Of a stretch of 64,000 nt of DNA, positions 1-64,000 are shown in pieces (position 1 is the stretch's first letter; every line of letters starts with the position of its first letter). The notes under the pieces are model-generated. The model made no database searches. It was not told the origin of the DNA and saw nothing but the letters and a program-made list of their open reading frames with translations. The position numbers and the translations under genes are program-made. Source of the DNA: Xanthomonas indica (GTDB taxonomy: Bacteria > Pseudomonadota > Gammaproteobacteria > Xanthomonadales > Xanthomonadaceae); the NCBI RefSeq assembly GCF_040529045.1, contig NZ_CP131914.1, positions 542,501 through 606,500 on the forward strand, in the 5' to 3' direction.

Positions 1-212
1 GAAGGCAAAAGCTTTGATATGCAGAGTTCAAACCAAGCTACGTATCGCTTGCAAAGCAATTGATTTGTTGCTCTTGATTCGAACGTCTGCAAGATGGACA
101 GATCTTCCACCTGCAGGCGTCCTCACAAGTTACCTGCGCACACTGTCAAAGAACTTCGGGGCCGGCCTCAGCGCCTTTCCCTTTTTCGCCCCGACGTTTC
201 CGTCCGAGTGAG
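1..212 (-). ncRNA. 5' leader of an rRNA operon (16S gene beyond the left edge)
   Basis: Minus-strand sequence downstream of the three promoters. It contains a boxA-like antitermination element GTTCTTTGACA (144-154 complement) and AT-richer spacer DNA, with no tRNA and no credible protein. A promoter-adjacent boxA with no tRNA gene points to the leader ahead of 16S rather than the 16S-23S spacer. The small ORF that can be drawn on the plus strand here starts at TTG, has no ribosome-binding site, and is not considered coding. Confidence 0.65.
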
Positions 213-218
213 CCGCCC

Positions 219-246
219 ATTATAGCGGACTTTTTGTTTCCGTCAA
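219..246 (-). promoter_or_regulatory. rRNA operon promoter, proximal copy
   Basis: On the minus strand there is a -35 box TTGACG (241-246), a 16-bp spacer and a perfect -10 box TATAAT (219-224), followed by a GC-rich discriminator GGGCGGCTC. It is the promoter closest to the rRNA leader. The match to consensus and the GC-rich discriminator are typical of stringently controlled rrn promoters. The -10 is flanked by short inverted CCGC/GCGG arms. Predicted transcription runs leftward off the window. Confidence 0.8.
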
Positions 247-317
247 CACCTCATTTCGAGGCGGTTGACGCTGGTTCGTCTTCAAACCCGAGGGCTTTTC
301 GTCGAACCGAGCCGCCC

Positions 318-345
318 ATCATAGCGGCTTTTTTCTTGCCGTCAA
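318..345 (-). promoter_or_regulatory. rRNA operon promoter, middle copy
   Basis: Second tandem promoter on the minus strand: -35 TTGACG (340-345), 16-bp spacer, -10 TATGAT (318-323), then the same GGGCGGCTC discriminator. It lies 99 bp upstream of the proximal copy, in a repeat unit of about 100 bp that also carries a GTCAAC...GTTGAC palindrome reaching into the -35 box. Confidence 0.75.
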
Positions 346-418
346 CACCTTTTTGATCAGGTGGTTGACGCTGCTTCTTCGTCCAAACCCGTAGGCTTTT
401 CCTCGAAGCGAGCCGGCC

Positions 419-446
419 ATATTAGCCGACTTTTTCACGCTGTCAA
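419..446 (-). promoter_or_regulatory. rRNA operon promoter, distal copy
   Basis: Third tandem promoter on the minus strand: -35 TTGACA (441-446), 16-bp spacer, -10 TAATAT (419-424), discriminator GGCCGGCTC. It has the best -35 but a weaker -10, and the upstream palindrome is largely lost. Together the three copies form an approximately 100-bp tandem promoter array. Confidence 0.7.
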
Positions 447-682
447 CACCCGATGTTCGCTAGGTGTTTCCGGCCCTGCCTGCCTCTGTCGCGCCGAAGC
501 TCGGCAGTTGCGTAGCGGGCCGCGCAGTTTAATGGCGCTGGAAAAAAGGTCAACCGTTTTTTGGGGCGGCCTTGCGGCGCGCGTCCCTGCCGCTCTCTTC
601 TCTCTAATTAGCGCCGACGCGGCGCGGCCGACCGCGGGCATTTGGCCGAGAATGCAGCCTGCTCTCCACGACGGAACTCCGC

Positions 683-1861
683 ATGACGTCTGCTGCACGC
701 TCGCTCTGGCGCGACGCTTCGCTGCCCGCACTGATCGCCGGCTTCGTCACCGTGCTGGTCGGCTTTACCAGTTCGGCGGCCATCGTGTTCCAGGCCGCGC
801 GCAGCGTCGGCGCATCGCAGGCGCAGATCGCCTCGTGGATGTGGGCGCTGGGGCTCGGCATGGGCCTGACCTGCATCGGGCTGTCGCTGCGCTACCGGAT
901 GCCGGTGGTCACCGCCTGGTCCACGCCCGGTGCCGCGCTGCTGATCGGCAGCGGTGGCGGCCTGCCGCTGTCCGATGCGATCGGCGCCTTCGTGGTGGTG
1001 GCGGTGTTGTCCATGCTCGCCGGCTTCTCCGGACTGTTCGAACGTCTGCTGCGGCGCATTCCGCTGTCGCTGGCCTCGGCGATGCTCGCTGGGGTGCTGC
1101 TGCGCTTCGGCCTGGACGTGTTCGTGGCGATGCAGCACCAGCTCGGCATGGCGCTGGCGATGTTCGCCACCTACCTGCTCGGGCGCCGTGCCTTCCCACG
1201 CTATGCGGTGATCGCCACGCTGCTGGTCGGCATCGCAGTGGCCGCAGGCAACGGCGCGCTGCATCTGGAGGCGGCGCAGCTGCGCCTGGCGCAGCCGGTG
1301 CTGGTGTGGCCGACCCTGTCGTGGCAGGCGCTGTTCGGGATCGCGCTGCCGCTGTTCGTGGTGACGATGACCTCGCAGAACCTGCCCGGCGTGGCGGCGA
1401 TCCGCGCCTCCGACTATGCGGTGCCGATCTCCCCGACCATCGGCTGGATCGGCGTGGTCAACACGGTGCTGGCGCCGTTCGGCGCCTACGGGCTGAACCT
1501 GGCCGCGATCACGGCGGCGATCTGCATGGGCCGCGAGGCGCAGGAAGATCCGCAGCGGCGCTACATGGCCGCGGTGTTCGCCGGGGTCTTCTATCTGCTG
1601 ATCGGCGTGTTCGGCGCCACGGTGGCGGCACTGTTCGCCGCCTTTCCCAAGGAACTGGTGATGGCGATCGCCGGCATCGCGCTGTTCGGCACCATCGGCA
1701 ACAGCCTGGCCTCGGCGTTGCGCGAGGAGCACGAGCGCGAGCCGGCGCTGATCGCGTTCCTGGTCACCGCCTCGGGCCTGTCGCTGTTCGGCATCGGCGC
1801 GGCGCTGTGGGGCCTGCTGGCCGGTGCGGCGACGCTGGCGCTGTGGCGGCGCACGCACTGA
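683..1861 (+). CDS. benE: BenE-family benzoate/H+ symporter-like permease
   Basis: A 392-residue polytopic inner-membrane protein with about 10-12 hydrophobic segments. Family-typical motifs are present: WSTPGAALL near residue 77, TSQNLPGVA near residue 231, and a conserved stretch at the following helix (GAYGLNLAAITAAICMG). BenE proteins import benzoate or related aromatic acids with protons. No ben/cat degradation genes are adjacent, so the real substrate is uncertain. The start is the ATG at 683; an alternative frame over the same DNA is a GC-rich shadow. It converges on the bacteriophytochrome gene with a 21-bp gap and no obvious terminator between them. Confidence 0.85.
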   Translation: MTSAARSLWRDASLPALIAGFVTVLVGFTSSAAIVFQAARSVGASQAQIASWMWALGLGMGLTCIGLSLRYRMPVVTAWSTPGAALLIGSGGGLPLSDAIGAFVVVAVLSMLAGFSGLFERLLRRIPLSLASAMLAGVLLRFGLDVFVAMQHQLGMALAMFATYLLGRRAFPRYAVIATLLVGIAVAAGNGALHLEAAQLRLAQPVLVWPTLSWQALFGIALPLFVVTMTSQNLPGVAAIRASDYAVPISPTIGWIGVVNTVLAPFGAYGLNLAAITAAICMGREAQEDPQRRYMAAVFAGVFYLLIGVFGATVAALFAAFPKELVMAIAGIALFGTIGNSLASALREEHEREPALIAFLVTASGLSLFGIGAALWGLLAGAATLALWRRTH

Positions 1862-1882
1862 GCGTGCGCCGCGGGCGATGGC

Positions 1883-3787
1883 TCAACGCGGATCGCGCAG
1901 CTGCAGCAACCAGTGGCTGGACACGCCGGAGTGATCGGGCAGCGGTTCGAAGTCGAACTGGCGGTGCACGGCCGTGCTGCCGTCCACGCGCAGCGGCAGG
2001 GTGACGTAGGCCGCGCGCCCTTGCCGCAGCAGGGTGTCGATGCGCTGGGTCTCGGCCAGCACGGCATCGCTGGCGTACAGGCGCTCCAGGTCGCAGCCGA
2101 TCAGGTCGGCGACCTCGCGCTCGTACAGCGCGGCGAAGGCCTCGTTGACGAAGGCCAGGCGGCTGGGCCGCGGGCCGTAGCCGCGCTCGACGATCGCCAC
2201 CGGCTCGCGCAACCGCGACAGCGAGGCCTCCAGCAGCGCGAAATCCTGTTGGAAGCGCTTGCGCTCCATCAGCTCGATCAGCACCCGCAGGCTGCGCGCC
2301 GACTCCAGGCTGATCGGCGACCAGGGCTGCGCGCGGCCGCGCACGGTTTCCTGCCACAGCTCGAAGCTCTTGCGCGGCGACAGCCGCGAACCGGCGATGT
2401 CCTGCAGCTTGGCCAGCTGCGGATTGCCCGCCCAGTTGACCGTGCGTATCTGTTCGCGGCGGGTCCACAGCAAGGCGCTGCGCGCCTGCGGCATCAGCGG
2501 CACGAAGATGAAGCCGGCCGCCAGCGGGGCCAGATCGGCCAGCGCCGGAAAGGTCTGGCCGATCTGGTCCGAGTGCAGCGCGCCGACCGCGTCGTGGCGC
2601 AGCGCTTCGTGATGGGTGGACTCGATCTGTTCGCGGATCCGCGCCAGGTCCTCAGTCGCCGGCAGCATGCCGTGGCGGGTGACGTGGTCGCCGTGGAACA
2701 TCGCCACACCGTCGGCATCGACCACGTCGAGCAGGTCCGAGGCCATTTCGTCGAGCATGGACGCGGTCAGCATCTCGGCGTCGTTGAAGTTGGTGATCAA
2801 CTTCTCGCGCACGGTCAGCAGCACCGACTCGGTGCGTGCCCGCGCCACCGCGGTGATCGCGCCGATGCGCCCGGCCAGTGCGCGGCTCACCGCATCGGCC
2901 ACATCGCGCATCTCGTGGTTGCAGAAGTACGGGCGGTAGTGGTGGCAGGCGATCAGCCCCCACAGCGCGTCGTTGACCACGATCGAGGCCACCAGGGTGG
3001 CGGTGACGCCCATGTTGGCCAGGTACTCCAGGTGCACCGGCGACACGCTGCGCAGGCTGACGTCGCTCAGGTCCACCGGTGCGCGCAGGCGCGGATGCAG
3101 CGTGGGCTGGATCGGCGACGGCACATAGCCGACGTTGGCGATCTGGCGTACGCGGTTGCGCAGGTACAGCGCGCGGGCCTGCGCCGGAATGTCGCTGGCC
3201 GGATAATGCAGGCCGAGATACGGCTCCAGCTCCGCCGCGCGCGCCTCGGCGACCACGTCGCCGTTCCAGTCGTCGTCGAAGCGATAGATCATCACCCGGT
3301 CGTAGCCGATCAGGCTGCGCAGGCTCTTGGCGGCGCGCTGGCAGGCGTCCTCGATACTCTGGTCGGTCTCCAGCCGGCGCAGCACCGGCAGCGCTTCGCG
3401 CAGGGTGGCGTCGGCCAGCGGCGCGTCGCGCGGCTCCAGTTCCAGCAGCCACTGCTCCGGATACAGATGCCAGGCGCCGACCCAGCGCTGCGCCGCGGCG
3501 GCCCCTTTGAGGCCGACTTCGACGTAGGCCAGGTCGCTGCGCTCGGCCGCGTCCGGCAGCAGCCGCGTGCGCGGATCCTCCAGCGTCAGCAGGGCGCTGT
3601 AGGGCTGTCCGAGCAGGTCGTCCAGCGGCCGGCCGAACAGGTCGGCGGCGCTGGCACTGGCCTGGACGATGCGGCCATCCCGCGGCTCGATCACCAGCAG
3701 CACGCCGTGCGGCTGCACCGAGCCGGGGATATGGATCGGTTCGCGTGCGCATGCGTCCATGTCCAGGGGCACGACGATGTCGCTCAT
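1883..3787 (-). CDS. bphP: Bacteriophytochrome photoreceptor (PAS-GAF-PHY-PAS)
   Basis: A 634-residue biliverdin-binding red/far-red photoreceptor. Cys13, within DACAREPIHIPGS, is in the usual bacteriophytochrome chromophore-attachment position ahead of the PAS domain. The GAF domain carries the PASDIP motif at residues 196-201 (Asp199), and the PHY tongue has PRKSF. The C-terminus (about 525-634) is a PAS domain; no histidine-kinase domain follows. Length and architecture match the characterised Xanthomonas campestris phytochrome, which signals through a PAS9 output. The ATG at 3787 overlaps the heme oxygenase stop (ATGA), so the two genes are translationally coupled. The output partner is not visible in this window. 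Confidence 0.93.
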   Translation of the reverse strand: MSDIVVPLDMDACAREPIHIPGSVQPHGVLLVIEPRDGRIVQASASAADLFGRPLDDLLGQPYSALLTLEDPRTRLLPDAAERSDLAYVEVGLKGAAAAQRWVGAWHLYPEQWLLELEPRDAPLADATLREALPVLRRLETDQSIEDACQRAAKSLRSLIGYDRVMIYRFDDDWNGDVVAEARAAELEPYLGLHYPASDIPAQARALYLRNRVRQIANVGYVPSPIQPTLHPRLRAPVDLSDVSLRSVSPVHLEYLANMGVTATLVASIVVNDALWGLIACHHYRPYFCNHEMRDVADAVSRALAGRIGAITAVARARTESVLLTVREKLITNFNDAEMLTASMLDEMASDLLDVVDADGVAMFHGDHVTRHGMLPATEDLARIREQIESTHHEALRHDAVGALHSDQIGQTFPALADLAPLAAGFIFVPLMPQARSALLWTRREQIRTVNWAGNPQLAKLQDIAGSRLSPRKSFELWQETVRGRAQPWSPISLESARSLRVLIELMERKRFQQDFALLEASLSRLREPVAIVERGYGPRPSRLAFVNEAFAALYEREVADLIGCDLERLYASDAVLAETQRIDTLLRQGRAAYVTLPLRVDGSTAVHRQFDFEPLPDHSGVSSHWLLQLRDPR

Positions 3788-4380
3788 GCGGCGATCTCCA
3801 GGGCGAAATGGGTATGGAAGTGCGCGAACATGGCGCGGGCGCCTTCGACCGCGGCCTGCTGCAGCGGCGCGGTCGGCAAGGCCCGCTCCAGGCGTTGCTG
3901 GAAGTGCCGCCAGGCGGCCGGATCGGCATGGCCGAGTTCGAAATAGGACAGCGCCGGCGCGGCCGCGGGCAGGGTCTGCCGCAGCTGCCGGGCGATCACC
4001 CGCCCGCCCAGGCGCGAGCCCTCGACCACGTACAGCATGCCCCAGCGCTGGGCCTCGGCCGACACCGGCGGCACCGGTTGCAGCGGCGGCGGCGATGCCT
4101 GCAAGGCCTGCAGGTCCTGCGCCAGCAGCGGCGCGCGCGGCTGGTACTGCCACTGCGCATCGCCGCAGTCGCGCAGCCAGGCCGCCTCGTGGCGCTCCCA
4201 GCCGGCCAGGGCCGCGTGATGGCGGCGCAGCACGTGCGCATAGGCGGACAGCGAGAGGGTGGCACCCAGCAAGGCGCGCATCGCCGGCAGGTCTTCGACG
4301 GCCTGGTGCTGCTGCGCGGTGGCGTCGCGCAGCAGGCGCGAGGCGGTCAACGGCAGGGCGGTTCCGTCGGGAGGGGACAT
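3784..4380 (-). CDS. bphO: Biliverdin-forming heme oxygenase
   Basis: A 198-residue all-helical heme oxygenase. It opens heme to biliverdin, the chromophore attached by the adjacent phytochrome. The proximal region LRDATAQQHQAVED carries the expected His ligand, and the YVVEGSRLGGRVI segment matches the distal-helix glycine motif of bacterial heme oxygenases. Two consecutive ATG codons (4383 and 4380) could both start it; neither has a strong Shine-Dalgarno. It is first in a two-gene operon and overlaps bphP by 4 bp, so chromophore synthesis and apoprotein production are linked. Confidence 0.9.
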   Translation of the reverse strand: MSPPDGTALPLTASRLLRDATAQQHQAVEDLPAMRALLGATLSLSAYAHVLRRHHAALAGWERHEAAWLRDCGDAQWQYQPRAPLLAQDLQALQASPPPLQPVPPVSAEAQRWGMLYVVEGSRLGGRVIARQLRQTLPAAAPALSYFELGHADPAAWRHFQQRLERALPTAPLQQAAVEGARAMFAHFHTHFALEIAA

Positions 4381-4540
4381 CATGCAGGCGACTGGCACAG
4401 CAGCCGGCCGGCCGCGACGAAAGAGAGGGCACAGCGTAACAATCGCGGCCGCGCGGTGCCAGGCGAGGCCGCGCGGGCCACGCCGCCCGTGCGCACGCAA
4501 ACTGAGCCGTTCATGCCGTCCGTGCCGCCTGCGCTGCACC

Positions 4541-5791
4541 TCAGCCGCCGGCCACCGTGGCGGCCGGCACCCGCGCGCGGCGCCAGGCCACGATCCAGCC
4601 GCCGCCCAGCAACAGCGCCGCCAGCAGCCAGGGCACCCCGGGGAAATGCAGCAGCGCGCGCGGGCCGATGAAGGCGGCGAATACCCACGCGTAGAGCAGC
4701 GGCCCGATCACCCCGGCCAGGCTGACCAGGCTCATCAGCGCGCCCTGGATGCGGCCCTGCGCATCGGCGCCGACGTGGCGGGTGACGATCGCCTGCGCCG
4801 CCGGCCCGGCCACCGCCCACAGCGCGCTGATCGGCACGCCGAGCAGGAACAGCGCGCCGCTGCCGGCCACGCTGTAGATGGCGAAGCCGATCACGCCGCA
4901 GCCCAGGCCGAACAGCAGCGCGCCGCGCTCGCCGAAGCGGCGCACCACCCGCGCCACCAGCACGGCGTTGACCACGATGCTGCACACGCCGACCAGCGCC
5001 AGCACCCAGCTGACCTGTTTCGGCCCCCAGCCGAAGCGGTAGTCGGCGAACAGCACGAAGATGCTCGGGTAGACGTAGTGCGCCAGGTTGGCCAGGAAGA
5101 TCACCGCGGCCAGCGCGAACACCTGCGGATAGCGACGCAGCAGGCGCAGCGCGCCGAACGGATTGGCGTGCGCCCAGTCCACGCGTGCGGTGCGCCGTTC
5201 CGGCGCCAGCGATTCGGGCAGTACCCACAGGCCGTAGAGGAAGTTGAGCAGGGCCAGCCCGGCGGCGAACCAGAACGGCGCGCGCAGATGCAGGCTGCCG
5301 AGCCAGCCGCCCAGCAGCGGGCCGACCACGAAGCCCACGCCGAACGCCGCGCCGATGATGCCGTAGGCCTGGGCGCGCTTGTCGGCGGGGGTGATGTCGG
5401 CGATGTAGGCGTTGGCCGAGGTGAAGCTGGCCGAAAACACGCCGGAGACCATGCGCGCCAGCAGCAGCACCGGCAGGCTCTGCGCCAGCGCCATCACCAT
5501 GAAGTCCACGCCCAGCCCCAGGCACGAGGCCAGGATCACCGGGCGCCGGCCGTAGCGGTCGGACAGGGCGCCCTGCAGCGGCGAACTGACGAATTGCAGC
5601 GCGGCGAACAGGAAGCCGAACCAGCCGACCCACCGGGCCGCGGCGGCGAAATCGCCGCCGGTGAAGTCGCGCACCAGCGTGGGCAGCACCGGGATGATGA
5701 CGCCGAAGGACAGCACGTCGATCAGCAGAGTGACGAAGATGAAGGCGACCGCGGCACGGCGTGAGCGGACGGCGGGAGTCGGAGCGTGCAC
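4541..5791 (-). CDS. MFS exporter of the TCR/Tet family
   Basis: A 416-residue, 12-helix major facilitator. The loop 2-3 signature GALSDRYGRRPVIL is present, and the helix-5 region GFVVGPLLGGWLG resembles the antiporter motif C. Overall layout follows TetA-type drug/H+ antiporters. The GTG start at 5791 is chosen because AGGAGG sits 6 bp upstream; an in-frame upstream ATG would add 28 residues lacking membrane character. Substrate cannot be read from sequence, and such chromosomal homologues often do not confer tetracycline resistance. It is separated from bphO by about 160 bp on the same strand. No TetR-type regulator is adjacent. Confidence 0.8.
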   Translation of the reverse strand: MHAPTPAVRSRRAAVAFIFVTLLIDVLSFGVIIPVLPTLVRDFTGGDFAAAARWVGWFGFLFAALQFVSSPLQGALSDRYGRRPVILASCLGLGVDFMVMALAQSLPVLLLARMVSGVFSASFTSANAYIADITPADKRAQAYGIIGAAFGVGFVVGPLLGGWLGSLHLRAPFWFAAGLALLNFLYGLWVLPESLAPERRTARVDWAHANPFGALRLLRRYPQVFALAAVIFLANLAHYVYPSIFVLFADYRFGWGPKQVSWVLALVGVCSIVVNAVLVARVVRRFGERGALLFGLGCGVIGFAIYSVAGSGALFLLGVPISALWAVAGPAAQAIVTRHVGADAQGRIQGALMSLVSLAGVIGPLLYAWVFAAFIGPRALLHFPGVPWLLAALLLGGGWIVAWRRARVPAATVAGG

Positions 5792-6450
5792 GGCAGGCCT
5801 CCTGGCAGACGCGGCAGTGTAATCGGCGCCCTGGGGGGGCGGGAGCGGGAGTGGACAGCGCGGCCTGCCTGCCACCTCGCGGTGGCTGGGCCGGGTGCGG
5901 TTGGCGCGATTCCGATCGCGAGCGGCGGAGATCGTCGCGTCGGGACTGAAGTCCCTCCCACAATGGGAGGCTGGCCGATCGCACGCCGGACTGAAGCACC
6001 TCTCGCATCACCGCGGAGGCAGAAGGTGGAAGGCGGACGCGACAGGTTCAGCCGCGGCCGCAGAGGCCATGGCGTTGGGACTGAACGGCACCTCCAATGA
6101 CCTGCCTCCGGCGCCATCGAAGCCGGATACGGATTGCACGGCAGGAGCGGCTTCAGCCGCGACCGGGCTTTCCCGGGAACGCCCGTCGCGGCTGAAGCCG
6201 CTCCTACGGGACGCTTCCTGCGGTGATTGGGGTGCCATGACGTCTGCGCGCTGGCCCGATTGCATCGGCACCACGTCCGGCTACACCGAGCGACTCCCCT
6301 CTCCCGCCGGGAGAGGGGTCGGGGCTGAGGGTCCGGCGCAGCAGCGGCGCGACGCTTGCCAGCGAGGCGCACCGGCGCCGCGATCACGGCGGGGCCGTCA
6401 CCAATGCCGACCGCCGGGTCGCGGCAGGCGGTGCCGCCGTCCGGCCGGGG
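5792..6450. repeat. Gene-free spacer with three classes of dispersed palindromic repeat
   Basis: No credible gene is seen. It holds a REP-like GGGACTGAAGTCCC palindrome (5939-5963); a REPIN of two inverted GGAGCGGCTTCAGCCGC units about 23 bp apart (6141-6207); and a CCCCTCTCCC/GGGAGAGGGG palindrome followed by a GGGGCTGAGGGT tail (6293-6332). The same three families recur elsewhere in the window. Confidence 0.75.
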
Positions 6451-7317
6451 TCACAACGCCACGACGGAAATCGTCTGCTGCAGCACATGCTGGGCGCCCG
6501 GCGCCAGGTCGATCACCTCGGGCCCGGCGTTGGCCGCTTCCAGGCACACGAACTGGCGCCAGTGCGGGCCGACGTCGGCCATCTTCTGCGCGCCGGCCTC
6601 GCCCGGGTTCCAGGCCACCAGGGTGCGGCTGCCGGTGGTGGCGATCTCGATGCGGCGCTGCAGGCCCGGATCCAGCAGGGTGTAGCGGCCGCCGGCGCCG
6701 GTGTAGATGCGGTCACTGCGGCCGGGGTCGCGCGGGTCCTGCAGGCTCCAGTCGCCGTGCTGGCGATGCGCGGTGGCGTAGTTCTCGAACTTGTCGAGGT
6801 AGTCCAGGCCGTCCAGGCCCTGCACCCGCACCTGGGTGGCGTCGGCGACGCGGAAGTAGTTGTGCAGCGCCTGGGTGAAGCGGGCGGGTGCGGTGCCGAC
6901 GTTGTCGGTGACCAGGCGCTGCTCCAAGGTGGCGCCGATGCGCAGCTGCATGCGCAGGCGCAGCGGCAGGTCGTCGAAGTCGGGCGGCGCCAGGGTCAGG
7001 ACCAGGCTGCCGTCGGCCTCGCGCCGCGCGTCTTGCAATTGCCAGGGCATGGTGCGCACGAAGCCGTGTGCGGGCACGGCATCGCTCTGGCCCTGACGGC
7101 CGAAGTACGGCCAGCACACCGGGGTGCCGCCGCGGATCGGGGTCGGCGTGGGCTGCGCGCTCGGCGACAGCCACAGCGCGTCGGTGCCGCCCTTGGGCAC
7201 GAACGACAGCACCTGGCCGCCGAACAGGCTGATGGCGGCGGTGGACTGCGGGGTCTCCACCAGCAGCGAGGGGTAGCCGTGGAAGTCGCCTGTGCTCAGG
7301 CCGGGGACGTCGGACAT
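6451..7317 (-). CDS. Probable internally initiated D-hexose-6-phosphate mutarotase
   Basis: The second half of the 6451-8739 frame, starting at the internal ATG (7317), gives a 288-residue protein. GGAG lies about 10 bp upstream of that ATG. The domain is a galactose-mutarotase-like beta sandwich with FGGQVLSF, GGTPVCWPYFG, PAHGFVR and HNYFRV, matching YeaD-type glucose-6-phosphate 1-epimerases; the two His residues of the PAHGF and LHNYF motifs are the expected catalytic/binding positions. Homologues are normally free-standing. I infer that this is the ancestral gene and that the upstream stop codon was lost. Confidence 0.6.
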   Translation of the reverse strand: MSDVPGLSTGDFHGYPSLLVETPQSTAAISLFGGQVLSFVPKGGTDALWLSPSAQPTPTPIRGGTPVCWPYFGRQGQSDAVPAHGFVRTMPWQLQDARREADGSLVLTLAPPDFDDLPLRLRMQLRIGATLEQRLVTDNVGTAPARFTQALHNYFRVADATQVRVQGLDGLDYLDKFENYATAHRQHGDWSLQDPRDPGRSDRIYTGAGGRYTLLDPGLQRRIEIATTGSRTLVAWNPGEAGAQKMADVGPHWRQFVCLEAANAGPEVIDLAPGAQHVLQQTISVVAL

Positions 7318-8739
7318 GGGATGGATGCTCCGTGGCGCGGGGGATTGGGCAAAGGCCGGGTAGGCGGCCGGCAGCCGGAATGCGGTGGGCGGTTTGCCGC
7401 CGAACGGCGTAGGGGTCGGAGGAGATGCCGGCGTCGGTGCGGGTGCGGGTGCGGGTGACGCCGCCGGCGCAGGCGGCGTCGGCGCGGCCGGTGGCGGCAC
7501 GGGGGCCGCGGGCGCGCCGCCGGCCTCACGGCGCAGCGCGTCGAGGATGCGTTGCCCGGCGCGGCCGTCCGCCGGCTGCAGGCCCAGGCGCTGCTGCTCG
7601 GCCTGGATCGCGCGGCGGGTGGCGGTGCCGATGGCGCCGTCGGCCTGGCCGATGGCGTGGCCGCGCGCCAGCAGCAAGGTTTGCAGTTCGCGCCGCTCCG
7701 GTCGGCCCAGGCCGGGGTCGTCGGTCGGCCAGGCCGCGACCAACCCGGGCTTGCCGCGCAGCCGGTCGGACAGCAGCGCGATCGCCAAGGCATAGCTTTC
7801 GGCGGCGTTGTAGGCGTAGATCGCGTCGTAGTTGCGGAACACCAGGAACGCCGGGCCGTGCACGCCGGCCGGGATCAGCACCGCCGCCGGGGTCTGCGCC
7901 GCCAGCGCCGGCAGCGCACTGCCATCGGCGGCGGTGAGGCCGCGCGCGCGCCAGTCCGAGAGTGGCCGGCGCTGGGTGCGCCCGGCCAACGCCGGGTCGA
8001 AGCCGTCCGGCAGCTTCACTTCCAGCCCCCACGGCTGGCCGCTCTGCCAGCCGGCCAGCTTGAGGTAATTGGCGGTGGAGGCCAGGGCATCGGGAATGCT
8101 GGCGACCAGGTCGCGGCGGCCGTCGCCATCGCCGTCCACGGCGACGCGGGCGTAGGTGCTGGGCATGAACTGGGTATGGCCGAAGGCGCCGGCCCAGGAC
8201 CCGGTCAGGCCCTCGGGGCGCAGGTCGCCGGCCTGCAGCAGCTTCAGCAGCGCGAACAGTTCGCTGCGGAAGAACGGCTGGCGGCGGCCTTCGCAGGACA
8301 GGGTCAGCAGCGACACCAGCAGCGGGCGCTTGCCGGAGATGCGGCCGTAGTCGCTCTCCACGCCCCACACCGCGACCACCGTCTCCGGGTCCACGCCGTA
8401 TTGTTGCGCCACCTGCGCGAGCAGGTCGCGGTGTGCGGCGAGCATGGCGCGGCCGTCGTCGATGCGCTGGCTGTCGACCAGGCCGGCCAGGTAGTCCCAG
8501 ATCGGCGTGGTGAATTCGGGCTGGGCATCGAGCACCGGCAGCACGCTCGGATCCGGCTGCAACCCGGCGGTGAAGCGATCGAAGGACGCCTCGGCGACGC
8601 CCGCCTTCGCCGCGGCCGTGCGCAGGCCGGCCACGCAGGTGGCGAAGGCCGGATCGGGCGCGGACGGCGCCGCTGCGGGCGGGGTCTGCGCGAGCGCGCA
8701 GGGCGCCGCCAGCAGCAGGATCCAGGCCAAACGCATCAT
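6451..8739 (-). CDS. MltB-like lytic transglycosylase fused in frame to a hexose-6-phosphate mutarotase
   Basis: A 762-residue uninterrupted frame. Residues 1-18 are a signal peptide (MMRLAWILLLAAPCALA). About 30-330 are an MltB/SLT_2 lytic transglycosylase with the catalytic-Glu context AVWGVESDYG and the substrate groove motif FGHTQFMPSTY. About 345-410 are a peptidoglycan-binding domain. A Pro/Ala/Thr-rich linker follows. From about residue 475 the sequence is a complete YeaD/aldose-epimerase-like domain. Lytic transglycosylases act in the periplasm and mutarotases in the cytosol, so a single polypeptide is functionally odd; an independent internal start is described separately. The start is the first of two ATGs, with AGGA 7 bp upstream. 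Confidence 0.75.
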   Translation of the reverse strand: MMRLAWILLLAAPCALAQTPPAAAPSAPDPAFATCVAGLRTAAAKAGVAEASFDRFTAGLQPDPSVLPVLDAQPEFTTPIWDYLAGLVDSQRIDDGRAMLAAHRDLLAQVAQQYGVDPETVVAVWGVESDYGRISGKRPLLVSLLTLSCEGRRQPFFRSELFALLKLLQAGDLRPEGLTGSWAGAFGHTQFMPSTYARVAVDGDGDGRRDLVASIPDALASTANYLKLAGWQSGQPWGLEVKLPDGFDPALAGRTQRRPLSDWRARGLTAADGSALPALAAQTPAAVLIPAGVHGPAFLVFRNYDAIYAYNAAESYALAIALLSDRLRGKPGLVAAWPTDDPGLGRPERRELQTLLLARGHAIGQADGAIGTATRRAIQAEQQRLGLQPADGRAGQRILDALRREAGGAPAAPVPPPAAPTPPAPAASPAPAPAPTPASPPTPTPFGGKPPTAFRLPAAYPAFAQSPAPRSIHPMSDVPGLSTGDFHGYPSLLVETPQSTAAISLFGGQVLSFVPKGGTDALWLSPSAQPTPTPIRGGTPVCWPYFGRQGQSDAVPAHGFVRTMPWQLQDARREADGSLVLTLAPPDFDDLPLRLRMQLRIGATLEQRLVTDNVGTAPARFTQALHNYFRVADATQVRVQGLDGLDYLDKFENYATAHRQHGDWSLQDPRDPGRSDRIYTGAGGRYTLLDPGLQRRIEIATTGSRTLVAWNPGEAGAQKMADVGPHWRQFVCLEAANAGPEVIDLAPGAQHVLQQTISVVAL

Positions 8740-9006
8740 CGCAACATCCTCGCCAACGGCAGGGCCGACATCATAAACAACCGCCGCGTGTGCACTCCGC
8801 TCACGCGGTGCTGGCGGCACGCGGCCGGCAAGGTGTTCCGAGTGTGGCTACGCCGGCAGATCGCGCGACATTCCGCCGCGGCCGGGAGATGCGCGGCGCT
8901 CGGATGCTGCGGCAGGCTGTTCGGAACGACGAGGAGCAGCGCGCCCGTCCTCGCCAACGAACGGTGGTGTGCGGGCCTGCGCATCACCGGCGCGACGGGC
9001 GCCGCT

Positions 9007-9399
9007 TCAGTCCAGCGCGTCGAGGTAATACCAGCGGCCGTCCTCGCGCACGAAACGGCTGTGCTCGGTCATGCGCACGGCGCTGCCGCCGCCGATGCGA
9101 TAGCGCGCCAGGAACGCGACCTCGGCACTGTCGGCGCCGGTCTGCAGCACCCGCTGCACGGTGAGGCCAAGCCAGACCGTGCGCGGGTCGATCTCCACCT
9201 GCGGCGGGCAGGTCGACGGATGCCAGCTCGCGCGCAGGTAATCGGCGTCGCAGCGCACGTAGGCGCTGTAGCGCGACCGCATCAAGGATTCGGCATCCGG
9301 CGCAGGGGCGCCGGCGTGGTACGGCCCACAGCACTGCGCGTAGTCGCGCGGACGGCCGCAGGGGCAGGGATCGGCAAGGCGTGGAGCGGACGGCGACAT
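9007..9399 (-). CDS. YchJ-family SEC-C motif protein
   Basis: A 130-residue YchJ (UPF0225) protein. The N-terminus has the zinc-binding SEC-C pattern [16 protein letters not shown], with Cys residues spaced CxC...CC. The body contains [10 protein letters not shown] and ends in a cystatin/NTF2-like fold segment (RWYYLDALD). The molecular role of the family is unknown. The ATG at 9399 gives the normal family length; a longer N-terminus would be low-complexity Arg/Ser-rich. It is divergent from the TSUP permease, with 85 bp between the starts. Confidence 0.85.
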
Positions 9400-9484
9400 G
9401 TGCCGATTGTGCCGACTACCACGCCGCTGCGCACGCCCCGGCCGACGGCGGCTATGCTTGCGGCCCCTTGCGTGGAGCGCCGGC

Positions 9485-10258
9485 GTGCTGGAGTCGATCC
9501 CCACCGAATTGCCATGGCTGCTGTGCATCGCCTTCGTCGCCGGGCTGGTGGACGCGGCGGTGGGCGGCGGCGGCCTGATCCAGTTGCCCGGGCTGTTCGC
9601 GACCTTGCCGCAACAGGCACCGGCAGTGGTGCTGGGCACCAACAAGTTCAGCGCCATGGCCGGCACCGGCACCGCCGCCTGGCGCTACGCGCGCCACGTG
9701 CGCCTGCCCTGGCGGCCGGTGCTGTACGCGACCGCGACCGCGTTCGTGTTTTCCTTCCTCGGCGCCACCGCGGTGAGCCTGCTGCCGAAACAGGCGGTGC
9801 GCCCGCTGATCCTGGTGCTGCTGATCGCGATGCTGGGCTATACCCTGGTCAAGAAGGACTTCGGCGCGCTGCACCGGCCGCGCCACATCGGCCGCCGCGA
9901 ACTGGCGATCGCGCTGGCGATCGGCGCGGCGATCGGCTTCTACGACGGCTTCTTCGGCCCGGGCACCGGCAGCTTCCTGATCTTCCTGTTCATCCGCTTC
10001 TTCGGCCTGGATTTCCTGCGCGCCTCGGCCGCCTCGAAAGTGGTGAACCTGGCCACCAACCTGGCGGCGCTGTGCTTCTTCGTGCCCAGCGGCAAGATCC
10101 TGCTGGCCGCGGCGGTGCCGATGGCCGCGGCCAACGTGGCCGGCGCGGTGACCGGCACGCGGCTGGCGCTGCGCGGCGGCACGCCGCTGATCCGGCAGTT
10201 GTTCCTGGTGCTGGTGGTGGTGCTGATCGCCAAGATGGGCTGGGACCTGCTGCACTGA
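9485..10258 (+). CDS. TauE/SafE (TSUP) family membrane permease
   Basis: A 257-residue inner-membrane protein with 7-8 hydrophobic helices. It has the two family signatures: [14 protein letters not shown] in the first repeat half, and [14 protein letters not shown] in the second. TSUP proteins export sulfite, organosulfonates or related anions; the substrate here is unknown. The GTG start at 9485 is supported by GGAG 8 bp upstream and by the beginning of the first helix. It is a monocistronic plus-strand gene converging on jetC, with a 98-bp gap showing no clear terminator. Confidence 0.82.
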
Positions 10259-10356
10259 GCGCAGTGCCCGGCGCCGGGACGCCGCATCCCTGCCCTCCCG
10301 GGCGATGCTGGCGCGCGCACGCGCCCGCGGGCGTGCCCCCAAGCCGCCAGCGTCGC

Positions 10357-13300
10357 TCAGCGACTGCGGCGTTTGGCGGTCGCCGAAGGCGCCTTGAGTG
10401 CCGCCGCCTTGGTCGGTTTCGCAGGTTTGCTGGCTGCGGCGGCTTGCGCGGTCTTCGCCGACGCCGACCGTGCGGCCGGCCCGGTTGCCTTGGACGGACG
10501 TGTTGCGGCCGCGGCGGACTGGCGTGACGCCTTCGCCGAAGGGGCCTTGGCCGCAGGCGTCGCGGCAGCCGTGCGGGCGCGTTTGCCGGGTGCCGCGGGC
10601 GACGCCTTGCGCGTGGTCGACTTCGCGCCGTTGCCGCGGCCATCGCGCGCCTTGCCAGAGGCACGCGCCGGCGCGACACCGGTGTCTGCAACAGCGCCTG
10701 CGCCGGCCTCCGCGGTGGTGGTCGCTGCGTCCGCGGCAGGCGGTGGCAGAGCGGCGCTAGCCTGGTCCACCGCCGCGCCGGATTCCACCGCAGGCGTCGC
10801 CGCCTCGTTGCGGCTGCGCTCGGGCAGCTTCAACCGGTGCGCCTGCTCGTCGTATTCGATCAACAGCACGCCGGAGTTGTGGCGGCCGCTGATCTCGACG
10901 AAGCAGGCGCCGCCGATGAAGGGCTCCAGCGTCATCACCGATTTCAGCGGCGTGGCCACCACCATCTGGAAACCGAAGTTCTCGAAGATGTTCATCGCCA
11001 GCGCGGTGAACTCGTTGTCGGCCTTGTCGAAGGCCTCGTCCAGCACCACCGCGGCGTAGCGCGGCAGTTCGCCGTCCTCGCCGCCGAGCTGGTAGCGCAA
11101 TGCCGCGGCCAGGCAGGTGGTGGCCAGCTTCTGGCGCTGGCCGCCGGACTTGCCGGCGCCGCTGCGGTAGATCTCCACCTGTGCGCGGCTGTCCGCGTCC
11201 AGTTCCACGCCGACGAATTCCACGTGCTGGCGCACGTCCAGCACCTGCTCGCGCCAGCGCCGCAGTTCCGGTTCTTGCGCGCCGAGCCGCTGCACCAGCC
11301 CGCGCAGGGTGGCGAACTGCGCCTCGGCCAGCGCCCGGTCCTCGGTCTGCTGATGGCCGAGCACGGCGCGCAACTGCTGCTGGAACTCCTGCACCTCGAG
11401 CAGGCGCCGGTCGCTGACTTCGATGGTCAGCAAGGTGCCGCGGTTGAACGGCACCTGTTCCAGGCTGGCGTTGACCTCGTCCATGCGCTGCTTGATCGCC
11501 TTGTGCGCTTCGGCGGTGTAGCGCTGCAGCGCCAGCAGGTTGTTCTTGCTCTGGGTCTGCAGCAGGTCGAAGAAGCGGCCTTCGTGGCGCGGCAGGCCGT
11601 CGCTCTCCAGCCGCTGCAGGCGCGCCAGGAAGTCGTCGGCGCTGGCCAGGCTCACGGTGAAATCGCCGCTGTCCTCCGGCCACTGCTGGCAGTAGCGACG
11701 GAAGCAGTCCAGCACCTGCTGGCTCAGCCGCGCGTCCTGCGCCTGGCTCTGCGCCAACTGTTCGCCGAGGCCGCGCTCGACGCTGCGCAGATGCGCCTCC
11801 AGGTTATCCAGGCTCAGCGGCGGCAGCGCTGCCAGGCGCGCGTCCAGCCCCGCCACCTGCGCCGGGCCGATCACCGCGGTGGCCACGCGCGCGGCGCAGG
11901 TCTCGCGCTGCGCTTCCAGGCGCGCGCGCTCGCGGCTCAGCTGCGCGCGCTCCAGGCGCACGTCCTCGTAGGTGCGGCGGGCCTGGTCGCGGCGTGCGCG
12001 GACGGTGGCGATCTGCTCGCCCAGCGCACGCAGCGCGGTGTCGCCTTCGCGCAGTTGCAGCAGTTGCTCGGCGATGTCGCTCAGGCGCTGCAGCTTGGGC
12101 GCTACGTCGATCTCGTCCCACTCGCGCTCGGCCAGGGTATGCGCGGCCAGTTGCCGGCCCTGGTCCTGCTCGCGCTGCTTGCGCAGGGCGGCGACGTCGG
12201 CATCGCAGGCAGCGATGCGCTGCGCCAGGGTCTGCCCCTCGCGCTCGAAGACCTTGAGCTTGTCGCGGTTGTCGTAGCCGAGCAGCCAGCGCTTGCGGTC
12301 GCCGACGGCGTGGCGGTCGTCCTTCTCGTAGCGGTCGCCCGGGTGCTTGACCTGGCCCTCGCGGGTGATCGCACGCTCGGCATCGCGCAATTGCGCCACG
12401 TTATCGACGCAGGTGTAGTCGAAACGCCGCGCCAGCTCCTGGCGCAGCCACGGCGCATAGGCGTGGTCGCGCAACTCCAGCTTGCGCAGCAGCGACTTGG
12501 CGTCGGGCGCGCGCTGCTGCAGCGGCGCATTGTGGCGTACGCGGAAGTACACCAGGCGGGTGCCGAGCTGGGTCTTGTTGACCCAGTCGGCGACGCTGGC
12601 GTAGTGGCGTTCGTCGACCAGCAGCGATTGGGCGAAGCCGTGCAGCACGCGCTCGATCGCGCCGCGCCAGGCGGCCTGGTCGGCCTCCACCTGCACCAAC
12701 TCGCCGACGAACGGCAGTGCAGCTTCGGACAGGCCGGTCTCGGCGCACAGCCGCGCGCGCAGGGCCTGCATCGGCGCGGGAATGCTCGAGGGCGCCTTCA
12801 GCAGTGCCTCGATCTCGGTGCGGATGACCGCGAAGCGGCGTTCGTCCTCGCGGCGCTCGGCCATGCGCTCGGCGATCGCCTCGTCCAGGCTGCTGGCCTC
12901 GCCGGCGACGCCGTCGCGCAGCGCGCGCGCCTGCGCCACCTGCTCGGCGAAACCGCTGGCGCTGCCGGCCAGGCCCATGCCGAGCTGGCGGCAGGCCTGT
13001 TCGACCTGGCTGCGGCGGCGCATGCGCTCGTCGCGCTCGCGCTCGACGCGGCCGCGTTCGCGCTCCAGCGCCTCGACCTGTTCGCCGCCCTGCGCGCGCT
13101 GCTGGGTCTCCAGCTCGGCCAGGGTCTGTTCGTGGTTGTCCAGGGCCTCGCGGCGCTGTCCTTCCTCGCCGGCCAGGCCGCGATCCTGGGTGTCCAGTTC
13201 CTGCAGGCGCGCATCCAGCAGGGCCAGGCGGCGCTGCTCGCGGTAGCCATCGATGCCCAGCTGCAGTTCGCGCAGCTCGCCGACGCTGTGGCGCAGCGCC

Positions 13301-14181
13301 AGCAGTTCGGCGTGGTAGTCGCGCGCCGGGGTCAGGGTTTCCACCTGGCGCCGCGCGGTCACCACCGCATGGTGCGCGCCATCGAGTTCGGCGAAGTCCT
13401 CGACCAGGCGGTCGGCCGCCTCGAAGGTGCGCGGCTCATCGAGCATGAAGCTGCGCAGGAAGGCGTTGAGGTCGCCCAGGTTCTTCGCCGACTGGGTCTT
13501 GTGCAGCAGCCGCAGCGCCATCTCGTTGCCGATGCCGAGCAGGTGGCGGAAGCGCTCGGCATAGCCGGCGAAGCTGTCGAAGTGGTGCACGTCCTCGCCC
13601 AGGCGCAGCTTGAGCCGGCGCAGGTCCAGGTCGAAGCCGTCCAGCTCGGCGGCCACGTCGAAGCCGCGCGGCACCACCATGTAGTGCTTGCGCACGTCGG
13701 CCGCGGCGGTGCCGCTGCCGGCGATCCAGAACAGCCGCACCAGGCTCACCGCCTGGCCCTGCGCGTTGCGGTACTCCAGCGCCAGCGCCGACCAGGTCGC
13801 GCCCTTGCGCAGGTACTGGGTGGCGATCTCGCCGGAGGCGCTGTCCTGCTGGTCGGCCCAGGCGCCGCGCACGTAGGACACCAGGCTGCGGTCGCGGCCG
13901 CTGCGCTCGGCCTCGCGCGCGGCGGCGTTGAAGTCGACGATGCTCGGCGGCGTCAGCAGCGCCGACATCGCATCGAGCAGGGTCGACTTGCCCGAACCCG
14001 AGCGGCCGACGAACAGGAAGCCCTTCTCGGCGATCGGCACGTCGGTCAGGCCGTTGAAGGTGCCCCAGTTGTGCACCTGCAGGCGGCGCATGCGGTACTG
14101 CTGCGCGCGCTGCTCGGCCAGGGTCTCGGCGAACAGGGACGGGGCGACGGGGACGGTGGACGATTCGGACAGGGACGTCAT
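10357..14181 (-). CDS. JetC/MksB-like SMC-type ATPase with a basic C-terminal tail
   Basis: A 1274-residue SMC-like ATPase. Walker A GRSGSGKST is at residues 59-67; long coiled-coil arms (about 290-480 and 620-850) flank a hinge-like region. The ABC signature KSGGQRQK lies near residue 1010, and Walker B VVLDEAFDKAD near residue 1042. The architecture matches the type I Wadjet JetC / MksB ATPase. Residues 1128-1274 are an unusual Ala/Lys/Pro/Arg-rich tail resembling histone H1-like bacterial proteins. It is last in a jetA-jetB-jetC order; 95 bp separate it from jetB. No jetD (Toprim nuclease) homologue is found downstream or elsewhere in the window. Confidence 0.88.
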   Translation of the reverse strand: MTSLSESSTVPVAPSLFAETLAEQRAQQYRMRRLQVHNWGTFNGLTDVPIAEKGFLFVGRSGSGKSTLLDAMSALLTPPSIVDFNAAAREAERSGRDRSLVSYVRGAWADQQDSASGEIATQYLRKGATWSALALEYRNAQGQAVSLVRLFWIAGSGTAAADVRKHYMVVPRGFDVAAELDGFDLDLRRLKLRLGEDVHHFDSFAGYAERFRHLLGIGNEMALRLLHKTQSAKNLGDLNAFLRSFMLDEPRTFEAADRLVEDFAELDGAHHAVVTARRQVETLTPARDYHAELLALRHSVGELRELQLGIDGYREQRRLALLDARLQELDTQDRGLAGEEGQRREALDNHEQTLAELETQQRAQGGEQVEALERERGRVERERDERMRRRSQVEQACRQLGMGLAGSASGFAEQVAQARALRDGVAGEASSLDEAIAERMAERREDERRFAVIRTEIEALLKAPSSIPAPMQALRARLCAETGLSEAALPFVGELVQVEADQAAWRGAIERVLHGFAQSLLVDERHYASVADWVNKTQLGTRLVYFRVRHNAPLQQRAPDAKSLLRKLELRDHAYAPWLRQELARRFDYTCVDNVAQLRDAERAITREGQVKHPGDRYEKDDRHAVGDRKRWLLGYDNRDKLKVFEREGQTLAQRIAACDADVAALRKQREQDQGRQLAAHTLAEREWDEIDVAPKLQRLSDIAEQLLQLREGDTALRALGEQIATVRARRDQARRTYEDVRLERAQLSRERARLEAQRETCAARVATAVIGPAQVAGLDARLAALPPLSLDNLEAHLRSVERGLGEQLAQSQAQDARLSQQVLDCFRRYCQQWPEDSGDFTVSLASADDFLARLQRLESDGLPRHEGRFFDLLQTQSKNNLLALQRYTAEAHKAIKQRMDEVNASLEQVPFNRGTLLTIEVSDRRLLEVQEFQQQLRAVLGHQQTEDRALAEAQFATLRGLVQRLGAQEPELRRWREQVLDVRQHVEFVGVELDADSRAQVEIYRSGAGKSGGQRQKLATTCLAAALRYQLGGEDGELPRYAAVVLDEAFDKADNEFTALAMNIFENFGFQMVVATPLKSVMTLEPFIGGACFVEISGRHNSGVLLIEYDEQAHRLKLPERSRNEAATPAVESGAAVDQASAALPPPAADAATTTAEAGAGAVADTGVAPARASGKARDGRGNGAKSTTRKASPAAPGKRARTAAATPAAKAPSAKASRQSAAAATRPSKATGPAARSASAKTAQAAAASKPAKPTKAAALKAPSATAKRRSR

Positions 14182-14276
14182 CGGGAACTCATCGAAAAAC
14201 GGGGATGGCCGCCACGCGGCCGGCGCACTTGGCCAGTGGCGGCGCTAGGCGCGGGCGACGCGCGGGCGCAGACCGG

Positions 14277-14963
14277 TCATGGCGCCGGCTCGGCCGCGCC
14301 GTCGCGCAGGCCGCGGTAGGCCGCCGCCAGCGCCTGCACGTCCTCGGCCGAGAACAGCAGCTTCAATGCCGGCGAGACCTCGTAGCGATCCTCGCTGCCG
14401 CGCAGCTTGGACAGCAGGTGGTTGTCGCGCATCTTGGCGATCGCCGCCAGCACCCGCCGGGCGAAGCCGGCGCGGTCGGTGGACACGTTCTTCTCGTACA
14501 CCGACAGCACTTCCAGCAGCTGCGCCTCGTCGACCACCGCGCGCTCGCCGCGGGTGTCGGCCTCGGCCAGTTGCTGGCGCAGGAACAGCAGCAGCACCGA
14601 CTCGATGAAGGTCAGTGGCGCGGTACGCAACAGCGCCGGGGTCTCCAGTTCGCCGGTGTCGGCCTGGCGCGCGAACGCCACGCCGCCGTCGCGGTCCAGC
14701 ACCAGTTCCAGGAACAGCTCGCTCAGCACGCGGCGGATCGCCGCCTCGTGGCGCAGCAGCGCCGGCCACAGCGGGCCGTGCCGGTAGGCATCGACGCTGG
14801 GGCCGGACAACAGTTGGCACAGCGCGCGCCGCGCCTCCAGCGGCAGGCTGCCGCTGTCGCCGGCGAACAGCGCGGTGCCGGCCTCGGCCGACGCCGTCGA
14901 TGCGGCCGTGGCGGCATCGCCGGGATCGGCGTCGTGGCCGTGGAATTCGTCAGACCAGCTCAT
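14277..14963 (-). CDS. JetB/MksE-like subunit (DUF4194)
   Basis: A 228-residue protein recognisable as a DUF4194-type kite subunit by position and by its winged-helix-like body ([21 protein letters not shown], then [15 protein letters not shown]). In Wadjet and Mks complexes this subunit bridges the kleisin and the SMC heads. Its ATG overlaps the end of the upstream jetA by 14 bp, showing tight coupling. The N-terminal 40 residues are Asp/Ala-rich and probably disordered. No catalytic residues are expected. Confidence 0.82.
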
Positions 14964-16419
14964 TGCGTTTTTCCTTGGTGAACCACACCAGCGGGATGCG
15001 CGCGCGCCGGACCTGGCCGTCGCCGCCTTCCCATTGCACCGCTTCCCATTCGCCGTCGACGACCACGCCGTGGCGGGTGCCCAGCGCCAGGTAGCCGATC
15101 ACGCTGCCCAGGCCCTGCGCCGCCGGGCGCTGCCGCAGCGCCTCGCCGATGCTCAGTTGCGGCTGCCGGCCGAGCAGGTCGTGCAGGTCGTTGCGCAGGC
15201 CGCGCAGGTCGATCTCCGACTGCGCCACCAGGTCGCCGACGCTGTCCAGCGAGATCGTCGCCGCCTCGGCCGCCTGCACCCGCCCGTCCACCTGCTGGCT
15301 GCGCGGGTCGTGCAGGCGCCACTGCGACAGCGAGCGCAGCCGCGCACTGCTCAGCGGCAGCACGTAGCCGGTGGCGGCGGTGGCGTGCAGGTGGTCGCGC
15401 AACTGCAGCGCTTCGCCCTGGGCCTGCTTCAGCAACTGGTTGAGCCGGCGCTGTTCCAGGTAGCCGCGGCTCTGCACGAACCCGCGCAGGCTGCGCGCGA
15501 AATGCTGCATCACCTCGTGCACCTGGCCGCCGCGTTCGAGCAGCGTGCCGGTGAGCCCGCGCAGGAAGGCACGCTCGTGGCGGTCCAGGCGGCGGGCGAA
15601 GCCGCGCGCCAGCAACGCCTCCAGCGCCGCGTCCAGCTGCACGCTCTGCTCGGCATCGTTGAGCAGGCTCCAGAACGCCTGGAAGCTGCGCCCGGCCTCG
15701 CTCTCGCCGATCACGTCGATGCCGGCGAACAGCTTCTCCAGCACGTCGCCGCGCGCGCCCTCGTCGTCGATGATGCGCTCGCGGAACTCGCGGTTGAGCC
15801 GCTCGAAATCGTCGCGGACGCGGCGGAAGTCCTCGGTCAGGTCGTCGGACAGGCGGATGATGTCGCGGGTGCGCTCCAGCGCGCGCTTGCCGTCCAGCGC
15901 GGCCAGCTTGCCCGCGGCCACGCGCTCGATCTCCGCATCCAGGCGCTCGCGCTCGGCGCGCAGCGCGGCCAGGCGCGCGTCCGGATCGGTCTCGGTCTGC
16001 CCGGCCAGTTGCACCAGCTGCTGGATCACCAGCGACAGCCGGCTTTCGGTGGCCACGCTGGCGCTGTCGCGCACGCCGGCGATGAAGCGGATCGCCTGCG
16101 CCGCCTGCCGCGACAGTTCGTACTCTTCCTGCGCATCGCCCTCGGGCAGGCGCCGTTCCAGCCAGCCCTGCGCCAGCCAGTGCGCCACGTAGGCCTGGGC
16201 GGTGCGCGGCAGTTCGCGCGAGAGCTGGTCGTCCTTCAGCGCATCGAGCTGGCGCTGCAGGCGTTCGTGCAGCACATCGGCCGGCAGCCGCCGCTGGGCG
16301 TCGCCCAGCAGGGTCTGCAGCAGGCCGATCAGCTCCGGTGCATGGTCGGCAGCGAGCAGCTTCCACAACGGCTGTTCGCGCAACTGGCGATAGCCGGCGA
16401 TCCGGACATGCGGCTTCAT
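14950..16419 (-). CDS. JetA/MksF-like kleisin subunit (DUF3375)
   Basis: A 489-residue DUF3375-type protein. The N-terminal part is helical and winged-helix-like (about 1-130), followed by a coiled-coil segment ([19 protein letters not shown], about 165-240) and a C-terminal region containing [13 protein letters not shown] and ending in [12 protein letters not shown]. This is the kleisin-like core of type I Wadjet systems. It is first in the operon. The ATG at 16419 gives the usual MxxH...QPLWKLL family beginning; the in-frame extension upstream lies antisense over folE and is rejected. It starts only 32 bp from the folE stop, so read-through from folE is possible. Confidence 0.85.
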
Positions 16420-16451
16420 GCAGGAACCCACCGCCACCGCATCGGCAAGAC

Positions 16452-17051
16452 TCAGCGCGCCCGCTCGATGAAGCGCAGGAACTCGGCGCGGGTGCGCGCG
16501 TCCTCGCGGAAGGTGCCGAGCATCTTCGAGGTGACCATGCTGACGCCGCGCTTGTGGATGCCGCGGGTGGTCATGCACTCGTGCGCGCCTTCCACCACCA
16601 CGCCCACGCCCAGCGGCTGCAGCACGTCCTGGATACACTGGGCGATCTGCGCGGTCATCTTCTCCTGCACCTGGAAGCGCCGCGCATAGGCCTCGACCAC
16701 GCGCGCCAGCTTGCTGATGCCCACCACCTTGCCGCGCGGCAGGTAGCCGACGTGGACCTTGCCGATGATCGGCGCCATGTGGTGTTCGCAGTGGCTTTCG
16801 TACTCGATGTCGCGCAGCACGATCAATTCGTCGTAGCCGGCCACTTCCTCGAAGGTGCGCAGCAGGTACTCGCGCGGGTCGGCGCGGTAGCCGCTGAACC
16901 AGTCGCCGTAGGCCTCGGCTACGCGCCGCGGGGTATCCAGCAGGCCTTCGCGGCTGGGGTCCTCGCCGGCCCAGCGCAGCAGGGTGCGCACCGCGTCTTC
17001 GGCCTGCGCCTGGGTAACCGGGGGAGTGGAGCTGTTGTCTGAATCGGCCAT
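16452..17051 (-). CDS. folE: GTP cyclohydrolase I
   Basis: A 199-residue GTP cyclohydrolase I, the first step of tetrahydrofolate synthesis (GTP to dihydroneopterin triphosphate). Zinc ligands are visible in the CEHHMAP motif and in [10 protein letters not shown]; the substrate-binding ISKLARVVE and QERMT-like QEKMTAQIA motifs are intact. The ATG at 17051 gives the normal family length; an in-frame ATG nine codons upstream is possible but adds Pro/Arg-rich residues. It sits directly upstream of the jetABC-like operon on the same strand. Confidence 0.93.
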
Positions 17052-17218
17052 GGGGGAACGCCCGTGAGGGGGCTGCATGGTACCCGAGTCGCCTGGCAGC
17101 CGCCGCATGGCGGCGCCCGCGCGGCGGGGCGACCGGGGCGACACGGGGTCCGCCGTTCAGCGTCCGCCTGTGCCGCGCCCGGGCGGCGCCTGCACCGCCC
17201 GGGGCGCCACCGTGCCGG

Positions 17219-18568
17219 TCAGCGCCGGCGCGCGTGCATCTCGCCCTCGTGGTCCAGCCAGTTGCTGCCTTTGTTGGTCAGGAAGAACACGTACACCAGC
17301 AGCGACACCGCGATCACCGCCGTGGCGTACCAGACAAAGGTGGTGACGTGGCCGGTCTTCAACGAGGCCTGGTACAGCAGCGGCGCGGTGCCGCCGAAGG
17401 CCGAATTGGCCAGCGCATAGCCCAGGCCCACGCCCAGCGCGCGGATGTGGGTGGGGAACAGCTCGGCCTTCACCACCGCATTGATCGAGGTGTAGCCGGT
17501 GAGGATGACGAAGCCGGCGGTGAGGATCGCGAACGCGCTCAGCCAGTCGCTCTGCCTGGGCAGTTCCAGCACCAGGAACCAGGTGTAGAGCACGCCGCCG
17601 ATGCCGAAGAACACCAGCAGGGTCTTGCGCCCGATGATGTCCGACAGCCAGCCGCCCACCGGCTGCATCAGCATCAGCACGATCAGCGCGACCAGGTTGA
17701 TGATGGTGCCGGCCATCACGTCGTCGCCGGCGAAGGCGGTCTGGATCATCTTCGGCCCGGTCACCGAGTAGGTGTAGAAGGCCACGGTGCCGCCGGCGGT
17801 GATCAGGAAGCACAGCAGCAGCGGGCGCCACTGGTGCACGAACAGCTCGCGCAGCGAGCCGGAGGACGTGTCCTTGCCCTGCTTGGCCGCGGCGATGGAT
17901 TCGGAGGTCAGCGACTCGTCCATCGTGCGCCGCAGCCAGAACACCACCAGCGCGCCGACGCCGCCCAGGCCGAAGGCCACGCGCCAGCCCCACTCGGAAA
18001 TCTGCCCCTTGTCGAAGAAGTGCAGCATCCCGAACAGCACCGCCTGCGCCAGCACGTGGCCGCCGACCAGGGTCACGTAGTGGAAGGAGGACAGGAAGCC
18101 GCGCCGCCCCGGGATCGCCGCCTCGGACATGTAGGTGGCGCTGGTGCCGTACTCGCCGCCGGTGGCGAAGCCCTGCAGCAGGCGCGCCAGCAGCAGCAGC
18201 ACCGCCGCGGCGCCGCCGATACTGGCCACGGTGGGCGTCACCGCGATCAGGAACGAACAGGCCGCCATCACCGACACCGACACCGTCAGCGCCAGGCGGC
18301 GGCCGTAACGGTCGGCGAAGCGGCCGAAGTACCAGGCGCCGATCGGGCGCATCAGGAAGGTCACCGCGAAGATCGCCCACACGTACAACGTGGCGTTCTT
18401 GTCCTCCTTGGAGAAGAACTGCGACTCGAAGTAGGTGGCGAACACCGAGTAGACGTAGACGTCGTACCACTCCACCAGGTTGCCGGCCGAGCCCTTGAGC
18501 GTGTTGGACACCGAGCGGCGCAGGCTGCCCGGTGCGGCGGCGGCGGACGAAGAGGTGGATGCACTCAT
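17219..18568 (-). CDS. MHS-family (KgtP/ProP-like) metabolite:H+ symporter
   Basis: A 449-residue, 12-helix major facilitator of the metabolite:H+ symporter family. Typical features are [13 protein letters not shown] at the first helix, [18 protein letters not shown] in loop 2-3, and [17 protein letters not shown] at helix 4. KgtP-type members import alpha-ketoglutarate, and relatives carry other carboxylates, betaine or proline, so the substrate is only a family-level guess. The start at 18568 has GAGG 9 bp upstream. Confidence 0.83.
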
Positions 18569-18664
18569 GCGGTGGGCCTCATGGATGGAGGGCACGGAGT
18601 ATAGGCAGGCGCTTGCGAGGATCCTGTCGCGACGGCGGCCACGCCAGGCGTGCGCGCCATGCCC

Positions 18665-19210
18665 TCATTGCGCCTGTGGCGCGGCGAAGGCCTTGCTGTA
18701 CATGCCCGACCGATCGAAGCAGCAGACCCGCCGCTTGCCCGCGGCGAGCATGTCGCAGCTGCTGGCGATGCGCCTGGCCCGCGTCGGCGCCTGCTTGCCC
18801 GTGCCGATCCAGAAGATCCAGTCGCGCCGCGCTACCGCGGTCAGCGTGTCCCAGGCCGCGCGCGCCGGCGGATGCGCGGCCAGCGCGCGCGCCAGGTCCT
18901 CGGGCACGGCCGGTTCCGGTTCCACCGCTACCGGCGCGATCGCCAGCGTTACCGTGGCGCCGGGGTCCACGCCCGCGGCCGCGCGCAAGGCCGGCTCCAC
19001 GCGCAACCAGTGGCCGCCGTGGCCGTCCGGCTGCAGCGTGGCCTGGAACGGATGCCCGGCGAACAGGCCCTCCACGCTGGCCAGGCCGCGCGTCGGCAGG
19101 GCGGCGCTGGCCGCCGCGGGCAACAGCAGGAAACACCAGGGCGCATCCGGCGGCACCGCCGGACGCAGCAAGGTCGCCTGGAAGCGGATCGGGTCGGCGG
19201 CACCGGTCAT
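18665..19210 (-). CDS. YdeI/OmdA-like protein (DUF1905 plus OmdA domain)
   Basis: A 181-residue soluble protein. The N-terminal half (about 8-95) has the DUF1905 pattern (FQATLLRP...PWCFLLLP...GHPFQATLQPDG). The C-terminal half has the bacteriocin-protection/OmdA helical domain with DLARALAAHPPARAAWDTL and the RRDWIFWIGTGKQ segment. The biochemical role is unknown. The start at 19210 removes a non-homologous leader. Confidence 0.75.
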   Translation of the reverse strand: MTGAADPIRFQATLLRPAVPPDAPWCFLLLPAAASAALPTRGLASVEGLFAGHPFQATLQPDGHGGHWLRVEPALRAAAGVDPGATVTLAIAPVAVEPEPAVPEDLARALAAHPPARAAWDTLTAVARRDWIFWIGTGKQAPTRARRIASSCDMLAAGKRRVCCFDRSGMYSKAFAAPQAQ

Positions 19211-19543
19211 GCGCGGACCATAGCACCGGGCAAGGGCCGGGCCATGCTGCACTGCGCGCGGCGGTGTGGCGGCGCGATCCGCGCCGAGCCGATCGCCGCC
19301 ACGCCGCATCCTGCCTGACGTGGTCAGGGCCAACGCCGCGACAGGCACCTACCGCGTCACGTTCCCCGCCCGCGCCGCCGGCGCCATGGCCCCATCCCTT
19401 CAGATCGCCTGGGCAACGCCGCTATCCATGCGCCGGCCCGGGGACCTGCGCCATGCGCGCGTCACGCGGGCGCAGGCAACCTGCCTGCCCGTCCGCCGTC
19501 ACCCACCGTCGATCCCTCTTCCCTCCCCCATTCCCCCGATCCC
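19211..19543. other. Intergenic spacer, no gene seen
   Basis: A 333-bp GC-rich spacer between two divergent genes. It must hold the promoters for the minus-strand YdeI-like gene and the plus-strand chemoreceptor, but I see no convincing -35/-10 pair, palindrome or small gene. Confidence 0.5.
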
Positions 19544-21652
19544 ATGCACGTCTTCTCGCATCTGCGCATCGGCCAGCGCCTCGCGCTCGGCTTCCTCACC
19601 CTCATCGTGCTGATGGTCCTGCTCACCGTGGTCGGCATCCAGCGCGTGCACAGCATCGACCGGCGGCTGACCGCAATCAACGAGGTCAACAGCGTCAAGC
19701 AGCGCTACGCGATCAACTTCCGCGGCAGCGTGCACGACCGCGCCATCGCCCTGCGCGACGTGGTGCTGCTGGACGACCCGGCCAGCCGCCAGGCGACCGA
19801 GCAGACCATCGACAAGCTGGCCGGCGACTATGCGCGCGCCGCGCAGCCGCTCGACGCCCTGCTCGCCGCCTCCAGCGATGCCCAGGAGAACGCCATCCTG
19901 CAGCGGATCCAGGGCATCGAAGCGCGCACCATGCCGCTGATCGCACAGGTGCGGCAGTTGCGCGATGCCGGCGACACCGTGCAGGCGCAGGCGCTGCTGC
20001 TGCAGCAGGCGCGCCCGGCCTTCGTCGACTGGCTGGCCAGCATCAACGCCTTCATCGACCTGCAGGAAGCCAAGAACCGCCAGGCCGCCAAGGAGGCGAT
20101 GGACACCGCGCGCGGCTTCGCGCTGCTGATGATCGGCTGCACCGTGCTGGCGCTGCTGCTGGGCACGGTGATCGCGCTGTTGCTCACCCGCCGCGTGGTG
20201 CGTCCGCTGCGGCAGGCGCTGGGTCTGGCCGAGCGCATCGGTGCCGGCGACCTGAGCAGCCCGGACATCGCCACCACCCACGACGAGGCCGGGCAGTTGC
20301 TGCGCGCCATGCAGCAGATGCAGCGGCGCCTGCACGAGGTGATTTCCGCGCAGCGCGAGATGGCCGCGCGCCACGACGCCGGCGCCATCAGCTACCGCAT
20401 GGACGCGCAGCGCTTCCCCGGCGAGTACGGGCGCATGGTCGCCGACACCAATGCGCTGGTGGATGCGCACGTGCAGACCCAGCTGCGCATCACCGAGGTG
20501 ATGGGCCGCTACGCCATCGGCGACCTCAGCCAGGACATCGCCCACTACCCCGGCGAGAAAGCCGCGATCACCGCGGCGATGCAGCAGGTCAAGCAGAACC
20601 TGCACGCCATCAACGTGCAGATCCAGACCCTGGCCGAAGCCGCGTGCGCCGGCAACTTCGCCCACCGCGGCCAGCCGGAGCAGTTCGAGCACGCCTTCCG
20701 CACCATGGTCGAGAACCTCGACACCATGATGGCCACCGCCGACGCCAACCTGGGCAAGTTCTCGGCGCTGCTGCGCTGCATCGCCGACGGCGACCTCACC
20801 GTGCGCATGCGCGGCAACTTCCACGGCGTGTTCGCGGCCATGCGCGACGACGCCAACAGCACCGTGCACCGCCTCACCGACATCGTCGCGCACATCCAGC
20901 GCACCACCAACAGCATCGGCTTCGCCGCCGAGGACATCGCCAGCGGCAACCAGGAGCTGGCCAAGCGCAGCGAGCAGCAGGCGGCCAGCCTGGAAGAGAC
21001 CGCCGCCTCGATGGAGGAGCTGACGTCCACGGTGAAGCAGAACGCCGAGCACGCCCAGCGCGCCAACCAGCTGGCGCTGGGCGCGGCCGGCGTGGCCAGC
21101 GAAGGCCGCGACGTGGTCGGCCAGGTGGTGGAGACCATGACCGGCATCCAGGCCGCCTCCAAGCGCATCGCCGACATCATCGCGGTGATCGACGGCATCG
21201 CCTTCCAGACCAACATCCTCGCCCTCAACGCCGCGGTCGAAGCCGCGCGCGCCGGCGAGCAGGGCAAGGGCTTCGCGGTGGTGGCCGCGGAAGTCGGCAC
21301 GCTCGCGCATCGCTCCGCGGGCGCCGCCAAGGAGATCAAGACCCTGATCGACGACTCGGTGCAACGTGTGGCCCACGGCGCCACGCTGGTGCACCAGGCC
21401 GGCGCCACCATGGACCAGGTGGTGGCCAGTGTGCAGCACGTCACCGACCTCATGGGGCAGATCTCCGCCGCCTCGCACGAGCAGGCCAACGGCATCGCCC
21501 AGGTCAACCAGACCATCGCGCGCATGGACGAGACCACCCAGCAGAACGTGGCGCTGGTGGAAGAGGCCAGCACCGCGGCGCGCTCGCTGGAGGAGCAGTC
21601 GGCGCAGCTGACCCAGGCGGTGGAAGTGTTCAAGGTGGGCGCCTACGTCTGA
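19544..21652 (+). CDS. Methyl-accepting chemotaxis protein with several HAMP-like units
   Basis: A 702-residue transmembrane chemoreceptor. TM1 is about residues 13-31, a four-helix periplasmic ligand domain spans about 35-188, and TM2 is about 190-213. A HAMP follows ([18 protein letters not shown]). Two or three more HAMP-like segments come before the signalling hairpin ([11 protein letters not shown] near 325; [13 protein letters not shown] near 415). The cytoplasmic tip [20 protein letters not shown] is complete. No C-terminal CheR/CheB-binding pentapeptide is present. It passes ligand signals to a CheA/CheW array encoded elsewhere. Confidence 0.92.
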
Positions 21653-21659
21653 TCCTGGT

Positions 21660-21690
21660 GCCCGGTGCCGCGCCGCGCGTGGCACCGGGC
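21660..21690 (+). terminator. Strong hairpin after the chemoreceptor, no U tract
   Basis: Perfect 10-bp arms GCCCGGTGCC / GGCACCGGGC with an 11-nt loop begin 7 bp after the chemoreceptor stop. No run of T follows, so it may stabilise the 3' end rather than terminate on its own. Confidence 0.4.
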
Positions 21691-21861
21691 GCGCCCCTGC
21701 CGGCAGCGGATGACGCACGGGCACTGCCGAGCGCCGCCGACCGCGCGGCGGGTGAACGCCAGGTGTCGGCCGATGCCGGCCATTGCAGCGGCTGCCATGG
21801 CCGGCGCGGGCGCAGGCGGTACGATGGCGGCCTCCCACGTTTGTCCCCTCCCCGGAACCGC

Positions 21862-21900
21862 ATGAAGGCTGGCTCCCCCGACGCCGCCGCGACGGCATGA
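21862..21900 (+). CDS. Twelve-codon upstream ORF overlapping the TonB-like gene
   Basis: MKAGSPDAAATA: an ATG preceded by CCCCGGAACCGC, ending in a TGA that overlaps the next ATG (ATGA). It may couple translation of the following gene or be chance. No homologue is recognised. The upstream GGAA would serve it better than anything serving the downstream ATG. Confidence 0.3.
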   Translation: MKAGSPDAAATA

Positions 21901-22799
21901 GCCGCGCGCCCAACCGCGCGCCCGCCGCGGCCGAGACCCGCAGCGAACGCTGGCAGCGCTGGATCGCCTGGCTGCTCAGCGCACTGCTGCACGTGCTGAT
22001 GGCGCTCGCCCTGCTGTATGCGGCCAAGCCCACCATGTCCACGCCGCAGGGCGCGGCCGGCGGCAGCCGCATCCGCGTGGACTTCCTCGGCGAAAGCGAC
22101 AAGCCGGTGAAGCCGCTGCCGCCCAAGCCCAGTCCGCCGCCGGCGTCCGCCGCGCCCAAGCGCACGCGGGCCACCACCGTGCAATCCACCCTGGTCGCGC
22201 AGTCCGACGACCCGGTGCCGCCGCCCGATCGTGCCGACACGCCGAAAGCGGCCGACACCCCGCGGCCGGCCCCGGTGCGGCAGCCACGGCCCGCGCCGCC
22301 GGCCCCAACCCCGCCCGCGGACACCCCGGCGCCGAGTCCGGCACAGACCGCCGACAGCAGTCCGCCGCCGCCGACCGAGCGGCGCCCGCAGACCTGGACC
22401 GGGCGCCCGCCCGGCGCGCTCGACACCGACACCGCGCCCGACAACAGCGGCCTGGCGGCCGGCCCCGGCAGCCGCGGCAACCGCCACGACATGGACGCGG
22501 CCCAACCCAGCCTGGAGGTGGGTGGCTACCTGGTCTATTACGACCTGGGCAGCGAGAGCCAGCTGCGCACCTGGCAGCAGCAGGGCATGAAAGAGATGTT
22601 CATCCTGCTGCCCGGCACCGAGTACCGCATGGTCTGCCCGCTGGAGATCGCCCTGACCCGCGGCTCCGGCAAGTGCCGCGCCCTGCCGCCGGACTCGCCC
22701 GAACTCAAGAGCATCGGCGACGCCCGCCAGGTCATCACCATGCTGCAGGTCTACCACCAGGGCGAACTGGTCTGGCGCGGGCCGGGGCCGTATCGCTGA
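21897..22799 (+). CDS. TonB-like single-span protein with proline-rich periplasmic region
   Basis: A 300-residue protein. A cytoplasmic N-terminus (about 1-20) is followed by a single membrane segment WLLSALLHVLMALALLYA and a long Pro/Ala/Asp-rich extended region (about 75-190). A compact C-terminal domain (about 205-300) contains GGYLVYYDLGSES, KEMFILLPGTEYRMVCPLE and RQVITMLQVYHQGELVW. The layout is that of TonB-type energy transducers, but the C-terminal domain lacks the usual TonB YP...G pattern that I would expect. It may be a species-restricted cell-envelope protein. No ExbB/ExbD neighbours are present. Confidence 0.7.
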   Translation: MSRAPNRAPAAAETRSERWQRWIAWLLSALLHVLMALALLYAAKPTMSTPQGAAGGSRIRVDFLGESDKPVKPLPPKPSPPPASAAPKRTRATTVQSTLVAQSDDPVPPPDRADTPKAADTPRPAPVRQPRPAPPAPTPPADTPAPSPAQTADSSPPPPTERRPQTWTGRPPGALDTDTAPDNSGLAAGPGSRGNRHDMDAAQPSLEVGGYLVYYDLGSESQLRTWQQQGMKEMFILLPGTEYRMVCPLEIALTRGSGKCRALPPDSPELKSIGDARQVITMLQVYHQGELVWRGPGPYR

Positions 22800-22837
22800 G
22801 CCGGCGTGCGCGGGCTGTCGGTGCGTCCACCTTCGTG

Positions 22838-23190
22838 CAGTCGGGACTGAAGTCCCTCCCACAAGGAGCGACCATCTGTCAGCACTGCCCGCAGCACTCC
22901 CACAGCAGACAAGCGCTCCGCCTCCGTATAAGCACTCCACCTCCGTAGGAGCGGCTTCAGCCGCGACAAGCGAAGCCATCGGCACAGCCGGCCTCTTTGC
23001 AGTCGGGACTGAAGTCCCTCCCACAAGGAGCGACCATCTGTCAGCACTGCCTGCAGCACTCCCACAGCAGACAAGCATTCCGCCTCCGCACATGCACTCC
23101 GCCTCCGTAGGAGCGGCTTCAGCCGCGACAAGCGAAGCCACCACCGCAGCCGACCTCACTGCAGTCGGGACTGAGTCCCTCCCACAAAGC
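22838..23190. repeat. 162-bp tandem repeat carrying two palindrome classes
   Basis: Two full units (22838-22999 and 23000-23161) and about 30 bp of a third have an exact 162-bp period. Each unit starts with the GGGACTGAAGTCCC palindrome and carries one GTAGGAGCGGCTTCAGCCGC element (22945-22967, 23107-23129). A degenerate copy of the second element lies further on at 23250-23271. No coding potential is credible. The third start has lost one A in the palindrome (GGGACTGAGTCCC). Confidence 0.85.
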
Positions 23191-23462
23191 AATGGCCGCC
23201 ATGCTGCAGGCACCGGCACTTGCACAAGACACCACGCGACTCGCCAACGGTAGGAGCGGCTTCAACCGCGGCCCAGACGACGCTGAGCCAACGCAACACC
23301 GAACCCCACGCCCGAAGCGACCACGCCCCACACCCTCACGCGCGCTTTGCATTCGCCGTCGGGACGATTGCTAGAGTCGGCCCGCGCCGCCGCGGCCGCC
23401 TGTCCCCCGCTTTGCAGCCATCGCCCGGCCCGGCGTCTTTCCTCCATTGAAGGAGTCTCGAC

Positions 23463-23918
23463 ATGCCCTGGAAATTCCCCCTCGCACCGCTCGCCCTCGC
23501 CGCCGTCGCCTTGCCCGCGCTGGCCCAGTCCGACCGGCAGGTGGCCGAGGACATGCTGACCCGCTCGGCCAACGTCTGCCCCGGTCACAGCACCGAGCGC
23601 ACGTCCCCCACGGTGAAGGCCGTGCCGGTGGGCGCACTGCGGGTGATGCTCGACCGCGGCCTGGTGCTGTGCCCGGACCGGCGCCTGGACGCCGACGCGC
23701 CGGCCGTGTTCTACGGCAGGCTCGGCGTGTTCGCCTGGAACCCCGAGGTCGCCGCCGGCTCCAGCGTGATCGTCAAACAGATCGACGCGATGACCCGCAA
23801 GGACGAATACCCGTCCGACACCCTGGTGTGGGACGCCAAGGGCACGCCGCTGAAGCAGCGCACGGTGCCGGCGTTCGAGCCCAAGCCCGGTGCCACCGTG
23901 CTGTACCAGGTGCGCTGA
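23463..23918 (+). CDS. Small secreted protein of unknown function
   Basis: A 151-residue protein with a clear signal peptide (MPWKFPLAPLALAAVALPALAQS) and two Cys residues in the mature part (CPGHS, LVLCPDRR) that could form a disulfide. I do not recognise a family. The predicted mature protein is about 130 residues and mixed alpha/beta. An AAGGAG ribosome-binding site lies 8 bp before the ATG. A strong terminator follows, so it is probably monocistronic. Confidence 0.75.
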   Translation: MPWKFPLAPLALAAVALPALAQSDRQVAEDMLTRSANVCPGHSTERTSPTVKAVPVGALRVMLDRGLVLCPDRRLDADAPAVFYGRLGVFAWNPEVAAGSSVIVKQIDAMTRKDEYPSDTLVWDAKGTPLKQRTVPAFEPKPGATVLYQVR

Positions 23919-23964
23919 CACGCAGCCGCGGGCCCTCGCCCGCGGCCCCGCCACGGCGACCGCG

Positions 23965-24001
23965 GCCGGCGCGATCCCGCAGGATCCGCCGGCTTTTTGT
24001 T
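23965..24001 (+). terminator. Rho-independent terminator
   Basis: Stem GCCGGCG (23965-23971) pairs with CGCCGGC (23987-23993), with an inner GATCC/GGATC extension, then TTTTTGTT. It ends the secreted-protein transcript. A further GCCGCGGGC/GCCCGCGGC hairpin lies just upstream (about 23926-23947). Confidence 0.85.
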
Positions 24002-24515
24002 GCGTGCGCCCTCTCCGACGACCGCGCTAGCAACGAACCTGGCGCGCCGTGACCTGCTCGCCATCGACGGTGTCCTGCTGCTGTCCCGGCAGCGTCCGCT
24101 CCGCGCCCGGCCGCGGACAACCATCGACACGGCACACACGATGATTGCGTATCGCGTCCTGATTATCTTAAAACCACGACTATTTACTTCTGAAAAGTCA
24201 GATTCAGAAACGTAGACAAATGCCTATGTCGTGCACGCGACCTGCCGGAACCGCCGAATTCGGCCGGATTCCAGCGACATCATGCGGATTTTTGATTCTT
24301 TCCTTTTCGCCACTGTGGCGCACTGCACGCCGCGATACCGATGCATCGCTGGGTTTTCCAGCGCGATATGTCGCGCAGTGCCGTCGCATGCAACGCGAAT
24401 CAATACCGCGGATAAACATTATCTCGTCGTGTCGCAAAAATAATGCGGACGACATAGTAGCGTCTGCGCCCTCCCCCACCCCCGGGCGACCGGGAATCAT
24501 TGCGAGGATGTTTCC
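24002..24515. other. AT-rich gene-free spacer upstream of the secreted hydrolase
   Basis: About 500 bp, clearly AT-richer than the flanks between 24130 and 24470. It contains a small hairpin CGCTGG/CCAGCG (about 24349-24366). No gene is credible. It probably contains the promoter and possible nucleoid-protein (H-NS type) binding DNA for the following hydrolase, but I see no good -35/-10 pair. Confidence 0.4.
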
Positions 24516-25778
24516 ATGGCCACACAGCGGAATCGGCTGGCGCTGCGCGCACTTTCCCTCATCGGCATCGCGGGCGCGTTGTTGCCCATCGCCGCCACGG
24601 CGGCACCGGCACGCGGCACCGTGCTCAACAGCAATGTCCTGACCAGCTACACCCGCCAAGCGATCGGCACGCTGCTGGCCAACGACCAATCCACCGACCA
24701 GGCCAAGTGCGACGTGCGCGTGGCCGAGTTCACCTACGCCACCATCGGCGTCAATGGCGAACCCACCACCGCCTCGGCCGCGCTGCTGGTGCCGGGCGGC
24801 AGCCAGTGCCCCGGGCCGTACCCGCTGGTGAGCTACAGCCAGGGCACCGAGTCGCAGCGTCGCGCCGAACAGGCCAAGGAGATCCGCGACGCCAAGGGCG
24901 ACGAGACCATGGTCACCCACCTCGCCACACAAGGCTATGTGGTGGTGAGCAGCGACTACCTGGGCATCGGCCGCTCCACCTATGCATTCCACCCCTACCT
25001 GCACGCCGCGTCCGAAGCCAGCGCCACCATCGACGCCCTGCGCGCCGCGCGCCAGGTGCTGCAGCGGCTCAACACCCCGCTGTCGGGCAAGGTCATGCTG
25101 ACCGGCTACTCGCAGGGCGGGCATGCCGCCATGGCCACCCAGCGCGAGATCGAGGCGCACCTGTCCAACGAGTTCAACCTGGTCGCCAGCGCGCCGATCT
25201 CCGGCCCTTACGCGCTCAGCCAGACCTTCCGCGACAGCTGGAGCGGCCGCAACGCGGTGGGCGAGAACACCTTCGGCATCGTGCTGGCCAGCTACGCCAT
25301 CATCGGCATGCAGCGCACCTACAAGAACATCTACCTCGACCCGTCGCAGGTATTCCAGGATCCCTGGGCCAAGCAGGTGGAGGCGCTGTTCCCCGGCAAG
25401 CAGAGCCTGACCGACCTGGTGCTCGGCGACACCCTGCCGGGCGTGGACAAGATCCGCCAATACTTCCAGCCCGGCTTCTACAAGGACTTCGCCAGCAACG
25501 CCAACGACCCGTTCCTGCGCGACCTGGAGCGCAACGACCTGCTCGACTGGGCACCGCACACCCCGACCCTGCTGTGCGGCTCGGACAACGACGCCACCGT
25601 GCCGCTGAAGAACGCCACCACCGCCGTCGCCGCGTTCAAGGCCCGCGGCAGCAACCAGGCGACCGTGCTCGACCTGGGCACCGGCAAGCCCAGCGACAAC
25701 AGCGCGCTGGAGCATCTGTTCACCGAAGAAGCCTGCACCATCGCCGTGCGCCAGCAACTGTTCGACAAACTTCGCTGA
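24516..25778 (+). CDS. Secreted alpha/beta hydrolase (lipase/esterase-like)
   Basis: A 420-residue protein with a signal peptide ending near residue 29 (ATAAPA). The nucleophile elbow GYSQGGHAA (Ser in GxSxG) lies near residue 196. Candidate acid and His are Asp in CGSDNDATVPL and His in SALEHLFTEEAC. Family resemblance is to extracellular LIP-type lipases/esterases, which in plant pathogens act on cutin or acyl-sugar substrates; this substrate is not proven. AGGA lies upstream of the ATG. It is flanked by terminators on both sides, so it is monocistronic. Confidence 0.85.
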   Translation: MATQRNRLALRALSLIGIAGALLPIAATAAPARGTVLNSNVLTSYTRQAIGTLLANDQSTDQAKCDVRVAEFTYATIGVNGEPTTASAALLVPGGSQCPGPYPLVSYSQGTESQRRAEQAKEIRDAKGDETMVTHLATQGYVVVSSDYLGIGRSTYAFHPYLHAASEASATIDALRAARQVLQRLNTPLSGKVMLTGYSQGGHAAMATQREIEAHLSNEFNLVASAPISGPYALSQTFRDSWSGRNAVGENTFGIVLASYAIIGMQRTYKNIYLDPSQVFQDPWAKQVEALFPGKQSLTDLVLGDTLPGVDKIRQYFQPGFYKDFASNANDPFLRDLERNDLLDWAPHTPTLLCGSDNDATVPLKNATTAVAAFKARGSNQATVLDLGTGKPSDNSALEHLFTEEACTIAVRQQLFDKLR

Positions 25779-25843
25779 GGTCGCGGCGGACGACAGCGCA
25801 GGCGCACTCCTCCCCCGGCGCCTGCGAACGTCCGTCCCGCTGG

Positions 25844-25880
25844 CTGCCACGCCTGGGCGCAGGCGTGGCAGCGTTTTCTG
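25844..25880 (+). terminator. Rho-independent terminator
   Basis: Perfect 11-bp arms CTGCCACGCCT and AGGCGTGGCAG enclose a 6-nt loop, followed by CGTTTTCTGT. It is placed 65 bp after the hydrolase stop. Confidence 0.85.
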
Positions 25881-26079
25881 TGTGGTGCGAGCGGCGCATG
25901 TGCCGGCGTCCCGCGGCGAGGTTGGCGGCGGCGATGACCGCGCGTTGTGCTTCGCGACGCCAAAGCAGAGACGCCGACGCTGGGGCCACAACTGACTCGG
26001 ACATCCGCATGACCGCAGATCGGCGAGGCGAGGCCGGCGCTGAGCCGCAGGCCCGCGCATCGTCCCCTACGCCCAGCCA

Positions 26080-26781
26080 TCACCCCGTGCCGAGACCGGC
26101 GCCACGCAGCAGCATCGACACCTGCTTGCGCCGATCCCGCGCATCGGCGATCGCCCGGCCTACGGCATACACCGACAACGGCACCACCCAGCTCGCCCAC
26201 AGCAGCAGCGCGATCAAGCCCGGCGACGGCGTCAGGCCCAGGCCGATCGCCGACGGCAACGAAATCCGGAACACCACCGGCGCCAGCGTCGCCAGATAGG
26301 CGCGCACCATCCAGCGCTGGTGCCGCAGCACCTGCCCACGCCAGATCGCCACCAGCCCGACCGACCCGGTGACTAGCCACGCCAGCGCCGTGGCCGCGAA
26401 CGCCCCCCGGATCGACGGTGGCGCCGGCGAGGTCGCGATCAGGCCGACTGCCCCGACCATCGCCACCACCATCCCGGCGAAATACACCCGCCCCACCCAC
26501 CGATGCAGCCGCGGCCAGCGCCGCCACCGCTGCGTCGCAAACTGCAGCGCCCCCAGCAACAGGCCGACCGCCCCGCCACCGAGATGACACCACAGCCACC
26601 CGCGGCGGGTCAGGAACATCGCATAGGCCGGCGACTGCAGCGAGGCGTACTTCAGATACACCGAGTGCACGAACTCCGTGGCGAACAGGGCCAGGGCGAG
26701 CCAGAGCAGCCACCAGGCCAGGCGTACGGCTCGGCGGGTGCGCGGTGGCACGAGTTGGGGCCTCGTCGGCTCGCTGTTCAT
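26080..26781 (-). CDS. DUF2306 membrane protein
   Basis: A 233-residue protein with six to seven hydrophobic segments and the DUF2306 core: HLGGGAVGLLLGALQFATQRWRRWPRLHRWVGRVY, with conserved His residues near helices 2 and 3, and RHQRWMVRAYLATLAPVVFR. The family resembles cytochrome-b561-type four-helix haem proteins, but the function is unknown. It runs opposite to its neighbours and has no visible operon partner. Confidence 0.75.
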   Translation of the reverse strand: MNSEPTRPQLVPPRTRRAVRLAWWLLWLALALFATEFVHSVYLKYASLQSPAYAMFLTRRGWLWCHLGGGAVGLLLGALQFATQRWRRWPRLHRWVGRVYFAGMVVAMVGAVGLIATSPAPPSIRGAFAATALAWLVTGSVGLVAIWRGQVLRHQRWMVRAYLATLAPVVFRISLPSAIGLGLTPSPGLIALLLWASWVVPLSVYAVGRAIADARDRRKQVSMLLRGAGLGTG

Positions 26782-27052
26782 TCCCTGCCCATGCTGCGCC
26801 GGACCCTCGGCAGCGCGACGCTAGCATGGACGTCCTGGCTCTACGGGAGGACGCGACGGGCGGCGGGCGGGCGTGTCAGCGAGCGCGGTGGCAAGCGCCG
26901 CATGGCGGATCGACGCAGGCGGCCCGGGGCCGGTTACGAAACCGACGCTGCAGCCGATAGAGCGAATCACGTCTCGATTTGTAGACGACCCAGTTAACAG
27001 TACAGACATCGCCCGCGCACAGGGCTATGGTCGATCCAGGGACGGGGGTCGC

Positions 27053-27886
27053 ATGGGACGCAGACGGGGAAAGACAGGATTCGACGCGCTGGCGGCGTTG
27101 CCGTGGCCGTTGGGCATCGTGGCCGGCATCGCCGGTTTCCTCGCCGTGCGCGACGGCATTCCCTGGTGGTTCTCCCGCCACGACGGCGCGTTATCGCAGG
27201 CCATCGCCCAGCAAGCGAAAGGCGCATTGGCTCCCCTGGCGTGGATCCTGCTGCTGCTCTGCTGGATCGCAGCGCTCGCCTCATTCCTCAAGGCGCGGCA
27301 TCGCCGCCGCCTGCTGGACACCCGCACCACTCTGGAAAGCCTGGCCGCCGGCGGCTGGCGCCAGTTCGAACGCTTGGTCGGCGAAGCCTTCCGCCGCCAG
27401 GGCTACGCGGTAGAAGAAACCGGCCTCGGCGGTGCCGACGGCGGCATCGACCTGATCCTGCGCAAGGACGGCCGCCGCACGCTAGTGCAATGCAAGCAAT
27501 GGAAGCGGCAGCAGGTTGGTGTCAGCGTCGTGCGCGAGATGTATGGATTGCTGGCGCATCACCAAGCCGATGCGGTGAAGATTGTTTGTGTGGGCAGCTA
27601 TACGAATGATGCGGAACGGTTTGCACGAGGCAAGCCGATCGAACTTATTAGCGGCGAGCGCCTGCTGGAGATGATTCGGGTGGCTCAGACCGATGGTACA
27701 GCTGAGGCGGCTACCAAGCCCCGCATCGAACCGGCGCTTGTCTCGCAGATTAATGCCACTTTTCAATCGCCAGCATGCCCACGATGCGGAAGCACGCTTG
27801 TGCGGCGAATCAACAGACGTACAGGTGAAGCATTCCTCGGCTGCAGCCAGTTCCCTAGATGTCGCGGATCAAACAAACCAATTTAA
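27053..27886 (+). CDS. Membrane-anchored Mrr-type endonuclease with C-terminal zinc ribbon
   Basis: A 277-residue protein. Two membrane segments (about 15-33 and 60-78) are followed by an Mrr_cat restriction-endonuclease domain (about 100-215). The active-site pattern GGADGGIDLIL...LVQCKQW supplies the Asp and Gln-x-Lys, preceded by the FERLVGEAFRRQGY helix. Residues about 240-272 are a topoisomerase-type four-Cys zinc ribbon (CPRCG...GCSQFPRC). Mrr proteins cut methylated or foreign DNA; membrane-tethered versions are less studied. Up to about 27500 the codons are GC-rich like the chromosome, but the 3' half is visibly AT-richer, suggesting a recombination junction within the gene. The ATG at 27053 is chosen over an upstream non-ATG extension. 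Confidence 0.83.
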   Translation: MGRRRGKTGFDALAALPWPLGIVAGIAGFLAVRDGIPWWFSRHDGALSQAIAQQAKGALAPLAWILLLLCWIAALASFLKARHRRRLLDTRTTLESLAAGGWRQFERLVGEAFRRQGYAVEETGLGGADGGIDLILRKDGRRTLVQCKQWKRQQVGVSVVREMYGLLAHHQADAVKIVCVGSYTNDAERFARGKPIELISGERLLEMIRVAQTDGTAEAATKPRIEPALVSQINATFQSPACPRCGSTLVRRINRRTGEAFLGCSQFPRCRGSNKPI

Positions 27887-27969
27887 AAAATAATTTTGGG
27901 TATCTATAAAGCCTATCAATATTTGCAACCGATAGACGTACCTTATTTTATGATCGACAAGAGGCAGTT

Positions 27970-29670
27970 ATGACAAGCAAAAAGAATTTTAAGGACATAT
28001 TGGAATCCATTGATGCACTTTCGAATAGAGGCGGCATATCCAGGCAGAGAGCCTTTGCCGCCTGGTATGCCATTCAATTTTTCGAAATTGACGAAGATGA
28101 TGCTTTAGAATCAGCAGCGGCTGATGGCGGAAACGACCAGGGGATCGACATAGTTTTCGCAGATCATAGACTTGAAGAGATGGTTGTTATCCAAGCTCAT
28201 TGCCCGGAAAATTTAGAAAAGAAAACCCCCAAGGCAAAATGGGACGCACTGGTCTCGTCCCTTCCATACATTAGAAATCATGGTAATTTAGTTAAAGCTG
28301 GGCGTCCAGATCTCGCAGAACAAATAAAGCAAATTAAAAGCCAAAATCCAGGCTTTAAGATTTCTGCGGGATTAATAACACTCGGAGCACACTCTGACGC
28401 CATTAAGAAGTCGCTTATTGCCCATAAGGCAGACAGCAGCTATAAAGACGTCAGCTTCTTTTATCTTAACCAAGACGATATCCATACTAGATATCAATCC
28501 CTTATCGACGCCGAACTTGGCATACCCGAAGATACGCTGGAATTTTCTGGCGGCCATTTTGAGGATGAAGGCGAGTATGGTCGATCGTGGGTTGGATCTA
28601 TTTCAAGCTCAGAATTGCAACGCCTCCATAGCTCGCACGAAAATAGATTGTTTGCAGGAAACGTGCGCCTGTACTTAGGAAGTCGAAAAGGAGGAATCAA
28701 TGAGCAAATTATAAAAACGGCCGAGAATTCTCCTGGTAATTTCTGGGCACTCAATAACGGCATTACTATAGTCGCTGATTCCGTATCCCTCAACCAAAAG
28801 ACGTCTAAAAGCGCTGCCATCAAGGGAACGAGCCTTACTTTGAGAAGGTTTTCCATAGTTAATGGGTGTCAAACGACTTCTAGCTTGGTTCGAGCAAACG
28901 CGAACCAGAGCGCAAAAGTTCTTGCGCGTGTTATTGCGGCTCGCAAAGACCTAAAGAATGAAATTGTCCGTTATAACAACTCTCAAAACTCGGTTAAAAT
29001 ATGGACCGTTCGCGCTGTTGACGACATACAAGAGCGACTGCGCAAAGAATTCGCAAAATCAAATATTTCTTACGCCCCGAAACAATCTGGATCTCGCAGA
29101 AAGAAAGACGGTGCAACCATCGAATTAGATAAGGTGACCCAGTATCTCGCATCCGCTGAACAGGATTATCTCATACAAGCTATAAACAATAAGAGTGAAC
29201 TTTTTGACCAGCCTTACCAACATCTGTTTGGCCGCGACATAGGTGCGCCCGATGTGTATCTTGCGTGGCTTGTTGGAAATTTTTCGGAGGAAGAGCGAAA
29301 GAAACTTCATTCTGCGGTTAAAGAGGACGAAAGTGCGTCATTACTTGGCGTCGCTAGCAGCTACTGGATAATCTTTAGCACATATAGAATTTTGGCGAGC
29401 CAGGATTCTTTCCAAAGAGATGCCATAAGCCTTGAAAAAATGCTTCTTCCAGAATTTCAAAATGCCTTGCGCAAGTATGCGACGAAAGCAACCGAGATAT
29501 TTTACGAAGCAGCAATTGACACTTATGAGCGGGAAGAATATGGATCAATAAAGAGTTGCTTTCGCTCGAATAAATTTCTTCAAAAAATAAGCGCAAAACT
29601 TGGCATGAAAGCGGCCAAGCTCAAAGGCTTACCCAATCTCACGCACGCTGCAAAATCTGCCCATAAGTAA
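27970..29670 (+). CDS. AIPR-family abortive-infection phage-resistance protein
   Basis: A 566-residue protein with the AIPR core: NVRLYLGSRKGGINEQI, NFWALNNGITIVAD and FSIVNGCQTTSSL. The N-terminus (about 30-85) resembles a restriction-endonuclease fold (ADGGNDQGIDIVFAD, then VVIQAH), with His where the usual catalytic Lys would be. AIPR proteins act in abortive infection or restriction-like defence. The base composition is strikingly AT-rich compared with the roughly 70% GC neighbours, a sign of recent transfer. It lies 83 bp after the Mrr-type nuclease. No methyltransferase is adjacent. Confidence 0.85.
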   Translation: MTSKKNFKDILESIDALSNRGGISRQRAFAAWYAIQFFEIDEDDALESAAADGGNDQGIDIVFADHRLEEMVVIQAHCPENLEKKTPKAKWDALVSSLPYIRNHGNLVKAGRPDLAEQIKQIKSQNPGFKISAGLITLGAHSDAIKKSLIAHKADSSYKDVSFFYLNQDDIHTRYQSLIDAELGIPEDTLEFSGGHFEDEGEYGRSWVGSISSSELQRLHSSHENRLFAGNVRLYLGSRKGGINEQIIKTAENSPGNFWALNNGITIVADSVSLNQKTSKSAAIKGTSLTLRRFSIVNGCQTTSSLVRANANQSAKVLARVIAARKDLKNEIVRYNNSQNSVKIWTVRAVDDIQERLRKEFAKSNISYAPKQSGSRRKKDGATIELDKVTQYLASAEQDYLIQAINNKSELFDQPYQHLFGRDIGAPDVYLAWLVGNFSEEERKKLHSAVKEDESASLLGVASSYWIIFSTYRILASQDSFQRDAISLEKMLLPEFQNALRKYATKATEIFYEAAIDTYEREEYGSIKSCFRSNKFLQKISAKLGMKAAKLKGLPNLTHAAKSAHK

Positions 29671-29816
29671 TGAAAACGCCAAGGAATCAGGTGCATTTTT
29701 TGGAAATGGAGCCGATTTTTAGCCAAAAATGAATCGGGGGCGTATCGCCTGCTTGCGCAGAAGATGCGCCGCCCGCGCCTAGGTGCAACAGGGCTCGAAG
29801 TGCACTATTTGCATCC

Positions 29817-30189
29817 TCACCCTCGATTCCACAGCCCAGCAAAATCGAACGAAAGTTGCCGGTGGTGGCGAATGGAGAGCAGATACACGGCGGCGGATGC
29901 CTCCACCGCCGTGTACAGCATCAGGTAGTCGCCGTGCAGGTAGATGCGCAACGCATCCGGTGCTCCCGCCGGCATTGCGTCCAGTTGCGCCAGCGCCTCG
30001 GCCGATTGCGGTGGGGTGTCCAGGTAGGGCAGGCCGATGCGGGGGGAAGCGCCGCAGGTTCGGTATCACGGCCGCCCGCAATTCGGCGAGCAGGTCATCG
30101 AAGGCCGCAGCGGCATCAGCGTCCAGCAGGAAGGTTTCGATCGCGTCGAGGCATGCGAGGAAGCTCTCCGTCAGTTCGACGCGATGCAA
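29817..30189 (-). pseudogene. Frameshifted RelE/ParE-type toxin
   Basis: The first 49 codons (HRVELTESFLACLDAIETFL...) and the downstream segment (LRIYLHGDYLMLYTAVEAS...) are in different frames. The break maps to a run of six G on the plus strand (30041-30046). Removing one base restores about 123 codons of a ParE/RelE-like fold, ending at TGA 29817-29819. The only available start is TTG at 30189. It is either a decayed toxin, a slippage-prone switch, or an assembly error. The antitoxin gene is just upstream. Confidence 0.65.
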
Positions 30190-30535
30190 CGGTCAACCCC
30201 GCTTCTTGGTCGCCCGCTTGCCGGGGTCTGCGGGATGGCGCCTTGGCGGCCGCACGCCGCTGCTGCAGTTGGCCGATGGCCGCGTCGGCCTCTACGGTGC
30301 GGCCTGCTGCAATATCAGCCAAGCCGCGCTTCGCATCGTCGAGCAACAGCAGGTGGGTGCGCTCGCGCTCGAGCCGGTGATAGTAGTCCAGCCGGTCGGC
30401 GTCGATCAGCGCGACGTAGCTCTCGCCGTTCTTGGTGATGATCTTCTCGGCGCCGGCCTTCGCCTGGTCGGCCAGTTCGGAGAGATTGGCGCGCGCCAGA
30501 GTGAAAGGCACCACGTCGTTGACGGAAAAGCCCAT
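30116..30535 (-). CDS. Phd/YefM-type antitoxin with an abnormal C-terminus
   Basis: The N-terminal half is a normal Phd/YefM antitoxin (VPFTLARANLSELADQAKAGAEKIITKNGESYVALID). AAAGGAG precedes the ATG by about 7 bp. The C-terminus after about residue 85 is unusual and overlaps the toxin by 74 bp. In the +1 frame the DNA reads a basic tail GKRATKKRG followed by TGA (30193-30195) just before the toxin start. This suggests a frameshift near codon 90 and a natural end at 30193. It partners with the frameshifted toxin at 29817-30189. Confidence 0.6.
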   Translation of the reverse strand: MGFSVNDVVPFTLARANLSELADQAKAGAEKIITKNGESYVALIDADRLDYYHRLERERTHLLLLDDAKRGLADIAAGRTVEADAAIGQLQQRRAAAKAPSRRPRQAGDQEAGLTVASRRTDGELPRMPRRDRNLPAGR

Positions 30536-30813
30536 GGCCCGCTCCTTTCACTATTGATTACAGCATTCTGTACAGGCTATCGCCTGCATGGTGTTGCTGC
30601 CAGCGCACACGGACGCTCGTCCGGGCAGGGCCCAACGCGTGGCATGGCGATGGGCAAGGCCGCACCAACGCAGGTCGCATCCCCCTCCTGAGCGCTACAA
30701 GCGCTCCAGCCACCGACCGGACTTCTGCGGGTACGTCCTGCCCCGGAATCTTGACCTCCCATACATCCAACCCACCGCATCCTCGCCCCGATTCCAACAC
30801 CGGAGGCGGGGAC

Positions 30814-31146
30814 ATGACGAAGTGGATGGGGGCCGCGCTGGCCGCGGCGATGCTGGTGACCGGCTGCGCCCGGGTGGAGGGCGAGAAGTTCGTCGGCCAC
30901 TGGGTCAACGTGGAGTCGAAAGACGACACGATGGACATCGAGCGCAACGGGGAGTCGTTCATGGTGCGCAACACCACGCCGCGCTTCTTCAGCCGCAAGC
31001 CCAAGACCGAGAGCTACCCGGCCATCTACAAGGACGGCGTGCTGCAGGTGACCAACGACGGCGAGACGGTGAACTTCGCCATCGACGAGGCCGATGGGCA
31101 CCTCAATACCGGCAGCGACGAGTACCAGCGGGTTCCGGCCAAGTAG
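30814..31146 (+). CDS. Small predicted lipoprotein
   Basis: A 110-residue protein with a lipoprotein signal (MTKWMGAALAAAMLVTGCARV; lipobox LVTGC, Cys18). The mature domain, about 90 residues, contains FVGHWVNVES, FFSRKPKTESYPAIYKDG and QVTNDGETVNFAI, suggesting a small beta-barrel or lipocalin-like lid. I do not recognise the family. GGAGG lies about 8 bp before the ATG. Confidence 0.75.
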   Translation: MTKWMGAALAAAMLVTGCARVEGEKFVGHWVNVESKDDTMDIERNGESFMVRNTTPRFFSRKPKTESYPAIYKDGVLQVTNDGETVNFAIDEADGHLNTGSDEYQRVPAK

Positions 31147-31370
31147 GCGCATCGTCGGCGTGCGTTGTCCCGGATGACGCGACGCCCAGCCTGAAATCCA
31201 CACTGAGTGTCGCGCCAGCGCGGCGCGCAGCATGGTTTCGCTTGCATTCGATGCAGCGCCTGGCGCGCGCGAATGCGGATATCTGAAGTTCTCGTCGGTT
31301 TTCGGATCGGCCTCACGCATCACACCGGCAGCACCGCTGAGGCCCTTCCCGCGCGCCGCGCGTCCACCGG

Positions 31371-31937
31371 TTAGGCGCGCGGCGCGGGCGCCGCAATGCC
31401 GTCGACGAACAACCCGATCAGGTGCGCAATCCGCGTTTTCGGCGAGCCGAGCTGCTCGGTGGCCAGTGAGGTCGCGGTGGCGACGACGACCAGATCGTCG
31501 AAGGAGACGTCGCGCCGGACGGCGCCGCTCTTCTGCGCGCGCCGCAATAGTTGCTGTCCTTCCTTGCTGACGGCTTCGCAGCCCGGCGTGCCGCTCTGCA
31601 GCACCGCGCCGAGCGAGGCGGCCAGCCCGCGGTAGACGCTGGTGTGCAGCGCCAGGTCCTCGAGATACGCGCGCAGTGCGGCCAACGCATCGAGCGTGCT
31701 GGCGCGCGCGTGGCTGGCCGCGGCCAGCGACAGGAAGCGGCCGCTGTAGGCCGCAGCGAACAAGGACTCGCGCGTGGGGAAGCGCCGATAGAGCGTGCCG
31801 ATGCCCACGCCGGCGCGCTTGGCGACGTCTTCCATCGACGCCTCGGCACCGCGCTCCAGGAACACCTCCTCTGCCGCCGCGAGCAAGCGCTCGCGGTTTC
31901 GCTGGGCATCGGCGCGCAGGGGGGTGTCGGCGGTCAA
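31371..31937 (-). CDS. TetR-family transcriptional repressor
   Basis: A 188-residue TetR-type regulator. The N-terminal helix-turn-helix is clear: RERLLAAAEEVFLERGAEAS, then EDVAKRAGVGIGTLYRRFPTRESLF. The C-terminal ligand domain contains LEDLALHTSVYRGLAASLG. The start is assigned to TTG (31937), the first usable codon downstream of the divergent promoter and in line with the family's usual N-terminus; it has no good ribosome-binding site. It is divergent from an SDR oxidoreductase, which it most likely represses together with itself through the palindromes between the genes. Confidence 0.85.
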   Translation of the reverse strand: MTADTPLRADAQRNRERLLAAAEEVFLERGAEASMEDVAKRAGVGIGTLYRRFPTRESLFAAAYSGRFLSLAAASHARASTLDALAALRAYLEDLALHTSVYRGLAASLGAVLQSGTPGCEAVSKEGQQLLRRAQKSGAVRRDVSFDDLVVVATATSLATEQLGSPKTRIAHLIGLFVDGIAAPAPRA

Positions 31938-31956
31938 CGGGGTGTTCCGAGGTGGC

Positions 31957-32012
31957 TTGTGGAAACGGAGGCTACCTCCGTATATTAAGTGGAGCAATCC
32001 TCCACTTATCAA
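31957..32012. promoter_or_regulatory. Divergent promoters with two operator palindromes
   Basis: For the SDR gene: -35 TTGTGG (31957-31962), 18-bp spacer, -10 TATATT (31981-31986). A perfect palindrome CGGAGG-CTA-CCTCCG (31966-31980) fills the spacer. A second, TAAGTGGAG-CAATC-CTCCACTTA (31986-32008), covers the start region. On the other strand, TTGATA (32007-32012 complement) and TAATAT (31982-31987 complement) form a possible TetR-gene promoter with a 19-bp spacer. Either palindrome could be the TetR operator; the longer one is the better candidate. Confidence 0.75.
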
Positions 32013-32022
32013 GGGCAGCGAG

Positions 32023-32766
32023 ATGGACAAGCGATTCGAGGGCAAGGTGGTCGCAATCACCGGCGGCACCGACGGCATCGGCCTGGTGACGGCGAGGGCG
32101 TTTGCGCGGGAAGGCGCGCAGGTCTACATCACGGGGCGACGGCAGGACCGGCTGGACGCGGCCGTGGCGGAGATCGGCGGCGGCGCGGTGGGCGTGCAGG
32201 GCGACGTCGGCGTTCCCGAGGACATGGATCGGCTCTATGCGCGCATCCAGCAGGACCATGGCCGGCTGGATGTGGTGTTCGCCAACGCGGGCGTTTCCGA
32301 GTCGGCGGCGCTGGGCGAGATCGACGTCGCGCACCTGGAGCGCCTGCTGGCAACCAACATCAAGGGCACGGTCTTCACCGTGCAGAAGGCGCTGCCGCTG
32401 ATGGCGACCGGCGGCGCGGTGATCCTGGCCGGCTCGGTGGCCGGCAGCAAGGGGATCGGCGCGCTCTCGGTGTACAGCGCCACGAAGGCGGCCATCCGCT
32501 CCTTCGCGCGCACCTGGACGACCGACCTGAAAAGCCGCGGCATCAGGGTGAACGTGGTGTCGCCCGGCATGGTCCACACGCCGGCCATGCAGACCTATCT
32601 GGAAGCCAATGCGGATGCCGAGGCGGCGTTCAAGCAGATGATCCCGTTCGGGCGGCTGGGCGATGCGGAGGAAATCGCGGAGGCGGTGCTGTTCCTGGCC
32701 TCGGACGCGTCCGGCTTCATCGCGGGACAGGAACTGTTCGTCGATGGCGGGGTCATGGCCATCTAG
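32023..32766 (+). CDS. SDR-family NAD(P)-dependent oxidoreductase
   Basis: A 247-residue classical short-chain dehydrogenase. It has the dinucleotide-binding TGGTDGIG near residue 14, NAG in VFANAGVSES, catalytic Tyr/Lys in YSATKAA near residue 152 and the C-terminal FLASDASGFIAGQELFVDGG motif. GITGRRQDRL after the second beta strand suggests preference for NADP (Arg residues). The substrate is unknown. It is transcribed away from its probable TetR repressor. It may detoxify or reduce a xenobiotic quinone or aldehyde. Confidence 0.88.
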   Translation: MDKRFEGKVVAITGGTDGIGLVTARAFAREGAQVYITGRRQDRLDAAVAEIGGGAVGVQGDVGVPEDMDRLYARIQQDHGRLDVVFANAGVSESAALGEIDVAHLERLLATNIKGTVFTVQKALPLMATGGAVILAGSVAGSKGIGALSVYSATKAAIRSFARTWTTDLKSRGIRVNVVSPGMVHTPAMQTYLEANADAEAAFKQMIPFGRLGDAEEIAEAVLFLASDASGFIAGQELFVDGGVMAI

Positions 32767-32819
32767 CCTGCCTGGGAGCCCGTGGCGGCCAGCACGATCC
32801 GGCCGCCTGGTGGATGCCG

Positions 32820-33617
32820 CTATGGTTCACGAAACGCGGCCCGCCACTGCGGAAACACGGGCCGGTAGTCCACCGCCCATTTCCTGCCGCCAAGTGCGAT
32901 CGCGCCCTTCTTCTTGCGACGTGCAAGGAAGGCGATCAGTGCCGGCTCTTGCGTGCCCGGCAGGAAGATCGAATAGTCATCGCCACGCTTCAGCGTGGTG
33001 GGATCCTCCAGGCCCGGCCAACTGGCCGGCCAGACGATGGAGGCATCGGGGGCATAGCTGTAGTCCCAGAACATGACCTCCAATCGATCGGGAATCCACT
33101 TGGTGGCGCTCGCCACGTGGAAGTCGGCGAGATACCGATGCAGGCCGGCGATGTTGGCCGGCAACACGTCGGGCTGCTTCTCGCCTGCGCGGCGCAAGGC
33201 GACGCCCGCGGTGGCATGGCCAAGGCCGTGCACCTCGGTCATGAGCTTGCGTCCATCCACATCCAGGAACAGATACGACGTGGGTCGATCTGTCCAATTG
33301 GGTCGCAAGTCGATCTTCTTCGGAACCGGTTCCGAGATGAAGCCACGCAGCGTGGCCTCGACGTCGGCCAACTGCGCCGGGCTCAAACGTGCGGTCATGT
33401 GGGTGTACGCGCCCGCGTTGGTCTTCTCGACGAAGATGACGCGGCCATCGTCGTAGAGCGCGAACCACGGTGTGTCCGCGCCAATGACCATCGCCCACGG
33501 ATCGGTGATGAGCAGGACGGCGACCGGACGGGCACTGGCGGGTGCCTGGGTCGCCTCGCCGGCAACGCCAGCGAATGACGCAAGCAAGGCGACGAGCGCG
33601 AAGACGATCCTGAGCAT
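32820..33617 (-). CDS. Secreted protein of unknown function
   Basis: A 265-residue protein with a signal peptide (MLRIVFALVALLASFAGVAG). The mature protein contains PWFALYDDGRVIFVEK, LSPAQLADVEATLRGF and ATAGVALRRAGEKQPDVLP, a layout seen in uncharacterised proteins of this group. I do not recognise a catalytic motif. The start at 33617 is the natural beginning of the signal peptide; longer versions run over the recD 3' region in a non-homologous frame. It is separated from recD by about 50 bp. Confidence 0.7.
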   Translation of the reverse strand: MLRIVFALVALLASFAGVAGEATQAPASARPVAVLLITDPWAMVIGADTPWFALYDDGRVIFVEKTNAGAYTHMTARLSPAQLADVEATLRGFISEPVPKKIDLRPNWTDRPTSYLFLDVDGRKLMTEVHGLGHATAGVALRRAGEKQPDVLPANIAGLHRYLADFHVASATKWIPDRLEVMFWDYSYAPDASIVWPASWPGLEDPTTLKRGDDYSIFLPGTQEPALIAFLARRKKKGAIALGGRKWAVDYRPVFPQWRAAFREP

Positions 33618-33667
33618 GCGGGCTGGACACGAGAAGGTGGTCGGATCATCGCATGGCGCACCGATGG

Positions 33668-35637
<1,970 letters not shown>

Positions 35638-35641
<4 letters not shown>

Positions 35642-38600
35642 GGGGTGGGGGCTCCGTGGGCGGACGCACCCTCACCCCAACCCCTCTCCCGAGGGGAGAG
35701 GGGCTCAGCCGGGGCGCCGGCGAAGAGGGCGTCGACGCCTTCGATCAGGTGCGGGTCGAAGCGCCAGGCGTGCACGCCCGGCGATGGGTCGCGGGCGGCG
35801 TCGAGGCCGCGGCAGAACAGGTAGCGCACGCCGCCGAAGTCGCGGGCGTAGTCGTAGCCCTCGCCCAGGCGAAAGCGCAGCCAGCGGTGCAGGGCCACGG
35901 TGTAGATCAGCGCCTGCAGGGTGTACTCGCTGTGCGCCATCGCCCGCGCCAAGGCGTCGGGGCCGTAGGCCGGCAGGCGGTTGGACTTGTAGTCGAGCAC
36001 GTACCAGCGGCCGTCGTGGTGGTAGGTGAGGTCGATCAGGCCGGTCATCAGCCCCTCCAGGCGCTGCCGCGCGCCGAACGCCTGGCGCTCGCCGGCCACG
36101 CCGAAGCGGTGCAGCAGCGCCAGCAGTGCGTCGACGCGGGTCGGGCGCATCGCGAAGTGAAATTCCATTTCGTTGCGCCGCTGCTCCTCCGGCACCGCGG
36201 CCAGGCAGGTGCCTTCCGGCAGCGCCACGGTGAGGGTATGGCCGACCAGGGCGGTGAGCATGGCGGTGCCGTCTTCCAGTTCGTCCTCGGCGTAGCCGCC
36301 GCGCTGCAGCGCTTCGACGATGGCGGTGACCTGCCCGGCCGGCGCCGGCTGGCCCGGCCGCCAGTCGCGCCAGGCGGCGAAGTCGCAGCGCTCGAATACG
36401 TCGTGCATGGCCACGCCGAAACGGTTGCCGACGAAGCGGCGGTCGACCATGTCCACCTCCACCGCGGCGCTGACCGGCTCGCTGGCGGCGGGTTCGTCGC
36501 TGCCGCCGCTGCTGGGCACCGTGGCGCTGGCCATCGGGTCGCTGCCGGCATCGGCATTGGCCAGTTGGGTGAAGCTGTACACCCACCACTCCGGCAGCAC
36601 CCGCCGCTGCGGCACGCGCGCTGGCGGTACCGGCGGCGCCGGCTCGGGGGGCAGCCGCGGCAACTGCGCCGGCGGCGGGGTGCTGTCGAGGGCGATGGCG
36701 CCGGGCGCGGCGGCGGCCTGCAGGGCGTCGAGATCGCGCAGCATCGGCGCCAGCGCGGTGCGCTCGTGCTGCGGGAAGGCGCCGGTGGCGATCCACAGCG
36801 CATGTTCGGCGCGGGTCAGGCCGACGTAGAGCAGGCGCGCGTCCTCGGCGCGCTGTTCCTGTTTCCACGCGGCTTCGGCCGTCTCCCAGGCCGGATCGGA
36901 TGCGCCGCCGCTGCGGCCGGTGTTCCATTGCAACTGGCGCCCGCCCTGAGGTGCCGGCACCACGCAGTGCCGCCCGGGGCTGCGCTCGCTGCGACCGATG
37001 CCGGCGTACGGCAGGAACACCAGCGGATACTCCAGGCCCTTGCTCTTGTGCAGGGTGACGATCTGCACGCGGCGCGCATCCGACTCCAGCCGCAGCTGCT
37101 GCGCTTCGTCGCTGTCGTCGGCATTGGCGATGCGCCGCGCCAGCCAGTCGACCAGGCCGTGCGGGCCGAGCGCGCGGGTGTCGGCTTCCTGCAGCAGTTC
37201 GGCCAGCTGCAGGTAGTTGGTGAGGCGGCGCTCGCCGTCGACCAGCGCCAGCAGGCGCTGCCCGTGCGCGGCGCCGAGGTCGCCGATCAGCGCCAGCGGG
37301 CCGCCGCGCTGCCAGCGCTCGCGCCAGTCCAGCGCCTGTTGCTGCCAGCGGCGATGACGCTCGCCGTCGTGGTCGAGTGCGGCGATGGCCGCGGCGTCCT
37401 CGCCGATCAGCACAGTGGCCAGTGCGGCGCGCAGGCGGCCGTCGTCGCCGGGGTCGAGCAGCGCCTGCAGCAGCGCCAGCAGTTCCAGCGCCTCGTCGGT
37501 GGCGAACAGGCTGCGGCGGCCGGCGGCGACTGCGGGGATGCCGGCGGCGGCCAGCGCCTGCTGGATGCGCGTGGCCTCGCCGTGGCTGCGCACCAGCACG
37601 GCGATGTCGCCGGCCTGCACAGGGCGGCCGAGCAACGTGGCGTTGCCGTCGCGCGCATCGGCCAGCCAGCCGCGGATCGCCGCGACGCAGGCGGCGGTGC
37701 ACAGCTCGCGGGCGCGGCCGGCGCTCCAGGGCTTGGGTTTTCCGGGTGCCTTGGCGGTGGCCGGCGGCGGTGGCGGTTCCGGCGCGCGCCACACGGTCAG
37801 CGCCGGGGCCGGTGTGCCGTTGCGCTGCAGGTCGGCATCGACGCGCTTGCTGCCCGGCTGCACCGGGTGGAAGGCGATGCCGTCGGTGAGGAAGGCCTCG
37901 GCGTAGCCGGCTTGCGCGTACAGCGCGTCGATCGCCGCCAGCAGCGCGGGGCGCGAGCGGAAGTTGTGCGCCAGCGGCGGCGCGCGTTCGGCGTCCGCGG
38001 CGGCCGCCAGGTAGGTGCGCACGTCGCCGCCGCGGAAGCCGTAGATGGCCTGCTTGGGGTCGCCGATCAGGGCGAGCAGCGGCGGCGTGTCGTCGGGTGC
38101 TAGCAGCGATGCGATCGCCGTATCGTCTTGCGCCGCAGAGGAGCCTGCCGTCTCTGGAGCGAACACCTTGCGGAAGATCGTCCACTGGCGATCGTCGGTG
38201 TCCTGGAATTCGTCCACCAGGGCCACCGCGTACTGCGCGCGCAGCCGCTGCGCCAGAGCGGCGCCGTGCGGGCCTTCCAGCGCGCGCGCCACGCCCTCGA
38301 CCAGGTCGTCGTAGGTCTGCACGCGGCGCTGGCGCTTGAGATAGGCCAGCCGCTCCGCCGCGTCGGCGCGCAGCGCGTGCAATAGGCAGATGCGGCGTTG
38401 CGTGCGCCACTGCGCCAGTTGCGCCAATGCGGCCAGGTAGCCGTCGATGGCGTGGCTCAGCGGCGAGGCCGGGGTGCGCTCGGCGTGCTTCTTGTTGGTG
38501 CCGGCGGCCAGTTCAGTGGCGGTGAGCTTGACCAGCTTCGGGTGCGGCGGCGCGTCCGCCGCCGGCGCCGCGGCGAAGGCGTCCAGCCAGTGCCACAGCG

Positions 38601-39489
38601 CGGTCAGCCAGTCGGGCTTGTAGCTGACCTTGCTCAGCACGCCGGCCTCCATCGCCGCGGCGATCGCCTCGAAACAGGCGGTGCCGTGGGTGCGGAACGC
38701 TTCGGCCAGCGCCACGCCGGCACGCTGCGCGGCCTGTTGCAGCACGTCGCCGTCTTCGGCGGCGAAGACCGGCGCGGCCGGCAGCAGGGTCGGATGCCGC
38801 ACCAGTTCGCGCAGATCGATGGCCATGCCGTCCGGCCCGCCCGGCCACAGCGCCACCAGGTCCTCGGCCATCGCCGGATCGGCGGCGCGTTGCCGCCACA
38901 GGTCGGCAGCGACGTCGTGCAGCAGTTCGCGGTCGTCGGTGAGCAGTTGCGGCGCGGCGAAGGCCTGGCCGCTTTCCAGCGCATGCTCGCGCAGTACGCG
39001 CGCGCAGAAGCCGTGGATGGTGAAGATGGCGGCGAGGTCGATGTCCTCGGCGGCCTGCTGCAGGCGGCGGCGCAGGGCGGTGGGGGTTTCGCTGCCGGTG
39101 GCCAGGTGCGCGGTGAGGATGTCGCGGGTGAGGACGACGTCGGGTGGGTCGTGTTGCGGGGTTGGGCGCGATGGGTCGGTCGCGTGGTCGGTCGCGGCTG
39201 ATCCCGAAAAGGGGACAAGAGCCGCTCCTACGAGGCTTCCATCGGCGTCCGGCACCAGCGTCGCCGCCAGCGCCAGGCGCTCGCGGATGCGCCGGCGCAG
39301 TTCCTGGGTGGCGGCCTCGGTGAAGGTGACGGCGAGGAGTTGGCCCAGGCGCAGGCCGCGTTCGACCACCAGGCGGGTGAACAGGGTGGCCAGGGTGAAG
39401 GTCTTGCCGGTGCCGGCGCTGGCCTCGATCAGGCGCACGCCGTGCAGCGGCAACTGCAGGTAGGGGTCGCGGTCGGGCGCGGCGCTCAT
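35638..39489 (-). CDS. recB: RecBCD helicase-nuclease subunit RecB
   Basis: A 1283-residue 3'-5' helicase/nuclease. Walker A EASAGTGKTFTLA is at about residues 22-34; UvrD-like motifs include QIVTLHKSKGLEYPLVFLP and LYVGLTRAEHALW. The C-terminal RecB nuclease has the GLIDLTYHHDG...YVLDYKSN active-site pattern. It overlaps recC by 4 bp (ATGA) and recD by 4 bp. Two repeat-derived peptides are visible: VGAALVPFSGSAAT near residues 83-97, from a REP-like element (39191-39231), and the very C-terminus (about 1257-1283), from another palindrome family (35665-35720). Confidence 0.92.
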
Positions 39490-42400
39490 TCGGCGTCCTC
39501 CTGGGTACCGCGCCAGCGCTGCCAGCTTTCGCTCAGCCGGTCGGGATCGAGCGCGGGGCCGGCGTCCCCCTGTTCGAGCAGGCCGAACACGCGCTGGCTG
39601 GTGGCGGCGAAGTCGGCGAAGCGCTGCGCGTCGGCGAACGGGTCGCGGCCGCGGCCGACCAGGCGCAGTTCCGGGCTGTCGGCCTCGCTCCAGCCGAAGC
39701 TGGCCTGCCACTGCGCGGCGGCGTCCTTGATCGCCTTGTCGAGATCGCCGGCGCGCGCGGCCTGGTAGTACTTCCAGCTGCTGTACGGCGCGAACGCCAG
39801 CGGCGCCTGCCGCCCATGCCGGTACAGCTGCAGCAGCGCGCCCAGCGCCTGCTGCGCCTGGATGGCGGGCAGCGGTTCGCGGTCCATCGGATGCGGGCCG
39901 AGGCTGTCGTCATGGTCGAAGAAGCGCACGTAGGGGACGCGTTCGCCGGCGGCGCGCAGCAGCAGCCATTCCAGGCCGTGGCGGATCGCGCTGCGCCCGC
40001 TCAAGGCGCCCACCTGCACCCGCGCCACGCCGGGCGCGTACCAGCCCGGCAGGCGGCCGTGCAGCGCGGTGCCGTCGAGGTCCACCTGCAGCCGCGGCGC
40101 CAGCGGCGGATCGTCGTTGCCGCGCCACAGCCGGAACGCCTCGGCGTACGGGCGCAGTTGGCGTACGCGCTCGTCGAGCTGGCGCCGGCCCAGCGGCCCG
40201 GACGGCAGCAGCGCGCGGGCACGCAGGCGTTCGTACAGCGCCTCGGTGTCCTCGCGCAGCACCGCTTCGAACACCTGCTGCTGCAGGCCGTACTGATCGA
40301 GTCCGCGGCTGGGCGCCAGCAGCGGCTCCAGGTCGCTGTCGGCCTGCGCCGGATCGGGCAGGCGCAGGCCCAGGCGCTGGCGCAGGAACTGCCCGGCCGG
40401 ATCGACCAGCAGCCGGCGCAGGTCGTCGATGGACAGCTGCGCCGGCAGCGCCTCGTCGGCGGCGGCCGGCAGCGCGTCGATCCATGGCGCCAGCGGCTGG
40501 CGCTGGCCGACCAGGCTGTCCACCGCCGGCCGCCATTGCCGGCGGTAGCTGAAACGGCGCGGGTCGGCATCCTCGGCACCGGGGGCGCCGAACGCGGCGG
40601 CGGCGAACGGCTGCAACGGATGCCGCACCACCAGCGCCGCGGCCGCGGCCGGGTCGGCGTGGTACTGGGCAGCGCAGGCCAGCAGTTCGCCGACCAGCGG
40701 CGAGGGTTCGCGCACGCTGCCGTCGCGCGCGTCGGCGCCCAGGTAGCTCAGGTAGAACACCTCCTGCGCCGAGGCGAACAGCTGCAGGAACAGGAAGCGG
40801 TCGTCCTCGCGGGTGGAACGATCGCCGTGGCGGCGGCGCGTGGTGCCCAGTTCGGCGGTGAGGCGGTTGAGCCCGGCGGCCGGATCACGGCGCGGGAAAT
40901 CGCCGTCGTTCATGCCCAGCAGGCAGATGACCCGGAACGGCAGCAGCCGCATCGGCACCATGCGGCCGAAGCTGATGCCGCCGGTGAGCAGCGGCGCGCG
41001 CGTGTCCGATTCGCCCAGCACCGCGGCGAAGTGCGCGCGCACCACCTCGGCCGGTACCGCCTCGGCATAGTCGGCGCGGGCGGCGTCGCGCGCGAACTGA
41101 TCGATCAGCGCGCGCAGGCGCTCCAGCGCGCGCTGCTGGCGCGGTGCCGACGGGTTCTGCGGCAGCAGCGCCTCGAGCAGGCCCAGCAGCACTTCGCGCC
41201 ACTGCGCCGGCGGCATCGGCTCGGCCAGCGCGGCCTGGTGGCGATCGAGCACACGCAGCAGGCGCAGCAACGTGTCCAGCGCCGCCAGCGCGCTGCCTTC
41301 CAGCTGCGGCCACGGCGCCACGCCGTCGATGTCGTCCTCGGCGCCGCTGGCGTGGCCGAGCAGCAGCCGGTCCAGGGCGAAGCGCCAGGTGTAGGCGTCG
41401 TCGGCCGGCGCCTGGTGGCGTTGCCGGTGCGCCGCGTCCAGGCCCCAGCGCGCGCCGGCGGCGTGCAGCCAGCTGCGCAGGCGTTCCAGCCCGGCCTCGT
41501 CGAGACCGGCGGCCTCGGCGATCGGCGCGCTGGCGAGCAGGTCCAGGATCTCGTGCAGGCCGAAGCGCGCGATCGGCAGGCCCAGCAGCGCCAGGAACAC
41601 CTCGGCCAGCGGCTCGCTGGCCAGCGGGCTGGCGTCGGCCAGCGCGTACGGCAAGGCGTCGTCGCCGGCATGGCCGCCGAACACCGCGTCCAGGTACGGC
41701 ACGTAGGGATCGATGTCCGGCGACAGCACCGCAATCTCGCGCGGCTGCAGCGGCGGCTCGAAGCGCGGATCGTCCAGCAGCGCGCGCAGTTGATCGTGCA
41801 GCACCTGCAGCTCGCGCAGGCGGGTGTGGCAGGCGTGCACCTGCAGGCTCGGATCGTGCGGATCCACCGCGGCCAGCGGCGCAGGCTGCGCCGGCGCGCG
41901 GCGATGGAACAGGTCGCTCTGCATGCGCCGCAGCAGGGTGTCGCCGAGGCCGCCATCGGCCAGCGCGCGCCGGCCCGACTCGAGCGGATCGGCGTAGACC
42001 GCGATCTCGGCCAGCGGATGCACCACCTCGTAGTCGCCGATCAGTGCCATGAAGTCGCGCCCGGCCGCGCCCCAGGCCTGCAGCAGCGGGTTCTCCTGCA
42101 CGTGCTCGGCGAACAGGTCCACCGCCCCGCCCTCGCGGCAGCGCTGCCACAGCGTCTGCAGATCGCCCCAGTAGCCCTGCGCCGGGGTCGGCAGGTAGAA
42201 GTGCAGCGTGCCGGCGCGCGCCTGCGTGGCGAGCACGCGCAGCACATCCGGGGAAATGTTGAGCACGGCGAAGGCGAACAGGCGCCGCGGCAGGCCCTGC
42301 GGCAATGGGCCATCGGGACGCGCGTAGCGGTCCAGGTACTGGCCGATGCGCCGCGCGCGGTAGGCGCGGCCGCTGGCGATGCGCCGCCACAACCGCGCCT

Positions 42401-42893
42401 GCGGATCGTCCGGGTCGGCGCCGCCTTCCCAGCGCAGCAGCCAGTCGCGGCGCCAGGCCTGGTACTTCTCGAACACGTTGCTCAGCTCGCCGGCCAGGCT
42501 CCACGGCTTGAGCGCATCGCCATCGGCCAGATAGCCGGCCAGCGGCGCCAGCGCCGCGTCGCTGCCCAGGTCGCCCTGCAGGGCGGCGTACAGGCGCCAG
42601 TGCATGGTCGCCATGTCCAGGTCGTCGGCCGCCGCGCCGAGATTGCGCTCCAGCGCGCGCGCGACAAATTCGCCGGGGGTGAGGAATTCCAGGTTTGCCG
42701 CCACCCCGTGCACCGCGGCCAGGGTCGACTGCAGCCAGCGCCGCATCGCCACCTGCGGGATCAGCACCACCTCCGGCGCCAGCAAGGGCTGCTCCGGCGG
42801 CGGCCGGCGCAGTTCTTCGGCGAGCAGGGCGGCCAGGGTATCCAGCGCGTTGGACGGATACAGCCGGAAATCGGGCGCGGATGGGGCAGGCAT
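39486..42893 (-). CDS. recC: RecBCD Chi-recognition subunit RecC
   Basis: A 1135-residue RecC subunit (inactivated helicase/nuclease fold) that splits the duplex and recognises Chi. Family markers include FRLYPSNALDTLAALLAEEL at the N-terminus, EVVLIPQVAMRRWLQ, and the region GGISFGRMVPMRLLPFRVICLLGMNDGDFPRRD. It is first in the recC-recB-recD order, which is common in xanthomonads; each junction overlaps by 4 bp. The ATG at 42893 precedes the conserved N-terminus; a longer reading would cross the repeat-rich spacer. Confidence 0.92.
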   Translation of the reverse strand: MPAPSAPDFRLYPSNALDTLAALLAEELRRPPPEQPLLAPEVVLIPQVAMRRWLQSTLAAVHGVAANLEFLTPGEFVARALERNLGAAADDLDMATMHWRLYAALQGDLGSDAALAPLAGYLADGDALKPWSLAGELSNVFEKYQAWRRDWLLRWEGGADPDDPQARLWRRIASGRAYRARRIGQYLDRYARPDGPLPQGLPRRLFAFAVLNISPDVLRVLATQARAGTLHFYLPTPAQGYWGDLQTLWQRCREGGAVDLFAEHVQENPLLQAWGAAGRDFMALIGDYEVVHPLAEIAVYADPLESGRRALADGGLGDTLLRRMQSDLFHRRAPAQPAPLAAVDPHDPSLQVHACHTRLRELQVLHDQLRALLDDPRFEPPLQPREIAVLSPDIDPYVPYLDAVFGGHAGDDALPYALADASPLASEPLAEVFLALLGLPIARFGLHEILDLLASAPIAEAAGLDEAGLERLRSWLHAAGARWGLDAAHRQRHQAPADDAYTWRFALDRLLLGHASGAEDDIDGVAPWPQLEGSALAALDTLLRLLRVLDRHQAALAEPMPPAQWREVLLGLLEALLPQNPSAPRQQRALERLRALIDQFARDAARADYAEAVPAEVVRAHFAAVLGESDTRAPLLTGGISFGRMVPMRLLPFRVICLLGMNDGDFPRRDPAAGLNRLTAELGTTRRRHGDRSTREDDRFLFLQLFASAQEVFYLSYLGADARDGSVREPSPLVGELLACAAQYHADPAAAAALVVRHPLQPFAAAAFGAPGAEDADPRRFSYRRQWRPAVDSLVGQRQPLAPWIDALPAAADEALPAQLSIDDLRRLLVDPAGQFLRQRLGLRLPDPAQADSDLEPLLAPSRGLDQYGLQQQVFEAVLREDTEALYERLRARALLPSGPLGRRQLDERVRQLRPYAEAFRLWRGNDDPPLAPRLQVDLDGTALHGRLPGWYAPGVARVQVGALSGRSAIRHGLEWLLLRAAGERVPYVRFFDHDDSLGPHPMDREPLPAIQAQQALGALLQLYRHGRQAPLAFAPYSSWKYYQAARAGDLDKAIKDAAAQWQASFGWSEADSPELRLVGRGRDPFADAQRFADFAATSQRVFGLLEQGDAGPALDPDRLSESWQRWRGTQEDAE

Positions 42894-43286
42894 GTGCCGG
42901 GCATTGTGCCGGATGCGCGCATGCGGCGCTTTTGCGCGGGGTGCATCGCGGGTCGCTTCGCGCCGGACCCTCACCCCAACCCCTCTCCCGGGGGAGAGGG
43001 GCTAGCTGCTCCCTTCTCCCACCGGGAGAAGGTGGCCCGCAGGGCCGGATGAGGGTGCGGGCGCAGCCTCGCGTGCCCAAACATCGCGGATCGCTTCGCG
43101 CCGCACCCTCACCCCAACCCCTCTCCCGGCGGGAGAGGGGCTAGCCGCTCCCTTCTCCCACCGGGAGAAGGTGGCCCGAAGGGCCGGATGAGGGGACGGG
43201 CGCAGCCTCGCATGCCCAACCATCGCGAGACGCTTCGCGCCGGACCCTCACCCCAACCCCTCTCCCGGGGGAGAGGGGCGACGGCA
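42894..43286. repeat. Gene-free spacer with a 138/139-bp tandem repeat
   Basis: Units start at about 42954, 43092 and 43231, each with CGCTTCGCGCC followed by CCCTCACCCCAACCCCTCTC. Each also contains two palindromes: a CCCTCTCCC...GGGAGAGGGG hairpin and a CCTTCTCCC...GGGAGAAGG hairpin. Two units are nearly complete and a third is partial, ending against the adhesin 3' end. It holds no gene. Confidence 0.85.
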
Positions 43287-46200
43287 TCAGTACTTCTTTT
43301 CGACGTTGAACATCCAGGTCTGGTCGCTGCCGCTGTCGCCGTCGGTCACGCCGCGGTATTCCACGCGCGTGGACAGGCCCTGGTCGGTGCTGAACACCAT
43401 GCCCACGCCCAGCATCAGCCGGTTGCGGTCGTACACGCTCTGCCCGGTGCGGTACAGGGTGCCGCCGACGATGTCGGCATAGCCCAGCGTGGCGTCGCCA
43501 CGGCCCTGGAAGTCGTGCTGGTACTCGAGCCGGAACTGCGGGGTCAACCGCCCCCAGGTCATCTGCCGGCGCCATTCCACGCGCAGGCCGAGGTTGCCGG
43601 TGGTGGTGGCCACGTCCATGTCGTCGTAGCGCAACGCATACGGCGCCATCGCCGCTTCGCTGTAGGCATCGAGCGTGGCGCGCGCGGCATCCACCCGCGC
43701 ATACGGGGTGATCTGCCAATCGCCGCGCTGCAGGTCGGCACCGGCCGACAACGACGCGATCCACTGGTGGCCGCTGCGGTCGCCTTCGGCCAGCGCACCG
43801 TTGTCGGTGACGTAGCGACGCAGGTCGTAGGACAGCAGCTGGTAGCCGACCAGGGTGTCGAAGAACAGGGTCTGGCCCGGGTGATAGCTGGCATACAGCG
43901 CCAGCGTGTACGCGGTGGACGTGCTGCGGCTGCCGTCATGGCCGACATCGCTGTCGTCGCGGCCCCAGCCCACGCCCGCACCCAGCGCGAAGGACGGGGA
44001 CACGCGGTAGTCGGCGCCCACACTCAGGCCATCAGTCTGGAAATCCACGCCGGCACGCTGCGACTGCTTGTCCAGGCTGCCGGAGCGGATCGCACCGCCC
44101 ACCCACAGGCCGAGGTCGCCCGCCGCCGTGCCGGTCTCGCGCGGCGCTGCCGAGGTGTCGGCGCCGCCATCCATGGCGTTGTCGTGCAGGTCGTTGGCCG
44201 GGTCGCACGCTTGCGCGTCGAGGTTGCGGTCGCTCTGCAGCGTGCGGTCGCGCTGGCGGCAGTGCGAGGTGGCCTGGAAGCTCACGCCGTTGTCGAAGCC
44301 ACGCGCACCACGGTGAGTCGCCTCCAGGCGGCGCTGGAAGTTGTCGATCTGCGCCTTGGCGAAGCGCCGGGTCGACTCGGCCTGCGCGTCGATCAGGCCA
44401 CGCACCTGCGCATCCTGGGTCGGATCCGGGCGCGGCGCGATCATGAACACGATGTCCGCCTCGGCCGAGGTCGCGTACGCGTTGGACAGGGTGAAACGCA
44501 CCGTGGCGTTGCCGGAGAAGGCCGGGTTCGGCACGAAGGTGAGCATGAAGCCCGGGCCCTCGTCCGCCGCCGCCGTCGGCACGCCGGCGGCCTTGGCGGC
44601 GGCCCGGGTGATCGTCGCGGTCCCGGCATTGGCCGGCAGCACCGCGACCACGGCAGCGGCCACGAACGGGCCGCCGGTGGCGTTGCGGGTGACGTCCAGG
44701 GTCTGCGCCTGCCCGGTCACCGCCGGCACCATCGCCGACGCCGCGATGGGGCGGGCGTTGACGGTGATGGTGACGATGGCCGGTGCCGAACTGCCGCCCG
44801 CACCGACGGCGGTGTAGTGCACGCTGTCCACGCCCACGTAGCCGGGGGCCGGCGTGTACACCAGGCGCATGCCATCCACCGTGGCGGTGCCATGGCTGGG
44901 AGCGGTGGCCACGGCGATGCTGTCGATGCTGCCGGTGTCGTTGCCGGTCACCTCCAGGGTCAACGCGGTATCCACCAGGGTGGCGCCGGTGTCGTTCGCC
45001 GCCACCGGTGCCGGCACTGCCGAGGCGATGGTGAGGGTGTAGGCCTGCGTGGCCGAGAAGCCGTTGGCGTCGCTCACCTTGATGCTGAAGGCGAAACTGC
45101 CGGCGGCGCTCGGCGTGCCGGACAGCACGCCCGCCGTGGTCAGGCTCAAGCCGGTCGGCAACGCGCCACTGACCACGCTGTAGCTGTACGGCGCGGTGCC
45201 GCCGCTGGTGGTGAGGGTCTGGTTGTACGCCGTGCCCGCGGTGCCGGCAGGCAGGGTCGGCTGACCCGGGGCCAGGGTCGGCGCGGCGATGCTCAGCGTG
45301 TAGCTGCGGCTGGCCTGGCCGGGGACGCCGGCGGTGCTGTCGGTGACGGTCGCGGTGAAGACGAAGCTGCCCGCCTGGGTCGGGGTGCCGGAGAGCACGC
45401 CGGCGGCGCTCAGGCTCAGGCCGGCCGGCAAAGCACCGGTGGCGATGCTGTAGCTGTACGGCGCGGTGCCGCCCGTGGCGCTGAGCGCCTGGCTGTAGGC
45501 CGTGCCCGCGGTGCCGGCCGGCAGTGCCGGCGGCACCAGGGTCAACGTCGGCGACGCGACCGTCAGGGTGAACGCCTGCGCCGCAGTGAAGGCGTTGGCG
45601 TCGGTGACGCGCACGGTGAACGCGAAATTGCCGGCCACGGTCGGCGTGCCGGACAGCACGCCGCCGGCGCTCAGGCTCATCCCGCTCGGCAGGGCGCCGG
45701 CAGTGAGCGCATAGCTGTACGGCGCCGTGCCGCCGCTGGTGCTCAACGCCTGGCTGTAGCTGGCGCCGATCGCCGCGGCCGGCAAGGTCGGCGGGGTGAT
45801 GGCCAGCGTCGGCGAGGCGATGGCCAGGGTATAGGCATGCGAGCCGCCGAAACCGCCGGCGTCGGTGACGCCGATGACGAAGGTGAAGCTGCCGGCCACG
45901 GTCGGCGTGCCGGAGAGGACACCGGCGCCGCTCAGGCTCAGGCCCGCAGGCAGGGTGCCGGAGCTGAGCGCATAGCTGTAGGGCGCCGTGCCGCCGCTGG
46001 TGCTCAGCGTCTGGCTGTAGGCGGTGCCCGCGGTGCCGGACGGCAGCGTGGACGGGGCGACGGTCAGGGTCGGCGAGACGATCGCCAGCGTGTAGCTGCG
46101 CGCGGCCTGTCCCGCGGTGCCGGAGGTGCTGTCGGTCGCGGTCAGGGTGAAGCTGAAGTTGCCGGCCACGGTCGGCGTACCGCTCAGCGCGCCGCTGGCA

Positions 46201-48323
46201 CCGTTGACGGTGACGCCCGCCGGCAACGCGCCGGCGCTCACCGTGTAGGCGTACGGCGCGATGCCGCCGCTGGCCGGGGTGACCGCCGCGCTGTAGGCCT
46301 GGCCGGCGGTGCCGTTGGGCAGCGTCGTCGCCGGCAGGGTCAGCGTCGGCGCCGCCACGGTCAGCGTGTAGGCACGGCTGCCGCTGGTGGGCGTGCCGCT
46401 ATCGGTCGCGGACAGGGTGAAGTTGAAGCTGCCGCTGGCGGTGGGCGTGCCGGACAGTACGCCGGCGCTGCTCAGGGTCAAGCCCGCCGGTAGTGCGCCG
46501 GCGGTGAGCGAGAAGGTGTACGGCGCGGTGCCGCCGCTGGCGAGCACGGTCTGGCTGTAGGCGCTGCCGGCGGTGGCGGCAGGCAGCGATGCCGGCGCCA
46601 GGGTCACCGTCGCATCGTCGTTGAGGATCGTGCCGGTCGCGGTGGCGCGGGCGATGGTGGCGTTGCTGGCACCGGACAGATTCAGGGTGAAGGTTTCGTC
46701 CGGCTCGACGGTGGTGTCGCCGTTGATGGTCACCGCCACGTTCTGCACCGTGGTACCGGGCGAGAAGGTCAGCGTGCCGGAGCGGGCGACGTAGTCGCTG
46801 CCCGCGTTGGCGCTGCCGTCGGCGGTCGCGTAATTGACCGTGACGGTCTGGCCGCTGGCGGCGCTGAGGCTGACGGGGAACGTCGCCGTGGTGGTGCCGC
46901 TGTTGCCTTCGCTGACGCTGACGTCGCCGACCGACAACGCCGGCGCCGCGTCGTCGTTGACGATCGTCCCCTGGCCCTGCCCGTCGGCGACGGTGGCGCC
47001 GCTGACATTGCTGACGTTGACGAAGAAGGTCTCGTCGGGTTCGTTGAGCGTGTCGCCGACCACCTGCACGGTGAAGGTGGCGCTGCTGCTGCCGGCCGCA
47101 ATGGTCAGCCCGTTCACGCTGGAGGAGATGTAGTCGGTGCCCGCGGTCGCGGTGCCGTTGGCGGTGGCGATGTCGAAGCTGACCCCGCCGGTGCCGGCCG
47201 GCTGGCTGAGCGAGACGGTGAAGGTGAACGCGGTATTGCCGGCATTGCCTTCGTTCTGCGACACGTCGTTGATCGACAGCGCCGGCTGGTCGTCGTTGAG
47301 GATGGTGCCGGTGGCACTGGACGGCGAGCCCACGGTGTAGCCGCTGCCCGCGTTGAGGCTGATCACCACGGTCTCGTCCGGCTCCACCGTGGTATCGGGA
47401 GTGGGATCGATGGTGATGGTGCCGCTGGTCTGGCCGGCCGCAATCACCAGCGGCGAGTTGACCGCGGCGTAGTCGGTGCCCGAGGTCGCGGTGCCGCCCA
47501 CGTTGAAACCGATCGACAGCGCCGACGGCGACGCCTGGCTCAGGGTGACGGTGTAGACGAGATTGGCGCTGCCATCCTCGGCCACGCTGGCCGGCGACAC
47601 CGCAATGCTCGCCGAGGGATAGTCGTCGTTGACGATGGTGGCGGTGGCGCTGGACGGGTTGCCGATCGAGTAGCCGCTACCGCTGGCCACCTGGAAGATC
47701 ACCGTCTCGTCGGCTTCCACCGTGCTATCGGCGACCGGGGTGATGCTGAAACTGGCGGAGCTGGCGTTGGCCGGCACCACCACGCTGGTGACCGCGCCGG
47801 TGTAGTCGGTCCCACTGGTGGCCGTGCCGCTGCGGGTCAGGTTCACCGTGGTCGCCGAACTAGTGGTCGAGCTCAGCGTCACCGTGTAGACGAAGGCCGT
47901 GCCGCTGTCCTCGTTGGCGCTGGACGGCGAGACCGCGATGCTGGCGGTGCGCGAGGGGTTGACGGTGATGTTGAAGACAACCTGGTTGTTGTCCTCGTCC
48001 AGCAGGTAGAACGAGTCCGAGGTCGCGCCGTCGCCGTTGTTGGTGTAGGTCACTCGCTCGGTGCCGGCCGCGTCGAGCTGGCCGGTGAGGACGTAGTTAC
48101 CGTGCGACGGCTGCGCGCCGTCGCTCATGCCGGTATTGGAGGGCCCGTCGCAGTTACTGACGTCGAACGTCACCGAGCCACCCGAGTTCACGGTCGCGGT
48201 CTGAGGCGTCGTGCAGTAGGGTCCGGCCGCCAGGCAGACCTGCGACATCGCCAGCAACAGCAGCGCCATCAGCCAACGCAACGTCAGCCGCATACCGCTC
48301 GACGCGGTGCAATTCGTAGACAT
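43287..48323 (-). CDS. Giant autotransporter adhesin with Calx-beta and He_PIG repeats
   Basis: A 1678-residue outer-membrane protein. A signal peptide (MRLTLRWLMALLLLAMSQVCLA) begins 10 residues after the first Met. Four Calx-beta repeats (about 116-565) each end in an NDD motif and carry GTDY. Six He_PIG immunoglobulin-like repeats (about 566-1104) share LPAGTAGTAY and SGTP motifs. A cadherin-like segment follows. The last roughly 275 residues are an autotransporter beta barrel ending in KKY. It probably mediates adhesion or biofilm. AGGGGA lies 9 bp before the ATG at 48323. It diverges from a tail-collar operon. Confidence 0.9.
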   Translation of the reverse strand: MSTNCTASSGMRLTLRWLMALLLLAMSQVCLAAGPYCTTPQTATVNSGGSVTFDVSNCDGPSNTGMSDGAQPSHGNYVLTGQLDAAGTERVTYTNNGDGATSDSFYLLDEDNNQVVFNITVNPSRTASIAVSPSSANEDSGTAFVYTVTLSSTTSSATTVNLTRSGTATSGTDYTGAVTSVVVPANASSASFSITPVADSTVEADETVIFQVASGSGYSIGNPSSATATIVNDDYPSASIAVSPASVAEDGSANLVYTVTLSQASPSALSIGFNVGGTATSGTDYAAVNSPLVIAAGQTSGTITIDPTPDTTVEPDETVVISLNAGSGYTVGSPSSATGTILNDDQPALSINDVSQNEGNAGNTAFTFTVSLSQPAGTGGVSFDIATANGTATAGTDYISSSVNGLTIAAGSSSATFTVQVVGDTLNEPDETFFVNVSNVSGATVADGQGQGTIVNDDAAPALSVGDVSVSEGNSGTTTATFPVSLSAASGQTVTVNYATADGSANAGSDYVARSGTLTFSPGTTVQNVAVTINGDTTVEPDETFTLNLSGASNATIARATATGTILNDDATVTLAPASLPAATAGSAYSQTVLASGGTAPYTFSLTAGALPAGLTLSSAGVLSGTPTASGSFNFTLSATDSGTPTSGSRAYTLTVAAPTLTLPATTLPNGTAGQAYSAAVTPASGGIAPYAYTVSAGALPAGVTVNGASGALSGTPTVAGNFSFTLTATDSTSGTAGQAARSYTLAIVSPTLTVAPSTLPSGTAGTAYSQTLSTSGGTAPYSYALSSGTLPAGLSLSGAGVLSGTPTVAGSFTFVIGVTDAGGFGGSHAYTLAIASPTLAITPPTLPAAAIGASYSQALSTSGGTAPYSYALTAGALPSGMSLSAGGVLSGTPTVAGNFAFTVRVTDANAFTAAQAFTLTVASPTLTLVPPALPAGTAGTAYSQALSATGGTAPYSYSIATGALPAGLSLSAAGVLSGTPTQAGSFVFTATVTDSTAGVPGQASRSYTLSIAAPTLAPGQPTLPAGTAGTAYNQTLTTSGGTAPYSYSVVSGALPTGLSLTTAGVLSGTPSAAGSFAFSIKVSDANGFSATQAYTLTIASAVPAPVAANDTGATLVDTALTLEVTGNDTGSIDSIAVATAPSHGTATVDGMRLVYTPAPGYVGVDSVHYTAVGAGGSSAPAIVTITVNARPIAASAMVPAVTGQAQTLDVTRNATGGPFVAAAVVAVLPANAGTATITRAAAKAAGVPTAAADEGPGFMLTFVPNPAFSGNATVRFTLSNAYATSAEADIVFMIAPRPDPTQDAQVRGLIDAQAESTRRFAKAQIDNFQRRLEATHRGARGFDNGVSFQATSHCRQRDRTLQSDRNLDAQACDPANDLHDNAMDGGADTSAAPRETGTAAGDLGLWVGGAIRSGSLDKQSQRAGVDFQTDGLSVGADYRVSPSFALGAGVGWGRDDSDVGHDGSRSTSTAYTLALYASYHPGQTLFFDTLVGYQLLSYDLRRYVTDNGALAEGDRSGHQWIASLSAGADLQRGDWQITPYARVDAARATLDAYSEAAMAPYALRYDDMDVATTTGNLGLRVEWRRQMTWGRLTPQFRLEYQHDFQGRGDATLGYADIVGGTLYRTGQSVYDRNRLMLGVGMVFSTDQGLSTRVEYRGVTDGDSGSDQTWMFNVEKKY

Positions 48324-48508
48324 ATTTCGATTCCCCTAAAACGCGCCACCCCAATGGGCGCTGGCAGCCATCCTGGTGCCTCGGACTTCGCAGAACATTG
48401 GCCCCCCAAGCATCGGCCATGCGCGTCGCGCGGCCATTGGAACAGCAAGTCGGCGGCGACGTAAAGCAACAAATGCGTCATGTCTGTCTGGTTCAGCGAA
48501 ATCGTCTC

Positions 48509-48564
48509 TTGCATGTCGCCGAAGTCGTGATTAAGTAGATGCGCACCAGACACGAGGTCTGTGC
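48509..48564 (+). promoter_or_regulatory. Possible promoter and hairpin for the tail-collar operon
   Basis: TTGCAT (48509-48514) and TAAGTA (48532-48537), spaced by 17 bp, could form a weak sigma70 promoter. Between it and the ATG at 48589 lies an imperfect hairpin GCACCAGAC / GTCTGTGC (48543-48551 and 48557-48564) that could regulate the operon. The AGTGGTCTG-like sequences nearby recur irregularly. Confidence 0.3.
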
Positions 48565-48588
48565 CATCAACTCCGGGGGGAGATCCGC

Positions 48589-49134
48589 ATGAGCGAGTTC
48601 TTCATCGGTCAGATCATGCTGACCGGTTTCGCGTTTGCGCCGAAGTATTTCGCGCAGTGCAACGGGCAATTGCTGCCGATCAATCAGAACCAGGCGCTGT
48701 TCAGCCTGCTCAGCACCCGCTTCGGCGGCGATGGCAAGACCACGTTCGGCTTGCCCGACATGCGCGGGCGCACGCCGATGGGCTATGGGCCGTCGGCCGA
48801 TCCGGCGTGGCAGCCGCCTGCGTTGCCGATGGGCCAGGCCGCCGGCGCGGAGACGGTGACCCTGGTGGGCGACAATCTGCCCGCACATACCCATCTGCTG
48901 GATTGCAGCAGCGTCAACGGCGACAACCGCACGCCGACCGGTCGCCTGTTCGCGAACAACAACATGTCCACCGGGACCCCGCATGCGTTGTATGCGGCGC
49001 CAGGCGCGACGATACCGCTGTCGCAGTCCACCATCGCCAACAGCGGCGGCAGCCAGCCGCATCCGAACGTACAGCCGTACACCACGATCAATTTCTGCAT
49101 CGCGCTGTCCGGCATCTTCCCCTCGCGCAGCTAG
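48589..49134 (+). CDS. Phage tail collar-domain (Mdp-like) protein 1
   Basis: A 181-residue protein with the tail-collar fold first described in microcystin-dependent proteins: FIGQIMLTGFAFAP, CNGQLLPINQNQALFSLL, TTFGLPDMRGRTP and a C-terminal HTH...NFCIALSGIFP. GGGGGGAG precedes the ATG. Such proteins occur in phage tails and in free-standing bacterial sets of three; their native role is unclear. It is first of three paralogues in one transcription unit, divergent from the giant adhesin. Confidence 0.85.
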   Translation: MSEFFIGQIMLTGFAFAPKYFAQCNGQLLPINQNQALFSLLSTRFGGDGKTTFGLPDMRGRTPMGYGPSADPAWQPPALPMGQAAGAETVTLVGDNLPAHTHLLDCSSVNGDNRTPTGRLFANNNMSTGTPHALYAAPGATIPLSQSTIANSGGSQPHPNVQPYTTINFCIALSGIFPSRS

Positions 49135-49202
49135 GCGCATCCGCATTCGGGCGCGCAGCGCGCATCCGTGCGCGTGGCGCCTCATCGACCAGGAAGCATC
49201 TC

Positions 49203-49730
49203 ATGGGCACCCCTTTCATTGGCGAAATCCGCATGTTCGGCTTCGGCCGCACACCCCAGGGCTGGCAGGCGTGCGACGGCTCGCTGCTGCAGATCTCCGA
49301 GTACGAACCGTTGTATGTGCTGCTCGGCACCGCGTACGGCGGCAATGGCACCACCACCTTCGCGGTGCCGGATCTGCGCGGTCGCCTGCCGATCCATCAG
49401 GGCCAGGGGCCGGGGCTCAGCAACTACGTGCTCGCCCAAAAGGCCGGCACCGAGACGGTGACGTTGACCGACCTGCAGATGCCGGCACATACGCACACCG
49501 CGCAGGCCACCACCGAGGCGGCGACCGCCACCGCGCCCGCCGGTCTGCTCCCAGCCGCCGTGAGTGGCGCCTTGTTCTATGCCAGCGACATCAGCGGTAC
49601 CACCACGCTGGCAATGTCCACGCAAAGCACCTCGTTCGCCGGTGGCAACCAGCCGCACGACAACACCATGCCGACGCTGACGGTGCAGTACTGCATCGCC
49701 ACCACCGGCATCTTCCCGCAACAGGCCTGA
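49203..49730 (+). CDS. Phage tail collar-domain (Mdp-like) protein 2
   Basis: A 175-residue paralogue of the preceding protein: FIGEIRMFGFGRTPQGW, CDGSLLQIS, TTFAVPDLRGRLPIHQGQGPG, the PAHTHTAQATT segment and YCIATTGIFP. It is encoded 68 bp downstream of paralogue 1 and 59 bp before paralogue 3. The ATG at 49203 lies in a CTCATGGGC context with weak SD-like AGGAAG upstream. Confidence 0.85.
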   Translation: MGTPFIGEIRMFGFGRTPQGWQACDGSLLQISEYEPLYVLLGTAYGGNGTTTFAVPDLRGRLPIHQGQGPGLSNYVLAQKAGTETVTLTDLQMPAHTHTAQATTEAATATAPAGLLPAAVSGALFYASDISGTTTLAMSTQSTSFAGGNQPHDNTMPTLTVQYCIATTGIFPQQA

Positions 49731-49789
49731 TCCCTGCGCCGCGCCGGCATGGCTGCGGCACGCATCCGCTGCATCGGAGGAATCCGCTC

Positions 49790-50326
49790 ATGACCGAACC
49801 CTATCTCGGCGAAATCCAGCTGTTCGGCTTCGACTACAACCCCTATGGCTGGGCGCTGTGCAACGGCGCCGTCCTGCCGATCACGCAGAACAGCGCGCTG
49901 TATTCGCTGCTCGGCGTGGCCTACGGTGGCAATGGCAGCAGCACGTTCCAGTTGCCGAACTTCACCGCGCGCGCCGGCTGCCAGCAAGGCCCGGGGCCCG
50001 GCCTGACTGCGCACACGCTGGGCAGCAACTTCGGATCGGCGGGCGTCAGCCTGCAAAGCACGCAGATCCCGATGCACCAGCACGGCGTCAATGCGTTCTC
50101 GCAACCGGATCCGGCCAAGAAGACTGGCGCCCCTGCCAGCGGTGCCGCCCTGTCGTCACTGAACAGCACCAGCGAACGCCCGTTCCTGGCCGTCGCGCCG
50201 AACACGCAGTTCTCCCCGACCATGGTGATGCCCACCGGCAAGGGGCTGGCGCACGAGAACCGGCAGCCGTATCTGGCGGTGAACTTCTGCATCGCGCTCA
50301 GCGGGGACTACCCCGTCTTCAGTTGA
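49790..50326 (+). CDS. Phage tail collar-domain (Mdp-like) protein 3
   Basis: A 178-residue third paralogue: YLGEIQLFGFDYNPYGW, CNGAVLPITQNSALYSLLG, FQLPNFTARAGCQQGPGPG and NFCIALSGDYPVFS. The central LPDxRGR of the first two is replaced by LPNFTARAG, the clearest divergence among the three. GGAGG lies upstream of the ATG. Its stop overlaps a possible TTG start of the next gene (TTGA). Confidence 0.85.
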   Translation: MTEPYLGEIQLFGFDYNPYGWALCNGAVLPITQNSALYSLLGVAYGGNGSSTFQLPNFTARAGCQQGPGPGLTAHTLGSNFGSAGVSLQSTQIPMHQHGVNAFSQPDPAKKTGAPASGAALSSLNSTSERPFLAVAPNTQFSPTMVMPTGKGLAHENRQPYLAVNFCIALSGDYPVFS

Positions 50327-50907
50327 GCGGCCACACGGCCAGTGCTGCGCCAGTGCCGGCGTTTCCCGCCAGGCACGAGGCCATCGAGGCGCCAGCCGCG
50401 CTGCGGACGCGTGGCGTGGCGCTGCGCGCCGCGCACGCGGGCGACCTGCCCTGGCTGCGCGACCTGTACGCCAGCACGCGCCGCGACGAGCTGGCCGCGG
50501 TGCCATGGCCGGAACCGGCCAAGCGCGCCTTTCTCGACCAGCAGTTCGCCTTGCAGCATGCGCACTATCTGCAGCATTTCCCGTCCGCCGACTTCCTGAT
50601 CGTGGAAGACCCGCGCGGGCGGCTGGGTCGGCTGTACCTGGACCGCAGCGTGGAGCCGCACGTGCTGGTCGATATCAGCCTGCTGCCGGACTGCCGCGGA
50701 CAAGGCATCGGCAGCGCGCTGATCGCACATGCACAAGCACTCGCGAAGGCGGACGGGCGAGCACTCACACTGCACGTGCTGCATGCCAATCCCCAGGCGC
50801 AGCGGCTTTACGCGCGCCTGGGCTTCGTCGCCGGCGAAGCCGGCCAGACCCATCTGGCCATGCGCTGGGACGGCCCCGGCGCGGGGCCGGGCACGCGGGT
50901 CAGTTGA
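50323..50907 (+). CDS. GNAT-family N-acetyltransferase
   Basis: About 194 residues with a GNAT fold. The acetyl-CoA-binding motif is LLPDCRGQGIGSALIAHA (R/Q-x-x-G-x-G/A), followed by LTLHVLHANPQAQRLYARLGF. Substrate unknown. The start codon is uncertain: no ATG precedes the conserved region, and TTG at 50323, overlapping the collar-protein stop, is the best coupled choice; a GTG near 50353 is an alternative. It is last in the collar operon and converges on the DUF6916-type gene with an 8-bp overlap of ends. Confidence 0.7.
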   Translation: MSGHTASAAPVPAFPARHEAIEAPAALRTRGVALRAAHAGDLPWLRDLYASTRRDELAAVPWPEPAKRAFLDQQFALQHAHYLQHFPSADFLIVEDPRGRLGRLYLDRSVEPHVLVDISLLPDCRGQGIGSALIAHAQALAKADGRALTLHVLHANPQAQRLYARLGFVAGEAGQTHLAMRWDGPGAGPGTRVS

Positions 50908-51187
50908 ACACCGCCTGATACAGGAAGCCGTCGCGTTCGCGCGCGACCGGCACCAGGAAGATGCCGATCTCGCCCAGGCGCGGATGACGCATCTGGTAGG
51001 TCTGCTGCGGAAACAGGAACGCCGAGCCGTTGCGGAACAGCAGCGAGAACGGGGCGCGCCGCGCCGCGGGAGACGTCGGCAACGGCCGTGCCTCCACCAG
51101 CACGAACGCGACCTCGCCCTCGTTCAACTGCGCCGCGAACGTCTCGTTCACGCTTCCGGCGAAGTGTTCCAAGCTCAACAGCTCCAT
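50900..51187 (-). CDS. Small DUF6916-type protein
   Basis: A 95-residue protein (MELLSLEHFAGSVNETF...FLVPVARERDGFLYQAVFN) of the small family often found beside tail-collar paralogue sets in xanthomonads; I call it DUF6916-like from memory of this context. The pattern FSLLFRNGSAFLFPQQTYQM suggests a beta-rich fold. The start at 51187 fits the family length; longer readings are GC-rich antisense. It may bind or regulate the collar proteins. Confidence 0.65.
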   Translation of the reverse strand: MELLSLEHFAGSVNETFAAQLNEGEVAFVLVEARPLPTSPAARRAPFSLLFRNGSAFLFPQQTYQMRHPRLGEIGIFLVPVARERDGFLYQAVFN

Positions 51188-51414
51188 CCTTGACTCCAGG
51201 TGTGGTTCGGCACGGGCGCCCTGCCGGCATCGTCGCGTGGCGTCGCCAAGCGCACAAGCACGTGCCGGCATTTGTCCACACGGCATGCGGCGACAACGCG
51301 CCCGGCGCGATCGCGGACCGCGCAGAGACGCTGCGGCATGACACGCTGTTGCACGAACAGGGCGAAGCCGGCGCGCACACCGGCCCTTGCGGTGCCACAA
51401 TACTGCACGGGCCA

Positions 51415-51436
51415 GTTCGGTTAAGTTCAGCCGAAC
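51415..51436. promoter_or_regulatory. Inverted repeat upstream of mlaF
   Basis: GTTCGG-TTAAGTTCAG-CCGAAC (6-bp arms, 10-nt spacer) lies about 40 bp before the mlaF start, in the only AT-richer stretch of the region. It is a candidate operator or promoter element; there is no recognised regulator. Confidence 0.35.
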
Positions 51437-51473
51437 GGATCGATCCTATGTTGTATTTTCGTTAAAGGTCGCG

Positions 51474-52265
51474 ATGGCGTCTTCCGAACCCAATCTGGTG
51501 CAGTTGTCGGGCGTGCGCATCGACCGCGGCGGCCGCGCGATCCTGCGCGACGTCTCGCTGCGTGTGCCGCGCGGCAGCATCACCGCCGTGCTCGGGCCGT
51601 CCGGCAGCGGCAAGTCCACGCTGCTGGCGGCGCTGACCGGCGAACTGGTGCCGGCCGCCGGCACGCTCGAGGTGTTCGGCAAGCCGCTGCCGCGCGGCAG
51701 CCGCGCGCTGCGCGAGACGCGCAAGAGCATCGGCGTGCTGCTGCAGGGCAATGGCCTGCTCACCGACCTGAGCGTGGCCGAGAACGTGGCGCTGCCGTTG
51801 CGCGCCCACACCCGCCTGCCCGAGCCGGTGCTGCAGCGGCTGGTGGCGCTGAAGCTGCACGCGGTCGGCCTGCTGGCCGCCGCCGATGCCTGGCCGCGCG
51901 AGTTGTCCGGCGGCATGGCGCGCCGCGTGGCGCTGGCGCGGGCGCTGGCCCTGGATCCGCCGCTGATGATCTACGACGAACCCCTGACCGGCCTGGACCC
52001 GATCGCCTCCGGCGTGATCATGAGCCTGATCCAGCGCCTCAACCACACCCTGGGCCTGACCAGCATCATCGTCAGCCACCATGTCCACGAGACCCTGCCG
52101 ATCTGCGACCAGGCCGTGGCCATCGCCAACGGCGGCGTGGTCTTCGCCGGCACCCCGCAGGCGCTGCAGGCCAGCAGCGATCCGCTGCTGCAGCAGTTCC
52201 TGCACGGCCGTCCCGACGGCCCGATCCCGTTCGATGCGCCGCAGCGCGCGCGGAGCGCCGCCTGA
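51474..52265 (+). CDS. mlaF: Mla lipid-transport ATP-binding subunit
   Basis: A 263-residue ABC ATPase. Walker A is GPSGSGKST, the ABC signature is LSGGMARRVALAR and Walker B/D-loop is LMIYDEPLTGLDPIA. It drives phospholipid transport between outer and inner membrane with MlaE, MlaD and MlaB. The ATG at 51474 is the in-frame Met nearest the conserved SEPNLVQLSGVRI start. It overlaps mlaE by 1 bp (TGATG), a tightly coupled operon of six genes in the order F-E-D-C-B-A. Confidence 0.93.
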   Translation: MASSEPNLVQLSGVRIDRGGRAILRDVSLRVPRGSITAVLGPSGSGKSTLLAALTGELVPAAGTLEVFGKPLPRGSRALRETRKSIGVLLQGNGLLTDLSVAENVALPLRAHTRLPEPVLQRLVALKLHAVGLLAAADAWPRELSGGMARRVALARALALDPPLMIYDEPLTGLDPIASGVIMSLIQRLNHTLGLTSIIVSHHVHETLPICDQAVAIANGGVVFAGTPQALQASSDPLLQQFLHGRPDGPIPFDAPQRARSAA

Positions 52266-53014
52266 TGGCCATCGTTGCCCCGATCCGTTCCCTGGGCCGC
52301 GCCGGGCTGTTCTTCCTGACCGTGCTGCGCGGCTCGCTGCCGACCCGCGACCTGCTGGCCGAGCTGATCCGCGAGATCTACAAGGTCGGCGCGCGCTCGC
52401 TGCCGATCATCGCCGTGGGCGGCGCCTTCGTCGGGCTGGTGCTGACCCTGCAGGGCTACCGCACGCTGCAGACCTACGGCGCCTCCGATGCGCTGTCGAC
52501 CCTGCTCGGGCTGTCGCTGTACCGCGAACTGGCGCCGGTGCTGACCGCGCTGCTGTTCATCGGCCGCGCCGGCAGTTCCATCGCCGCCGAACTGGGCCTG
52601 ATGCGCGCCACCGACCAGATCAAGGCGCTGGAGCTGATGGCGATCGATCCGGTGGCCAAGGCGGTGGCGCCGCGCTTCTGGGCGGCGGTGCTGACCGTGC
52701 CGCTGCTGACCGGCATCTTCTGCTCGCTGGCGATCAGCGCCAGCTATTTCGAGGCGGTGGGCGCGCTCGGCCTGGACCGCGGCACGTTCTGGTCGGCGCT
52801 GTCGAGCAGCGTGGATTTCTGGGACGACTTCGGCGTGGCGATGCTGAAGTCGGCGGTGTTCGGCGGCACGGCGGCGCTGGTGGCGGCCTATGTCGGCTTC
52901 CACGCCGAGCCGACCATCGAGGGCACCTCGGTGGCCACCACCCGCGCCGTGGTCAACGCCTCGCTGCTGGTGCTGATGTTCAATTTCGTCATGTCGGCGC
53001 TGCTGTTCCGCTGA
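52265..53014 (+). CDS. mlaE: Mla lipid-transport permease subunit
   Basis: A 249-residue inner-membrane permease with about five to six helices and the MlaE consensus VGGAFVGLVLTLQGYRTL, then LGLSLYRELAPVLTALLFIGRAGSSIAAELG, and EAVGALGLDRGTFWSAL. It forms the transmembrane core of the MlaFEDB complex. The gap to mlaD is 103 bp and includes a short GC-rich stretch with no gene. Confidence 0.93.
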   Translation: MAIVAPIRSLGRAGLFFLTVLRGSLPTRDLLAELIREIYKVGARSLPIIAVGGAFVGLVLTLQGYRTLQTYGASDALSTLLGLSLYRELAPVLTALLFIGRAGSSIAAELGLMRATDQIKALELMAIDPVAKAVAPRFWAAVLTVPLLTGIFCSLAISASYFEAVGALGLDRGTFWSALSSSVDFWDDFGVAMLKSAVFGGTAALVAAYVGFHAEPTIEGTSVATTRAVVNASLLVLMFNFVMSALLFR

Positions 53015-53117
53015 GCGGCGCCAACGCGGAGCCGGCCGGCGACGGCCAGCTCCGCGGCAACATCCCGGTCGCGGCACTGGCGCCGCGGCCACGCTGAATC
53101 AACAAGGTAGACACGTT

Positions 53118-53657
53118 ATGGCTCTCCGTGGTCCCCGTCTCGAGTTCGCCGTCGGCGCCTTCCTGCTGCTGGGCCTGGCCTCGCTGCTGGTGCTGGCGCT
53201 GGCGTCCACCAACCGCCAGTGGGGCTTCGGCGGCCACCGCTACGACCTGATCGCGCGCTTCTCGCAGATCGGCCAGCTGCGTGCGCAGGCGCCGGTGAAG
53301 ATCGGCGGCGTCATCATCGGCCAGGTCGCCAAGATCGACCTGGACCCGACCAAGTTCGACTCGGTCGTCACCCTGTCCATCGACGACAAGTACAAGGATC
53401 TGCCGGCCGACACCTCGGCGGCGATCCTGACCAGCGGCCTGCTGGGCGAGAGCTATGTCGGCCTGCAGCCCGGCGGCGACCCGGACACGCTCAAGCCCGG
53501 CCAGGAAATCGCCTTCACCCAGCCGGCGGTGGACCTGATCCAGCTGGTCGGCAAGTACATGTTCGGCGGCGGCAGCGCCGGCGGCGACAAGAACGCAACG
53601 CCCGCTGCCGCACCCTCGGCCGACCCCACCACGCCCGCAACGGAACCCAAGCCATGA
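53118..53657 (+). CDS. mlaD: Mla MCE-domain substrate-binding subunit
   Basis: A 179-residue protein with one N-terminal membrane anchor (VGAFLLLGLASLLVLALAS) and one MCE domain: RAQAPVKIGGVIIGQV, DDKYKDLPADTSAAILTSGLLGESYVGLQPGG. MlaD hexamers form the periplasmic channel of the Mla transporter. The stop TGA overlaps the mlaC ATG (ATGA). Confidence 0.93.
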   Translation: MALRGPRLEFAVGAFLLLGLASLLVLALASTNRQWGFGGHRYDLIARFSQIGQLRAQAPVKIGGVIIGQVAKIDLDPTKFDSVVTLSIDDKYKDLPADTSAAILTSGLLGESYVGLQPGGDPDTLKPGQEIAFTQPAVDLIQLVGKYMFGGGSAGGDKNATPAAAPSADPTTPATEPKP

Positions 53658-54322
53658 CGATCAAACTGCTTTCCGCCGCTCTCGCCGCCGCGCTGGCCGT
53701 GGCCGCGCCCTCCGCCGCCCTGGCCCAGGCCGCCGCGCCGGCCGCTTCCGCCACCCAGGCCGGTTCGGCCAGCAAGGTGGTGCTGGAGAACAGCACGCGC
53801 ATCCTGACCACGCTGGAGCAGCGCCGCAGCGAGTTCAAGAGCAACCCCACCGCGCTGCGCCAGTTCATCGACAGCGAGATGAACAAGACCTTCGACCGCG
53901 ACTACGCCGCCCGCCTGGTGCTGGGCGTGCATGGCCGCGGCGCCTCCGACGGCGACGTCAAGCTGTTCGGCGACGCGATGGCCGACAACCTGATGCAGCG
54001 CTACGGCACCTCGCTGCTGACCTTCGAAGGCAAGCCGCAGGTGCGGGTGAAGTCGGAAACCCCGCTGCCGGGCGGCCGCGGCGTCAAGGTCTCCACCGAG
54101 CTGCTGCGCAGCGGCGGCGACCCGGTGCCGGTGGACTACCTGCTGCGCAACACCGGCGCGGGCTGGAAGATCTTCGACGTGATGGTCGAGGGCGTGTCCT
54201 ACGTGCAGACCTTCCGCAACCAGTTCGACACCCCGCTGCGCAACAAGTCGATCGCCGAGGTCGCGGCCGAGCTGCGCAACGGCACGCTGCAGGCGGCACC
54301 GGCGAGCAACAGTGGCAAGTGA
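53654..54322 (+). CDS. mlaC: Mla periplasmic phospholipid-binding protein
   Basis: A 222-residue MlaC with a signal peptide (MTIKLLSAALAAALAVAAPSAALA) and the family motifs RRSEFKSNP...IDSEMNKTFDRDYAARLVLG and GGGWKIFDV-type GAGWKIFDVMVEGVSYVQTFRNQF. It ferries phospholipid between the MlaA and MlaD complexes. The stop overlaps mlaB by 11 bp. Confidence 0.93.
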   Translation: MTIKLLSAALAAALAVAAPSAALAQAAAPAASATQAGSASKVVLENSTRILTTLEQRRSEFKSNPTALRQFIDSEMNKTFDRDYAARLVLGVHGRGASDGDVKLFGDAMADNLMQRYGTSLLTFEGKPQVRVKSETPLPGGRGVKVSTELLRSGGDPVPVDYLLRNTGAGWKIFDVMVEGVSYVQTFRNQFDTPLRNKSIAEVAAELRNGTLQAAPASNSGK

Positions 54323-54629
54323 TGCGCCGCAGGTGCGCCGCGACGGCGACACGCTCGCGCTGAGCGGCGTGCTCGACCGTGCGGCGGCCACCGCGCTGTG
54401 GCCGGCGGCGCTGCGCGCGCTGCCGGGCGCACGCGCGCTGGACCTGCAGGCGGTGTCGCGGGTGGACAGCGCCGGGTTGGCGCTGCTCGCCGAACTCGCC
54501 GCGCGCCTGCGCGCCCAGGGCCAGGCCGAGGTCGCCATCCATGGCGCCCCGGCCGGCCTGACCGACTTGAGCGCCGCCTACCGGCTGGCCTCGACCCTGG
54601 ACTTCCACTCTCCCCCTGCGGCGAGCTGA
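54312..54629 (+). CDS. mlaB: Mla STAS-domain subunit
   Basis: A 105-residue STAS protein (LSGVLDRAAATALWPAALRAL, LDLQAVSRVDSAGLALLAELA). MlaB binds MlaF and supports ABC activity. It starts at GTG 54312, inside mlaC. The following mlaA begins 3 bp after its stop, so the six genes form one transcription unit. Confidence 0.85.
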   Translation: MASDAPQVRRDGDTLALSGVLDRAAATALWPAALRALPGARALDLQAVSRVDSAGLALLAELAARLRAQGQAEVAIHGAPAGLTDLSAAYRLASTLDFHSPPAAS

Positions 54630-54632
54630 CAC

Positions 54633-55694
54633 ATGAACGTGCTGCGTATCCTCACCTCCCTGACCCTGGCCGCCGCCCTGGGCGCCTGCGCCGGCGCACC
54701 CAAGCGCACGCCGCCGCCTCCGCCGGCGGCCCCGCCCGCCCCGGCCATGTCCATGCAGGACCAGGCCGGCAGCGGCGCCGCCACGCCGGCCCCCGCACCG
54801 GCCCCCGTGGACACGGCGGCCGCAACGGCCGATACGGCGCAGGCGGCCGCGACCGCGCCGGCCACGACGACCGCGCAGGACCCGACCGCGTCCGCCGATG
54901 CGGACTACGCCGCGATCTACGGCAGCGACCCGTACAACCCGGTCGCCGATCCGACCCTGCCGGCAGGCGTGCAGGCACCGCCGAGCTACGACCCGTGGGA
55001 GAAGTTCAACCGCAAGGTGCATGCCTTCAACAACGTGGTCGACCGCAGCGTGGCGCGGCCGCTCGCGCGTGCCTACGTCAACGTGGTGCCGCGGCCGGTA
55101 CGGCTGGGCGTGACCAACTTCTTCGACAACCTCAGTTCGCCGCTGACCATGGTCAACCAGCTGCTGCAGGGCCGTCCGCTGCAGGCGGGGCAGACCCTGA
55201 GCCGGTTCCTGATCAACAGCACGCTGGGCATCGGCGGCATCTTCGACCCGGCCACCGACGCCAACCTGCCGCGACGCAGCGAGGACTTCGGCCAGACCCT
55301 GGGCGTGTGGGGCTGGCGCCGCTCGCGCTATCTGGAACTGCCGTTGTTCGGCCCGCGCACGGTACGCGACGCGTTCGGCCTGGTCGGCGACGCGCCGCTG
55401 TCGCCGCTGCAGCAGATCGAGGAGGACCGTGTGCGCATCGGCCTGCAGGGTCTGCAGTTGGTGGACACGCGGGCGCAGTTGCTGTCGCTGGACAGCCTGC
55501 GCGACCAGGCACCGGACGAGTACCAGCTGACCCGCGATGCCTGGCTGCAGCGCCGCAACTACCAGATCGAGAGCGACATGCGCGGGCACAAGCGCCAGGA
55601 CGACGATCTGCCGGCCTATCTGCGCGAGGAAGAGACCAATCCGACGGTACCGGTGGACGCGATGCCGGTCCCGGAGTGGCGCGGCGGTCGCTAG
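54633..55694 (+). CDS. mlaA: MlaA/VacJ outer-membrane lipoprotein
   Basis: A 353-residue VacJ-like lipoprotein. The lipobox is LGAC (Cys19). A long Ala/Pro-rich linker (about 22-95) is unusually extended. Then comes the MlaA core: DPWEKFNRKVHAFNNVVDRSV, GVTNFFDNLSSPLTMVNQLLQG and TLGIGGIFDPATDANLPRRSEDFGQTLGVWG. It removes misplaced phospholipid from the outer membrane via MlaC. It is the last gene of the operon, with a strong terminator after it. Confidence 0.93.
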   Translation: MNVLRILTSLTLAAALGACAGAPKRTPPPPPAAPPAPAMSMQDQAGSGAATPAPAPAPVDTAAATADTAQAAATAPATTTAQDPTASADADYAAIYGSDPYNPVADPTLPAGVQAPPSYDPWEKFNRKVHAFNNVVDRSVARPLARAYVNVVPRPVRLGVTNFFDNLSSPLTMVNQLLQGRPLQAGQTLSRFLINSTLGIGGIFDPATDANLPRRSEDFGQTLGVWGWRRSRYLELPLFGPRTVRDAFGLVGDAPLSPLQQIEEDRVRIGLQGLQLVDTRAQLLSLDSLRDQAPDEYQLTRDAWLQRRNYQIESDMRGHKRQDDDLPAYLREEETNPTVPVDAMPVPEWRGGR

Positions 55695-55716
55695 TCCGGC
55701 CCACGACGCACCTACG

Positions 55717-55745
55717 AAAAGCCCGGCTTCGGCCGGGTTTTTTTG
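55717..55745 (+). terminator. Rho-independent terminator of the mla operon
   Basis: CCCGGC-TTCG-GCCGGG stem-loop preceded by AAAAG and followed by seven T (TTTTTTT). It is the clearest intrinsic terminator in the window and works for the plus-strand mlaFEDCBA transcript. Confidence 0.92.
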
Positions 55746-55856
55746 TGTCTGAAGCTTTTGCTGGTATCACCTTTGGGCGCAGCGCGATGTGCGGGAATGA
55801 GCGCTCGTTTGCAGTGGGTGAGCGAGTGTCGCGGCGGACTACAGAGTGCAGCCGGC

Positions 55857-56612
<756 letters not shown>

Positions 56613-56813
56613 ATAGCCACCACGGTGCTGCAAGCGTTGGGCAGAACTTCTCCCGTCACGACAGCCGTCATCGGAAGCCACACTTGAAAACGACACGCTG
56701 GAAACCAAAAGCGCGTCCACAACCTCTTCGCTAGATCACCAGCAACCTGATAGCCAAAACAGCACCTTCAGCTCGCCCAAGCACCAACTGATGGCCTTGA
56801 GCGCAGCGCGCCG

Positions 56814-57356
56814 TTACCCCAGCGCCGCGTCGATCGCTGCGCGCAGGCGCGGATCCTCCGCGGTGACGTCCGGGGCGAAACGCCCGTGGACCTTGCCGTC
56901 GCGGCCAACCAGGAACTTCTCGAAATTCCACAGCACCCCCGGCGCCGGATTCGGCTCGATGCCGTAGCCGGCCAGCTTCTCGCGCATCGGGCCCTCGCCC
57001 TCGGTCTGCGGCTGCGCGGCGATCAGCGCGCGGTACAGCGGATGCGTGGCCTCGCCGGTGACCGCGATCTTGGCGAACATCGGGAAGGTCACGTCGTAGG
57101 TGAGCTGGCAGAACTGCTGGATCTCGGCCTCGCTGCCCGGCTCCTGGCCCTTGAAATCGTTGGCCGGGAAACCGAGCACTTCCAGTCCGGCCGCCTGCTT
57201 CTCGCGGTACAGCGCTTCCAGGCCCGCGTACTGCGCGGTGAGGCCGCACTTGGAGGCGACGTTGACGATCAACAGCACCTTGCCGGCGAACTCGGCCAGG
57301 GTGGCCGGCTGGCCGTCGATGCGGGTCAGCGGAATGGCGGTCAGCGACTCGGACAT
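56814..57356 (-). CDS. Glutathione peroxidase
   Basis: A 180-residue glutathione peroxidase-family protein that reduces peroxides with thiol donors. The peroxidatic Cys is in NVASKCGLT; the resolving-region Gln lies in the GxxVLGFPANDF-type LEVLGFPANDFKGQEPG; the catalytic Trp/Asn are in WNFEKFLV. The Cys (not Sec) makes it a thioredoxin- or GSH-dependent bacterial type. It is monocistronic on the minus strand, just right of the inverted-repeat region. Confidence 0.92.
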   Translation of the reverse strand: MSESLTAIPLTRIDGQPATLAEFAGKVLLIVNVASKCGLTAQYAGLEALYREKQAAGLEVLGFPANDFKGQEPGSEAEIQQFCQLTYDVTFPMFAKIAVTGEATHPLYRALIAAQPQTEGEGPMREKLAGYGIEPNPAPGVLWNFEKFLVGRDGKVHGRFAPDVTAEDPRLRAAIDAALG

Positions 57357-57877
57357 GGGGCATTACCTCGGTCGAAAGGAAGCGCCAGCATAGTCGCTGC
57401 CGGCACAGCATGCGCAGTGCCGTGACCGCGTGACTCAGCGCACCGACAGCTCGCCCGTGTCAGCACGTGACACCCGCTTTTGCTGCGGATCATGCGCTCC
57501 CGTAGGAGCGGCTTCAGCCGCGACAGCCGCGCCCGCAAAACCTGCTCGCGACTGCCACAGGAGGAACAAGAGCCGCCGCTACACATGTGCCGCTCGTCGC
57601 GATCAGAAGCGCGCGTAGCGGCCAGCTAGCGAGCAGGCGAGCGGCCTGCAGACGACAACCTATCCGCGATGTCGAATCGCATCGACACTGCAGGCAAGAC
57701 AACGACACCTGCGTGCTGCGCGATCGGCACAGCGCGCGCATACGAAGCGGCCCCGCTGGCCCGTCCAGGTCGCGGCGCTGCATCCAACATGGCGCGTGCT
57801 GGTCGCACGCCATCCCGCGTCGACGAAACCGCCACGACGCCCTGCCATCCCAACTCGCCGCTGCGCACCGCAAGCCC
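57357..57877. other. Gene-free spacer with one REP element
   Basis: A 521-bp spacer between glutathione peroxidase and rmuC. One GTAGGAGCGGCTTCAGCCGC element lies at 57502-57524. The rest looks non-coding; ORFs drawn here are short and shadow-like. Confidence 0.55.
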
Positions 57878-59467
57878 TCATTCCCGGTCGTCGCTCGCCG
57901 CCTCGTCCGCCTCGACATCGTCCAGCGGCAGCGACAGTTCCAGCAGCGGCGCGGCCTGCGCATCGGCCAGGGTCTCGACCCCGCGCAGGCGGCGTTCGAT
58001 GGTGCGGGTCTTGCGGCTGGCCTCGCCCAGGCTCTTGCCGACGGTGCTGATCTGCTTCTCGGCCTTTTCCAGGATGCCGGCGAACTTGCCGAACTCGCTC
58101 TTGACCGCGGCCAGCACGCCCCACACCTCGCTGGAGCGCTTCTCGATGGCGAGGGTGCGGAAGCCCATCTGCAGGCTGTTGAGCAGGGCGGTGATCGTGG
58201 TCGGCCCGGCGACGACGATGCGGTGCTCGCGCTGCAGCAGGTCGGCCAGGCCGGGGCGGCGCAGGGTCTCGGCGTACAGGCCCTCGGTGGGCAGGAACAT
58301 CACCGCGAAGTCGGTGGTGTGCGGCGGGGCGATGTACTTGTCGCCGATCGACTTGGCCTGCACCCGGATCGCGCGCTCCAGCTGTGCCCCCGTCGCCTGC
58401 ACCAGCTCCGGGTCGCCCTGCTCCTGCGCGTCGAGCAGGCGCTCGTAGTCCTCGCGCGGGAACTTGGCGTCGATCGGCAGCCACACCGGCGTGTCCTCGT
58501 GGCCGCGGCCGGGCAGGCGCACGGCGAAATCGACCATCTCGTTGCGCTCCGGGCGCACCCGCACGCCGCGGGCGTACTGCTCCTGGGTCAGGGTCTGCTC
58601 GAGGATGTTCTCCAGCTGCACCTCGCCCCAGCCGCCGCGGTTCTTGACGTTGCTCAGCACGCGCTTGAGGTCGCCGACGCCGGTGGCCAGCTGCTGCATC
58701 TCGCCCAGGCCGCGCTGGACCTGCTCGAGCCGTTCGGAGACCAGCTTGAAGGAGGCATCCAGGCGCGTGTTGAGGGTGGTCTGCAGCTTTTCGTCGACGG
58801 TGCCGCGCATCTGCTCGAGCTTGGCCGCGTTGTCGGCCTGCAATTCCTTCAGCCGCTCCTCCAGGGTGCTGCGCATCTCGCCCATCCGCTGCTCGTTGCG
58901 CTGGACCAGGTCACCCAGGCGCTGGCCGAGCGTGTCGGCGAAGCGCTGCTGTGCGTCCGCGCCTTCCTGGCGGCCCTTGCGCGCGTCCTCGAGCAAGGCC
59001 TCGCGCAGCGCACCCAGTTGCGCGTCGATGCGCGCGACCAGCTCGGCCTGTTGCTGACCGAACTGCGCCATGCGCGCATCCTGCTGCTGGCCGAAGGCAT
59101 CGAGCTGACCGCGGATCTCGACCAGACGCTGGCTCAGCAGCTCGGCCATGCGCTGCTGCGCGGCGCCGGCCTCGACCCGGCCGCGCCGCGCGTCCTCGGT
59201 CAGCGCTTCGCGCAGCAGGTCCAGGCGCTGATCGGTGCGGGTGGACAGGTCGGCCAGGTGGCGGGCGAAACCTTCGCTGCGCGCGTCCTGCTGGCGGGCC
59301 AGGCTGTCGAGCTGCTCGCGCAGTTCGCCGCGGCCGCTGCGCTGCTCCTCGCGCAGGGCCGCCTCCAGCGCGGTGTGGTTGCCCCGCCGCAGCAACACGG
59401 CCAGCAACAGGGCGATGACGGCACACAACAGGCCAGCGAGGATCAGGAAATGGACATCGTTCTGCAT
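57878..59467 (-). CDS. rmuC: RmuC-family DNA recombination protein
   Basis: A 529-residue RmuC. One membrane anchor at the N-terminus (about 8-28) is followed by a long coiled coil (about 40-250). The C-terminal nuclease-like domain carries the family motifs VLSNVKNRGGWGEVQLENIL, GHEDTPVWLPIDAKFP and FAVMFLPTEGLYAE. RmuC limits DNA inversion between repeats and is proposed to process foreign or replication-intermediate DNA. It is relevant to note the repeat-rich surroundings, though no link is shown. Confidence 0.92.
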   Translation of the reverse strand: MQNDVHFLILAGLLCAVIALLLAVLLRRGNHTALEAALREEQRSGRGELREQLDSLARQQDARSEGFARHLADLSTRTDQRLDLLREALTEDARRGRVEAGAAQQRMAELLSQRLVEIRGQLDAFGQQQDARMAQFGQQQAELVARIDAQLGALREALLEDARKGRQEGADAQQRFADTLGQRLGDLVQRNEQRMGEMRSTLEERLKELQADNAAKLEQMRGTVDEKLQTTLNTRLDASFKLVSERLEQVQRGLGEMQQLATGVGDLKRVLSNVKNRGGWGEVQLENILEQTLTQEQYARGVRVRPERNEMVDFAVRLPGRGHEDTPVWLPIDAKFPREDYERLLDAQEQGDPELVQATGAQLERAIRVQAKSIGDKYIAPPHTTDFAVMFLPTEGLYAETLRRPGLADLLQREHRIVVAGPTTITALLNSLQMGFRTLAIEKRSSEVWGVLAAVKSEFGKFAGILEKAEKQISTVGKSLGEASRKTRTIERRLRGVETLADAQAAPLLELSLPLDDVEADEAASDDRE

Positions 59468-59702
59468 GCGGTCAGTGTAGCCGGCCGCGTCTCAATCGCT
59501 GCGCCACGCGCCGGCAGGCGGAGGAGCGCGGATATACCTTGGTATCGCCGCCATGGCCTCATGCAGGCTGGTACGGGCATGGGCCGCGTGCCAAGCTTTG
59601 CGCCATCCGCTCCTGGCCCGGCCAGCGGGCGGCGCCGCGGCAGCACGCCGCGCCCGGCCATCGCGCATCGCGCGATCCGTTCCCCTGACCCCGGAGGCGC
59701 GC

Positions 59703-59783
59703 ATGAACCCTGATCCGCATCGACGCGGCGTCAGCGCCGCATTCTCTCCCCATTCTCCCCGCCTGGTCGCTGCCCGGCGCTGA
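59703..59783 (+). CDS. Possible 26-residue small ORF
   Basis: An ATG with GGAGG 6 bp upstream, encoding MNPDPHRRGVSAAFSPHSPR plus six more residues. No homologue is recognised. It may be a leader ahead of the 108-residue gene or chance. The spacing to the next ORF is 65 bp. Confidence 0.3.
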   Translation: MNPDPHRRGVSAAFSPHSPRLVAARR

Positions 59784-59848
59784 GCCGGAAGACGCCCGCC
59801 GCCCACGCCGCGACGTCCTTGCCGGCCACGCGCCGCAAGGAGGTCGTC

Positions 59849-60175
59849 ATGTTCGTGTTCTCGCTGTTTTCCCGCCATGTCCGCCTGCAGCGCTGCCTGC
59901 AGCGCGCGCTGCGTGCCGCGGTCGCCATGCGCCGCACCGAGGCGCTGCGCCATCTGCTCGCCGCCCATGGCGCCCGCGCCTTCGCCCTGGCGCTGTCCGC
60001 GCAATCGCCGCGGGTGATGGCCGATGCGCTGTCGCTGCTGCCCGTCGCCGACCGCATCCGGGTCCGCGCGCGGCTGCCGCATGCGGCGCAGCGGCGCCTG
60101 CACGCCGCCGGGGTGAGTGCCCCGGCGGCGCACTGGCTGCATGCCGCCCTGGCCTGGTGGCCTGGGGTGCACTGA
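59849..60175 (+). CDS. Small basic hypothetical protein upstream of mgtC
   Basis: A 108-residue, Arg/Ala/His-rich, probably helical protein (MFVFSLFSRHVRLQRCLQRAL...). The Shine-Dalgarno AAGGAGG lies 6-7 bp before the ATG, and the frame is clean for 108 codons. I do not recognise a family. It ends 92 bp before the MgtC leader ORF on the same strand, so it may be co-transcribed with the MgtC gene. Confidence 0.6.
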   Translation: MFVFSLFSRHVRLQRCLQRALRAAVAMRRTEALRHLLAAHGARAFALALSAQSPRVMADALSLLPVADRIRVRARLPHAAQRRLHAAGVSAPAAHWLHAALAWWPGVH

Positions 60176-60266
60176 CACCCGCGCGCCTGCCGCCGCGGTG
60201 TCGACTGCCATCTCGCCCCGGCATCATGCGCCCCTGCATCCGCTCATTCCCTTTCCCGGAGCCGCC

Positions 60267-60302
60267 ATGATCGCTCCCCTCGCCCACTGGAACGCGCCCT
60301 GA
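60267..60302 (+). CDS. Eleven-codon leader ORF coupled to the MgtC gene
   Basis: MIAPLAHWNAP, with GGAG about 7 bp upstream and a stop that shares one base with the next start (TGATG). Short Pro-rich leaders regulate mgtC in other bacteria, so this could be a regulatory leader, but the sequence is not a known one. Confidence 0.45.
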   Translation: MIAPLAHWNAP

Positions 60303-61030
60303 TGGAAGCCCTGCGCCTGTTCAATCTCGGCTCGCTGCTCGACACCCTGGTGAGCCTTACCGCCGCCTTCGTGCTCGGCGCGATCATCGGCTTCGAGCGC
60401 CAGGTACGTCAGCGCACCGCCGGGCTGCGCACCAACACCCTGGTCGCGGTCGGTGCGGCGATCTTCGTCTCGCTCGGCGACCGCCTGTTCGAGATCCACG
60501 GCGGCACCCAGGGCGCGGTGCAGGTGGTGGCCTACGTGGTCTCCGGGATCGGCTTCCTCGGCGCCGGCGCGATCATGAAGGAAGGCGCCAACGTCACCGG
60601 GCTCAACACCGCGGCCACGCTGTGGGGATCGGGCGCGGTCGGCGCCTGCGCCGGTGCCGGACTGGTCGCCGAGGCGGTGCTGGCGGCCATGTTCGTGCTG
60701 CTCAGCAATACCCTGCTACGGCCGATGGTGAACCGCATCAACCGGCATCCGCTGAAGGAATCCTCGCTGGAAGCCACCTACATGTTCTATGCGATCTGCG
60801 CGCGCGAGGTGCATGGCGAGGTGCGCGAACGGCTGATCGACCTGCTGGAGGAGGCGCACTACCCGGCGCGCGAAGTCGAGCAGCATCCGTTCGGGCACCA
60901 GGACGTGGAGATCGCCGCCACCCTGTACGCCACCGCGGTGCGCGCCGAGGAACTGGATGCGGTGGTGCAGCGCCTGGAAGGCGAACCAGGTGTACAACAG
61001 GCGTTCTGGAACGCCGGCACGGAAGGCTGA
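60302..61030 (+). CDS. MgtC/SapB-family membrane protein
   Basis: A 242-residue protein with four hydrophobic segments in the N-terminal 135 residues: AAFVLGAIIGFERQVRQRTAGLRTNTLVAVGAA and VVSGIGFLGAGAIMKEG are the MgtC signature. The C-terminal roughly 100 residues form an ACT-like soluble domain. MgtC proteins affect Mg2+ limitation fitness and ATP synthase or virulence, depending on the species; the role here is unproven. It is translationally coupled to the 11-codon leader ORF. Confidence 0.87.
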   Translation: MEALRLFNLGSLLDTLVSLTAAFVLGAIIGFERQVRQRTAGLRTNTLVAVGAAIFVSLGDRLFEIHGGTQGAVQVVAYVVSGIGFLGAGAIMKEGANVTGLNTAATLWGSGAVGACAGAGLVAEAVLAAMFVLLSNTLLRPMVNRINRHPLKESSLEATYMFYAICAREVHGEVRERLIDLLEEAHYPAREVEQHPFGHQDVEIAATLYATAVRAEELDAVVQRLEGEPGVQQAFWNAGTEG

Positions 61031-61075
61031 GCCAGCCATGTCCGTTCCCCTTTCCTCCCGCACGCCGCCCCGCCG

Positions 61076-62146
61076 ATGATCGCCTGGTTCAAGCCGCTGC
61101 CGCCGCACCGCCGCCTGCTCGGCCTGGCCGCGCTGGGCCTGGCGCTGGGCGCGATCTTCGTCGCCGACACGGTCACCGACTACGCGGTGGCGGCGGCGCT
61201 GTTCTACACCGTGGCGATCCTCGGCGCGGTGCGGCTGCTGGCGCCGGCCGGGTTGGGCGTGCTGGCCGGGCTGTGCGTGGTGCTGATCGTGCTCAGCTTC
61301 CATCTCACCCATACCGGTGCCTACCGGGTCGGCGTGATCAACTCGGCGATCAGCATCGTGGTGGTGGCGGTGACCGCCTCCATCGCGGTGCGCATGGAAC
61401 GCGCCAAGGCCGCCGCGCACGCGGCACAGGCGCAGTTGCTGCGGCTGGCGCGGGTACGCAGCCTGGGCAGCCTGACCGCCTCGATCGCGCACGAGGTCAA
61501 CCAGCCGCTGGCGGCCATCGTCACCAGCGGCAACGCCTGCCAGCGCTGGCTCGACCAGCAGCCGCCGAACCTGGACAAGGCGCGCGCGGCGTTGGCGCGC
61601 ATCCTCGCCGACGCCGAGCGCGCCGGCGAGGTGATCGCGCGGGTACGCAGCCTGACCCGCGGCGAGGCGCCACAGCAGCGCGCCTTCGACCTCAATGCCG
61701 CGGTGAACGAAGTGCTGGCGCTGTCGCAGGGCGAACTGGAACGCAGCGCGGTCAACGTGCACACCGAACTATCGGCGCTGCTGCCGCCGGTGTCGGCCGA
61801 CCCGGTGCAGATCCAGCAGGTAATCGGCAACCTGCTGCTCAACGCGATCGAGGCGATGGCGGCCACGCCGGCGGCGCAACGCACGCTGCGCATCGCCACC
61901 GTGCGCGAGGACGCGCGCTCGGTGCGGCTGAGCGTGGCCGACAGCGGCGAAGGCCTGTCCGCGCAGGCGCAGGCGCACCTGTTCGATGCGTTCTGGACCA
62001 CCAAGCAGGGCGGCATCGGCATCGGCCTGAGCATCAGCCGCAGCATCGTCGAGGCCGGCGGCGGGCGCATCTGGGCCGAACCCGGGCGGCCGCGCGGCGC
62101 GGTGTTCTGCGTCTGCCTGCCCATCGCTAGCGGAGCCACGCCATGA
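61076..62146 (+). CDS. Membrane sensor histidine kinase
   Basis: A 356-residue kinase with about four membrane segments in the first 100 residues (no obvious periplasmic sensor domain) and no PAS or GAF. The H box is SIAHEVNQPLAA, followed by the N box QVIGNLLLNAIEAM, the G1 DSGEGLS and the G2 GIGIGLSISRSIVEAGGG. The next gene, a FixJ-type response regulator, overlaps its stop (ATGA at 62143-62146), so the pair forms a two-component system. Confidence 0.88.
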   Translation: MIAWFKPLPPHRRLLGLAALGLALGAIFVADTVTDYAVAAALFYTVAILGAVRLLAPAGLGVLAGLCVVLIVLSFHLTHTGAYRVGVINSAISIVVVAVTASIAVRMERAKAAAHAAQAQLLRLARVRSLGSLTASIAHEVNQPLAAIVTSGNACQRWLDQQPPNLDKARAALARILADAERAGEVIARVRSLTRGEAPQQRAFDLNAAVNEVLALSQGELERSAVNVHTELSALLPPVSADPVQIQQVIGNLLLNAIEAMAATPAAQRTLRIATVREDARSVRLSVADSGEGLSAQAQAHLFDAFWTTKQGGIGIGLSISRSIVEAGGGRIWAEPGRPRGAVFCVCLPIASGATP

Positions 62147-62763
62147 ATGCCGACGCGACCGCACGCCCGGTGGTGTACCTGATCGACGACGACGCCTCGA
62201 TCCGCGCCGCGCTGGAAGACCTGTTCGCCTCGGTGGACCTGCAAGTGCACGCCTTCGCCTCCACCCGCGACTTCCTGGCGCATCCGCGCACCGACGCGCC
62301 GAGCTGCCTGGTGCTGGACATCCGCATGCCCGGGCAGAGCGGCATGGACTTCCACCGCAACATGCACGAGGCCGGGCTGGCGTTGCCGACCATCTTCATC
62401 ACCGGCCACGGCGACATCCCGATGAGCGTGGAGGCGATGAAGAACGGCGCCATCGAGTTCCTGACCAAGCCGTTCCGCGACCAGGACCTGCTCGACGCGA
62501 TCGGCCAGGGCATCGCCCGCGACCGCGCACGCCGCGCCGCCGATGCGGCCCAGGCCGAACTGCAGGCGCGCTGGGCGCGGCTCAGCGCCGGCGAACGCGA
62601 GGTGGTGGAGCTGGTGGTGCAGGGCCTGCTGAACAAGCAGGTGGCGGCACGACTGCAGCTCAGCGAGATCACGGTGAAGGTGCGCCGCGGCAATGCGATG
62701 CGCAAGCTGGAGGTCGGCTCGCTGGCGGAGCTGGTGCGGCTGGCGGAACGGCTGGGGCGGTAG
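62143..62763 (+). CDS. FixJ-type response regulator (REC plus LuxR HTH)
   Basis: A 206-residue regulator. The receiver domain (about 10-125) has the acidic pair IDDDAS, phosphoacceptor Asp in LVLDIRMP, the Thr of FITGHGD and the Lys of FLTKPF. The C-terminal LuxR-type helix-turn-helix (RLSAGEREVVELVVQGLLNKQVAARLQLSEITVKVRR) binds DNA. It is the partner of the preceding kinase; target genes are not known. Confidence 0.92.
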   Translation: MNADATARPVVYLIDDDASIRAALEDLFASVDLQVHAFASTRDFLAHPRTDAPSCLVLDIRMPGQSGMDFHRNMHEAGLALPTIFITGHGDIPMSVEAMKNGAIEFLTKPFRDQDLLDAIGQGIARDRARRAADAAQAELQARWARLSAGEREVVELVVQGLLNKQVAARLQLSEITVKVRRGNAMRKLEVGSLAELVRLAERLGR

Positions 62764-62825
62764 TCGGTTGCGGGAGCCGACAGTTGCCGGGCGCGGCGGA
62801 ACACGTCCTGACACACCGGTATTCG

Positions 62826-62891
62826 GTAGGAGCGGCTTCAGCCGCGACGGGCGTCATCGGGAACGCCCGTCGCGGCTGAAGCCGCTCCTAC
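62826..62891. repeat. REPIN (paired inverted REP elements)
   Basis: GTAGGAGCGGCTTCAGCCGC and its inverted copy flank a 20-bp spacer (GGGCGTCATCGGGAACGCCC) that is itself a palindrome. It lies between the response regulator and the permease. It is the same family as at 6141-6207 and 56172-56236. Confidence 0.85.
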
Positions 62892-63048
62892 GAGACAGAG
62901 AGACAGAGCGGTCTCCGCGCGATAGGGCCGGATGTGCGCTTCGCATCGAGCCGCACAAGCGCCGTGCCATACCGCGCCACAGGCGTAGCTTTGCTGCACC
63001 GCATTCGGCGACACTGCCGGGCTTGTCACTTCCGCACCCGAGGCCCGC

Positions 63049-64000
63049 ATGTCGTTCCTGTTCCGGCGCAAGTCGCTCGACCTGGTCACCGTCCACGAGG
63101 CCGGCCGCCGGCTGGTGCCCTCGCTGAGCTGGCCGCATCTGGTGGCGCTGGGCATCGGCGCGATCGTCGGCACCGGCATCTACACCTTGATCGGGGTCGG
63201 CGCGCAGTTGGCCGGGCCGGCGGTGCTGGTGTCGTTCGCGGTGGCCGGGGCGATCTGCGCCTGCGCCGCGCTGGCCTACGCGGAGATGGCGACGATGATG
63301 CCGGCCGCCGGCAGCGCCTATACCTACAGCTACGTCGCGCTCGGCGAGGCGATCGCCTGGGTGGTGGGCTGGAGCCTGATCCTGGAGTACTCGCTGGTGG
63401 TCAGCACGGTGGCGGTGGGCTGGTCCGGCTACTTCGTCGGCTTCCTGCACTGGGCCAGCGCGCAAAGCGGCATGGATCTGAATCTGCCGGCGGCGCTGAC
63501 CGCCGGACCGCATGCCGGCGGCATCGTCAACCTGCCGGCGGTGCTGATCACCTTCGCCGTGGCTGGCCTGCTGATGGCCGGCACCAAGGAGAGCGCCACC
63601 CTCAACGCGGTGCTGGTGGTGCTGAAGCTGATCGCCCTGGGCATCTTCGTGGCGGTGGCGCTGCCGGCGTTCCAGAGCGCCAACCTGCATCCGTTCATGC
63701 CCTACGGCTTCCCCAAGACGGTCGGCGCCGACGGCGTGGCGCACGGGGTGATGGCCGCGGCGGCGATCATCTTCTTCGCCTTCTACGGCTTCGATGCGAT
63801 TTCCACCGCCGCCGAGGAAACCAAGAACCCCAAGCGCGACCTGGCGATCGGCATCGTCGGCTCGATGATCGGCTGCACCCTGATCTACATCCTGGTGGCG
63901 CTGGCCGCGGTCGGCGCCATGCGCTACGACGTGTTCGGCGCCAGCGCCGAGCCGCTGGCGCTGATCCTGCGCGAACTCGGCCACGGCAAGGCGGCGGCGG
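63049..64000 (+). CDS. APC-family amino-acid permease (truncated by the window end)
   Basis: The first 317 codons of an amino acid-polyamine-organocation transporter. Motifs are GIGAIVGTGIYTLIGVGAQLAGP, the AALAYAEMATMMPAAGSAYTYSYVALGE region and FFAFYGFDAISTAAEETKNP. It resembles YfnA/GabP-type amino acid permeases; the substrate is not decided. The start is the ATG at 63049, with GAGG 7 bp upstream and the typical R-R-K-S-L-D-L beginning. The 3' end lies beyond the window. Confidence 0.88.
   Translation, partial: MSFLFRRKSLDLVTVHEAGRRLVPSLSWPHLVALGIGAIVGTGIYTLIGVGAQLAGPAVLVSFAVAGAICACAALAYAEMATMMPAAGSAYTYSYVALGEAIAWVVGWSLILEYSLVVSTVAVGWSGYFVGFLHWASAQSGMDLNLPAALTAGPHAGGIVNLPAVLITFAVAGLLMAGTKESATLNAVLVVLKLIALGIFVAVALPAFQSANLHPFMPYGFPKTVGADGVAHGVMAAAAIIFFAFYGFDAISTAAEETKNPKRDLAIGIVGSMIGCTLIYILVALAAVGAMRYDVFGASAEPLALILRELGHGKAAA

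Follow-up and report, generated by a model that had tools for sequence, protein, structure and literature searches.

A jetABC operon without jetD in Xanthomonas indica, encoding a JetC with a lysine-rich tail and resembling a type I Wadjet locus that has lost its nuclease

Type I Wadjet systems (JetABCD, also EptABCD or MksBEFG) cleave plasmids specifically, an activity that the accessible part of a review assigns to JetD acting with JetABC (PMC10586767). In the same part, MksBEF is thought to derive from JetABCD through the loss of JetD, and the descent of housekeeping condensins (MukBEF, MksBEF) from immune systems is treated as a debated question (section 7). For S. maltophilia, the accessible portion of a study of defence islands (PMC11680222) gives yfcA as an island border and describes a RecBCD operon beside JetABC. 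Both a JetD-less locus in S. maltophilia (PMC11680222) and the origin of MksBEF from Wadjet by JetD loss (PMC10586767) are thus already published, as far as these portions go, while the selection on JetABC, the cassette exchange and the JetC tail reported here are new as far as the literature was searched.

The window analyzed here, a stretch of 64,000 nucleotides from X. indica, contains jetA, jetB and jetC in one operon between folE and yfcA (Table 1). The open reading frames listed in the initial annotation were recovered at the same positions, and their type I Wadjet-like arrangement was reproduced with Pfam and PADLOC: JetA matched DUF3375 (5.6e-156), JetB matched DUF4194 (2.7e-46) and also MksE (2.8e-8; 34.7 bits at a cut-off of 27 bits), JetC matched SbcC_Walker_B and AAA_29, and PADLOC called JetA1, JetB1 and JetC1, each across almost the whole length. 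The jetA and jetB genes overlap by 14 bp, and the JetA frame sits within a longer open frame. The operon accordingly holds the JetA (DUF3375), JetB (DUF4194) and JetC (SMC ATPase) genes of a type I Wadjet system and lacks its JetD (DUF3322 plus the JetD_C Toprim nuclease); it likewise has the makeup of MksBEF, that is, MksB-, MksE- and MksF-type subunits without MksG/JetD, with intact ATPase motifs and under purifying selection. The earlier observation of jetABC without jetD and with a tailed JetC is therefore confirmed. The same genome encodes a second SMC candidate, a 1184-aa frame matching SMC_N at both ends, as well as ScpA. Elsewhere in the window, the supposed Mrr nuclease at 27970-29670 proved to be an AIPR protein (6.9e-33; the Mrr models reached just 0.046 and 0.11), and the reported RecBCD operon was recovered in part, with matches to the RecC and RecD models and no family for the scanned RecB frame.

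Table 1. Features of the jetABC locus and its flanks (positions in the window)
Feature	Position	Strand	Remarks
yfcA-like TauE/SafE exporter, downstream flank	9398..10258	+	
98-bp gap, jetC end to yfcA end	10259..10356	.	place of jetD in JetD-positive relatives
jetC / mksB-like SMC ATPase	10357..14181	-	1274 aa; Pfam, PADLOC, PDB JetC 8dk2, 8as8, 9qxt
JetC tail, cationic end	10360..10641	-	residues 1181-1274; 94 aa; 12 K, 10 R, 0 D/E, 34 A, 9 P
JetC tail, linker part	10642..10815	-	residues 1123-1180; 58 aa; 4 K/R, 7 D/E
jetB / mksE-like (DUF4194, KITE subunit)	14277..14963	-	228 aa; Pfam, PADLOC, PDB JetB 8dk1
jetA / mksF-like (DUF3375, kleisin)	14950..16419	-	489 aa; Pfam, PADLOC
folE (GTP cyclohydrolase I), upstream flank	16452..17144	-	32 bp before jetA

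The absence of JetD, first noted for the window, extends to the entire genome, a single contig of 4,807,150 bp with 100% completeness. The whole-genome search for jetD that had been proposed at the outset gave no match to JetD_C (PF09983) or DUF3322 (PF11795), with a positive control in one of 14 control genomes (C. glutamicum), which rules out a JetD hidden elsewhere. No remnant of jetD was detected by tblastn in the gap between jetC and yfcA, nor at 102 of the 103 loci for which no JetD is annotated, a set that includes duplicates and some short flanks; the sole hit, at L062, is a JetD gene that runs off its contig. By a hand count, 38 family genomes have a JetD-less main-lineage JetC, and 35 of these have no JetD_C match anywhere, the exceptions being G043 and G277, which carry a second, JetD-bearing system, and G295, which has a weak partial match. 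Outside the family, JetD_C is present too in 28 of 31 genomes with JetC. The suggestion of a Wadjet variant using another nuclease found no counterpart in JetD's place in the loci and downstream frames scanned: in the window, jetC is followed after 98 bp by yfcA, and at loci with a different neighbour Pfam recognized a TonB receptor, an EAL, an RHS protein or an asparaginase (10 frames from 6 of 12 listed loci, five frames giving no family). A nuclease partner of JetABC may be encoded elsewhere in the genome.

The motor itself appears to be intact. JetC contains GRSGSGKS, SGGQ and AVVLDE, which we take to be the Walker A, signature and Walker B motifs, and the solved JetC structures 8dk2, 8as8 and 9qxt align to it from residue 25-28 to residue 1107-1112. 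Within the window's clade, 12 JetD-less pairs, five of which have the window sequence in common, gave dN/dS values of 0.017-0.109 for JetC, 0.009-0.112 for JetA and 0.089-0.296 for JetB, and JetC gave 0.033-0.082 in four JetD-positive pairs; JetA and JetC are kept by strong purifying selection. Across this clade the JetC frames are uninterrupted, a single stop being seen in G092. Clade M (22 rows, support 100) lacks JetD in 20 rows, the state of the other two being unknown, and carries tails of 41-229 aa in all 22. The intact motifs, the strong selection on JetA and JetC and this consistently JetD-less and tailed clade indicate that the locus is not a dying remnant, and a pseudogene is ruled out by the motifs and the low dN/dS.

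JetD changes state eight to nine times on the family trees, and it has probably been lost several times, cleanly. Losses are likelier than re-gain because the L092 JetD falls among the remaining JetDs of clade W (support 97; inner order not settled), the JetD tree by itself not separating gain from loss. JetD-bearing and JetD-less cassettes substitute for one another at a single site, between folE and yfcA, and JetC at this site lies 44-205 kb from dnaA in all 16 single-contig genomes (13 JetD-less, 3 JetD-positive). The JetD-less form occupies a defence-cassette site with RecC and RecD genes nearby, a point against a non-cutting chromosomal role.

Comparison of conserved columns gave no visible sign of a relaxed JetD-docking surface on JetABC of clade M, since almost all columns conserved in JetD-positive sets are retained there: 158 in JetA, 72 in JetB and 384 in JetC were kept, one, one and five were changed in clade M only, and three in each protein were changed in JetD-positive W rows only. 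Such conservation would also suit a complex still engaging a nuclease. The IFDR motif reported at the JetB N-terminus in the available part of the review (PMC10586767) was unrecognizable by eye in JetB, with or without JetD.

The tail of JetC is in frame with the motor and is, as initially described, rich in alanine, lysine and proline (Table 1). It emerges where the ATPase head ends, as the alignment to solved JetC stops there. With 13 lysines in its last 100 residues, JetC ranks top among the window's 208 stop-to-stop frames with a minimum length of 150 aa; the runner-up, the AIPR frame, has 12 lysines there and 10 D/E versus one in JetC. Bacterial histone H1-like and HU-type tails are cationic, A/K/P-rich C-termini whose sequence drifts while the composition stays, and lysine-rich bacterial tails are reportedly the subject of a study on HU and PAKKA. 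The JetC end resembles them in makeup, as a K-rich, acid-free and A/P-rich terminal segment. We know of no histone-like tail on P. aeruginosa MksBEF. A known Pfam domain is ruled out, as no family matched the tail up to an E value of 1, and a search for tail-like sequence in the X. indica genome returned only the tail itself and one match at E 0.06. Its DNA binding and disorder are inferred. Many relatives have a tail as well, which, together with the absence of JetD elsewhere in the genome, leaves the initial annotation standing.

That the tail compensates for the loss of JetD is not supported. Tails of at least 40 aa occur in 5 of 25 JetD-positive rows, and 37 of 79 JetD-negative rows have none (both counts predate the reassignment of L062 to JetD-positive), so that JetD-positive forms with a K/R tail and JetD-negative forms without a tail both exist; an independent-pairs test with almost no power gave no association.

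Our main reading, to which we give a probability of about one half, is that a type I Wadjet JetABC that lost JetD has been kept beside the canonical Smc as a non-cutting, MksBEF-like chromosomal loop extruder, with the JetC tail as a DNA anchor and the cassette as a travelling allele. The complex is now probably a DNA organizer that no longer cuts, because the cutting subunit is gone, the rest is kept by selection and the motor bears a lysine-rich, histone-like tail. By homology, JetA, JetB and JetC would build a kleisin-KITE-SMC motor, in which ATP hydrolysis by JetC, as its motifs suggest, would move or extrude DNA; without JetD no cut would follow, so that the complex could act on the chromosome harmlessly. 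The linker would carry the cationic segment from the ATPase head to DNA near the heads, where it is predicted, from its composition and stable lysine number, to serve as a non-specific anchor that raises residence or compaction. The whole cassette would move as an allele, JetD-bearing and JetD-less forms swapping between the two flanking genes. MksBEF of P. aeruginosa offers a precedent for this reading. The initial idea of a condensin-like system that lost plasmid cleavage is supported in part: the composition agrees with it, JetABC being strongly selected and JetD cleanly absent genome-wide, and a condensin-like cellular function would be the predicted consequence.

It is rather unlikely that JetABC remains directed against plasmids without JetD, either compacting small circular DNA and thereby causing its silencing or mis-segregation, as the silencing of viral circles has been proposed for Smc5/6, or passing it to a nuclease elsewhere, for example RecBCD. 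The site shared and exchanged with JetD-armed cassettes, the unchanged JetABC columns and the RecC and RecD genes in the window, matched by RecBCD in the S. maltophilia island as far as its accessible description goes, would agree with this. However, neither the operon nor the scanned downstream frames hold a nuclease, RecBCD is a general repair enzyme that needs DNA ends, and the site is origin-proximal in all 16 single-contig genomes, the three JetD-positive ones included. An inactive Wadjet leftover is extremely improbable: plasmid restriction requires JetD, and the JetD-less version is called 'probably inactive' in the accessible text on S. maltophilia (PMC11680222), but dN/dS of JetA and JetC does not exceed 0.112 in any of the 12 pairs and the motor motifs are intact and the JetC frames open apart from the one stop. 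A JetABC that restrains, or works together with, a separate JetD-bearing system of the same genome would suit G043 and G277, yet is very unlikely given the 35 genomes devoid of any JetD_C match, that of the window among them.

The complex could also be a condensin whose tail is merely a functionless, drifting low-complexity extension, which we regard as improbable. Such drift would account for the dN/dS of the tail (0.19-0.71, far above that of the core), for its length of 41-315 aa among rows of the window's type, for basic-to-neutral changes that show no depletion (59 against an expected 63), and for a net charge that lies within the range of both neutral nulls in nearly all sequences and is -5 to +1 in four S. 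terrae-like M rows. The lysine number alone stands out: it is 12-15 in all 11 sequences of the window's group, at identities to the window down to 0.31, despite a turnover of positions in which lysine occurs at least once in 35 alignment columns and in at least 10 of the 11 sequences in only two. The nulls predict 2-7 lysines at 0.71 identity when GC-biased and, with the lenient K80 null, 7-13 at 0.74 and 4-11 at 0.48; acid-basic swaps, moreover, numbered 4 against 34 expected.

It is plausible, if somewhat less likely than not, that two interchangeable SMC alleles take turns at one fixed origin-proximal site of the Xanthomonas and Stenotrophomonas chromosome, a Wadjet armed with a plasmid-killing nuclease and a disarmed form, with a histone-like motor tail in the window's clade, domesticated as a second chromosome condensin. 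If true, this would provide a natural series of an immune SMC becoming a housekeeping SMC. Because armed and disarmed complexes occupy the same site in close relatives, the change of function is directly testable by comparing sister species, and the JetC tail is a concrete, removable part for such tests.

Compared with bacterial H1-like and HU-type tails, the tail described here differs in its carrier, an SMC-type ATPase, in owing roughly half of its charge to arginine and in matching no Pfam family up to an E value of 1. The S. maltophilia 'defense island #27', in the accessible part of its description (PMC11680222), occupies the same place, with the yfcA border and RecBCD in the island, and has a highly conserved JetABC without JetD, but tails are at most 13 aa long in 12 of the 13 loci titled S. 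maltophilia, L066 having 91. With type I Wadjet, the locus shares gene order and homology of JetA, JetB and JetC over almost their full length, and it differs by the missing JetD nuclease and the extra cationic tail. MksBEF of P. aeruginosa is likewise, in the accessible parts of two sources, an SMC-kleisin-KITE complex without MksG in a cell with Smc (PMC10586767, PMC7485682); in the present case, the loss of JetD is visible at one locus, and JetD-bearing relatives are extant.

The jetABC genes of the window are flanked by folE and yfcA, and type I Wadjet models (PADLOC) fit JetA (kleisin), JetB (KITE) and JetC (SMC ATPase) across nearly the full length. Structures of relatives have been solved for JetC (8dk2, 8as8, 9qxt) and JetB (8dk1), and the closest named loci to the window JetC are those of Xanthomonas sp. 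F10 and NCPPB 1128 (99-100% identity). JetC retains GRSGSGKS as Walker A, SGGQ as ABC signature and AVVLDE as Walker B, all three intact. The initial annotation had described a JetABC locus without jetD, which was borne out for the complete X. indica genome: profile searches with JetD_C and DUF3322 found no match, while in the control both matched in one of 14 genomes, C. glutamicum. Elsewhere in the window, the supposed Mrr nuclease gene had to be renamed, as Pfam gives AIPR instead (6.9e-33); its product has a lysine-rich C-terminus, and it is possibly a phage-resistance gene. A single 789-aa frame contains SLT_2 lytic transglycosylase, PG_binding_1 and Aldose_epim domains and reflects either a gene fusion or the loss of a stop codon between two genes.

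Coordinates of the jetABC locus and two further genes in the window
Feature	Position	Strand	Remark
folE	17144-16452	-	32 bp before jetA
jetA	16419-14950	-	overlaps jetB by 14 bp
jetB	14963-14277	-	between jetA and jetC
jetC	14181-10357	-	last of jetABC, followed by yfcA
yfcA	9398-10258	+	opposite strand to jetABC
789-aa frame	6451-8820	-	
AIPR gene	27970-29670	+	

Among 297 genomes drawn from the family, a JetC relative was found at E <=1e-30 in 76 and a JetD_C match in 70. A hand count from both searches and the locus annotation gave 38 genomes whose main-lineage JetC is JetD-less (excluding the contig-cut G030), namely 24 of the window's type, including G092, which has a stop in JetC and was judged from the two genome searches only, and 14 others. 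No JetD_C match occurs anywhere in 35 of the 38, the exceptions being G043 and G277, which have a second, JetD-bearing system, and G295, with a weak partial match. In the genome draws made, lack of JetD is exceptional outside this family, because 28 of 31 outside genomes with a JetC relative (34 of 321 in the class-wide draw, own family included) also carry JetD_C; G324, G411 and the fragment G365 do not. Many genomes of the family that have no JetC match do show weak, partial matches to JetD_C, often spanning about positions 26-172 of the profile; these represent either different Toprim proteins or Wadjet of another type. JetC is split or contains a stop in four JetD-positive genomes (G265, G202, G198, G067) and in G092, which lacks JetD; a cost of the armed, JetD-bearing system or assembly errors may be behind this.

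The window, 80 named loci and 60 fetched regions (141 sources) were annotated for JetA-D and the C-terminal extension of JetC (the tail); after removal of six partial JetC and duplicates, they yielded 108 distinct JetC, 79 without JetD, 25 with JetD and four of unknown state due to short flanks. A search of 103 loci for which no JetD had been annotated, among them duplicates and a few with short flanks, gave no JetD remnant except in L062, first counted as unknown, where JetD is present and cut by the contig end; JetD loss is therefore clean. In JetD-less loci with yfcA as the following gene, about 20-170 bp separate JetC from the end of yfcA, compared with at least 1.2 kb in JetD-positive loci; some Xanthomonas and Stenotrophomonas of the M type have other genes between the two. 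A record titled Bacillus subtilis (L090) holds a Stenotrophomonas-like jetABC locus, and is thus either mislabelled or a contaminated assembly.

Quick IQ-TREE trees, with SH-aLRT support only, were calculated for JetC (68 rows) and for joined JetA, JetB and JetC (64 rows). Both contain a clade M (22 rows, support 100) that includes the window; 20 of its rows lack JetD, two are unknown, and all 22 have tails, of 41-229 aa. Its sister, clade W (29 rows), comprises JetD-positive Xanthomonas along with Stenotrophomonas, the latter nearly all lacking JetD, and the remaining rows are JetD-positive save five Dyella and one Coralloluteibacterium. The JetD state requires nine changes on the JetC tree and eight on the joined tree, the tail three to four, depending on the length cut-off. 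In the JetD tree, the isolated Stenotrophomonas JetD (L092) groups with the clade W JetDs (support 97), which favours, without proving, repeated loss of JetD over its re-gain.

Two X. hortorum-titled loci, the JetD-positive L057 and the JetD-negative L044, share 99.0% nucleotide identity in folE and 94.4% in yfcA, versus 77.7% in jetA, 69.4% in jetB and 75.4% in jetC. Between W-type and M-type rows of the same part of Xanthomonas, mean identities are 94.8% for folE, 88.7% for yfcA and 75.7% for jetC (24 pairs: four of six hand-chosen W-type by six of 11 hand-chosen M-type rows). The window's own folE and yfcA have higher identity with six chosen W-type rows (91.4 and 90.7%) than with six of the M type (88.0 and 82.3%), yet its jetC is nearer the M type (82.7% versus 80.1%). 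Armed and disarmed cassettes thus swap for each other at one site. This folE site is near the origin: with contigs assumed to be circular, JetC and dnaA are 44-205 kb apart in all 16 single-contig genomes (13 JetD-less, three JetD-positive; G153, with eight contigs, excluded), and 157 kb in the window's genome.

The tail of the window JetC (residues 1123-1274) consists of a linker (1123-1180) and a cationic end, and leaves the ATPase head, as its start is 11-16 residues past the region alignable to solved structures. The tail evolves rapidly (dN/dS 0.19-0.71). In 11 sequences of the window's group, with identities to the window down to 0.31, it contains 12-15 lysines; lysine occurs at least once in 35 alignment columns and in at least 10 of the 11 sequences at only two. 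Under a null with a GC-biased four-fold-site spectrum, 2-7 lysines are expected at 0.71 identity; since codon bias enters that spectrum, this null may exaggerate the loss of lysine. For a lenient K80 null the expectation is 7-13 at 0.74 identity and 4-11 at 0.48. Relatives at 0.70-0.74 identity (13-15 lysines) are at or just above the K80 upper edge and four at 0.31-0.34 (12-15 lysines) are above that null, the relatives not being independent in either case. The net charge of 13 to 22 is within the null range for nearly all sequences (GC-biased 8-20; K80 7-19 at 0.74 and 1-18 at 0.48 identity), so that it is the number of lysines that carries the case for constraint. Swaps between acidic and basic residues are scarce (4 observed, 34 expected); basic-to-neutral (59 versus 63) and acid-to-neutral changes (35 versus 39) are not depleted. 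Tails of four S. terrae-like rows of clade M have no real net positive charge, that of L046 (315 aa) ends differently from its relatives, and that of L134 has 108 aa versus about 210-240 aa in relatives, as after an internal deletion.

The class-wide search gave 32 JetC places outside the family; no comparable tail occurs in the 27 that were measured (L191-L217, one cut), and in the longest C-terminal remainders (55-73 aa), D/E at least equal K/R. Within the survey, a tail of at least 40 aa is found in five of the 25 JetD-positive rows and is lacking in 37 of the 79 JetD-negative ones, and independent pairs gave no association with JetD, with just 6-7 pairs and the tail near-constant within them. 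For these reasons the tail seems to be a lineage feature in its own right rather than a substitute for JetD.

Twelve pairs from the window's clade, five of them sharing the window, gave dN/dS values of 0.017-0.109 for JetC, 0.009-0.112 for JetA and 0.089-0.296 for JetB. JetC ranges from 0.033 to 0.082 in four JetD-positive pairs, and thus constraint on the complex is much the same with and without JetD. The best reading is that JetABC here would be a non-cutting, MksBEF-like loop extruder beside Smc, with the tail anchoring DNA at the ATPase heads; Smc is represented in the genome by a frame of 1184 aa that matches SMC_N at both ends, and ScpA is present as well. Against this reading stands that columns conserved in JetD-positive sets are nearly all kept in clade M (JetA 158, JetB 72, JetC 384), one, one and five, respectively, being changed in M alone, compared with three in each protein changed only in JetD-positive W rows. 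Because so few changed in M alone, decay of a JetD contact site is not visible in the conserved columns of the three proteins. The main rival would be a JetD-independent function directed at plasmids, and no sequence result obtained here separates it from loop extrusion.

The open-licence literature searched (subscription journals being outside the scope) yielded nothing on an MksB condensin in Xanthomonas or an MksB with a lysine-rich C-terminal tail, and no title or abstract opening on a tailed JetC. PMC9148166 reports JetA-D in most Xylella strains, and PMC7251935 the presence of Wadjet in Ralstonia. Closer to the locus analysed here, PMC11680222 describes a conserved Wadjet I without jetD in S. 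maltophilia, with RecBCD in the same island and yfcA and mlaF as borders, and judges it probably inactive. According to PMC10586767, MksBEF of P. aeruginosa probably arose from JetABCD through JetD loss. The roles of MksBEF, the nuclease-less P. aeruginosa condensin that the loop-extruder reading takes as its model, and of MksBEFG are treated in PMC7485682, PMC7083940, PMC10123090 and PMC10512200.
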